The notes below the pieces were generated by a model, which saw only the letters and a list, made by a program, of their open reading frames with translations, searched no databases and was not told the DNA's origin. Made by a program: the position numbers and the translations under genes. Of a DNA stretch of 39,943 nucleotides, positions 1-39,943 are shown piece after piece. Every line of letters starts with the position of its first letter. Position 1 is the stretch's first letter. Source of the DNA: a virus; IMG/VR virus record IMGVR_UViG_3300048778_000078, positions 1 through 39,943 of that record, one strand, 5' to 3'.

Positions 1-3000
1 AAACATTTGAATGTAAGCTACAGTGCCTGCGCCCGCCATTGTTTTTATCATATTTAAAGTGGTTACGCCACTTGCTTTGGCAAAAGTTCCTTTGATTAAA
101 CCTGTGTAATCCTTAAGTGTAGAAACACCAACTGCAGAAGCGGTTTTAGCCGCAGCAACTCCAGAAGTTAAAGTTAACTTAGAAGCGAATGCATCAACTG
201 CTTTATTCATCGTATCAGTAGCAACAGCAGTTCCATCAGCATTGATTTGTCCATGACATAATGTTTTTAGTGCAGAAGATATTTCTGATGTAGAAACTCC
301 ATATAGATCGGTTACTGCAGCAGTTCCTTCTGTAGCCCTGATTGCATTAACACCGTTTACAACATCGGCATAAGAAACATTAAGTTTATAACTATTGGCA
401 AAAGAAGTTATGGTTGATTTTAATCCATCATTATATGCCTGAGCATAGAACTTGCCTGCCAAAGTTCCTTTTGAACCTAACCACCCAGAGACTTCATCAG
501 TTACACTTGCGCCTTGACTAAAAAGAGATTTAACTGTATTCAAGGCTTTGTCTGTTGTAGTTAATTCTTTTACTGCTGTAGTAAGTGCCGCTTTTTCTCC
601 TAACAGACCGAGGGAAGCTCCGAATGTTTCAGCGGCTCCTATAACAGCTACAGCAGTTAAAATATCATTGAAGACTTCGCAGATTAAGGCAGCAGCACTA
701 AAGTTTATACCTAAAGGTTCAACATAGGCTTGTGGTTCTATTACTGTAATGTATCCTGTATCGGGTGTAAACAAGTTTAAAACAGATTTGACTTCAATAG
801 CTCCATACATGGCATTGTAGTCATCATAGATGAAACAAATGTCTGTAGGCTTCAGTTCTGGATCTCCTCGTATAACAAGATTCCCAGAGTACATGTTACG
901 AATACCCTCTGCTAATAAAGAGGTAGAATAGTTTCGAGCTTGTGCTACAGTCCTTGCATTTTCTATAGGTATTGTTATTTCGCGAGTAATTCGGTCGTCT
1001 AATGTTTGACCAGCTTGTATGACATAACTATTAGGTTTGTCTCCCCAACCCAGGTTGAGCATTCCATAAGAACCCGCAGTAACAACTGCATTTGCAACGC
1101 CTATTACAGGACTGGGGATATATACGTCCATAAAATCATGTCTTTTATATTTTAATTTAACAGCATTCCACATACCTATATAGTCTAATTTAATAGAGTT
1201 ATTAATAATGTGTTCGTGACTTGTAAGAATTTTATAGTTACGAAAGGTTTTTTTATTAGGAGCTTGTCCTAGAGTGAAAAGCAATTCTTGTAGATCGGCA
1301 GAGAAGCTAGTAAGTTTTCCCAGGATTATATTACGCAAAGCTATATGAGCTTTAAGATCCGTGCGAAATATTGGTCCATTAAATTTTACTGTTCCTAATT
1401 GGTCTGTAGTAACTCCCGCGTCATCTGTATTGAAAACTTGTATCCCTAATGAATCAAAGAAAAGACCTGTGGAACTATAGTCTTGCAAGTTATTTATATC
1501 ATTCATGTAGGTTACTGTCTGATTACCTTTTTGACCAGTTTTCTTTCTGAGTTGGCCAAATAAAAGAAATGCAATTCTATACCAGCAAGCGCAAGCTATA
1601 GGACTGGCTATTCCGGTTTCATTATAAGTTGCTTGAGCTGCTTTGAAAAAAGCTCGGGTTACATGAGTAGAATCAGAGAACATACCTTGACTTATAATAT
1701 CGGGGTCTTTTGTGTTTTTATAATTCAACATTAGTTCTTCGGCAGATTGTAAGTCTGGATTAACTTCTAGAATATTAAAATCGTAACTGGAATCTTGAAA
1801 ACTTTTCTTACTCATATTAGACCAAGTAGCTCCCAACTCCCTATTTGCTTCAGTGCCTCCAGTTAGAAAATATTGAAGATGGACAGTTCTGTTTTTTAGA
1901 CTATTGGTAAATGCTGCTTGAATTTTATTGTCATATTTGCTTATATCAAATGACGTCATATACGATGGATTGGTTTGTATTTTTAATACGTCTGCACGTA
2001 ATTTAGTTAACTTATTATCGTATTGTGCAGCACTAGAAGGATTGATAGAGGGGTCTTCAGAGTAATTATTGATAACAGTTTGGATTGTGTTAGTCAGTTC
2101 TGAAGCAGACAAACTTTGCAAGTAAGTTTTAAGAGCCGTTGTTTGACTTGCTTGTGCTGATTTTAAAGCATTGCTAGACAAAGAATCTACTGAATCTGCC
2201 TGCCCTGTTAAACTGATTTGCCTATATTGAATATTGCCTACTGCAGGATCTGCATCTAGAGCAGTTAAGTATTCTACTAAACGACAGTATTGTAAAGCTA
2301 CAAATATATCATACTTTTTTGTTTGTGAAATAGCTTGCTTATTGATGTCGATAATATCTTTAATCGAATCTCCATAAGCTTTCCATTGCATGTAATTTAG
2401 ATTAACACTAAAATTACCTAGTTGAAGCGAGTTCCAAGCAGTTTTATAATCGGCAGTAGACATTACGTCTAATCCTGCTGGTTGAGGACCATAACTATCA
2501 GCTGCACCATTAATACAACTATTTATAAAGGTTTTAAGAGAAGAGGGAGTGCCAGAATCGTTCTTGTAAGGTAATGAGTAGTTACGAGTTACGCCTGGAT
2601 CATCTGTATAAGTGTAGAAGTGATCTGGCTTACCAAAGAAAACTGTTTCACGATTTCCATATGGGACTACTTGACAAATATAACCAGGATGTGCTGCGGC
2701 CATATCTTGAAATACATCCCATTTAGACATGTTCTCGGCATTATAAGCCTGAAGGTATCGAAGCTTGCCAGGTTCCATAGTGTCATTAATATAGATGTTA
2801 TGGCCAAATGCTGCCCAGTCTAAATAATCTTTAGCAGAATTAGGCAAAGTCTTTGCTTCAAAAAGATGTCCTAAGTGTTTAACTTTAGGATCTGTCATCA
2901 TCATCCACAAATACTGCCCTGGATGGCAGAATCTTCCAGTAATAGAGGTCATATTGGATTCTGTATCTAATTCTGCTCCATATGATTGACATTCAATAGT

Positions 3001-6000
3001 AAATGCTTCGCCAGGATCTACTCCGGTGATATATCCATTGAATAATGTTGATAATAGATCAGGATCGGAATTATAACCTACTCTTATAGAAACAGCCGTA
3101 CCTGCTTGAAGCATAAGTTTAGCCAAAGGTTTACTTCCACCCTGATCAGAGGTGTAATCTAACTTATTGGCAGATGCATTATTTCCATCAGCAGTTAGAT
3201 GAGAGGATTTGGCTAATAAGGCAGTCAAGTCATTAAGTACATTTTTTTGATTAACCATTTCTATTACTGCTGATGTAGAAGGACTACCTTTATCCTTAAA
3301 GATACGAATACTACTTATCATACGATAATCGAAAAAGTTATCGAATAATAACCATTCATTTTGGTTCTCGGCACGGAAATAAAGTTTAAAGGTAGGATAA
3401 GCTCCAGCCATACTATAGTATTTGGGGTTTTCTAGTATCTGATTTTGAGCTTTTTCGATTATATTAGGAAGAGTATGCTCGAAGTCTGGATTGTAGTCCA
3501 TGTAGGTGGAATGAAAGATTTTGTGTTCTCTCATGGCTTCATCTATAGTTTTAGGAGATGTTTCTCCTGCTATGTTCCCTACGGTTTTAGCAAGAGCGGT
3601 TGTCATGAATAATTCAGCATCACTTAACATGCTAAAATCGGTTTCATTATTACGAAGCTTAGCCATTTCTCCAGGTGAAATATTTCCACCATGAGCATTT
3701 TTGTAATAAGCTTTAGTAGTTGCTAGTTCTTTATTAATAGAGTTATTAAGTAAGTCGATTTCGCGTTGTTGAATATCTTTAGGCGAAGAAGTTGTTTTGC
3801 TTGTTGAACCTAATGGTTTATACGGTTCAGAATTACGAATATCATTATTAACCATTCCATTAGTACGTTCGATGGAAGGAACTGTATTGCCAGTTATTGC
3901 CAGAGTAGGAATTCCTTGACTAGCCAATGCTAAACGTTTTTTAATTGCAACTAAACTAATATCACTATCATCAATCCCGCCAATATCTTTTATACTATAG
4001 GATTGAATATAAAAATCCGGTTCTGTGAAAGTAATAAACTTTCCTGTTTTTGTACCATCCGCTTTTTCAATATCATAATCAAAAGGTAAACCCAGATCAG
4101 GATAACATGTAAGTTTTGAAGTAGCATTTAAGAAAGTAGAAAATGCATCTTTGGCAGATCCGATATTGGCTCCAGAAGAACTGTGACGAGCGATCCATTT
4201 TTCTATATGAGGTCGCATTAATTCTTTAAAAGCCGCATTTGAAACATCATCACCGCGTAATAAATAGATAGAACCTTGTCTCAGTTCTGCTTCTGTTAAG
4301 TCAGGATGAGTGGGTTGTTTAAATAAAGGTTTCTCATCAATAGTGTATTCGGCGCATGCATCGGCTAAACTACTAACGTAATCTCTTATACTTAGATCAT
4401 CATAGTACACTTTCTCTCCCATCATACTAGTCCAGTAATAACCGGATCCAGTACTAGTTCCAGAAGAGGTATTGCCCATCATTTTTTTAATTTCATATTC
4501 GCGAATATTAGGTTGTCTTAAAAACAATTCAAAACGTCTATTATTTGAACGAGCCAATAAAGCTGCTGTTCCTTTAATCATCCCTGTTTCGGTATTAGTA
4601 TTAGTAGCATTAACGCCACTTAAAGTAGCCAATTGAGCATATAGGTAATATTTAAACTGTTGATAAAGAGTAGTTGTATTAGTATCCTTATTAATATCAC
4701 TTGTACCAAGTTGACCAGTCATTAGATGCCATATTTTATTATATGCGGTTTCATATCTTGTCTCTTGATCATCTGCGGTTTCAGAAACACTTCCATCATC
4801 TACAAAGGGAGGGTCTTCCCATAGATAATCAAAATTGATAGTTTGAACTTGTCCTTGAGTTATCATGGCTGTGGCAGCATCGAGTACACCTGAAATAGAT
4901 TCGTTTGTGAAATCAGAACTATTGACATATCCATTCTGTTTCATAAACTCTACGAATCCATTACGCACAGAACGTATTAGTGATGGAATAACGAAAATCT
5001 TAATGTAACTAGGATCGATATCATCAAAGTTTAAATCATGGCGTTTTTTATTATAAGCATCCGTATATTGCCAATTACGATATACAGTCAATATTTGCTC
5101 AAGCATGGTTTGTTTGAGTTTGGGAATTTCATTAGGAGGAGAAGTTAAGGCATACAGACCTTCTGTTTGTTCATTAAAGTTCCAGTTAACCATATAACTA
5201 CCGGGGTTACCGGGAATATTTTGAATATCCATATCTCCAGTATGAATAGTAAAAGTTCCATTAAGATTGACTAGATCATTCTCAATATATGACATTTCTG
5301 TTCCGGCTAAATGCCGTTTATTTCGAGAGGACTCTTCGATACTGCTATCTACTGCTCTTAATTGCTCAATAAAGTTTTCGTCATTTACGACTAATGTCAA
5401 ACTTATATCTGTTACTGCTCCGCCAGTATATTGTATTGTAGGAGTTTCGCAACTAAGTATAGGTAATGGGGTTAGATTAATAGAACGACGAACTGCAAGT
5501 CCATGAATTACGCAGGTATTATTAGTGGAGATCCTAAACTTTTTGGGATATTTGGCACCATTATTAATAACAGGTAAGGTCATGAGTTCTTCATAGTATT
5601 GAGTAACTGCTTGCGTAACCGACATACTATCAGGTAAGTTAGTTACACAGAGTTTCATATCTTTACGCAAATCATCTTCGGTCCAGACCCATTTATGAAG
5701 ACGACGACTTTTATATGCTCCAAGTTTTAAATCTAATGCTTGAGCAAGACTAAATACGTGGTAACCAATTACAAGATCTTGTTTAGCTGAATCATAATTA
5801 TCCGTTAAACGAATAACTGATCCATTGCGTACCACATCAGATCTTTGAAAATCAATACGCGAATTGAATTCATTTTTAGCATTCTTTTGTTTAGCAAGTT
5901 CTTCAGGACTAAGAGAACCTGCCGAATCAATTTCTCCACCAAACATGAAGTCGCCAATTTCCACACTCTTTTTAAGTAAGGCATCTACATATTGCCGATA

Positions 6001-6573
6001 AAGGTTAGAATCTTCGATTCCTTGGCAAGGTACAAGTGTGGGAGTGCCATCTTTGTTAAAGTCTCCTGTATGTTTTAAATACTGGAATGTCTTAACATAA
6101 GGAAGAAAATTAAAGAACATCATTGAAAGATGCATGATAATAGTGTCGGGCAATTCTAATTCAGTGCGAAAAGTATAGGCAGTAACAGCCATAGGAACGT
6201 CATTATTAATTGCATTATTTGATTGATAATTCATCTCTTTGCAAATAGTTTCATTATTAACTATAATAAAAGGAGTGCGTCTTAGAGTAGCTAAGATTCT
6301 TGCTAGTTTATTATTGATTTGATTGGCGCCAGAGAACACTAGATCTATATCTACTGTCTTAACTCCACGTCCTGACTTAACATATTCGGGTCCAGATTGT
6401 CTTAATACTTTACGCAAATCTGTAGCTTTAGCATGACCAAATCGTAGGTTAATTGGAGGAACATGTAACCAGACATTACCAATTCTAGTAGCTCCAGGCA
6501 AGTCACGAGGATCATATTGAAATGATGTACGTTCATTATTAGCGCTTGAATTGATTACGGAGTTGTTAGACAT
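1..6573 (-). CDS. Giant baseplate hub-like tail protein, 3' end off the window
   Basis: One open frame of 2191 codons starts with ATG at 6573 (TAATG overlap with the upstream stop) and has no stop before the left edge, so the C-terminus is missing. Two segments resemble the gpD/gp27/VgrG-type hub fold. Around residues 1155-1185 the text reads SIRVGYNSDPDLLSTLFNGY followed by ITGVDPGEAF, the usual beta-barrel entry. Around 1900-1955 it reads GNLVIRGDPELKPTDICFIY, then MYGAIEVKSV and a GYITVIEP ending, the usual closing strand of such hubs. About 700 residues separate them, so the hub fold may carry large insertions. The N-terminal 30-100 residues (LHVPPINLRF, LRRTPFIIVNNETI) look like another tail-associated domain that I cannot name. 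After residue 1960 comes an Ala/Gly-rich hydrophobic stretch. Position after the tape-measure-like genes supports a baseplate role. Hub call is moderately sure; exact homolog unknown. Confidence 0.75.
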   Translation of the reverse strand, partial: MSNNSVINSSANNERTSFQYDPRDLPGATRIGNVWLHVPPINLRFGHAKATDLRKVLRQSGPEYVKSGRGVKTVDIDLVFSGANQINNKLARILATLRRTPFIIVNNETICKEMNYQSNNAINNDVPMAVTAYTFRTELELPDTIIMHLSMMFFNFLPYVKTFQYLKHTGDFNKDGTPTLVPCQGIEDSNLYRQYVDALLKKSVEIGDFMFGGEIDSAGSLSPEELAKQKNAKNEFNSRIDFQRSDVVRNGSVIRLTDNYDSAKQDLVIGYHVFSLAQALDLKLGAYKSRRLHKWVWTEDDLRKDMKLCVTNLPDSMSVTQAVTQYYEELMTLPVINNGAKYPKKFRISTNNTCVIHGLAVRRSINLTPLPILSCETPTIQYTGGAVTDISLTLVVNDENFIEQLRAVDSSIEESSRNKRHLAGTEMSYIENDLVNLNGTFTIHTGDMDIQNIPGNPGSYMVNWNFNEQTEGLYALTSPPNEIPKLKQTMLEQILTVYRNWQYTDAYNKKRHDLNFDDIDPSYIKIFVIPSLIRSVRNGFVEFMKQNGYVNSSDFTNESISGVLDAATAMITQGQVQTINFDYLWEDPPFVDDGSVSETADDQETRYETAYNKIWHLMTGQLGTSDINKDTNTTTLYQQFKYYLYAQLATLSGVNATNTNTETGMIKGTAALLARSNNRRFELFLRQPNIREYEIKKMMGNTSSGTSTGSGYYWTSMMGEKVYYDDLSIRDYVSSLADACAEYTIDEKPLFKQPTHPDLTEAELRQGSIYLLRGDDVSNAAFKELMRPHIEKWIARHSSSGANIGSAKDAFSTFLNATSKLTCYPDLGLPFDYDIEKADGTKTGKFITFTEPDFYIQSYSIKDIGGIDDSDISLVAIKKRLALASQGIPTLAITGNTVPSIERTNGMVNNDIRNSEPYKPLGSTSKTTSSPKDIQQREIDLLNNSINKELATTKAYYKNAHGGNISPGEMAKLRNNETDFSMLSDAELFMTTALAKTVGNIAGETSPKTIDEAMREHKIFHSTYMDYNPDFEHTLPNIIEKAQNQILENPKYYSMAGAYPTFKLYFRAENQNEWLLFDNFFDYRMISSIRIFKDKGSPSTSAVIEMVNQKNVLNDLTALLAKSSHLTADGNNASANKLDYTSDQGGSKPLAKLMLQAGTAVSIRVGYNSDPDLLSTLFNGYITGVDPGEAFTIECQSYGAELDTESNMTSITGRFCHPGQYLWMMMTDPKVKHLGHLFEAKTLPNSAKDYLDWAAFGHNIYINDTMEPGKLRYLQAYNAENMSKWDVFQDMAAAHPGYICQVVPYGNRETVFFGKPDHFYTYTDDPGVTRNYSLPYKNDSGTPSSLKTFINSCINGAADSYGPQPAGLDVMSTADYKTAWNSLQLGNFSVNLNYMQWKAYGDSIKDIIDINKQAISQTKKYDIFVALQYCRLVEYLTALDADPAVGNIQYRQISLTGQADSVDSLSSNALKSAQASQTTALKTYLQSLSASELTNTIQTVINNYSEDPSINPSSAAQYDNKLTKLRADVLKIQTNPSYMTSFDISKYDNKIQAAFTNSLKNRTVHLQYFLTGGTEANRELGATWSNMSKKSFQDSSYDFNILEVNPDLQSAEELMLNYKNTKDPDIISQGMFSDSTHVTRAFFKAAQATYNETGIASPIACACWYRIAFLLFGQLRKKTGQKGNQTVTYMNDINNLQDYSSTGLFFDSLGIQVFNTDDAGVTTDQLGTVKFNGPIFRTDLKAHIALRNIILGKLTSFSADLQELLFTLGQAPNKKTFRNYKILTSHEHIINNSIKLDYIGMWNAVKLKYKRHDFMDVYIPSPVIGVANAVVTAGSYGMLNLGWGDKPNSYVIQAGQTLDDRITREITIPIENARTVAQARNYSTSLLAEGIRNMYSGNLVIRGDPELKPTDICFIYDDYNAMYGAIEVKSVLNLFTPDTGYITVIEPQAYVEPLGINFSAAALICEVFNDILTAVAVIGAAETFGASLGLLGEKAALTTAVKELTTTDKALNTVKSLFSQGASVTDEVSGWLGSKGTLAGKFYAQAYNDGLKSTITSFANSYKLNVSYADVVNGVNAIRATEGTAAVTDLYGVSTSEISSALKTLCHGQINADGTAVATDTMNKAVDAFASKLTLTSGVAAAKTASAVGVSTLKDYTGLIKGTFAKASGVTTLNMIKTMAGAGTVAYIQMF

Positions 6574-9500
6574 TAACCTTGCCTCATTGAACGACGATAT
6601 TGATCAGCAAAGATTTTTTGATAATCTTGCTCAGAAGAATCATCACGTATATTTACTTGTGCGTTTGTTTGAGAATCGTATTTGTGAGAAATAGCATTGA
6701 CGAAATCAACAAATTTCGAGGAATGTTGACGTCTTGCTTCTCTTATTTTAACACGAACATCATATTGATTTTCGGTCATTAGACGTAATTTTGACTCTTT
6801 TCTTGGAGTTATCATGGGAGCTTCTGCGGGTGGAGATTGGTGATTTTCTGCATTCTCACCTTGAACTATCATGGTTCCAGGCTTACGCATTCCTAATCCA
6901 ACACCTGCCAAGACTGCTGCTCCTATTGCAACAGAAGTCCATCCTTTACCTTGTCTTAATCCGGCGACGAAATCTCCAGTACTTTCTTTAATGTATCTAG
7001 AAAAAGATCCTAATCTTTCTTTGGCCGATTTCTCTATACCTTTCATACCATCTTGAGCTAAACTGGCATTTTGAGCACCTAACATATCGATAGCATGTAC
7101 CATTCCTGATTTAGCAATATCAGAACCTATGGGAGAACGTTCCGCTCTTTCAAGAGCAGAGTTGAGAGCTACTCCTATGTTCTCGAAAGATTGAGGACGA
7201 TTAAGAGAAAGTAAGTCGCTTATAACTCCACCTTTTGAACCAATCCTATGAGCTTCAATTATTTGATGAGCTATTTTAGTTGTATCCTGACCTTCAGGAA
7301 CGATTCCCTCAAGTAATGGTCCTAGTTGCATAGCTCTTTCAGCTTTGGTTGTAGAACCCCAAAATATATCAGAAATGTTAGCTTCTAAAACATCTTTGCT
7401 CATTCCTCTTAGTTTGGCATTATACCCTTTTTGACTTAGTTTGGCAACATAAGTATGTAGGTCTGCAGCATTCTGATAACCTAATTGTTGAGCGCCCTCT
7501 AATACACGAAGAGAAGCAACGTTGAATTTGCCTGTTCCTTCTGCTTTTTGCAATAATGCCATTCCTACTTCGGTAGTTGTAGGTTCTTCAGTCATAGATA
7601 AACGCTTAGCTCTTTGCCATGCACTTTCACCTAACCGCGTCTCTGGCATAGCCTTAGTCTCTGCTTTGGCTTGAGCTACTTCATAAAGTCCACCAGGAGC
7701 AGAGAATTTGTTATGTACATTTTCAGCTTCTGACATTAATCCTTGTTGTAGGTTTTCTAGGTTAAGAGCTGTTACCATATCGGCATCAAGATCCTCTTCA
7801 ATAGCCGAACCTATATCAGCTGTTCCCATTATGCCTTTTTTGCCATAAGAAGGCCCCGCCTTCATGACTTTTTTAGTTAGCATACCTACTCTGAAGGGGG
7901 CATAACCAGTAAGCGAAGGATATCTCTGTAACGTGCCATATAAACCCGTTTTTACTTTAGATCTAAACTCATCGGTTGTCATATCACCAAAAATATGTTT
8001 TGCTTGTTCTAGTGTAAGGGCGACTATACCTCTCTGGTTGCCAGAACCTTCAGTAAACTGTTGAGTTATTAAGTTTACTTGTTCAGAACTTAGAAAGTTA
8101 CCAGTTCCTCGTGTTCCTTGTAGTCTTGTTTTTAGCCCTTCCTCTACTATTGATCTACCTTTGCCTGAAAGATTAGCGGTAGCATCCAGATAATTTTGTA
8201 AAGTTGCTTGGATTTGATCGGGAGTACCATATTGTCTAGCTTTAACTAAATCTATTAATGGTTTATTAACATCTCCTGCCCATACGGTTCCCGATCCTGG
8301 CATAGCTGTCATCTGTCTTGCATTCATGGATAAAACTGGAACTTTATTTAAAGTAACAGTATTAGTCTTGCCTACTTTAGCACTATAGTCTCTGCCGAGA
8401 TCAAGAGAATACCGTTGGGATTTTTCAATAGCAGAAAGATTAGGGTCAAATAATTTTGAACCTTCTCCTCCTACTATCTCTCCATTAGCATAAGAAATTT
8501 GTTGTCTTGCTAATCTTTCGAATTCTTCTGGAGGTAAGGGAATTCCACCAAACTCATTTTTTCCTAGTACATCACCAAAGAATTGTTGGTATTCTTTAGC
8601 TAAAGGTCTTGCCCCAATATCTGACATTACTGCCCTTGATGATAAAGGCATATCTCGGTTCATTAAGCCTACAACATCTTGAATTCCAGCTTTTTCAATT
8701 TTACCATGAGTAGAAAAATCACTTTGGTTTAATACACTGATGTATTGAGGTAATACGGGTCGCGCAGATCTTAATAGTTCATTTCTTTCTTGTGGATTTA
8801 ATATACGAGCTGCATCTTCGATAAACTTAGGAGTTAGTTTAAATTCATTGGCGACATTAATTCTAATAGCTTGTTCATTAAGTTGAGCGTACTTGATACC
8901 AGAAGTTGCAGCCTGAATATCAGCGTGTTGGTTGATTATTTCTACTAAACTATGAGCATTTCTAAGTTTAGTTGTAACGTCTCCACGTTTGGTGGCCCAT
9001 ATATCAATAGCGTTCCAGAAAGGCAACAATTGCCGTTGAGATTCCGCACCAGAAATAGGAGCTATTACAGCATCAGCTGCTTGATTATAACCCCTTCCTT
9101 CCCAAACCTTTTTAGGTAAAAATCCACCCAAGGCCTTTTGTTCTGCAGTAGAAAACTTTGTTCCTGGTCCAATACGTTGTTCTTGTCCATATTGTAATCT
9201 AACTTTACCGTCTTCAAAAGCTACAGAATTAATTTTAGAATGCATTTCTGGACTACGATTAATAGCTTCCAAAGCTTCAGTAGGCGAGTTACCTTGTTCA
9301 AGTAAGGCAGTGAATTCCGCATTATTATCTAATAAAGAGGCTGATCTAATTGCAGTCATTTCTTGTGCTGTGAAAGTACCTTTGCCTGCGTGTATCTTAG
9401 ACATGATTCCCGGTAACATTGCAGATTCTTTACCGAGATGAGATTGTAAACTGAGTGGACTAAATGTTAATTCTTTTGGAGTATAGTATTTTTCTCCAGA

Positions 9501-10283
9501 GAAAGATCCATGTTTAAAAAAGATTGGATTACCAATCAGATTGGGATCATCTGCAATAAACTGTACATCTTTAATCAAGTACCGACTCATCGTTTGTTCG
9601 GCTACTTGGTCAATAGCAGTATTCTTTGAATTAAAAGCTATAGAACTGGCATGTCTATGGGCATTTTCGATTGCCAAATTTGTTAAAGTGGTAGGAGAAG
9701 TTCCAAATTCTCCTAGATCCATAGCATTATAAAGAGTTAAATATTTACGAACTTCTTCTTGTGTACCTTTACCGAATCCCAAAGGCATCGTGCTTTTATC
9801 TGAAAAGAAGAAGTCTCCAATAGACTCTCCGCTACCAGACCAACCATGACCTTGTGCGGCATTTTCGACTATCCAGTTTTTCTTAAAATTGAATTGTTCT
9901 GATCTTGGTAGTTTTGAGAAAGCTTGTTCAGCATCAATATCTCTAACAGCTTCAGAGACTGCCATCTCATCAGCTATTCCTTGCATGAAGCCGACTGGCA
10001 TCTTTAGAACATGTTGCTCTCTAAATGTTCCCATAAAGCCACGAAGAGCTTCTTGCCCTTCGGCTTTAGGTAAGTCTAATATTTCTTTTAAAAGGGAGTT
10101 GGTATAAGAACCTAAGTCTTGTATAGCGCCTTTATATTTATACTTATATCCGACTCGACGAACGCCATTATAGAATATATCTGATCCTGCTCCAAAAGTG
10201 GGCAAATCACTTTTAGAAATAGTAGATTCGGGAAAGAGTTTATTTAAACGATTAATTGTCTTCCAGTCAAACTGAGAAGCCAT
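6573..10283 (-). CDS. 1236-residue virion or ejected protein; possible degenerate RNA-polymerase beta-prime-like core motif
   Basis: ATG start with AAGG seven bases upstream. Not recognised with certainty. It lies between the presumed tape measure and the hub, where phages often place tape-measure or ejected proteins. Near residues 787-789 is RYP in LQRYPSLTGYAPFRVGML, and at 831-835 is DLDAD inside EEDLDADMVTALNLE. The order, the 44-residue spacing and the following LENLQQGLM...APGG loosely recall the RNAP beta-prime pattern (R-P-T-L ... D-F-D-G-D ... E-A ... L-M ... P-x-x-G). All three Asp are kept but the Gly is Ala. I could not find the partner lysine-bearing double-psi barrel, so polymerase activity is doubtful. 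One hydrophobic segment (SVAIGAAVLAGVGLG, near residue 1125) is followed by a charged C-terminal tail. Alternative: a purely structural tape-measure or inner-tail protein. Confidence 0.6.
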   Translation of the reverse strand: MASQFDWKTINRLNKLFPESTISKSDLPTFGAGSDIFYNGVRRVGYKYKYKGAIQDLGSYTNSLLKEILDLPKAEGQEALRGFMGTFREQHVLKMPVGFMQGIADEMAVSEAVRDIDAEQAFSKLPRSEQFNFKKNWIVENAAQGHGWSGSGESIGDFFFSDKSTMPLGFGKGTQEEVRKYLTLYNAMDLGEFGTSPTTLTNLAIENAHRHASSIAFNSKNTAIDQVAEQTMSRYLIKDVQFIADDPNLIGNPIFFKHGSFSGEKYYTPKELTFSPLSLQSHLGKESAMLPGIMSKIHAGKGTFTAQEMTAIRSASLLDNNAEFTALLEQGNSPTEALEAINRSPEMHSKINSVAFEDGKVRLQYGQEQRIGPGTKFSTAEQKALGGFLPKKVWEGRGYNQAADAVIAPISGAESQRQLLPFWNAIDIWATKRGDVTTKLRNAHSLVEIINQHADIQAATSGIKYAQLNEQAIRINVANEFKLTPKFIEDAARILNPQERNELLRSARPVLPQYISVLNQSDFSTHGKIEKAGIQDVVGLMNRDMPLSSRAVMSDIGARPLAKEYQQFFGDVLGKNEFGGIPLPPEEFERLARQQISYANGEIVGGEGSKLFDPNLSAIEKSQRYSLDLGRDYSAKVGKTNTVTLNKVPVLSMNARQMTAMPGSGTVWAGDVNKPLIDLVKARQYGTPDQIQATLQNYLDATANLSGKGRSIVEEGLKTRLQGTRGTGNFLSSEQVNLITQQFTEGSGNQRGIVALTLEQAKHIFGDMTTDEFRSKVKTGLYGTLQRYPSLTGYAPFRVGMLTKKVMKAGPSYGKKGIMGTADIGSAIEEDLDADMVTALNLENLQQGLMSEAENVHNKFSAPGGLYEVAQAKAETKAMPETRLGESAWQRAKRLSMTEEPTTTEVGMALLQKAEGTGKFNVASLRVLEGAQQLGYQNAADLHTYVAKLSQKGYNAKLRGMSKDVLEANISDIFWGSTTKAERAMQLGPLLEGIVPEGQDTTKIAHQIIEAHRIGSKGGVISDLLSLNRPQSFENIGVALNSALERAERSPIGSDIAKSGMVHAIDMLGAQNASLAQDGMKGIEKSAKERLGSFSRYIKESTGDFVAGLRQGKGWTSVAIGAAVLAGVGLGMRKPGTMIVQGENAENHQSPPAEAPMITPRKESKLRLMTENQYDVRVKIREARRQHSSKFVDFVNAISHKYDSQTNAQVNIRDDSSEQDYQKIFADQYRRSMRQG

Positions 10284-10291
10284 GGGTTACC

Positions 10292-13200
10292 TTATCTATA
10301 AGATGAAGTCATTGCAGGACTAACTATTTTGCCAATATTATTAGATATATAATCTTTTGCGTCTCCATTTGTTGCATACTTAACATCTAATTGCAAGTTA
10401 ATCTGATTGACTCCGGGACGTTGATTGACATATATATCATAGTTATTATAACCTTGAGCGCCCATAATGTCATTCAATTCGCGTTTGATATCTCCTACAT
10501 TATTGGTGGTATCTAAAGGATCCACTAAAGGAACATAAGGTTTTCTCTGGAGTTGAGCGCCTTGACTTTGCCATAGGTTAAAATCATGAAGTTCAAGTCC
10601 CTCTTGTTGTACAGTTCGATACTTCACATCATCCAAAGCTACTCCGGGATTCCAGCCTACCCAATCTAAACCAGGTAATTGGTGTTGTTTGAAGTAATCA
10701 ACGATATCCGGATTCTTTTCTACATCTTCGCCCCATTTAGCTTCTAGGAATCTACGCATTCCTAAAGGAGTTATTTTTTTGATCTTTTCTCTATCTTCTT
10801 TGGGCGCTTGTACGAAGGCTTGAAAGAATTCTCTTTGTTTGGTCGGAATTGCTCGCATGATTGAAGCAAAATCACCATGTGGATCGGCGCCAAACATAGT
10901 GGACATAAAGTTTTTGCGATATTCTAATGCAGCACCAGTATAGCCTTGATTCATTGCTGTTAGAGTTTCATCTTCAGTCCACTTTTGAGCATGCAAGAAG
11001 GATGTATTCTTAGCAAGATTAGCAGCCTTTTCTCTATAATAAGTTTTATCTTCCGGAGTTTTTGCTTCTTTGGCTAATAAAGCAAGTTCTCCATGTTGAT
11101 GTTCGATAGCTTTCTGCAAAGCATGTCTGGCATCTTTAGAGGCATCTACAGAGTTAATTAATTTTTCAGGGTCAATTCCTTCATCTGCAATTGCTCTTTC
11201 TTTTGCCCATTCATATAATCTTTTATTTTTAACGAACTTTAGCATATCAAAATACTGATTAATGTCCCATTCTTTATTGCGATAATCTGGAATATAAGAC
11301 TTGCTATGAGTTAAGCTAAATGCTCCCCCAAGTGCGGCGCCTACTATAGAACCTAAAATATTAGAAGTGCGTCCTTTTGTAAACATGTAACCTGCAGCAC
11401 CACCCCCCACTATACCACTAAGAGGTCCTAATGACTTGACTCGTTCTATAACAGGCATAAAGAAGTCTCTGACTGGATGACCCCAATCCGCTGTTTCACG
11501 TCCATAGACTTGACTTCTTTCCCATTCTTCTAATGGAGTTCTTTTATGTAAGAACTTAGCAGAAACCCATCCGAGATTTGAGTGGGAAATGCTTTCCCAT
11601 GCCGTACCGACAGCTCTTTCCATACCGTTATACTGGACCATCTTATTAAGAGGATCAAATATATCGCCTGGTCCTGTTTTTTTATATTCTGCCATGTCTC
11701 CAGTTATAAGACGGCGATTCAAGTCACCCACTAAAATTGGAGTTGTTGGTAAAACAGTAGAAGTTTTTTCTTTATAACGATCATCATCTAAAACTTGGGC
11801 TGAAACATTAGCTCCTGGATGTAAATATTTAAGTATTTCTTTTTCACCTTCTGGAGTTATACCTTTGAGTCCAGCAAGTTTGTAGACGTGTTCTCCATGA
11901 CCTTCGGCTAAGAATGAACCTCTTCCCAAGTATTTATCTACAGTTAAGTTTTCAGTAGAGGTATCTCCTGAAGTAAACTTTCTAGGAGTAAACTCGAAAT
12001 GCTTTTTCTTTTTAGTAACCTCTTTACGAATCAACTTTCTTTCTTCTTCAGCTTCGGGTGTAAGCATCTCAACTTTAGACATAGCCATCATGTATTGCTG
12101 AGAATATTTATATTGAGTTGAATAAGGAGCTACGTCAGCTAAAATCCTATAAGCATCAAGCATAGAGTATTGTTTTTCTGAACCGGCATACGAACTATTA
12201 ATAGCTCCTAATTGTTGTGCTCCAGAAACAATACCTTTGCCGGGGGTGTAGAATTTTTCATAACCTGCACCTGGTAATCTAATTTCACCGAAATCACCCG
12301 CTTTATTGTATGGGTCACCTTGATGAAAATTCTGCATATATTCTGATCCAGGAATCCAACCGGGCATATTATTTTCAATAGGATTATAGAGATCTATATT
12401 CCGTTGACGGTGAGGTAAAAATCTTCTAAAGAGTTCGTTTGTCTGGAGCATTCCTCCCCAGCCTTGTTGATAGAAGGAACGTTCAGCAGAGTCTATTCTA
12501 TGAGCTGATTCTAGTTGTGGATCATCGAAAAGGCTTTGTCTTCCAGTAAGGTCAGTCATTCCTTGTTGACCTAACCAACCATATATACCTAAATATTCAT
12601 ATCCTCTATAAAAGGATTCTGTAGCTAATCCTTTGGGACTATTAGGATCAATAGCTTTACGTTTAGGCAAGCCCTTTAATAAGGGATCAACAGCTCTATC
12701 TCCCATTGGCTCTGGTGCACCTGCCATATAGCCAAATTGGGTAGGTTGCATAAATACGAAGTTTTCAGCACCCTCTCCGGTTCCTCCGCCAGTACCACCT
12801 GCCCCTAGACCTCCGCCAACACCTATATTATCTCCACCCCCAAATGCACCAGGTGTTTCGGGACTTGAATAAAGACCGCCGGGACCAGGTATTGCTGCTT
12901 CTGGACTTGCTCCTGAATATTTCCAAGGTTCTTTTTCATATCCTTGGTGCATTAAATAACCAGGTCCACCCAATGGCGCAATTGCGGGGCCAATAAAAGG
13001 AACTTCCTCTAGTCCATTACTAACATAAGGATAAGGTCTATCAGAATAATGTTTTTCAGCATAATGGTATGGATCTAAATAGTTTCCCCAATACTCTGCT
13101 TCCGATCCATATTGAACATCTGTAAATTGATATCTGGATTTAAATCTACGATAATAATTTGGTAGAAATTCTTTTATTTTTCCACCATGAAATTCTTGGG

Positions 13201-15226
13201 TACCCAATTCCCAATACGCGCCATTTCTAATGCCTACTCGTTTATCTCCGTAGTATTCTTCTTTATACTCTTCTGCAGTTTTTGTTACGTCTCCAAATCC
13301 TCCTAGTAATACGGAAGCTGCAGTTCCAGCCCAAAAAGCTTTAGGCCCAAACTTTAGACCTGCCAACATTGGTAGACCTAAGGCACGGCTGCCTACGGAG
13401 ATTCCTGAGGTCATAGAACCGGGCATTAGATCTTCTAGATATTGGGCACCTTTTGTTATACCAAGTCCTTGACGCATATACGAACTGCCTACAGTAATGG
13501 CAGCCAGCGCATCCATAGGTACATCAGAAGGACCATATCCAAAAAACTGGTGAGACATATCATCAGCAAATTGTAATGTTTTGTAACCAGCATATATAGG
13601 TAAGAAACGTTTAGTTAACATCTTCCATATAACATCAGGTGCGGAACGTGTTGTTCTTGGATCAAATCCTCCTATTCCAAGAGTTTCTAGTAAACGAACA
13701 GGTCTTTCAGTTAACCAGAACGCGCCTATTCCGGGAAGATCAGAATGAGGTACAAAGGCGTAATTAACATCCCCGAACTTATTACCTATTGTTTTAAATT
13801 CATTAGTGATGTTTTCTTCATGAAAGATATGAGCAGTTACATTCTTAAGGGAGCCGAAGAATCCTTTATCTTTAGCGGAACGTTTATTAACATCTTTCCA
13901 AAAAGATGTCCACTGCGATTCCATTTTGGCATGACCTGTTTTATAAAGACCAGGAACATCCATTTCAAGACTAGCCATCATGTTTTGGAAGAAGCCATTA
14001 CGAGGTGCATCTTTTATAGCCTCTGCACCATGACCATAACGTTGACGAATAACTGAACCGAAAACACTTTCAATCCATTCGCCAGTTTCTTTTTTACGAT
14101 ATCCAGTTTTAACTATAATACCAGTAGTAAGTTTCTTACCAGTCTCTTCATCATAAAGATGCCCGCCTATAAAAGCGGCACCTTTTGGCCCTGCTTTTAA
14201 TTGAGGCCCAAGAGGAGTTCCCGCTGGAAAATGTTGGAAAGAATGTGCTTGTTCAGCAGCACCAAAGACTTCACGAGGTCTTAATAATGTAATAGGATTA
14301 AAGTTAGCAAAAGGAATGCGGAAGTTTTTTTCGAAACCTAATACTGCATCCTTCACTATATTTTTTGCTGTATATCTTTGTAGATTAAGTATCTTATTGG
14401 CTTTAATATCAAATAAGACTCCAGAACCCAAAGCAATATTATTAAGAGGAATATTGCGAGTTTCAAACATTCTGAGAATATCTGGAGAAACCGCTTCTCG
14501 ATGAGCCTTCATTAAATCAGCTAGTGAGGCTGATCTTATTCCATGAACTGTATCCCTGTCATTTAAACCAAAACGAGTTTTCATGTCATGGAAAACATCA
14601 TTTAATCCATGAGCTTGTAGTTCAGTATTAAGTACTTCACTTTTAATATTAGAGATTAGACCTAAGTAATTCTGAATCGGAAAACGTCCATCGCCAGCCG
14701 AATAACTTGCTCTTTCTAATTCGAATTTGCGTGCAAATACTGAACCGAATTCACCGATATTCTTAAATTCAGAAGACTCTATAGCAGAACCTAATGCTCT
14801 AAGGCCGGGACGAATAACCGCATCTAGTCTACTAACTGTTCTTGCAGCATAAGGAGCAAGAGCTTTACCTGAATAATATAGTGTTCCTAAACTTAAAGCA
14901 CCCTCTAGTATGCGAGTACTACCAGATGCTTGGCCTTGTTCATAAATTTCTTTTTGTTTAATTGCTCCCAGTATATGTCCCGAAGCATAAGCTGTACCGG
15001 CAGTTATTGCCATGCCTAAGCCAGTTAACCAGGGGTTCTTATATCTGGCTTCTGCAAAGTGCATTCCACTTATTACTGCAGCGGTAGTAGCTACACCTAT
15101 GCCGACATTAAGGGTAGAAGGATCTTGTTTTTGCAGGTCTTCCTGACGTGAGTCTGCAAGCCGCTTACCTAGATAAGCAGAAGTACCAGCTACCGCTATG
15201 CCTAATCGAGTTGTATAACCCTTCAT
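10292..15226 (-). CDS. 1644-residue tape-measure or ejection protein candidate
   Basis: Starts with ATG in a TAATG overlap with the upstream chaperone-like gene. The position directly after tube and chaperone genes is that of the tape-measure protein, but the sequence is not a long coiled coil. The N-terminus has four Gly/Ala-rich hydrophobic stretches (about residues 6-20, 41-57, 66-88, 107-120). A Tyr-rich region near 660-720 contains IRNGAYWELGTQEFHGG and RPYPYVSNG. A Gly-rich linker runs near 790-822. A second conserved-looking block near 950-990 contains MPGWIPGSEY, QGDPY and IRLPGAGYE. A hydrophobic Gly-rich stretch (about 1265-1305, GIVGGGAAGYMF) precedes a charged helical C-terminus. 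Hydrophobic segments fit a protein stored in the tail lumen and inserted in the host envelope at ejection. It is the largest complete gene in the window. Function is inferred from position and composition only. Confidence 0.6.
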   Translation of the reverse strand: MKGYTTRLGIAVAGTSAYLGKRLADSRQEDLQKQDPSTLNVGIGVATTAAVISGMHFAEARYKNPWLTGLGMAITAGTAYASGHILGAIKQKEIYEQGQASGSTRILEGALSLGTLYYSGKALAPYAARTVSRLDAVIRPGLRALGSAIESSEFKNIGEFGSVFARKFELERASYSAGDGRFPIQNYLGLISNIKSEVLNTELQAHGLNDVFHDMKTRFGLNDRDTVHGIRSASLADLMKAHREAVSPDILRMFETRNIPLNNIALGSGVLFDIKANKILNLQRYTAKNIVKDAVLGFEKNFRIPFANFNPITLLRPREVFGAAEQAHSFQHFPAGTPLGPQLKAGPKGAAFIGGHLYDEETGKKLTTGIIVKTGYRKKETGEWIESVFGSVIRQRYGHGAEAIKDAPRNGFFQNMMASLEMDVPGLYKTGHAKMESQWTSFWKDVNKRSAKDKGFFGSLKNVTAHIFHEENITNEFKTIGNKFGDVNYAFVPHSDLPGIGAFWLTERPVRLLETLGIGGFDPRTTRSAPDVIWKMLTKRFLPIYAGYKTLQFADDMSHQFFGYGPSDVPMDALAAITVGSSYMRQGLGITKGAQYLEDLMPGSMTSGISVGSRALGLPMLAGLKFGPKAFWAGTAASVLLGGFGDVTKTAEEYKEEYYGDKRVGIRNGAYWELGTQEFHGGKIKEFLPNYYRRFKSRYQFTDVQYGSEAEYWGNYLDPYHYAEKHYSDRPYPYVSNGLEEVPFIGPAIAPLGGPGYLMHQGYEKEPWKYSGASPEAAIPGPGGLYSSPETPGAFGGGDNIGVGGGLGAGGTGGGTGEGAENFVFMQPTQFGYMAGAPEPMGDRAVDPLLKGLPKRKAIDPNSPKGLATESFYRGYEYLGIYGWLGQQGMTDLTGRQSLFDDPQLESAHRIDSAERSFYQQGWGGMLQTNELFRRFLPHRQRNIDLYNPIENNMPGWIPGSEYMQNFHQGDPYNKAGDFGEIRLPGAGYEKFYTPGKGIVSGAQQLGAINSSYAGSEKQYSMLDAYRILADVAPYSTQYKYSQQYMMAMSKVEMLTPEAEEERKLIRKEVTKKKKHFEFTPRKFTSGDTSTENLTVDKYLGRGSFLAEGHGEHVYKLAGLKGITPEGEKEILKYLHPGANVSAQVLDDDRYKEKTSTVLPTTPILVGDLNRRLITGDMAEYKKTGPGDIFDPLNKMVQYNGMERAVGTAWESISHSNLGWVSAKFLHKRTPLEEWERSQVYGRETADWGHPVRDFFMPVIERVKSLGPLSGIVGGGAAGYMFTKGRTSNILGSIVGAALGGAFSLTHSKSYIPDYRNKEWDINQYFDMLKFVKNKRLYEWAKERAIADEGIDPEKLINSVDASKDARHALQKAIEHQHGELALLAKEAKTPEDKTYYREKAANLAKNTSFLHAQKWTEDETLTAMNQGYTGAALEYRKNFMSTMFGADPHGDFASIMRAIPTKQREFFQAFVQAPKEDREKIKKITPLGMRRFLEAKWGEDVEKNPDIVDYFKQHQLPGLDWVGWNPGVALDDVKYRTVQQEGLELHDFNLWQSQGAQLQRKPYVPLVDPLDTTNNVGDIKRELNDIMGAQGYNNYDIYVNQRPGVNQINLQLDVKYATNGDAKDYISNNIGKIVSPAMTSSYR

Positions 15227-15840
15227 TAACCACGTTCCTTTAATTGCTTAAGTACTTCTTGAGACGATTCTACATTACGTTTTTGCATTATTCTTTGTTC
15301 ATCAGTTAAGGGACCTTGTTTAAGCATCTGACCAAGGCTTTGTCTTGCTGGCTCTTGTTCTTCAGGCATATCACCTGGTAGAGGAAAGGCCATACCTATC
15401 ATGTCCTCTGATAATGCTAACAATCTGGCAATCTGTTTACTGGACATGTCTTCAAGTTCTTCTATTTTATATATAGGAAAAGCCTTGGCTATAAAAACAA
15501 GTGCTTGTTCACTTAATATTTTATTGGTTTCTCTATATGTGCGAACTGCATCTATAAAATCTTCTATTTTGAAAAATCCACTGGTTTCAATGACTTGTTC
15601 TGCTAGAGTTCTGATATCAATATTAGTAAGATCTTCCAGATCTTTAATATCTGGAAATAATATTAAATGATTACATATGTATTCTTCGCCATCAAATGAT
15701 ACGTTTTCACCTGGACTTAATCTTACGATAGTATCGAATTCTGCTTTACTCATCTGCCTATAATAAACAATATGATTAGTTTCAGGAGTTTTAAACGCAA
15801 CTGCTTCTGGGTATTTTGCTAATACTTCTTCAAGTGTCAT
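15226..15840 (-). CDS. Tail assembly chaperone-like protein 2 (204 aa)
   Basis: Probably a cytoplasmic chaperone that holds the tape-measure protein during tail assembly; it is not expected in the virion. It sits between the tube genes and the giant tape-measure-like gene. Its core matches the upstream 128-residue protein: here HIVYYRQMSKAEFDTIVR, there VYYVRELSRIEYRQIRG, and in both this is followed about 25 residues later by a hydrophobic L-F/W-P segment and then LAEQVIETSGF versus LAKLVLLYSGF. It carries an extra C-terminal helical half (about residues 100-204) rich in Glu, Gln and Lys. The start codon at 15840 lies just after the U-tract of an intrinsic terminator and has no Shine-Dalgarno sequence, so translation may be weak or depend on read-through transcripts. 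The call rests on synteny and paralogy, not on a known family signature. Confidence 0.6.
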   Translation of the reverse strand: MTLEEVLAKYPEAVAFKTPETNHIVYYRQMSKAEFDTIVRLSPGENVSFDGEEYICNHLILFPDIKDLEDLTNIDIRTLAEQVIETSGFFKIEDFIDAVRTYRETNKILSEQALVFIAKAFPIYKIEELEDMSSKQIARLLALSEDMIGMAFPLPGDMPEEQEPARQSLGQMLKQGPLTDEQRIMQKRNVESSQEVLKQLKERG

Positions 15841-15876
15841 AAATAAAAAGGCTAGGCCGTTATTAGCAGCCTAGCC
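15841..15876 (-). terminator. Intrinsic terminator between the two chaperone-like genes
   Basis: On the minus strand a perfect 8-bp GC-rich stem (GGCTAGGC / GCCTAGCC) with an 11-base loop is followed at once by TTTTTATTT. This is the classic Rho-independent form. It lies 20 bases after the stop of the first chaperone-like gene. The T-run touches the ATG of the second one, so termination and initiation regions overlap. Confidence 0.85.
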
Positions 15877-15895
15877 CTTCTCCTTACTTGTTGAG

Positions 15896-16282
15896 TTAGA
15901 CTACACTGATTTCTACTGGATCGCGGAAACCAGAGTAAAGTAGTACCAACTTGGCTAGACTGGTAATGTAACCACAACCAGAAGTACTATAGTCTGTTGG
16001 AGAGATTGCGGGCCACAGAACTGCAGACTGAACAATCAGTTCATCACCACGTTGACCAGCTTCATCTTCAGGAAGCTTTTCAACTGCTCCACGAATTTGA
16101 CGATACTCAATACGACTCAATTCACGAACATAATATACTGTTTGAGGATCCCAAACAATACGATAGAGTTTCTTGCATCCCGCTTTCATTGTAGCCAATT
16201 CAGTTGCAGAAGGACCTGCAATTGTTGGTACAGCCGGTGTAGCAACCTGCGAAGCATCTGGTGTTACTGTATCATCTGCCAT
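15896..16282 (-). CDS. Tail assembly chaperone-like protein 1 (128 aa)
   Basis: ATG at 16282 with AAGGAG nine bases upstream. An Ala/Pro/Thr-rich N-terminus of about 35 residues leads into a compact domain (KKLYRIVWDPQTVYYVREL, then SRIEYRQIRGAVEKLP, then a hydrophobic helix SLAKLVLLYSGF). The second half matches the next gene, so the two are paralogs. Phages of many types encode two tail assembly chaperones between tube and tape measure, usually joined by a programmed frameshift; here they are separate genes. This gene appears to be its own transcription unit: a strong promoter lies just upstream and a terminator just downstream, which should give it much more product than its partner. Function is inferred from position, size and paralogy. 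Confidence 0.6.
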   Translation of the reverse strand: MADDTVTPDASQVATPAVPTIAGPSATELATMKAGCKKLYRIVWDPQTVYYVRELSRIEYRQIRGAVEKLPEDEAGQRGDELIVQSAVLWPAISPTDYSTSGCGYITSLAKLVLLYSGFRDPVEISVV

Positions 16283-16317
16283 TTCTATTTCTCCTTAGAA
16301 TTAAATCCGAATGCGCG

Positions 16318-16336
16318 TTAGGACTTATGATCCTAA
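16318..16336 (-). promoter_or_regulatory. Small inverted repeat at the presumed transcription start
   Basis: TTAGGA and TCCTAA flank a 7-base spacer (TCATAAG on the minus strand). The expected +1 of the promoter at 16341-16369 falls at about 16334, inside the first arm. It could be an operator or a 5'-end hairpin that stabilises the mRNA. The 6-bp arms are short, so it may be chance. Confidence 0.4.
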
Positions 16337-16340
16337 TACT

Positions 16341-16369
16341 ATGATATTACATAATCATTAGATTGTCAA
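16341..16369 (-). promoter_or_regulatory. Sigma70-type promoter for the chaperone-like gene
   Basis: The minus strand reads TTGACA (16369-16364), a spacer of exactly 17 bp, then TATCAT (16346-16341), five of six matches to the -10 consensus. The -35 box overlaps the TGA stop of the upstream tube-like gene. The leader to the ATG at 16282 would be about 52 bases and contains AAGGAG. It looks like a site for the host housekeeping sigma factor, which is unexpected within a late virion block. Confidence 0.75.
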
Positions 16370-17268
16370 GATACCTGATATCCATTAGTTGTTTTAACCA
16401 AACCTAAGGACTTACGAGTAAGGGGTGTTTCAATGGACCTTGCTATAAAGGAATAGACTTCTATTACTGGAGAATCGTCTGGCACTTGAATAGAATGTCC
16501 GGTAATTTCAACATTTTTAATTATCTTTAGAGTATGCGAAGAGGAAGCTTCATCGGGTATATTTTTAACTCTATCATCGGGATAACTGCCAAAATTCATA
16601 GTGATATTGAATGGAGGTAAGTTGTCCGGTTCAATAACTGTTGAATCAGGTTTGGCATTAGCATTATCAGAAGTACCCCAAAAGTATTCTGAAAGAAGAG
16701 CAGCTTTATTATCAAAGGATAAGTTAGATACTGAGGATGTGGCTGATTGAGCATTTAATTCTTCTATACTCGGAAGAACAAGTTTAGAAGGATCTGTAGA
16801 GTCTAACATATAGAGTACTGAAGTATCATTCTGTACTTGTTGGGCAAAATTTGCCATATCGTCAGTAGTAATTTGACTACTGCTGGTGTTGGAATTCTTT
16901 TTAAGATATTGTCCCATAGCGATATTTAAATAATTAGTATGAGTGTAGTACATGGCAAAAATACCTTCTACGATTTGAGTTCCCTTAGCTACTAGGTCGA
17001 ACTTTTGAGATTTATAACCGTAGAATGGACGTTTTGCTTGAGTAGCATTGTATAGAATGACATTTATATCATTCAACCATGTTTCTCCTAAGAAAACAGA
17101 TAATTGGCAACCACCATAATAATCTGTTTCATAACCATATTGAAAGTTTTGTAGGGTATCATTAGATCTATCTGATAAAGAACTACGACTAGAAGATTTC
17201 CAGGCATCATTGCCTTGAATCCCTATCGTAGAACCGAATATCGAATTAAGTAATGAACTTGTACTCAT
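16366..17268 (-). CDS. Tail-tube-like protein, divergent paralog 3 (300 aa)
   Basis: ATG in a TAATG overlap with the upstream paralog. Least conserved of three tandem relatives, but the same landmarks occur in order: YYGGCQLSVFLGE (about residues 50-62), KRPFYGYKSQKFDL (79-92), GTQIVEGIFAMYYTHTNYL (96-114), and near the C-terminus PPFNITMNFG, a strand ending in VEITG, then VIEVYSFIARSI. The other two have matching FSG, REK, RGxRxxAGxMVFxxFDRxAL, PFD, VEI and FxARxI elements. It is longer because of a Ser/Asn/Asp-rich insertion of about 100 residues. It may be a minor tube or tube-initiator protein near the baseplate, or a tube-tip adapter; this is inference from fold-like pattern and position. 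Confidence 0.6.
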   Translation of the reverse strand: MSTSSLLNSIFGSTIGIQGNDAWKSSSRSSLSDRSNDTLQNFQYGYETDYYGGCQLSVFLGETWLNDINVILYNATQAKRPFYGYKSQKFDLVAKGTQIVEGIFAMYYTHTNYLNIAMGQYLKKNSNTSSSQITTDDMANFAQQVQNDTSVLYMLDSTDPSKLVLPSIEELNAQSATSSVSNLSFDNKAALLSEYFWGTSDNANAKPDSTVIEPDNLPPFNITMNFGSYPDDRVKNIPDEASSSHTLKIIKNVEITGHSIQVPDDSPVIEVYSFIARSIETPLTRKSLGLVKTTNGYQVS

Positions 17269-17918
17269 TAGGTTACATTCATAGAGTTAGTTGAGTTATC
17301 AAAACTATAAGTCATTCCAGGTATCCAAGGCATATCTTCCATTAATGGATCGCCACCCGGCATGAGAATGTCTATATCTCGCGCACGATAAGTATGAGTT
17401 GATTCGGTATAGATATCATTAACGGACATTACCATACCTTCATCTACTAATTCTATACCATAGACATTAAGTTTAGATTGTCTTCCCTGCTCATTAATAA
17501 ACATGCAGACTATATCAAAAGGAATCATCTGGTCGCCTAAAAGAGAAAAGGCTCTTTCACCAGAACTTCTATCTAATTTGGCTTTTGCTTTAGCTATGTC
17601 CCATAAAGCATATCTATCGAATACACTAAATACCATAGTCCCAGCTAATGATCTACGTCCTCTTACGAATCCTTTAGGATAGGTATAGCCATGAGGTTGA
17701 ACGGCATATTTTTCTCTATGAATAGAATATGAGAAGGTATGGATATTCGCTATGATCTTGGGTTCGGCTCCTTTTACATTTACAATAGCACGAATATCAC
17801 AACCAGAATAAGATGTGTTTTGTCGTGCATATTGAGAAGAAATGGTAGGAGAGGAAGAACCAGGACCAAGAGAACCCAGATAGGCTTCATCTATAGCTTG
17901 CTGGATAATACTTGACAT
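17268..17918 (-). CDS. Tail-tube-like protein, paralog 2 (216 aa)
   Basis: ATG at 17918 follows a purine-rich AAGAAG. The core block RGRRSLAGTMVFSVFDRYAL (residues 86-105) is a close match to the same block of the gene before it. Both also share FSYSI/LSYSI followed by REK, a PFD-starting strand with NEQG/NEVG, and a C-terminal YRARDI/WVAREV strand. An N-terminal extension of about 20 residues is Ser/Pro-rich. Expected role: a ring-forming component of the inner tail tube or of its end cap. Which of the paralogs forms the main tube cannot be told from sequence; the first one directly after the sheath is the likeliest, making this one a candidate minor ring. Confidence 0.65.
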   Translation of the reverse strand: MSSIIQQAIDEAYLGSLGPGSSSPTISSQYARQNTSYSGCDIRAIVNVKGAEPKIIANIHTFSYSIHREKYAVQPHGYTYPKGFVRGRRSLAGTMVFSVFDRYALWDIAKAKAKLDRSSGERAFSLLGDQMIPFDIVCMFINEQGRQSKLNVYGIELVDEGMVMSVNDIYTESTHTYRARDIDILMPGGDPLMEDMPWIPGMTYSFDNSTNSMNVT

Positions 17919-17949
17919 TTTTCTTCTTTAAGGAGGGATTATGCCAGCC

Positions 17950-17984
17950 GGGAGGGGAAGCATCTAGCATATGCAACCCCTCCC
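17950..17984 (-). terminator. GC-rich hairpin between tube paralogs 1 and 2, without U-tract
   Basis: GGGAGGGG and CCCCTCCC form a perfect 8-bp stem, extended inside by a 4-bp GCAT/ATGC stem after a 2x2 mismatch, loop 7 bases. On the minus strand it is followed by GGCTGGCATAA, not by a T-run, so it is a poor intrinsic terminator. It may protect the 3' end of the tube mRNA or guide RNA processing. It sits in the 94-base gap, one of the longest intergenic gaps here. Confidence 0.55.
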
Positions 17985-18012
17985 TACTAGCCATCAAGAC
18001 AACTTATTGCGA

Positions 18013-18657
18013 TTAGGATGCCCCTGTTAATGCTGGGATATCGGCAAGATTGACAGAACCACCAAGTTCGATGATATCGATGCCAGTCCCACCCGAATCA
18101 TAAGGTCTCCAACCAGTGACTTCACGAGCAACCCAAGTAAAAGCTTGTTCGTTAACAATATCGTCAATGGAAATTCCGGAACCTTCGTTCAGAATCTCAA
18201 CACCAAGAACACTCATGGCCGCAATTTGTCCTACTTCGTTAGCAGCTGTTAAAGCTACGTCAAAAGGAGGAATCTGATCTGCATAAGTAGGTGTAGTCAA
18301 GAAAGCAGACACATTATCATCTACTTGATCAGCCGGACGAGGAGCAAGTCCAAATACTGTTCTTCGTACCTGATTTTCATCAGAGTGAGCAACATATAGG
18401 GACCGTTGTTTTAAGTTAAATAAAGCATCGCGATCAAACATGACGAATACCATGCTTCCAGCGATACCACGTTTGCCACGACTAAAAGACTGAGGGTTAG
18501 CAGATCCCATCACGTAGATAGGAGCTTTCTCTCTAGTGATAGAATAGGATAAACCCTGAATCTCAAAGATGCGTTCTCCATCAATAACAGCTGCAACGTC
18601 TACACCAGAAAAACTTGTATAAGTTCTTGTGTAGGCAGAGGTCGTAAGCGTACTCAT
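18013..18657 (-). CDS. Probable major tail tube protein, paralog 1 (214 aa)
   Basis: It directly follows the sheath gene, the standard place for the tube protein in contractile-tail phages. ATG at 18657 with AAGGAA upstream. Residues 16-60 read SFSGVDVAAVIDGE, LSYSITREKAPIYVMG and SANPQSF, followed by RGKRGIAGSMVFVMFDRDAL (60-79). The C-terminal half has PPFDVALTAANEVGQIAAMS, a VEILNEG turn and TWVAREV. This pattern is shared with two downstream paralogs. Subunits would stack as hexameric rings inside the sheath. Flanking hairpins on both sides suggest its mRNA is protected or separately adjusted, as expected for an abundant protein. I infer tube identity from position and repeated family pattern. 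Confidence 0.7.
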   Translation of the reverse strand: MSTLTTSAYTRTYTSFSGVDVAAVIDGERIFEIQGLSYSITREKAPIYVMGSANPQSFSRGKRGIAGSMVFVMFDRDALFNLKQRSLYVAHSDENQVRRTVFGLAPRPADQVDDNVSAFLTTPTYADQIPPFDVALTAANEVGQIAAMSVLGVEILNEGSGISIDDIVNEQAFTWVAREVTGWRPYDSGGTGIDIIELGGSVNLADIPALTGAS

Positions 18658-18686
18658 TTATGTGTTTTCCTTTCAAAAGACTAGGA

Positions 18687-18712
18687 CCAAGGGAGTTTTA
18701 AGGCTCCCTTGG
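18687..18712 (-). terminator. Hairpin after the sheath gene, weak terminator candidate
   Basis: CCAAGGGAG and CTCCCTTGG form a perfect 9-bp stem with an 8-base loop. On the minus strand it is followed by TCCTAGTCTTTTG, only a partial T-run. It lies 10 bases after the sheath stop and 30 bases before the next start. It may partly terminate or stabilise the sheath transcript. Confidence 0.6.
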
Positions 18713-18721
18713 CTCTGCCTA

Positions 18722-20167
18722 TTACAGGTTGGATTTCAAATTTACAATTACATTGATGGTACGAAGTTCGAATTCAGGAACTAGGGTCAAATAGATTGAC
18801 AACTTGCCTAGAACTCTTTCTGTATCTGAAGCAGAAATTGTGAAGTCGAACTTTTGAAGAGCACCCTTACTTACGAAACTCTGATATTGTGTTTGAAGAG
18901 CAGTCTTTAGTGCAGCTTGCATTTCCGCACTATTAGCCTGACCAATATAAGGATCGCAAATCTGACGAGTCAATTTCATGACTGCGTTTACGATTCTACG
19001 AACTTGCAAACGATTGTAGTCAGAACCCGGACGGCCTGCAGTAGGTGCATCCGTTACTACAATACCGCGATTTGTTTTGCGTGCAGTTACATAACGAGCG
19101 CCAGTTAATTTATCTAACTGAGCCAAAGAGTAACCATAACGCAAACCGACAATAGCGGGCATCGTTTTACCAGTAGGAGCATTCTGAGGATCTAGTACTG
19201 AAGTCAAACCTGCATAGATCGGAGCTCCATTAAGAGAGTAGTTACTATCATTGGAAGCATTGTTGTCAATGACTTCAAAAGCAGTAATACTAATGTAGGT
19301 TCCGATATCTACATAGTTTCCCATGCGATCTTTCAGAACTTCTGAATCATTCAATGGAGGATATCCATAGGCAATATCATCAGACGTGAAGTTGCTCATA
19401 TAGAAACCGGGAGAAATAGCAGCTCCTGGTGAACCAACTGCACCACTCATGAATTGTTGACCTAAGAGTCCAGTACCATTCACGAGTACTGCACCAGAGA
19501 TCAGATCATAAGTAGGTAAAGTGCCTACCCAAGACTGAATGCCTCTAAGACTTGCATCAGGATTTTCGCCTACACTTATTAATCCCGTACAATCGCTATT
19601 CTGTGAAGAAATATCGTAGCAAGCACGAGCTAACTGCCAAGCAAAGTTAGTTGGACGATTTGCTACAACAGTCACAGTGTCAAAAGCTTTAGCATCCACA
19701 GGATAAAGAATATCCGGAGGAGTAGGTGCCATTTTGACTAATTCATAAACGTTATCAAGGCATTTGTAGTAGTTTTCCTTGATGACATCATTGCCAGAGA
19801 AAAGAGGATAAACATTGCCATCACGATAATCCGTGAAAGTAGCAGAACCCCATTGGCCAAGAGAGAAGGCATAAACATTGTTGCCTCCACCATCAGCTAG
19901 TTCATATACGGCTTTGGTTACTGTTGACCCACTGGCTACAATACCGCTAGCAGGAATACTAGGATAAGAATGTCCATAAACATATGTGGCAAAATCTCCA
20001 CGTATCATGAGTATGGGCGTAAAAGCATATTGGTCAGCTGCTACATTGCCAGCTTCAGCAAAACCAATAGCATAGATTGCATCGCCTAGTATTTCAGTTG
20101 AGTTGACTTGAAGTCCGCCGTCTACAAGTTCTTCTTGCACAACGGGCAGATTTGTACTTTGAGCCAT
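18722..20167 (-). CDS. Contractile tail sheath protein (481 aa)
   Basis: Forms the outer contractile cylinder of the tail. The C-terminal domain is the recognisable part: an RYVTARKTNRGIVVTDAP strand-turn near residue 365, a helix RLQVRRIVNAVMKLTRQICD, then DPYIGQ, and the closing strands FDFTISASDTERVLGKLS, YLTLVPEFELRTINVIVNL. This matches the usual end of myophage sheaths (joint helix, short middle helix, then beta strands that interlock with neighbours). The middle section is a variable insertion rich in Gly, Ser and Asn. The start has a full AGGAGG overlapping the stop of the preceding gene (TAGGAGG). Length is typical for a sheath. Genes for the tube-like proteins follow at once. Confidence 0.88.
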   Translation of the reverse strand: MAQSTNLPVVQEELVDGGLQVNSTEILGDAIYAIGFAEAGNVAADQYAFTPILMIRGDFATYVYGHSYPSIPASGIVASGSTVTKAVYELADGGGNNVYAFSLGQWGSATFTDYRDGNVYPLFSGNDVIKENYYKCLDNVYELVKMAPTPPDILYPVDAKAFDTVTVVANRPTNFAWQLARACYDISSQNSDCTGLISVGENPDASLRGIQSWVGTLPTYDLISGAVLVNGTGLLGQQFMSGAVGSPGAAISPGFYMSNFTSDDIAYGYPPLNDSEVLKDRMGNYVDIGTYISITAFEVIDNNASNDSNYSLNGAPIYAGLTSVLDPQNAPTGKTMPAIVGLRYGYSLAQLDKLTGARYVTARKTNRGIVVTDAPTAGRPGSDYNRLQVRRIVNAVMKLTRQICDPYIGQANSAEMQAALKTALQTQYQSFVSKGALQKFDFTISASDTERVLGKLSIYLTLVPEFELRTINVIVNLKSNL

Positions 20168-20178
20168 CGAATTTCCTC

Positions 20179-21066
20179 CTAAGTAGTTAACTTCCCACCT
20201 TCGACAAGTTCAATGTTTGTTGTCAAATCCGGCATGCCTGAAAGAAGCACATCTGGAGTTTGAGTAAATCCGCTAGCAGGTATTCCCTTGAGGATGCGGA
20301 TCAAATTCTCTTCCTCGTCATTTAAACTGCTTCTTACTGCTACAGCAGCCTCTATCTGAGTTATCAGTCCAGTTGGTCTAATGAACTGTTCCTCAGTTCT
20401 TACTAAATAACGGAGAGATCGGACTGCTATATCCTCTCTCCATTGAGTAACATCATTGTCAATTTCACGTTCCCAGAATTCTATTTTCTGGAAACCTTGT
20501 CTCATGATTGGTCCCTTCATGAATTGCATGAAGTACTTAAACCAATCCGTTAATTTATCTGCGCCTCTGCCATCCGAGGACCAACAGTCAAACTGTACAA
20601 GATTGTCTGTTACTGCTGCCCAGGTTTCCATGTAAACACCCGGTTGGCCTTCAACAGGAACTGTTTTTCTCAATGTAGGAGGACGCATTTTCTCTTGTCC
20701 AAATGCCTTTTGAGATCCTGCAGGCGCTTGATACTTGAGTGTATAAGTTACTAGGTCACAAAATGGATCTAAAAAGTAGTAATCTTGCAGAGTATTAGCG
20801 GACTTCATGGTTTCGTTAGAGTTTTGATGTACTGAAGCATGGGGATAACCTGCTAATAAAGGAACCCAGGTTTTCTTTTCGCGCTTCAATATATTGCCTT
20901 GAAACACTCTTAAAGCCCGCATCACTACTGTTGTGAAATCATCTAGTGTTCCACAACGATCCATTGTTAACCGAGGAACTCCTCCATCCGACTCTAACGG
21001 TCTAAGAGTAGATTCTCTAGAATCGCTATCACCTAAGTTTCTATCTCCAAAAAAGAGGCCTGACAT
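20179..21066 (-). CDS. Tail terminator or neck protein candidate (295 aa)
   Basis: ATG in a TAATG overlap with the upstream gene. No confident family match. It sits between the putative connector and the sheath, where phages place tail-terminator or tail-completion proteins. The centre has a strand pattern seen in such proteins: DNLVQFDCWSSDGRGADKL followed by a helix TDWFKYFMQFM, then a strand KIEFWERE and VRSLRYLVRTEEQF. The C-terminus after residue 235 is helical then disordered. The N-terminal 30 residues are polar and probably flexible. If correct it caps the tail tube and joins it to the head. Other neck roles are possible. Confidence 0.55.
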   Translation of the reverse strand: MSGLFFGDRNLGDSDSRESTLRPLESDGGVPRLTMDRCGTLDDFTTVVMRALRVFQGNILKREKKTWVPLLAGYPHASVHQNSNETMKSANTLQDYYFLDPFCDLVTYTLKYQAPAGSQKAFGQEKMRPPTLRKTVPVEGQPGVYMETWAAVTDNLVQFDCWSSDGRGADKLTDWFKYFMQFMKGPIMRQGFQKIEFWEREIDNDVTQWREDIAVRSLRYLVRTEEQFIRPTGLITQIEAAVAVRSSLNDEEENLIRILKGIPASGFTQTPDVLLSGMPDLTTNIELVEGGKLTT

Positions 21067-21635
21067 TAGTAACCCTCTCTTACACAGATTGCTTGCTGAT
21101 ATTCGACTCTTCCGTTATCTGCTCTATAAATTATAAGTTGTTTTATCTGAAATTTCTCAAGATGATTAATATCACCGGTATTTTCTGGTACAGAACCGTC
21201 TGGACCAAGATTGATCTCAAAGATCTTATCTGCCTTTTTAATAGCTACATTCCATTCAAAATAATAACTAAATCCACTAGAATCAATCGTTCCAGGCAAA
21301 CGAACACCTTGGGCATCTAGTATCCCCCTAGGGATATCGATTAGAGCCTTCCAGGCCGTTACAATAAAGTCTTTATAGATAAAACCATCACCTTTACAAA
21401 TAGAACAAAGAGGGTCTGCTTCGCGATGTTTTTGTCCTTCTTCTTCTTTGACGCAAACACAATAGTCTATCATTGAACGGATTAGTACTTTTCTTCCTTC
21501 ACCAGGATGTCCTCTATCACCAAATAATAAGGAGTGGAGTTTGGCTCTTAAATCCATAATAGTAGCGGGCTGACCTGTTATACTAAAGAAGCGAGATGAA
21601 TTTTGGCCATAGTTAACTTCAAGTCTATTATCCAT
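21066..21635 (-). CDS. Head-tail connector candidate with Cys4 zinc site (189 aa)
   Basis: I chose the ATG at 21635 (start MDNRLEVNYG), which forms a TAATG overlap with the preceding stop like its neighbours; a longer frame to 21701 exists but would overlap the upstream gene by 67 bases. Residues 59-61 (CVC) and 77-80 (CSIC) in DPLCSICKGDGFIYKD suggest a small zinc ribbon of the CxC...CxxCxGxG type. The C-terminal half is beta-rich with a strand FSYYFEWNVAIKKADKIFEI. Position between head and sheath genes implies a neck or head-completion protein. No specific homolog recognised. Confidence 0.55.
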   Translation of the reverse strand: MDNRLEVNYGQNSSRFFSITGQPATIMDLRAKLHSLLFGDRGHPGEGRKVLIRSMIDYCVCVKEEEGQKHREADPLCSICKGDGFIYKDFIVTAWKALIDIPRGILDAQGVRLPGTIDSSGFSYYFEWNVAIKKADKIFEINLGPDGSVPENTGDINHLEKFQIKQLIIYRADNGRVEYQQAICVREGY

Positions 21636-23089
21636 TAACCACCCCCCGACCATCCTCCGCCAGAGGAACTTGCGGAAGTTGCAGCGCCACCAGTTATCCA
21701 ATCTGTACGCTTTGGAGGATTACGAGGGTCTCTCATTCCCCAAGAAGTATTTAGACCGATTTTGATCTTAGCAAGACCAGTTATATAATCTAACCAATAA
21801 CCTACTTCGCCTTGTCTGGTCATAGGATCTTTTGATTTAGGATCTCCACCTTCTAGTTCTTGAATAAGTGGACCAACAGTAGCGGCCCAAAGCATAGTAG
21901 GATTATCAGAAACCTTCAGATCAGCTAAGGCTTTAGAAGCACCTGGACCACCATCCAAAAAGATACGATCCAGTTCTCCCATGTATCTAGCTTTTAATAG
22001 ATCTAGGCATGTTTTGGCATCAACATATCTTTTAACATATTCGGGAGCACCAGTTACAGGATCCACTACGAATGTAGGACGAATCATAGTGATTTCAGAT
22101 CCAGTAAAGTACTGAGACACGAAAGGTCTGATAAAAGTATTACGTTGGAAAGAATACCAATTAGCTAGAATACAGTTTCTGTATATGATCCTATTAATAG
22201 TATCATCTGGGATGTCTGCTACTAAATCTCCCAAACGCAAGCGTATAGCATATACTCCGATATAAAGCGGATCATATCTTGTTGTGAAGTAGATATCATC
22301 TTTTGTACCAATAACTGTTCCATCTGTAGCCATTAGATTAGAAGGAATAGAGATCGTAATTTCTTCATTTTCATTAAGATAAGTGTTGGAATTTAATGTA
22401 AACCGTGCTTGCCAAAGTGTGGCCGTCCATGTTCCTAAAGCTGTAAGATCCTGGACTCCGACATAAGGATCGCCAACAACATCACGGGAAGTGATTCTGA
22501 TAGGTTCGTTTGCACAAAGTATACCTGAGCCAATTATAGAAGCCAAACTAATTGGTTTGTTAAAACACAATGTAAAAGTAGGTAAACCATCTTGATCCAG
22601 ATGTATACCTGAGGGATTTATGTTAGTGGCTCTATCTGCGGGTCTTGAATATCTGAGTGCAAAAGGAGTAGAGTAATCAACTCCTGGAGGGTATATAGTA
22701 TTTGGGTCTACTCCTGATGGTACTACAGTGCCTGGAGTAGCATAGAAACGTCCATCATTAGTAGTAAAAGAAAGATCATAGTTAGAAGGAAGATAAGTTT
22801 TATCTCCCCACATATCAGGATTTGAAGCTACACCATTAGGTCCGCCAATGATTATGACTTTATAAGTATGGCGAATTAGAAAAGGTTGAGTCGGAGTAAT
22901 CGTAACCGTTTTAGATGGAGAATCATAGGATATAGCTTCATCCATGATTACCCAATCTTGGTTATAAATAATAAGGTTCCCACTAGTTAGTGTGGATTGA
23001 TCCATATCCACATCAAACGTAATGGAAACCTTTTCTCTAATATAAACTTCAATTGCGCCATTTACTGGAGAGGTCGAAACTATTGCCAT
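21635..23089 (-). CDS. Virion protein with two bacterial Ig-like (Big_5-type) domains (484 aa)
   Basis: AAAGGAGAT lies before the ATG. Residues 1-110 read like a Big_5/SbsA-type Ig-like domain: TSPVNGAIEVYIREKVSITF, FDVDMDQSTLTSGNLIIY, then VTITPTQPFLIRHTYKVII. A second copy spans about 140-270 (YSRPADRATNINPSGI, TFTLCFNKPISLASIIG, ITISIPSNL, then DDIYFTT). The remaining 200 residues form a different, mixed helical domain that ends in a Ser/Gly tail (SASSSGGGWSGGG). Ig-like domains on phage virions often decorate capsids, neck or tail and bind carbohydrate or cell wall weakly. Position after the capsid gene and before connectors suggests a neck or head-surface protein with the C-terminal domain as the anchor. 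That division of labour is inference. Confidence 0.6.
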   Translation of the reverse strand: MAIVSTSPVNGAIEVYIREKVSITFDVDMDQSTLTSGNLIIYNQDWVIMDEAISYDSPSKTVTITPTQPFLIRHTYKVIIIGGPNGVASNPDMWGDKTYLPSNYDLSFTTNDGRFYATPGTVVPSGVDPNTIYPPGVDYSTPFALRYSRPADRATNINPSGIHLDQDGLPTFTLCFNKPISLASIIGSGILCANEPIRITSRDVVGDPYVGVQDLTALGTWTATLWQARFTLNSNTYLNENEEITISIPSNLMATDGTVIGTKDDIYFTTRYDPLYIGVYAIRLRLGDLVADIPDDTINRIIYRNCILANWYSFQRNTFIRPFVSQYFTGSEITMIRPTFVVDPVTGAPEYVKRYVDAKTCLDLLKARYMGELDRIFLDGGPGASKALADLKVSDNPTMLWAATVGPLIQELEGGDPKSKDPMTRQGEVGYWLDYITGLAKIKIGLNTSWGMRDPRNPPKRTDWITGGAATSASSSGGGWSGGG

Positions 23090-23101
23090 TTCGTATCTCC
23101 T

Positions 23102-23401
23102 TTAGTAGCGTTGTAAATAACCCTGCAAGTTTTCTTCTGGTATATGGAATACCACTTCTTGGCCATCTTCATCTATATCTGGCTCATCGGTTACTGTAAC
23201 TATCTGTCTAGAAGCTTCTATTTGAGCCTGTGGTTCTTCTATTTCACTCACATTAGGTAAGTGATCAGTATGAAGAACTTGTGGAGCGACTTGTTGAACA
23301 ATCTGCGGAAGTTGTTTGGTTCTTTCTACTTTTGGAGTAGAAACAGAACCGGCAGACGGGGTTCGCCCGCCTACCGGCCCTTGGTTTAGCTCTAGTACCA
23401 T
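23102..23401 (-). CDS. Small unknown protein after the capsid gene (99 aa)
   Basis: The start used is ATG at 23401 (MVLELNQGPVGG), preceded by GAGAGG and lying 19 bases after the capsid stop. A longer frame to 23500 would overlap the capsid gene by 80 bases and would begin with an atypical hydrophobic run. The protein is polar and low in complexity: a Gly/Pro/Ser N-terminus, a Gln/Val-rich middle (PQIVQQVAPQVLHTDHLPNV), and an acidic C-terminus (DEPDIDEDGQEVVFHIPEEN). It is probably largely disordered. It may be a short head accessory or connector-linked peptide. No family recognised. Confidence 0.6.
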   Translation of the reverse strand: MVLELNQGPVGGRTPSAGSVSTPKVERTKQLPQIVQQVAPQVLHTDHLPNVSEIEEPQAQIEASRQIVTVTDEPDIDEDGQEVVFHIPEENLQGYLQRY

Positions 23402-23420
23402 TCCTATTATTACCTCTCTA

Positions 23421-24668
23421 TTACGAGTTACGAACAGGAGTTGGCAAATTCTGAGCCATGTTGTTATTATGGAAGGCGAAGGTAAGAGCAACAGCCACAT
23501 TACGGGCAGCTACGATAGAACGGCCCTGTGACAATGTGCCCAAGCCATAACGTTCCCGAATCTTAAGGTTTTTGATATCCTTAAGAGGATCACGGAATTC
23601 TTCCGTTTCTACAGGATCCTTTTCTACGATTACACCCGTCTCACTGTCATCTAGTACATAGAAGTCAGTCAAGGGGAAAAGAGCCTTGCTGTCACTTCCA
23701 GTTACTAGAGTCTGGCCAGCGAGTGAGCCATCCTGTTTGTACACGAGTGCGCCCCGAGGAATAAAACGAACGAAGGGCGTAACCAATACCTTGAGAGGCA
23801 TCGGGAACGTGGATACAGGAACGGCAGTACGAGTATCAGAGTTGTTAGGAGCCGTGGTGTGCATACGGAGGTTAGTAGGATCGTCCCAATCGGTTTGACC
23901 CACTTTACCTTCAGTCTTACCACCCCACCACTGGTGCAAGCCCATCCAAGCGATCTCACGAAGATAGGGATCCTTAGCAAGCATTGTCCAGGCAAGTGGA
24001 TGCATGATTAGAGTATTGCCATTGTAACCGACATTCAATAGATAGGCGATCATATCGAATAGGTCGTCCAAGAAGAGACCACCATTGAACGTACCATCGA
24101 TTGCACGACCCGTAGTGGGGCCAATTACTGCAGTGGTAGGTTCAACGTTATCGAAGATTTTTTGGCCCATTTTATTGAAGAGGGTCAAGCATTTTAGTTC
24201 TTTCTTACGGGCAAGAGCCTTACCAGCTGCACGAAGATGAAGATTAATTACGTCCCATTGGGAATCTTCAATCATTTCCTCAGAGATACGGACCAATACG
24301 CCAACCTTTGAAATTGCAATGTTGACGATATTTCCTGAACCTACTGAGAGTTCGCGTTCTGGGTAAGAAGCAGTCTCACCAATTTCATCAGCCTCTAATG
24401 CGCCGATGGCAGGAAATTCAATTGAGCGACCTGAGTTAAGACGAATTGTTTGGAACAAATCCGTGATAACTAGATTTGGTTCAATTGCTTCCTTTACCAT
24501 AGTAGAGACTACTTTAGGCAAAAAGATGGTGGCGTCTGAGGAAGTAAGTACGTCCTTAACAGAAACCGAGTTCTTGGCATCTACAATGCCCATGCTACGG
24601 AATGCCCTGTGCATGTCTTTGAAGCGTTGCTTCAAGGCTGCATCAGTGATTTGTATGGATGAACTCAT
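23421..24668 (-). CDS. Major capsid protein, HK97 fold (415 aa)
   Basis: Builds the icosahedral head shell. It follows the prohead protease gene, with one gene between, and has one of the strongest ribosome sites in the window (AAGGAGGAG). Residues 50-130 contain typical HK97-type elements: FLPKVVSTMVKEAIEPNLVI, TIRLNSGRSIEFPAIGALEA (long hairpin region), then ISKVGVLVRISEEMIEDSQW and a spine-helix-like segment VINLHLRAAGKALARKKELK. The C-terminal part includes PLKVLVTPFVRFIP and IKNLKIRERYGLGTLSQGRS, which resembles the P-domain strand and end of many phage capsid proteins. GC content and codon choice look higher than in flanking tail genes, in keeping with strong expression. Length is usual for the family. 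Confidence 0.88.
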   Translation of the reverse strand: MSSSIQITDAALKQRFKDMHRAFRSMGIVDAKNSVSVKDVLTSSDATIFLPKVVSTMVKEAIEPNLVITDLFQTIRLNSGRSIEFPAIGALEADEIGETASYPERELSVGSGNIVNIAISKVGVLVRISEEMIEDSQWDVINLHLRAAGKALARKKELKCLTLFNKMGQKIFDNVEPTTAVIGPTTGRAIDGTFNGGLFLDDLFDMIAYLLNVGYNGNTLIMHPLAWTMLAKDPYLREIAWMGLHQWWGGKTEGKVGQTDWDDPTNLRMHTTAPNNSDTRTAVPVSTFPMPLKVLVTPFVRFIPRGALVYKQDGSLAGQTLVTGSDSKALFPLTDFYVLDDSETGVIVEKDPVETEEFRDPLKDIKNLKIRERYGLGTLSQGRSIVAARNVAVALTFAFHNNNMAQNLPTPVRNS

Positions 24669-24695
24669 TTAGATAACTCCTCCTTGTAGTTTACC

Positions 24696-25541
24696 TTAGA
24701 ACTTTAGACGTACACGGACAGCCTGGACAGCGCCGACCATTGACAAAGCCGCAGGGAAACCACCTGTTTCAGAACCAGGCATTTCACTCAACGGATAGGT
24801 TTGAACGTATTGTAAGAGGTCCTTGGGGAAGTAAGAGTCAAGCAAAAGTACTTGCCCAACTACCTGCTTCACATCAACGCCATCCCACTTTACGAATCTT
24901 CCATTAGGATCAGACATTACCCAACTGGAGTTTACTAGATCAGCGGAACCGTTAGCAACGTTTCCATAAGCTAGTGTGCCAATTTTGGACTTCATGCGGG
25001 CAATAGCATCTGCGGGACTAACCGCACCGGTCTGAGCATAAGTGAAGTAAGGAATTTCAATCGTGCGCTCGCAAAGTAAGGTCAAGGCTTCTGGTTGATT
25101 CTCATAGTTCAAGAAACGACCGTGAATATCCTGGAACATATCTGATTGAGCCAAGCCGATTGGAACGTTAGCAACGCGCGTATAGTTCTGACCAGCAGTA
25201 ACTAGGTTACCATTGGGATCACGAACTGCGGCGTTCTGATCGTTAACAGTATAAGTATCAACTGTATCTGCTCCACCATTGGCCGGAACTACCAAACCGA
25301 TAGCGGTAGCGCCAGTAACACCTAATACTGTTGAAGTGCTAGATACAATTGTACCTTTTTGAACTACAATCCAGTCGCGCAATTCCATATCCATAAAATT
25401 CACGGGTAGATATTGGGCGGGCTTGTACGGTACGGCTGGTCTGTCGGAATCGGAAAGTTCAAACCGAGGACGAGTACGTGCCACATAAGGCCATTTACGG
25501 GTCTGTAGTGTACTTGATTGACCGATAGTCTCTGATGCCAT
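24696..25541 (-). CDS. Unknown head protein between protease and capsid genes (281 aa)
   Basis: ATG at 25541 with GGGAGG upstream. It lies 27 bases before the capsid gene and 30 bases after the protease, so it belongs to the head operon. The sequence is rich in short beta segments and turns: KWPYVARTRPRFELSDSDRP, YKPAQYLPVNFMDMELRDWI, IGLVVPANGGADTVDTYTV, then FLNYENQPEALTLLCERTIE. The last 20 residues end with a strand VGAVQAVRVRLKF. Codon use is GC-richer, similar to capsid and sheath, which suggests an abundant protein such as a capsid decoration or vertex protein. I do not recognise a family; decoration is an inference from place and codon use. Confidence 0.65.
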   Translation of the reverse strand: MASETIGQSSTLQTRKWPYVARTRPRFELSDSDRPAVPYKPAQYLPVNFMDMELRDWIVVQKGTIVSSTSTVLGVTGATAIGLVVPANGGADTVDTYTVNDQNAAVRDPNGNLVTAGQNYTRVANVPIGLAQSDMFQDIHGRFLNYENQPEALTLLCERTIEIPYFTYAQTGAVSPADAIARMKSKIGTLAYGNVANGSADLVNSSWVMSDPNGRFVKWDGVDVKQVVGQVLLLDSYFPKDLLQYVQTYPLSEMPGSETGGFPAALSMVGAVQAVRVRLKF

Positions 25542-25571
25542 GTCTTATTTTCCTCCCTAAAGTTTTACTGC

Positions 25572-27203
25572 TTACTGTCTAATACGTGGATTGATTCCGC
25601 CATGAAAGAGAGCAAATGCCATATCTTCAACTGACATGCCATCAACGCGCTCTTCGATAGTTGCTTCAGCATCTTCAATTGTGGCCGGGTCCACTGAATC
25701 TTTAATGTAAGGCTTCGTCCCGGAAGCTTTTACATCTTTAATTTTCGTTATTACAACTTGACCAAGATCCTTGAGTTGATCTTCGATTGAATCACTGGAT
25801 CTTTCCATCAAGTCTTTAACTTTTAACTCGCGTTCTTTTTCATCAAGAACTTCAAGATTCAGGTTTTTCTTAAGGTCTAAAAGTTGATTAACCTTCTCTT
25901 GTTTAATTTTAACCTGAAAATCTGTCAATTGCGTAACAAGTTGATTTTTTTCATCTTGTACAGACTTCAATTGACCTTCAAGAGTTGTAACTTTAGTCTT
26001 AAGGCTTACAACCTCTGCATCCTTGATTTTCAGTTCATCACTGGAATCTTTGGGTGCAACTACAGGGGCTTCGACCTTTACGACAGCCTCGGGCGTTACT
26101 ACAACCACCGGAGGTACTGTAATAGGAGCAGGTGTTACGGTAGTTTCCGGCACAACTGGTGTTGCCGTAGCAACAAAAGCTGGAGTTGGGGTCGCAGTGG
26201 TTACTACTACAGCCTCCGGATTAACTACTGGAGAAACTGCAGGAGCAGCTGCGGCTGGCTCGGGATTGGCCGGTACGTTTGAATCAGCCAAGTTGGACTC
26301 CTTTGAATTTAATTGTGTATCTACTACAACTACAGATCTTTTCCCATAAACACGATAAAGATCATCAACGGTTGTTCTTTCATTTAACATAATGCCATCT
26401 TGCGAATCATTGATAGCATATGCAGTGAAATAACGTTTCCGTAAGCTGTCAACTACAGGAGATCTATTCTTATTGACCTCGCTATAGTTATAAATCTTGA
26501 GGAGTTCCTTTTCGGAATCTCCACCATGGATGTCTTTAGTGACAATCATGGCATAGTCAGTGGCAGGAATATTTACGAAAGAAAGTTCAGCCCAATGCAA
26601 AGGACCAGCTTCCCAATATGCAGATTGGATTGAGCCGTCTTTCATTTCATATTCGTCGCCAAATTTATGAGAACATTTACATCCGCTTGCCCAATCATGT
26701 CCACATATTGAGCAAATCATATTATCAGAGTCACCACCAACGGATACTGTTTGAAAACGACCATCTAATACCATTTCAACAGCTTCAGCATCTAGAATAT
26801 TAACTAGATTACGAACATGACCGGATCCATAAGAATCTAAACTGGATGCTTTAGCATTCTGAATCTTGGCAAGCATCAAGTTGGTAGGCTTATAAATAGC
26901 TCCAACATTGCGCCCCAAAGGTTTGCTTGCGGGATCGTGGTTAACAAGGATTGGTTTTTGGTGGGGGGTGGTCCAAGAAAGAACGGAATCCTTAATATAT
27001 TTTTCAGGATAGTAGGCATTATTACCATTTACTACATCAGAGAAAGTAGAGGCTATCTCACTTAATAGAGAAACCTTATTAGATGAGGTAGCTGAATCTT
27101 GGATCATATTAGGAAGATGATCTTTGATCCGAGGAGCGATATCAGCAATACTATCCAGGATAGAGAATGAATCTCTGATTCGGACAATGTTCTTTTTATC
27201 CAT
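25572..27203 (-). CDS. Prohead maturation protease fused to scaffold (543 aa)
   Basis: Cleaves scaffold and head proteins during maturation. Residues 1-260 look like the herpesvirus-type prohead protease fold: KPILVNHDPASKPLGRNVGA with His89 and FQTVSVGGDS with Ser154 are the likely catalytic pair. A zinc-finger-like insert follows (CSICGHDWASGCKCSHKFG, Cys164, Cys167, Cys175, Cys177, His179), known in some phage proteases, then HWAELSFVNIPATDYAMIV. Residues 300-385 are a Pro/Val/Thr/Ala linker. Residues 390-500 are a coiled coil (VVSLKTKVTTLEGQLKSVQD) and act as the scaffold. The acidic C-terminus ends in FHGGINPRIRQ. The ATG overlaps the portal stop by 8 bases (ATGGATAA). Fused protease-scaffolds are common in tailed phages. 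Confidence 0.83.
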   Translation of the reverse strand: MDKKNIVRIRDSFSILDSIADIAPRIKDHLPNMIQDSATSSNKVSLLSEIASTFSDVVNGNNAYYPEKYIKDSVLSWTTPHQKPILVNHDPASKPLGRNVGAIYKPTNLMLAKIQNAKASSLDSYGSGHVRNLVNILDAEAVEMVLDGRFQTVSVGGDSDNMICSICGHDWASGCKCSHKFGDEYEMKDGSIQSAYWEAGPLHWAELSFVNIPATDYAMIVTKDIHGGDSEKELLKIYNYSEVNKNRSPVVDSLRKRYFTAYAINDSQDGIMLNERTTVDDLYRVYGKRSVVVVDTQLNSKESNLADSNVPANPEPAAAAPAVSPVVNPEAVVVTTATPTPAFVATATPVVPETTVTPAPITVPPVVVVTPEAVVKVEAPVVAPKDSSDELKIKDAEVVSLKTKVTTLEGQLKSVQDEKNQLVTQLTDFQVKIKQEKVNQLLDLKKNLNLEVLDEKERELKVKDLMERSSDSIEDQLKDLGQVVITKIKDVKASGTKPYIKDSVDPATIEDAEATIEERVDGMSVEDMAFALFHGGINPRIRQ

Positions 27204-29328
27204 TGCTGTGTCCTACCTTGTAGATATCAACTTCACAATTACAATCTTTGTGATGAGGCGGTACTGAATCGAAAGTTAATTGATTCAGATTTAATATTCC
27301 CGCTTTAGATTTGCAAGCATCACATGCGCTTGCATTAGGTTGTATTGCGGCAATTGTTTCGCCATTATTACGAAAGGCAAGTGCCTTACCGTAGTTGTAA
27401 GCCCTCGTCATGATCGTCTCACTTGCATCTTTTATGTATTGATTATGCAAGTCAAAAATAGCTGAAGCACGAAGAGGCTTATCTGTCGCATCTATACTAG
27501 AATTGTCTAATATATTTATAACATTATTTTTAACATTTGTAATTGTTTTGTCAATAAAATGCTCGAATTCTGCGTTTGATTCTTTGACTGCCAATGAGTC
27601 TTGAATCTTCCCAGGATAAGCGGAAGAGTAACCTTTGTTAATACCATCATTAACAAAAGAATTTAAGGCAGATACCATAGCTGATTTAGTAATTCCTAAA
27701 GTGAAGTTAACCTTGTCCTTGGCATCTATTAATGAAGAGGCGGATTTGATTCCGCTAATTACATCTGAACGAGCCTGATCATATAATGATCGCACACGCA
27801 TAGACATTTCTTTGGTAGAATCTAATTCGTGAGCCTTGTGATCAGTGATCTTCATATCTCGGGCGCGTTTAGGAGAGAGATTTTGTCCATGTTGGTTGGA
27901 TGGTCTATCTTTGGATTTGATCTCTGCTTTGGCTCCAGCAGCAGCTGCATCAGCTTGAATTTCAAGATCAGTTGTTACTACTGGACCGAATAAGTTAAAC
28001 TGCAAACGTTGTTCTTGTTCGTCACCTTCAGGAATAGCATCTCTACCAAGAGCCATTCTATATTCTTCATAAGTAATACCTTGATTATCGAATACTAACC
28101 CATAATGGTTTTCTTTCTTGATCTGTGTATCAATGTCAATTTCGTTGAAGTTAAGGAATACATCAACTTCATTTTGAACATCATACTGTTCGTATCCGCC
28201 CTCTTTGAGTATCTCACTAATTATTTGCTCTTCTACGAAGGCTTTAATTACTGATTGGAAATATTTGGCTTTTTCAATCAATGAGCGACTAATAGTTTCT
28301 GCTGTTGATTTTGAAGCTCCTTCTCCACCAACTCCGAAGGAGACTGAGCCAATACCTAGACCCAGTAAGACACGACTTTGGAAGTAATTGAGATATTTTG
28401 AAGCATCTATAGCTTCTCCTTCGGCACCAACCACCTTGATTGTATGGCGTTCTGGAGTTACTAAGGAACCTTCTGTAGGAAGACGCTCCAAGTCATAGTG
28501 GACTTTTTCAATTTCTTCAGGTTCTGCTGGATAGTCTGTAGTACCAACTATATAATGATAGAGAGGGAATAAATGTTTATGGACAAGCATTTCCACGTTT
28601 TCTTCCATTTTACGAAGAACACGTATATCATCCATTACTGGCCAAAGGAAAGGTGTGCCTAAATTGTTTCTACTATTACGATAAGCATAGATATGGAACA
28701 TGTCCTCGGGAGGAACTTTCTTCTTTTTAGTTCCGCCCCCGCCCCCACCGTTTGTATCAGTGGGACCGATTTCATAACTCTTCACATTACCTTTGTCATC
28801 TGTAATTGGAGTAACAGAAGTAGCATCTAATTTCATTAGGCTAGCAATAGGATCTACGGGTTTACCATCTATATTGATAGGGGAACCATTAGAAGCTTCT
28901 GGATCACGATACTTGTAAATGAAACAATTTGAATATTTAATTAGATCGAATACTATTTGTTCGATCCAAATACGAGTTGGTAGACCACTAATTAGAGAGA
29001 AATCACGCAGACGCTGTTTTACATACAGTAAGGCATCTTGATCTTTTGAAGCATAGACATATCCGCCATTTAAGACTTTTTCTGCAATCTTTGCAAATGA
29101 TTGAAAAGCTAAAGGTTCAGAATCTGAGAACCTATCTATAACTTTAAGATCATAATCTTGGACTGCGGTACTTGCACTTTGTTGAGCGGTCCTTGTTGTT
29201 GGAGCATTAGATTGAAGGGCTTTTTTAACAATTTGAAAATTGTTTGGATCAAGGGTATCGTTAATGACTTGATTAACATATGTGCGAAGTTCTTGAGCCT
29301 TAAAAGGAGTTTCGTTAGGCAGTAACAT
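27196..29328 (-). CDS. Portal protein with MuF-type C-terminal domain (710 aa)
   Basis: Forms the dodecameric DNA entry ring. Residues 60-430 match phage portals: a YVYASKDQDALLYVKQRLRD wing, MFHIYAYRNSRNNLGTPFLW, IRVLRKMEENVEMLVHKHLF, then GEGASKSTAETISRSLIEKA and VFLNFNEIDID. A Gly6-Lys4 run interrupts the wing near residue 195. The C-terminal 200 residues are helical and end with Cys669, Cys672, PPHH 690-693, Cys696, Cys698, the signature of the SPP1 gp7/Mu gpF head-morphogenesis domain (C-x-x-C ... P-P-x-H-x-x-C-x-C), which probably binds metal. In most phages these are two genes. The start is a TAATG overlap with the upstream gene; the stop overlaps the protease start. Confident for portal, fairly confident for the MuF fusion. 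Confidence 0.87.
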   Translation of the reverse strand: MLLPNETPFKAQELRTYVNQVINDTLDPNNFQIVKKALQSNAPTTRTAQQSASTAVQDYDLKVIDRFSDSEPLAFQSFAKIAEKVLNGGYVYASKDQDALLYVKQRLRDFSLISGLPTRIWIEQIVFDLIKYSNCFIYKYRDPEASNGSPINIDGKPVDPIASLMKLDATSVTPITDDKGNVKSYEIGPTDTNGGGGGGTKKKKVPPEDMFHIYAYRNSRNNLGTPFLWPVMDDIRVLRKMEENVEMLVHKHLFPLYHYIVGTTDYPAEPEEIEKVHYDLERLPTEGSLVTPERHTIKVVGAEGEAIDASKYLNYFQSRVLLGLGIGSVSFGVGGEGASKSTAETISRSLIEKAKYFQSVIKAFVEEQIISEILKEGGYEQYDVQNEVDVFLNFNEIDIDTQIKKENHYGLVFDNQGITYEEYRMALGRDAIPEGDEQEQRLQFNLFGPVVTTDLEIQADAAAAGAKAEIKSKDRPSNQHGQNLSPKRARDMKITDHKAHELDSTKEMSMRVRSLYDQARSDVISGIKSASSLIDAKDKVNFTLGITKSAMVSALNSFVNDGINKGYSSAYPGKIQDSLAVKESNAEFEHFIDKTITNVKNNVINILDNSSIDATDKPLRASAIFDLHNQYIKDASETIMTRAYNYGKALAFRNNGETIAAIQPNASACDACKSKAGILNLNQLTFDSVPPHHKDCNCEVDIYKVGHSNG

Positions 29329-31193
29329 TAGGATTGACCTTTCAACGCAGCAATCCAGGCTTGGACTTTAGCCACATCATTGGCTGGAATATTCTTAAGA
29401 CAGGTTTCAAAGTTTACTGTATTGATTGCGCTATTTGCAACTGCAGTAGCAGTGGTCGTAGTAGAAGTATTAGTTCCATTAACAGTAGTGGTAGTAGGAG
29501 CACCTACAGTACTTTTGATCTGATCATAAAGGGCAGTAAGTTCAGCATCGGTAGGAATTGTTGTACCATTACACAATTCACCACTAGCCTTGGCCGCTAA
29601 TATTAGATCAATAATCTGTAAAAATTTCCTTGCCTTTTGACTATTTTGTAAACCATCAATATAAAGACTTTGAAATTTATCCTGGGAACGCATTTGCCCG
29701 TTAAACTCTACCATAAGTTCCAATAAGGATTTTTCTAAATTCTGTATGTATTCTAACATGGTTTGAACAAATAAATTCCAAGAGACGCATTGGTTAGCTA
29801 TAGAAGTATTAGGAATAACCAAACTGCTTTTAAGGTTATTATTAACACTTTGCATTAAATTTGAAAGTATAGACATCATAGTGCCCAGAATGGCATTTTT
29901 AATAACTTGCCATAGATTAGATAATGCAGAATCTAGTTTTTCGAATCGTAAAGCTTGTTTATTAATAGAAAATAACAATATGGCCTTGGCTGTTTTTAAA
30001 AACTTATCATCAAAAGATCCAAGATATCTGAATAAACAACACATTATATCTGTGCCAAATGGAGATTGCATTGCTCCGTTAATTCTACCTAGAGAGTTGC
30101 TCATCTGGTCAGTTTGTTGACTTAATACCGTATACATATCTTGAGGTATTTGAGCTTCATTTTGACCCGTCGATGATGTATTATTCTGTAAAGAACTACT
30201 ATTGTAATAGTTTGCTACGGATTGCGTAGCAGTTGATTGTTGTTGCATAGCAACGACTTGATTTGTTAATAAAACGGCATCTGGCCAGCCTGATTCAGTA
30301 GAATAACGTGCTTGATTTTGGATATGTCCAGTTACTATAACTGCATCGAATCTTTCTACATCTCTATTAAGTTTTGGTCCGGCACTTATTTTCTTTTCTA
30401 CCCAACTGATAGCTAGGTTAATGCCGACCTGAAAAGCAAAAGCTTGAATAAATTTTTTAGTAATATTCCATAAAAAGTTCGCTGTCACTGCTGCCGGACC
30501 TGAAGGTGGAAGAGCGTCACTACCAGCAGTATTTGCTGCTGCGACTCCATCTGCGGTGTAACCTGTATTTCGATTTAACATTTTTAGTGGATACTTCAAT
30601 ACTCCGAAAACAGCACTTACAATAAGTTTAAGAACAGCCAGAAATAGCATCATTAACAAAGTGGATTTGCCTGGATTCTCATCATAACCACTCGTACTTG
30701 TAGTGGAGGTAGGATTTTGATCAACCAGGTCGTAATTATTATCGTAATTATTTAAGACACCAAACTCGTCATTAGTAAATGGGTCAGATACAATATCATT
30801 ACCGGCATCTGCCAAAGAATTAGAGAATCCATCTCCATCTAAAGTAATAGTTGGATACTCGTAAGTAATAGCTAACATTCTTTTATAAAAATCCCAGCAT
30901 GTCTCATTGGGGTCTTTTTGACGTGCAACTCTTTCTCTAACTGCAGCAGGTACATCCAAACATAATGAAAGATTTTGCCCCGCGTTATCTAATAATGCTT
31001 GTGTGGTAGCAAACTCTGTTTTTAAATTATCAAGGTCACTTTGGAGTTGACTAACTGGAACATAATCCGTAGAAACAGGAGTCGTACTAGTAAAGTCTTT
31101 GGTATCCGCAGTTAATGCTTGAGATATCGTACTGGAGATCTTACGAGGTTTAAACCGAGGAGTACCATTATAAAATTCTTGGGGGGTGGTCAA
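29328..31193 (-). CDS. Unknown protein with membrane segments between terminase and portal (621 aa)
   Basis: Start codon is TTG at 31193, overlapping the terminase stop as TTGA, with GGAAGG seven bases upstream; the next in-frame ATG lies about 105 residues in, so TTG is favoured. After a polar N-terminus (Thr/Ser/Asn/Asp-rich) there is a strong hydrophobic helix at residues 177-199 (STLLMMLFLAVLKLIVSAVF) and a second, weaker one near 248-266. The rest is helical, Gln/Asn/Ser-rich, ending with a Thr-rich linker and a short helical C-terminal domain. Placement between the terminase and portal genes suggests a portal-associated or head-interior protein, perhaps ejected with DNA and able to enter the host membrane. 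No family recognised. Confidence 0.6.
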   Translation of the reverse strand: MTTPQEFYNGTPRFKPRKISSTISQALTADTKDFTSTTPVSTDYVPVSQLQSDLDNLKTEFATTQALLDNAGQNLSLCLDVPAAVRERVARQKDPNETCWDFYKRMLAITYEYPTITLDGDGFSNSLADAGNDIVSDPFTNDEFGVLNNYDNNYDLVDQNPTSTTSTSGYDENPGKSTLLMMLFLAVLKLIVSAVFGVLKYPLKMLNRNTGYTADGVAAANTAGSDALPPSGPAAVTANFLWNITKKFIQAFAFQVGINLAISWVEKKISAGPKLNRDVERFDAVIVTGHIQNQARYSTESGWPDAVLLTNQVVAMQQQSTATQSVANYYNSSSLQNNTSSTGQNEAQIPQDMYTVLSQQTDQMSNSLGRINGAMQSPFGTDIMCCLFRYLGSFDDKFLKTAKAILLFSINKQALRFEKLDSALSNLWQVIKNAILGTMMSILSNLMQSVNNNLKSSLVIPNTSIANQCVSWNLFVQTMLEYIQNLEKSLLELMVEFNGQMRSQDKFQSLYIDGLQNSQKARKFLQIIDLILAAKASGELCNGTTIPTDAELTALYDQIKSTVGAPTTTTVNGTNTSTTTTATAVANSAINTVNFETCLKNIPANDVAKVQAWIAALKGQS

Positions 31194-32998
31194 AGTTGTA
31201 CCTTCCGTGTAGGACCAAACATCCCAGTTTTATATGTGTTATTCCCAATATATCGATGCATTTTTGCTTGCATTCTATTATTGGTATGAATTTCTCTAGG
31301 AACAATAGCCTTTTTTTTAGGAGCCAAAGGATCAATGACCTTTATTCCTTGAGGATCTTGTAGGAATGGATTATTAGTATCGATGCTGCCAATTGCAGGA
31401 CCTGTTCTTATGGTATTAGAAAAGGTAATTTTATTAAGATCTGTAAATTTTACAGTATAACCCAATAACGCTAGATTAAAAGCATCAAGGACATGATCTC
31501 GTCCTTTTTCATAAACAGGTATGCCATTCTGTGTTTCATGATCAATCGAATAGTTACGAAGTTCTCTTATTAGTTCTTTATCATTATTATTTAGAACGAT
31601 TAGATTACGCTCGAAATAATTAACAGCATTGTTAACCATAAAAGGCTTCATGGGTTTTTTGATTAATGCTTTAGTTCTAGGATCTCTGACTTCCTGTATA
31701 GAACTGAAGTTAATTGCTTCTACTTTATCTTGTAATCCAGAGGCAGTGTGTAGTAGACCATATTTTTTAAGTTCTTCAATGTTTGTGTGACCATACCCCG
31801 CATCTACATAAATCCATTTGGGGTGCCATACCTCATTGAGTCGAATTATTTCTAAAACAGCTTTGGATTGGGTAAATTCTTTTGCATCTACATTGACTCG
31901 CGTGGCAAGTCTAAATCTACCTTTGATACCCTTTTCTTGATCACCGGGTTTGATAAGATTAGTATTGTATTCTAGAACGATTATCTGCGTTCCATTACTA
32001 GAAGAATTCCAATCTACGCCAAAAACATATTGGCAACCCCCCATTGGCTGGGCACTTCCATAAGACCAAGAACCAAGAGAACCAAAATAGTCATAAGCAT
32101 TCTTCATAGCTCGTTCTATAAAGATGTTTTGGTAAACACCTTGATTGGAGTCTCCCCAATCAGCTAAAATTTCATGTGAATATGCGGTAGAGACAGCACC
32201 ACCATACTCTGTCTGCATTTCTTCTTCAACTTTATCATTCCAAAGAGGACTGACTTGTGAGGGATAATGGAATTCTTTAAAAGCGGGAGAATTAGCCCAT
32301 TCATAGAACTTTTCACGTTTACCTGTTGGCGTAGAACAAGCCCATAAAAGCTTTTCATCAGTACTGTTAGGGTCTGTTTGACGAAGCATAATATATACAG
32401 TAGCAATATCTTCAGGACTAAGATAGTCGGCTTCATCTAAATAGATGATATCTGCTTCTTGTCCACGAGCACCTGCAGCACCATGCCCAGATTTAGTTCC
32501 TGCGGTTACACCCAGAATATAAGATCCATCTTTAAAAATTAATCTATCCGGGTTATGACCACGTTTGGCTATAAATTCTGATAGATGAGGAAACTTATCT
32601 ATCCAGTCATCATAGTTTTGGAAAATCAGTTTTACCTGAGCTTCCAAAGGAGCCATGATAATTATTTTTTTATGCTCATGTGTTAATGCATAATGGAATG
32701 AGTGAATGGATAAACTGACTGATTTACCCATTCTTCTACCACAACGTAGTAGTTTACGTGTAGCAGAACACCGGATAATTAAGCTCTGATAGTCGAATAA
32801 AGTTATTCCTAGTTCTTCTTTAGCCCAAACTACGGGATCAAGAATACTAGCAAGCGCTTTCTTATCTTCTTCCGTATAGCCAGTAAGATCTAGACCTTCT
32901 AGTGGATCCTGTCTAATTAAAGAGCAAGTTAGGTCACCAGCTTTTGGTCCATAACGTTCTTTACGGGCATGTATGCATTTTTCACATTCCGAATACAT
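31190..32998 (-). CDS. terL: Terminase large subunit (602 aa)
   Basis: ATP-driven DNA packaging motor and headful or site nuclease. Walker A is CGRRMGKS at residues 86-93, Walker B DIIYLDEAD at 183-191, and the coupling motif CSTPTGKR at 221-228. The C-terminal RNase H-like nuclease shows its acidic triad in FGVDWN (Asp329), WIYVDAGYG (Asp399) and HVLDAFNLALLGY (Asp505). The N-terminus has an unusual Cys cluster (Cys5, Cys8, Cys25) that may bind zinc. Motifs are complete, so the enzyme is likely active. ATG lies 3 bases after the preceding stop with only a weak ribosome site. It is followed at once by the 621-residue gene and then the portal. Confidence 0.95.
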   Translation of the reverse strand: MYSECEKCIHARKERYGPKAGDLTCSLIRQDPLEGLDLTGYTEEDKKALASILDPVVWAKEELGITLFDYQSLIIRCSATRKLLRCGRRMGKSVSLSIHSFHYALTHEHKKIIIMAPLEAQVKLIFQNYDDWIDKFPHLSEFIAKRGHNPDRLIFKDGSYILGVTAGTKSGHGAAGARGQEADIIYLDEADYLSPEDIATVYIMLRQTDPNSTDEKLLWACSTPTGKREKFYEWANSPAFKEFHYPSQVSPLWNDKVEEEMQTEYGGAVSTAYSHEILADWGDSNQGVYQNIFIERAMKNAYDYFGSLGSWSYGSAQPMGGCQYVFGVDWNSSSNGTQIIVLEYNTNLIKPGDQEKGIKGRFRLATRVNVDAKEFTQSKAVLEIIRLNEVWHPKWIYVDAGYGHTNIEELKKYGLLHTASGLQDKVEAINFSSIQEVRDPRTKALIKKPMKPFMVNNAVNYFERNLIVLNNNDKELIRELRNYSIDHETQNGIPVYEKGRDHVLDAFNLALLGYTVKFTDLNKITFSNTIRTGPAIGSIDTNNPFLQDPQGIKVIDPLAPKKKAIVPREIHTNNRMQAKMHRYIGNNTYKTGMFGPTRKVQL

Positions 32999-33001
32999 TG
33001 T

Positions 33002-33337
33002 TTAGTACTTTCTTGAACCCATCTGACCCATAAGGGCATTTACTGCATCTTGCACTGAAAGTTTTCCACCATCTGTCTTGGCGTCTTTCACTACAGTATC
33101 TCCGTGTTTTTCGAACTCATAGTTGATTTCGCGCTCAACACCTTCTTCATCTGTTTCTTGAGTACGGATATGGCAGCAGATTACTGAGTAAGGTTCACCA
33201 AAAGCTTGAGTCAAGGAATCGTAATCACTGGTTTCATATAATTGAAAACTTACACCTTCGATTTTTTTAATAGCTTTGCCATCTGCGGTAACCTTAGTGC
33301 CTTCAGCAGTCATGTCGGTCTGTATCGTGATTTCCAT
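33002..33337 (-). CDS. Small acidic unknown protein (111 aa)
   Basis: ATG at 33337 with AAGGAGAT upstream. A beta-rich protein (MEITIQTDMTAEGTKVTADG, IEGVSFQLYETSDY, YSVICCHIRTQ) with an acidic middle (TDEEGVEREINYEFEKHGD) and a short helix near the end (SVQDAVNALMGQMG). It sits directly before the large terminase gene, 3 bases apart. This is a possible place for a terminase partner or packaging factor, but there is no DNA-binding motif visible. Function unknown. Confidence 0.6.
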   Translation of the reverse strand: MEITIQTDMTAEGTKVTADGKAIKKIEGVSFQLYETSDYDSLTQAFGEPYSVICCHIRTQETDEEGVEREINYEFEKHGDTVVKDAKTDGGKLSVQDAVNALMGQMGSRKY

Positions 33338-33357
33338 TAAAGCATCTCCTTGTTATT

Positions 33358-34041
33358 TTATGAGTACATAGCAGCTTCATTGCCCAGTGAACGTCTCGCA
33401 GAGAATTCGCTGTTAGCAAGAGCTTGCATGGATCTCATTCTATCTGTTGCTGCCAAAGCTGTGAATGTAAGATGCCCACCTAATTCAGGTCGTCCTAGAT
33501 TCATTCCTAACTTTTGCATTCCCTTAAACCCATGATAGGTTGCACCAAAGAGCATCGGAGCTAGCCACATGGTTTGACTAAATTGAGCTAACTTATAAAA
33601 CTTCTTCATGACCTGTGTTTTAGTATAAGCACTACGAGCCGCACCCATAAACTCAGAACGAGTTAAGGTCTTGGCTACTTCTTCGCCTTCTTTGAGTTTA
33701 AAACTGTCATTAAATACTTCATGTTCAACTTTGCTATCATAGTAGTTGTTTAAAAACTTATCGGTACGTCCTTTTGTGTTAATGGGAGCTTGGCCCCTCA
33801 TTTTACGATAATCATTTTTCCAATTAAGCCATCCTGCTTGTTTGGATTTTTCCATTCCTTTAACGAGGCCCTTATTCATCCCAGCAAAACCTGTAGGATT
33901 TTGGAGATTCTTTCTTATTTTCGAATAAGCATAATCGAGAGCAAAGTCAGCACCAGCCCAAAGAAGTATGCCCATGCCTCCAGAGGCTTGTTTCATACCA
34001 CTTGAACCCTGATCGTCATATTGATTATATGATGAAGCCAT
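33358..34041 (-). CDS. Unknown Met/Gly-rich protein, likely virion or membrane-active (227 aa)
   Basis: ATG at 34041 with AAGAGAG upstream. Polar N-terminus (SSYNQYDDQGSSG), then a hydrophobic GGMGILLWAGADFALDYAY segment, a Lys/Arg-rich central region (KSKQAGWLNWKNDYRKMRGQ), and a second hydrophobic stretch SQTMWLAPMLFGATYHGF. The C-terminal tail RMRSMQALANSEFSARRSLG resembles in pattern the tails of the next two proteins discussed in the findings. It belongs to a set of three genes (this one, the 177-residue gene and the exonuclease) with one or two hydrophobic segments and basic flanks, as seen in internal or ejected virion proteins. No family recognised. Confidence 0.55.
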   Translation of the reverse strand: MASSYNQYDDQGSSGMKQASGGMGILLWAGADFALDYAYSKIRKNLQNPTGFAGMNKGLVKGMEKSKQAGWLNWKNDYRKMRGQAPINTKGRTDKFLNNYYDSKVEHEVFNDSFKLKEGEEVAKTLTRSEFMGAARSAYTKTQVMKKFYKLAQFSQTMWLAPMLFGATYHGFKGMQKLGMNLGRPELGGHLTFTALAATDRMRSMQALANSEFSARRSLGNEAAMYS

Positions 34042-34052
34042 AACTCTCTTTT

Positions 34053-34586
34053 CTAACGACGATTATTCAAACCAAAGACGATATTTCCGGTTGCATTCAT
34101 CTCACTCATTAATTGAGAAGTATTAGAAGTTCCACCCATAACATCTGTAGCGTTATAAGCATTCATACTTACACCTGCGGGACGGTTTTCAAAAGAAGCT
34201 AGACCTGCTCCAGCTGCTCCTGCAAGAAGTGGTGCATACATAGGGTGATTGTAGACCCAGGATATACCACTTAGTCCTGCTTTGACTGTACCGCCAATTG
34301 CTTCCCTACCTCTTCGAAAAACTTGCTGACCAACTGTTTTCCCAACCGGGACTACACCTCGATCAACAGTTCTTAAGAGTCCTCGTGCTAGTGGAGGAGT
34401 TACTGTCTTGGCAACTTTGCCTGCAGTTTTAACCCCCCACCATGCACTCTTTGCTCCATATGACAAAGCACTTAAGCCTAACTCTGTTCCCCATGGCGTA
34501 GCCATAAATGCGCCAAAGGCTGAAAATCCTGCAGCCATTAATTCTTTAGAGGCTGAATCAGTATTATCAGAATCAAAGTAAGGCAT
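34053..34586 (-). CDS. Unknown Ala/Gly-rich protein, likely virion or membrane-active (177 aa)
   Basis: ATG in a TAATG overlap with the upstream small gene. An N-terminal FSAFGAFMATPWGTELGLSA segment and a later MYAPLLAGAAGAGLASF segment are hydrophobic; between them is a basic region (VGQQVFRRGREAIGGTVKAG). The C-terminus SQLMSEMNATGNIVFGLNNR closely echoes the end region of the exonuclease gene (RLLNELNATSNTEHG). This points to a shared tail peptide in proteins packed or processed together. Possibly an internal head or ejection protein. Function unknown. Confidence 0.55.
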   Translation of the reverse strand: MPYFDSDNTDSASKELMAAGFSAFGAFMATPWGTELGLSALSYGAKSAWWGVKTAGKVAKTVTPPLARGLLRTVDRGVVPVGKTVGQQVFRRGREAIGGTVKAGLSGISWVYNHPMYAPLLAGAAGAGLASFENRPAGVSMNAYNATDVMGGTSNTSQLMSEMNATGNIVFGLNNRR

Positions 34587-34783
34587 TATTTACCTTTCAT
34601 TGCATTAGTTACTACTTGGTTAAAAGCAGTGTTATTAGGTCTATTTCCGTGCTGCTTGTTAGGAGGAAGATCCACAAGTCCTTCTCTACCAAAACCCGGA
34701 AATCCTTTATTAGAATTCTGAGAACTTTGTTTTGCCAAAGAACTCAGATCAACGGTAGGAACCTTGATAGGAATACTCTTCAT
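34586..34783 (-). CDS. Small polar unknown protein (65 aa)
   Basis: ATG at 34783, sharing ATGA with the stop of the 40-residue gene upstream; the stop shares TAATG with the next gene. It is Asn/Gln/Lys/Pro-rich (SSQNSNKGFPGFGREGLVDL, PPNKQHGNRPNNTAFNQV) and probably unfolded alone. The tight overlaps on both sides support translation. Function unknown. Confidence 0.55.
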   Translation of the reverse strand: MKSIPIKVPTVDLSSLAKQSSQNSNKGFPGFGREGLVDLPPNKQHGNRPNNTAFNQVVTNAMKGK

Positions 34784-34902
34784 TTCTTTTTTCCTTTAGG
34801 TTTAGACTTGGGTTTAGACTTAGATTTAAAAGAAGGTTTCTTGGCAGTTTCAGTAGTAGCTGCCAACCTTAATAAAGCATTACTAGGTTGTAATGTAAGC
34901 AT
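34780..34902 (-). CDS. Very small Lys-rich protein (40 aa)
   Basis: The frame opens with ATG at 34902 in a TAATG overlap with the 61-residue gene and closes with a TGA that shares ATGA with the next start, so it fills an otherwise empty 116-base gap exactly. The N-terminal half is mixed (MLTLQPSNALLRLAATTETA) and the C-terminal half is a Lys/Ser/Pro repeat (KSKSKPKSKPKGKKK), like a histone-tail or nucleic-acid-binding peptide. Perfect overlaps at both ends are the main evidence. It could bind packaged DNA; this is a guess. Confidence 0.6.
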   Translation of the reverse strand: MLTLQPSNALLRLAATTETAKKPSFKSKSKPKSKPKGKKK

Positions 34903-35087
34903 TAGTGACGAGCCTTTGCAAATGTTTTAGCAAGAGTAGCTTGCTTCTTAGTCTTAGAAGAAGCATGACTACCACTCTTAGTTTCTTTGGCAGCATAAGC
35001 GGCAGTTGACATACCTGCTTTCTTTGCCTTAGCAGAAAAGGCACCCTTCTTCATGTGCATCTTTTCCATCCAATGTTTCTCGGCCAT
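34902..35087 (-). CDS. Small basic KGAFSAKAKKAGMS-type protein (61 aa)
   Basis: ATG at 35087 with GGGAG upstream. The sequence begins MAEKHWMEKMHMKKGAFSAK and continues AKKAGMSTAAYA, then a Lys/Ser/Ala-rich tail. I recall short proteins with a similar KGAFxxKAKxAGMS motif from other viral genomes, where their function is unknown. With 14 Lys it is strongly basic. It is followed by two further tiny genes with overlapping stops and starts. It may bind DNA or another virion component. Confidence 0.65.
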   Translation of the reverse strand: MAEKHWMEKMHMKKGAFSAKAKKAGMSTAAYAAKETKSGSHASSKTKKQATLAKTFAKARH

Positions 35088-35102
35088 TTCTATTTCTCCC
35101 TT

Positions 35103-35501
35103 TTATTTTTTCCCTCTGGCTTTTCTAATTCTACATTCCCAGTGAGGAATTTTATCTTTGTATTGTTTCTCTAAAACTAAGTATTCATCTTTTAAGAGAA
35201 CATGAAAAGTCTCTTTGGGTTCAAAGTGAGCAAATAAACGCAGACGCGTTTTATCACCCTTGTTCCATTTTCCCTTAACTTCTAACCATTTGACATTCCA
35301 AGGATTAGCAGAGTCTAATCTAAAGTCTGGCAAATAGGAATGCGTACCATCAAACCAGAATCTATGCACTTCATATCTATAAGAAATATTAAGAAAGTAT
35401 AATAGTCTTGCAATATTTCTTTCCCATGAACTCCTAAAGAAATCTTTATTTAAAGGTTCTGGGAGCTCTAATGCAGGCCCTTGTTTAAAGTTTGTTTTCA
35501 T
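35103..35501 (-). CDS. PD-(D/E)XK nuclease family protein (132 aa)
   Basis: Start taken as ATG at 35501 (MKTNFKQGPALEL), which overlaps the preceding gene by 17 bases; a TTG seven codons earlier is possible. The fold core is visible: SSWERNIARLLYFLN with Glu27, a strand YRYEVHRFWF, SYLPDFRL with Asp59, then KWLEVKGKW with Glu74 and Lys76 (E-x-K). The rest alternates strands and helices (FHVLLKDEYLVLEKQYKD). All catalytic residues are present, so activity is likely. Similar small enzymes act in phages as Holliday-junction or host-DNA nucleases or with the packaging machine. The adjacent gene is another nuclease. Basic C-terminus (RKARGKK) would aid DNA binding. Confidence 0.75.
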   Translation of the reverse strand: MKTNFKQGPALELPEPLNKDFFRSSWERNIARLLYFLNISYRYEVHRFWFDGTHSYLPDFRLDSANPWNVKWLEVKGKWNKGDKTRLRLFAHFEPKETFHVLLKDEYLVLEKQYKDKIPHWECRIRKARGKK

Positions 35502-36030
35502 GATAAAATTCCAAGTAAGCAATTAGGGATTTTAAAGTTGAAACACTATCTCTTAAATGATCCAGCGCTACGTTGCAATCATTACAAAGCAATCCACGAA
35601 TACATTTGCCGCAACTCTTTCTGGTTGTTGGGCAACAACTATGGTCATGATCTACTGCAAGTCGTCTTTTGAAGGAGGCAGCAAATCTTCCACAGCCAGC
35701 ACAGCGATTATTTTGTTTAGTTAAAAGTTCGTCATATTGTTCTGGCTTCAAGTTTTTCCTTTTAAGATCTATCTTAATTCTAAGTTTTCTTGCTTTATTA
35801 GACTTTGATCTAGAAGCTTGGTATATATTGTACTTGTCTTTATATTCTCTACTTCTGTCTTTATAAAGAATGTGAGAAGCAATTCTACATTTTTTACAAG
35901 TTAGGTCTAATGCAAACCCATTCTTTATGGGAGTAGTATAAAAGAATTCTTCAGTTCTTGGATAGACTTTTTTACAATCCATGCAAGGTGCCTCTTTAGC
36001 GCCATTATGATAATTTTGACGACGTTTCAT
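35485..36030 (-). CDS. Endonuclease VII-like HNH (zinc) nuclease (181 aa)
   Basis: Start taken as ATG at 36030 with AAGG six bases upstream; a TTG at 36069 would add 13 residues. The C-terminal part has the recombination endonuclease VII pattern: Cys110-x-x-Cys113, KRRLAVDHDHS (His128 and His130 region), then KCIRGLLCNDCNVALDHLRD with Cys149-x-x-Cys152. A second Cys pair set lies at the N-terminus (Cys16, Cys19, Cys45, Cys48), perhaps another zinc site. The middle is Lys/Arg-rich and helical. The family includes T4-type junction resolvases that trim branched DNA before packaging, and also free-standing homing endonucleases. Position next to the terminase region fits the first; insertion as a selfish gene is the alternative. 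Confidence 0.82.
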   Translation of the reverse strand: MKRRQNYHNGAKEAPCMDCKKVYPRTEEFFYTTPIKNGFALDLTCKKCRIASHILYKDRSREYKDKYNIYQASRSKSNKARKLRIKIDLKRKNLKPEQYDELLTKQNNRCAGCGRFAASFKRRLAVDHDHSCCPTTRKSCGKCIRGLLCNDCNVALDHLRDSVSTLKSLIAYLEFYHENKL

Positions 36031-36073
36031 CTGGGGCCTTGAATAAAGTGTTTTTGCATAACTTTTCAATGAA

Positions 36074-36093
36074 ATTCTAACAGTTTTTAGAAT
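36074..36093 (-). terminator. AT-rich hairpin at the end of the exonuclease gene
   Basis: ATTCTAA and TTAGAAT form a 7-bp perfect stem around a 6-base loop, and the exonuclease TAA is in the first arm. TTTCATTG follows on the minus strand. The stem is AT-rich and the T-run short, so it is a weak terminator or 3'-end hairpin at best. Confidence 0.35.
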
Positions 36094-38126
36094 GCTTTAT
36101 TCTGATGAATATGATGCCCTCTACCGTTCTGTTCTAATACAATGTTAACTAGACCGGCAGTTTGTTGTTCTCGTAAAGTCTGAGAAACAGACATTGGAGC
36201 TTGAGGAACACGGACTTGAGGCATTTTTATATGAAAAGTACCATGTTCAGTATTTGATGTAGCATTTAACTCATTTAATAAACGTTGAGTCTTGACGTAC
36301 TCGGTCTCACTATTTCTAAATGTAACACTTTCAGCATTTCGTAAGTCTTCTGCCCATGAAGGACTATCATCGAAACCAAAGAGATCTTTTGCTTTCTGTC
36401 CTTTAGGAATAAAGATATGGCCCCTTTGACCTCCTATATTGACTTTCTCTTTAGAGATGAATCCTGTCTTATCACTGAGAGTTCCGGGACTATCTCTTAA
36501 CAGTTGTTTGGAACCTTTTTTAATTGGTTCGGCGCCTAATTGATAGTCGCTCTTGATTGCATCATGTTCTAAACCTAACCAAGCATCACCTTCATGCACT
36601 CCTGCGGGAGACATTTTAATAGAAGCATGCCCCTTTGAGAAACCTTGAAGACGTAACTCATTTATTGTTTCTGGATTATCAAGATGTTTTTCTAACATGA
36701 TAATACCAGGATTGCTAACTTTGACTACTGATTTTTCGCCAGAAGATACTAGGTCAAACGCCGTTTTAATAGTATTTTTTAGACCTTTATAACCAGAACC
36801 AAAGTCTGTATTGTTCCTTATGATTCCGGTTGCATAACCACCATTTCCAGGATGAAGACCTTCTTGTTTTTGAGGTTCATCAAATCCGGAAGTTAATAAC
36901 CTAAATCCGGCATAGGCTAATAATGCTCCTGCCCCACCTATCATAATTTTAGTATGAAGAGGAGCTTTTGTAATACCTTTCCACCACTCAGCGACTGGTT
37001 CAATAGGAACCTTTGGAGAAGTACTAAGAATTTCTTTCATTTCTAAACCTAGTTTTACCGAACCTGCACTTTTACCCTCGTTAATAGTCCGTCCGGCAAT
37101 ACTAGATTGATGAGAAAGAAATCTTTGAGAAGCTTCTTTTTGTGTTAAATCCTCTAAGCCTCTAATTTCTTGACTTTTAAGATATGCAAGATGGTTTCTT
37201 ACATCATATGTAGGATCATGAGCTTTACCTTTGAATTCCATTCCGGCAAACTTCATCCAGTCTTCTACAGTAGTACCTTTACGAGCCGCATAAAAAGCTT
37301 CTTCATTGGCTGGTTTTTCTTTAAGTCCTCCGGCCATGAAATGTTCTTTATAAAAAGAGTGTAAACCAGGAAACTTCTCTTGTAAATAAGTCCCCACCAT
37401 GCCTCTAGGACCTGCTAAGTTATTAGGTCTTGGGAATTTGCTGGACTTAAACTTGCCCGTAGGATCAAGTTCTCCTAATGTCTCTAAAAATTGAACATTC
37501 GGGTCATATTGTTTTAAAATACCTAAGGCGCTCGACTGAGCTTTTTCCCAACCTGGCTTGATATTATTGGAAAAATAAGAAGACAATGCATGAGAATCCG
37601 GATTAGTGGCTGCGTATTTCTTAAATCTATCTAGAGTAGTTTCTGTTATTAAACCACTTTCTAAAGCATGATGAGTAGTTAAGAATTTCCAGTCAAATGC
37701 TGTTAGATTGTGACCAGTAACCACGTTGACTTTATCTTTAGCAAATGTCGAACCAATAGTATGAAGTATATCTGTCGCTGAATAAGACTTGCCTTCATAA
37801 CCTATATATCTTTGAAGGGCCGATTTAAATTGTACTCCTACATTTCTATCTGCACCTTCCCAAGCTTTTGTATAGTCTGGTATATTCGCATATTTAGTAA
37901 ATCCATGAACTTCTTGAGTGCCACTTTGAATAGCGAACTCGGTCATAGATCCACTAGTACGAGAAGGTGCCTCTAAAGGAGATTGCAATCCAGTAGTTTC
38001 AATATCGAAACCGACAAGATTTACATCTTTATGTTGGGCAATATCTATTAACTGTTTATGAGATAGGTTTTGGCCTACATTAGCCCTATGCAATAAATCT
38101 AAAAGATAAGGATCAAGTTGGGACAT
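36087..38126 (-). CDS. DnaQ-like DEDDh exonuclease with membrane segment and long C-terminal domain (679 aa)
   Basis: Start taken as ATG at 38126 with CCGGAG upstream and a 14-base overlap with the previous gene; a TTG eight codons earlier is less likely. Residues 35-320 are a 3'-5' exonuclease of the DEDDh class: LVGFDIETTGL (Asp41, Glu43), VVTGHNLTAFDWKFL (Asp145), HDPTYDV (His303, Asp308). An insertion of about 140 residues lies between the second and third motifs. Residues 391-411 form a hydrophobic helix (TKIMIGGAGALLAYAGFRLL). The C-terminal 265 residues start with NNTDFGSGYKGLKNTI and have a mixed alpha/beta look; I do not recognise this domain. A phage proofreading domain would not need a membrane helix, so it may be a virion protein delivered with the DNA. 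Enzyme class is confident; role is inference. Confidence 0.8.
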   Translation of the reverse strand: MSQLDPYLLDLLHRANVGQNLSHKQLIDIAQHKDVNLVGFDIETTGLQSPLEAPSRTSGSMTEFAIQSGTQEVHGFTKYANIPDYTKAWEGADRNVGVQFKSALQRYIGYEGKSYSATDILHTIGSTFAKDKVNVVTGHNLTAFDWKFLTTHHALESGLITETTLDRFKKYAATNPDSHALSSYFSNNIKPGWEKAQSSALGILKQYDPNVQFLETLGELDPTGKFKSSKFPRPNNLAGPRGMVGTYLQEKFPGLHSFYKEHFMAGGLKEKPANEEAFYAARKGTTVEDWMKFAGMEFKGKAHDPTYDVRNHLAYLKSQEIRGLEDLTQKEASQRFLSHQSSIAGRTINEGKSAGSVKLGLEMKEILSTSPKVPIEPVAEWWKGITKAPLHTKIMIGGAGALLAYAGFRLLTSGFDEPQKQEGLHPGNGGYATGIIRNNTDFGSGYKGLKNTIKTAFDLVSSGEKSVVKVSNPGIIMLEKHLDNPETINELRLQGFSKGHASIKMSPAGVHEGDAWLGLEHDAIKSDYQLGAEPIKKGSKQLLRDSPGTLSDKTGFISKEKVNIGGQRGHIFIPKGQKAKDLFGFDDSPSWAEDLRNAESVTFRNSETEYVKTQRLLNELNATSNTEHGTFHIKMPQVRVPQAPMSVSQTLREQQTAGLVNIVLEQNGRGHHIHQNKAF

Positions 38127-38853
38127 TTGGAGACTCCGGTATAGGTTCAATTACTTGAACATTATCAATCGGAGTTGCTAGTTCGGCTCTTACTGCTTCA
38201 GCTTTAGCAGAAGATTCTTTGCGTAATTTTTCTACTAATTTTGTAGCATTAGAATAATTGAGTGCTGGATTATTGGAATTGCCAGCACCAGCATCTGCAA
38301 TAGATTTACGAGTAGCTAATAAAGCTTCACGCATTTTAAGGGTACGACGAATAATCATATCTTCCCACTGAGCTGCTATATGTAATTCTTTTCGATAAAC
38401 AGGAGCGCCTTTTTCGTCCACTCCTACACATTGATCTGCTACAAAGTCTTCCATAGCTAAACGATTAGATACTCTTAATTGGTAAATCTCTGCTTTAGCT
38501 AATTCACGAGCCATAGACGATTCAATTAAATTATTGGGATCAATCTTCAATTCATTCATTATCTTATTAGACCAAACTTCCATCAAATGCATCTCTACAG
38601 GACATGGTTGACCAACTATATCCTCTACCAAAACACCCATGGTAATAAGTGGGCAATGGACAGCCATATAGCAGACTTTTCCCTTGCAATGCAAAGGTAT
38701 ACCTGCATGACTACCTGATTCTAATGATCTTAATTGAAAGGAAGCTTTACGAAGGTTATCAATTTCTTTATTAGAGTGTTCGACATATTTCTTTAATAAA
38801 CTAGGAACTTCTTCAGTTATAATAATATCATTTTCAGACTGGGGGGTGGTCAT
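38113..38853 (-). CDS. Cys-rich protein, possible terminase small subunit (246 aa)
   Basis: Start taken as ATG at 38853 (MTTPQSEND) with GAGG upstream; an ATG five codons earlier is possible. Residues 54-87 carry a four-Cys pattern: LHCKGKVCYMAVHCPL (Cys56, Cys61, Cys67) and GQPCPVEM (Cys84), probably a zinc or Fe-S site. The rest is almost all helix, with LAKAEIYQLRVSNRLAME and a long Arg/Lys/Glu-rich helix EDMIIRRTLKMREALLATRK, ending in a Pro-rich tail. I recall similar C-x4-C...C-P-x-E phage proteins near packaging genes, so a small terminase role is possible, but the large subunit is 5 kb away and no helix-turn-helix is seen. Confidence 0.55.
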   Translation of the reverse strand: MTTPQSENDIIITEEVPSLLKKYVEHSNKEIDNLRKASFQLRSLESGSHAGIPLHCKGKVCYMAVHCPLITMGVLVEDIVGQPCPVEMHLMEVWSNKIMNELKIDPNNLIESSMARELAKAEIYQLRVSNRLAMEDFVADQCVGVDEKGAPVYRKELHIAAQWEDMIIRRTLKMREALLATRKSIADAGAGNSNNPALNYSNATKLVEKLRKESSAKAEAVRAELATPIDNVQVIEPIPESPNVPT

Positions 38854-39067
38854 TTTTAAGAGCCTCATACTGCTTTAGCAACTCTTCTAGTTCTTCTTTA
38901 ATAAAATCGATGGGAAGATTTTTAGTTATCATCGGAAGATATAAGCACTTTTCGCCATTAGTTTGTAATAAATAACGAAATTGCTGGTAGAAGTGATCTC
39001 CCTTATTACATTTATCTAGTTTGAAATGAAGTTTAGCTAAAGCTATGTAGACATCTTGAAGTGCCAT
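38834..39067 (-). CDS. Small unknown helical protein (77 aa)
   Basis: ATG at 39067 after a T/A-rich stretch with no clear ribosome site. It is a mostly helical, amphipathic protein (VYIALAKLHFKLDKC, YQQFRYLLQTNGEK, FIKEELEELLKQYEALKND). The 3' end overlaps the next gene by 20 bases. It follows a 136-base gap with a folded repeat, so it may be the first gene after a regulatory site. Function unknown. Confidence 0.55.
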   Translation of the reverse strand: MALQDVYIALAKLHFKLDKCNKGDHFYQQFRYLLQTNGEKCLYLPMITKNLPIDFIKEELEELLKQYEALKNDHPPV

Positions 39068-39203
39068 ATTTATTTTAACACTTTTCTATACAAACTTCGT
39101 TAAATGAGGATGCAGTTGGTTTGGCATTTAAGCCAGCTAATCTTCGCTGGAGGTCGAAGACTAACACCAACTGCACTGGACGGCTAGAGAGGGAGAGAAG
39201 GGC
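39068..39203 (-). other. Intergenic region with three-way-junction-like inverted repeat
   Basis: A perfect 10-bp stem (TGCAGTTGGT at 39111-39120 with ACCAACTGCA at 39166-39175) encloses two smaller hairpins: TCTTCG/CGAAGA (39141-39146 with 39155-39160) and TGGC/GCCA (39122-39125 with 39132-39135). As RNA from the minus strand it forms a 65-base folded unit whose 8-base loop reads ACCUCCAG. It is not followed by a clear T-run, so it is not a simple terminator. No tRNA features. It lies between the tubulin-like gene and the next gene. An AT-rich stretch (TTAAAATAAATATGG) precedes the next start; no good -35/-10 pair is seen. Confidence 0.6.
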
Positions 39204-39943
39204 TTAGCTCCGTCTTTTTAGCATGTTAGTATTTAGATTAGACTTTACTTGTGTGGTTGGAGTACCACTAATCTTTCCAAGATCAGAGATATCTCCCAAA
39301 CCTAGATCTACGTTCTGAGTAAGGCGTTCATTGACTTTAGCAGCCATTTGAGAAGCCTCATTCTTTGTTTCGTCGAATAACTGCTTAACTCGTGCTTCCG
39401 GCAATTTCATACCAGAGAACATGGTAAGAATTTCTACCTCTGGAGCACAAGGACTTTCAAGAGAGTAGATGCCTCTATTTAAAGATCCTGCCCCCATTTG
39501 ACCTTTTAAGAAGTCAAATAATTGTTCTTCAAAAGCATGACCATAATCAAATCCTGCCGGTTTAGTAATTAGGCCAGCTACTCTAATTGAACTCTTAGTA
39601 TCAAAACCATCTGCTAAAAATCCATCCTGAATAGAGTGATGCAAATTATTAATCAAGTCATTATTAACTAATTCGATAAATGTCTTTTGAGGAATACGTG
39701 TAATACCTAGTACTAAGAAACCTGGAGTACGCAAACATTTTTTATAATCTTCTGGATCAAAGGTTGTATTGGAAGGCATTGATGACAAAGTATTAAAGCG
39801 ATGGAAAAGATTAACAATTTCTCTATTAGCCGTACTCCAAAAGTTCTTATCTGTTACGCCACCTAAATTATTTGAAATCTTTTGGTTGTCTACTACTACG
39901 ATAGCATTGATACCTTTGCAATTAGCAATTTCTTGAAGTCCTT
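39204..39943 (-). CDS. Tubulin/FtsZ-like GTPase, N-terminal part off the window
   Basis: The frame stays open to the right edge, so about 246 C-terminal residues are seen and the GTP-binding G-rich loop is missing. The visible part fits the second half of the FtsZ/TubZ/PhuZ superfamily: GINAIVVVDNQKISNNL matches the T6 region, STANREIVNLFHRFNTL the core helix H7, and NTTFDPEDYKKCLRTPGFLV the T7 loop with acidic residues that drive GTP hydrolysis in the next subunit. An activation-type domain follows (GHAFEEQLFDFLKG, APEVEILTMFSGM), then a flexible tail ending in MLKRRS, similar to the basic tails of phage tubulins. Such proteins centre or move phage DNA or heads in the cell. A TTG at 39788 is an internal codon, not the start. 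Confidence 0.72.
   Translation of the reverse strand, partial: GLQEIANCKGINAIVVVDNQKISNNLGGVTDKNFWSTANREIVNLFHRFNTLSSMPSNTTFDPEDYKKCLRTPGFLVLGITRIPQKTFIELVNNDLINNLHHSIQDGFLADGFDTKSSIRVAGLITKPAGFDYGHAFEEQLFDFLKGQMGAGSLNRGIYSLESPCAPEVEILTMFSGMKLPEARVKQLFDETKNEASQMAAKVNERLTQNVDLGLGDISDLGKISGTPTTQVKSNLNTNMLKRRS

Follow-up and report, generated by a model that had tools for sequence, protein, structure and literature searches.

The window analyzed here (a 39,943-base virus fragment, with its late genes on the minus strand) encodes two paralogous genes with a tail-chaperone-like fold, A (128 aa) and B (204 aa), which are separated by a GC-rich hairpin followed by a U-tract. We propose, with a probability of roughly 0.66, that a leaky terminator at this junction sets the amounts of A versus B and replaces the frameshift. 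Most long-tailed phages set the ratio of their tail chaperones by ribosomal frameshift, and as a recoding event in these phages the G/GT frameshift is among the most broadly conserved. In the proposed mechanism, RNA polymerase coming from upstream (and here probably also from a promoter in front of A) would transcribe A, the hairpin and U-tract would end most transcripts, and the read-through RNA alone would carry B, the tape measure gene and the distal tail genes. A would then be much more abundant than B, giving a ratio of the gpG:gpGT type without a programmed frameshift. The A-B terminator would be one of several step-down terminators that follow the genes of proteins required in excess (capsid, tube and chaperone A). 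In the window only, a poor ribosome site may lower B further, the sole Shine-Dalgarno being 5' of the hairpin and, by prediction, partly folded into it. We favor the leaky terminator because it accounts for where the hairpin lies, for its recurrence in relatives under different sequences and for the missing route to a fused product; it is also favored by a precedent for each of its halves (the T7 terminator Tphi, and the ~30:1 ratio in lambda).

The window virus is a large contractile-tailed phage. Its late genes come in the order major capsid, sheath, tube1, tube2, tube3, A, B, a 1644-aa gene in the tape-measure position and more long tail genes (Table 1), and the stop codon of B overlaps the start of the 1644-aa gene at 15226. 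No DNA-level neighbors of the window were found in the phage collection, and a search of viral contigs with the proteins P0001 and P0007 (sheath) confirmed no close relatives. At the protein level, relatives include Moorella phage MTATph1 (L002), Acinetobacter phage ME3, Bacillus phage KLEB27-3 (L060), Bacillus and Paenibacillus phage-plasmids and many IMG/VR contigs; the order sheath-tube-tube2-tube3-A-B-long gene is common to the window, MTATph1, ME3, KLEB27-3 and the phage-plasmids. In MTATph1, a gene annotated as S-adenosylmethionine decarboxylase (12049-12405) lies between the two tube genes, and the MTATph1 tube proteins and phrog_9206 carry the label 'major head protein', which seems to be a misnaming of tail tube proteins. 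Elsewhere in the window, a 687-aa protein (36087-38150, minus strand) is encoded amid structural genes; its DEDD exonuclease-like N-terminus (VGFDIETTGL) is followed by a hydrophobic segment and then by a long uncharacterized C-terminus. A 194-aa cysteine-rich protein (35485-36069, minus strand), encoded near the terminase gene, resembles recombination endonuclease VII/HNH.

Table 1. Positions of late genes and of putative regulatory features in the window, in the order of transcription
Feature	Positions	Strand	Remark
Major capsid gene	23421-24668	-	
Strong hairpin after the major capsid gene, imperfect U-tract	23345-23381	-	Step-down candidate
Sheath gene	18722-20167	-	
Strong hairpin at the sheath-tube1 junction, imperfect U-tract	18686-18713	-	Step-down candidate
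tube1 gene	18013-18657	-	
tube2, tube-like gene	17268-17918	-	
tube3, 300-aa tube-like gene directly upstream of A	16366-17268	-	
Sigma70-type promoter-like site, TTGACA-17-TATCAT	16341-16369	-	11/12 consensus positions
Small inverted repeat, TTAGGA...TCCTAA	16318-16336	-	Sequence, fold
Shine-Dalgarno AAGGAG of gene A, 8 nt before ATG	16291-16296	-	
Gene A, 128 aa, short tail-assembly chaperone (putative)	15896-16282	-	gpG-like position and fold
AAGGAG, Shine-Dalgarno-like, just 5' of the hairpin	15880-15885	-	39 nt before the B ATG
Intrinsic-terminator-like hairpin and U-tract	15841-15876	-	10-bp GC-rich stem, 7-nt loop
TAG stop in the B frame, inside the hairpin	15871-15873	-	Between A stop and B ATG
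Gene B, 204 aa, long chaperone (putative)	15226-15840	-	A-like N-terminal domain and helical extension, gpGT-like
1644-aa protein in the tape-measure position	10292-15226	-	Matches long genes of relatives

A and B are duplicated genes, as judged from their sequences. Family profiles of the two (60 A sequences and 61 B sequences) align with a probability of 99.6 and an E-value of 1.8e-23 according to hhalign, the alignment spanning the core of A and the first 99 residues of B. A direct BLAST comparison of A with B within the window gave no hit below E 0.01; both proteins match B of MTATph1 (E 6e-6 for A and 1.5e-9 for B), and BLAST hits between A and B are found inside single phages, namely MTATph1 (E 1e-26) and the phage of L005. 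Using an HMM built from the A and B proteins of relatives, two adjacent copies of one domain were identified in 121 of 150 loci.

AlphaFold2 models of the window proteins (mean pLDDT 84.7 for A and 87.8 for B) have their four best PDB matches in common, namely 3fgx (Z 10), YqbN (3klu), the HK97 tail-assembly chaperone (2ob9) and 5ir0. The 2ob9 and 3klu matches have Z scores of 7.2 and 7.6 for A, and 5.0 and 6.0 for B; Z scores of 5-8 are modest alone, but the agreement of the two models supports a chaperone fold. The match to 2ob9 and 3klu is one of fold without detectable sequence similarity (a profile search of PDB sequences with A and B gave no chaperone match). By both the models and hhalign, B looks like an A-like domain followed by further helices, i.e. 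the relation of gpGT to gpG. The best viral-model matches of B include A7KUR8 (E 4.9e-7) and A7KUR7, which are probably 0305phi8-36 proteins. PGAP labels both genes 'tail chaperonin' in two phage-plasmids (L151, which is pAD3 of Bacillus velezensis, and L152), and PHROGs 29362 and 29368 cover A and B with no function assigned. No curated chaperone family in Pfam or NCBIfam matches A or B of the window, which says little since the published two-gene form of the chaperone seems to have no model either; such a match is a matter of labelling in a library, not of biology. Fold, gene position and paralogy thus support A and B as tail-assembly-chaperone-like proteins. The initial annotation had read the two proteins as duplicated tail chaperones and had named structure prediction as a check; the profiles, the gene positions and the shared PDB entries all agree with it.

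Between the two genes, the hairpin GGCTAGGCTG-CTAATAA-CGGCCTAGCC (15876-15850) is followed by the U-tract TTTTTATTT (15849-15841; both on the minus strand), whose last base abuts the ATG of B (15840-15838) with 0 nt between. The hairpin with its flanks folds at -26.4 kcal/mol (z -5.5), and none of 200 shuffles was as stable. An intrinsic terminator is marked in sequence by a GC-rich stem of at least 5 pairs followed by a U-tract, and in RNA by 3' ends within that tract; by sequence this is a putative strong one, as had been annotated from the start; it would have to be leaky to serve in the proposed mechanism. An automated promoter/terminator scan overlooked this textbook terminator, probably because the U-tract, which is able to pair with the upstream AAGGAGAAG, was taken into the stem.

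No usable frameshift connects A with B. Overlapping frames with a slippery site, the arrangement of a programmed frameshift, are not found in the window, and the TAG at 15873-15871 closes the B frame, so a frameshift from A into B is impossible there, confirming the early view that this phage does without one. Where the terminator is absent (59 loci), B occurs in each of the three possible frames with respect to A, at 23/19/17 loci, and therefore a fused A-B product is not conserved. On these two grounds, fusion of A and B by frameshift or by stop read-through was rejected.

Among the loci first examined, 19 carry a hairpin and U-tract just past the A stop (dG -11.7 to -23.5): the window, L005 and its duplicates, L065, L066, L068, L069, L073, L070, KLEB27-3, L023, L026, L057, L048 and the phage-plasmids L151-L156. 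These loci comprise Bacillus/Paenibacillus phage-plasmids, KLEB27-3 and metagenomic phages, and their hairpin sequences are alike within subclades and unrelated between subclades. A strict terminator definition was passed by 16 of 18 non-redundant loci, which is descriptive rather than an unbiased rate because these 18 were picked for having the terminator; the corresponding figures are 2.4% for random positions in the same loci and 0-5% for shuffled versions of the stretch. A fairer test is given by the later-fetched non-duplicate loci with A and B, of which 6 of 9 have the hairpin (L161, L225, L227, L228, L231 and L233, but not L223, L232 or L234). L227 was counted by eye (hairpin and T-run), being below the rule of the automated caller, and L226, L230 and L224 were left out as near-duplicates of loci fetched before. 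In L041, L079, L080 and L123 the hits after A lie mostly inside the next coding region, as do those after B in several loci, and neither were counted as support. Very stable hairpins lie within the first codons of B in L079 (13092-13126), L080 and L041, where there is no intergenic terminator.

The A-B terminator is missing in the near relatives L071, L002, L232 and L234 and in two big sister clades in which A and B adjoin, which means that the chaperone pair can do without it. The median gap between A and B is 6 nt without the terminator versus 57.5 nt with it. Mapped on the tube-protein tree, the trait requires five changes, of which no fewer than three are forced by well supported branches, which indicates that the terminator was gained or lost repeatedly. 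At the level of sequence, the terminator is evolutionarily recurrent at the same junction, and this recurrence makes the setting of the ratio by termination credible. An efficient terminator that is suppressed late by an antiterminator would look no different at the sequence level.

Other junctions of the late operon carry terminators as well. Among 77 non-redundant loci, a strict terminator follows tube1 in 53/77 and the major capsid gene in 33/50, as compared to 2/76 after tube2, 0/76 after tube3 and 4/77 after the sheath gene. Terminators after the capsid and tube1 genes suggest that the late operon of this family is stepped down after genes with abundant products, and the A-B terminator is an extra step in some lineages. 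In the window, the hairpins after the capsid and sheath genes have poor U-tracts, which leaves the A-B terminator as the best canonical one of the module. Between tube1 and tube2 (17945-17985 region), the inverted repeat GGGAGGGG...CCCCTCCC, with a long loop and no U-tract, occupies the place after tube1 where relatives have a terminator. The broader statement, that this lineage sets its chaperone ratio by leaky termination between duplicates, that the device was gained or lost several times, and that it belongs to a general step-down scheme, stands at about even odds.

Since the terminator precedes B, the tape measure gene and everything downstream, it may lower all of them and not the A:B ratio alone. 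It is a serious though tentative possibility, somewhat below even odds, that the terminator works as a general step-down, keeping the tape measure and every distal tail gene below the level of capsid and tube, with the A:B ratio as a by-product. The overlap of the B stop with the tape-measure start, by which both genes would share the same read-through RNA, and the terminators found after major capsid and tube1 throughout the family speak for it, and T7 Tphi after gene 10 acts likewise (PMC5592923). However, the extra step falls exactly between the paralogues, not before A or after B, and no real intergenic terminators were found after B (the matches there lie in the next reading frame). This alternative overlaps with the setting of the A:B ratio rather than excluding it, and selection may act on the A:B ratio or on the level of A relative to all later genes.

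A scan for sigma70-type promoters before B gave no signal in 17 loci (median p 0.59, none below 0.05), which leaves read-through as the apparent source of RNA for B and the tape measure. The promoter-like site before A has its TTGACA at 16369-16364 and, after a 17-nt spacer, its TATCAT at 16346-16341 (minus strand), with an expected start near 16334; the -35 box shares bases with the stop codon of tube3, the 300-aa gene in front of it. Sites with 11/12 matches occur three times on the 40-kb minus strand of the window and not on the plus strand, with 0.6 per 40 kb on average in whole-strand shuffles. Shuffling the 118-nt region before A reached 11/12 in 16 of 2000 cases (0.8%), and in a weight-matrix scan the site has a p of 0.005 versus equal-length stretches of the same strand. 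A transcript from this putative promoter would have the small inverted repeat (16318-16336) at its 5' end. Across the family, good sigma70-type promoter scores before A are confined to the window and L153-L156 (p 0.005 to 0.023), with no signal in the other loci scanned; recurring only in this Paenibacillus/Bacillus phage-plasmid clade, a promoter-A-terminator arrangement is not a family-wide unit. The near-consensus site that the initial annotation read as a promoter is thus borne out in the window, whereas its picture of a pair set apart by its own promoter and terminator carries over to relatives for the terminator, and for the promoter in one other clade only.

A moron-like insertion (promoter-gene-terminator) was rejected, because A is syntenic and homologous in all relatives and is a paralogue of B. 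The palindrome TGTAATGCATTACA is found with 0-3 mismatches tens of bases before A in L153-L156, L225-L228, L230-L232 and L234. It recurs in most relatives fetched later, and in the L153-L156 clade it is the only near-perfect copy in 22 kb. It overlaps or follows the -10 box and looks like an operator or a phage-specific promoter element.

Unlikely, in our view, is a hairpin that acts mainly on translation, its stem bringing or hiding a Shine-Dalgarno and fixing a low synthesis of B. In the window the hairpin is flanked by an AAGGAG at its 5' foot and by the B ATG at its 3' foot (15885-15838), the AAGGAG (15885-15880) is largely paired in the predicted fold, and there is no Shine-Dalgarno at normal distance before B; in T4 gene 25, a stem reportedly brings the Shine-Dalgarno to the start. 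Against this, the U-tract is typical of terminators and recurrent, and most relatives carrying the terminator have a fair Shine-Dalgarno of B 3' of the hairpin, so an effect on translation cannot be its conserved role. B had initially been described as lacking a Shine-Dalgarno, which is accurate for the normal distance but passes over the AAGGAG 5' of the hairpin. Its weak start is a trait of the window itself; of the earlier suggestion that termination and a weak start together set the ratio, termination gains credibility from its recurrence, and the weak start is not shared by most relatives with the terminator.

Similarly improbable is that the hairpin ends or protects an abundant A mRNA as a 3' stabilizer, with B and the tape measure transcribed from a separate phage promoter that is not visible as sigma70. 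A has its own promoter-like site in the window and L153-L156, and phage promoters of an unusual kind have been suggested for 0305phi8-36 (PMC2147016). However, the U-tract is 0 nt from the B ATG in the window and about 10-30 nt in relatives; with so little sequence before B, a separate promoter would have to lie inside A or the hairpin, where no promoter signal was found. That hairpin and promoter both arose by chance is very improbable: consensus matches across the region are no more numerous than in shuffles, but the hairpin is far more stable than its own shuffles and the same junction in relatives has hairpins of unrelated sequence, a recurrence that rules out chance for the terminator (though for the terminator only).

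If the leaky terminator does set the ratio, a lineage with terminator-fixed stoichiometry would show that it is the ratio, not the frameshift, that is selected, and it would offer a clean test system in which hairpin strength is compared with the A:B ratio and tail assembly. It would also provide a simple sequence signature to find the chaperone pair in large phages that are too divergent for curated families.

The closest known system is the paralogous two-gene tail chaperonin gp143/gp144 of 0305phi8-36, which has no frameshift and whose long form, gp144, has no recognizable ribosome site (Hardies et al. 2007, PMC2147016). That phage is of the same family of long-tailed myophages as the window phage, and in both a short and a long paralogous chaperone gene are adjacent before the tape measure. 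Two paralogues without a frameshift, which define the two-gene chaperonin of the 0305phi8-36 lineage, are found in the window, so the duplication, the lack of a frameshift and the weak start of the long form are not new. The two-gene form has been known since 2007, and the new part is the terminator between A and B: we found no description of a terminator or promoter between gp143 and gp144 in that paper, and no report of a tail-assembly chaperone with a terminator in the open-licence literature, the restriction to open-licence papers making this a weak absence. In lambda G/GT, the long form is made by a -1 frameshift in one message, with a gpG:gpGT ratio of about 30:1 (PMC5009743), i.e. the short protein is in large excess. 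Chaperones of the G/GT type are further expected to bind the tape measure and tube protein and to be absent from the virion. As in lambda, the long form in the window is the short-form domain with an extension and the pair stands before the tape measure; unlike lambda, the window has separate genes and a putative terminator. In T7, the leaky terminator Tphi behind an abundant structural gene (gene 10) lowers the later genes (PMC5592923); Tphi sits behind the capsid gene and its target is T7 RNA polymerase, whereas the device in the window lies between two paralogous chaperones.
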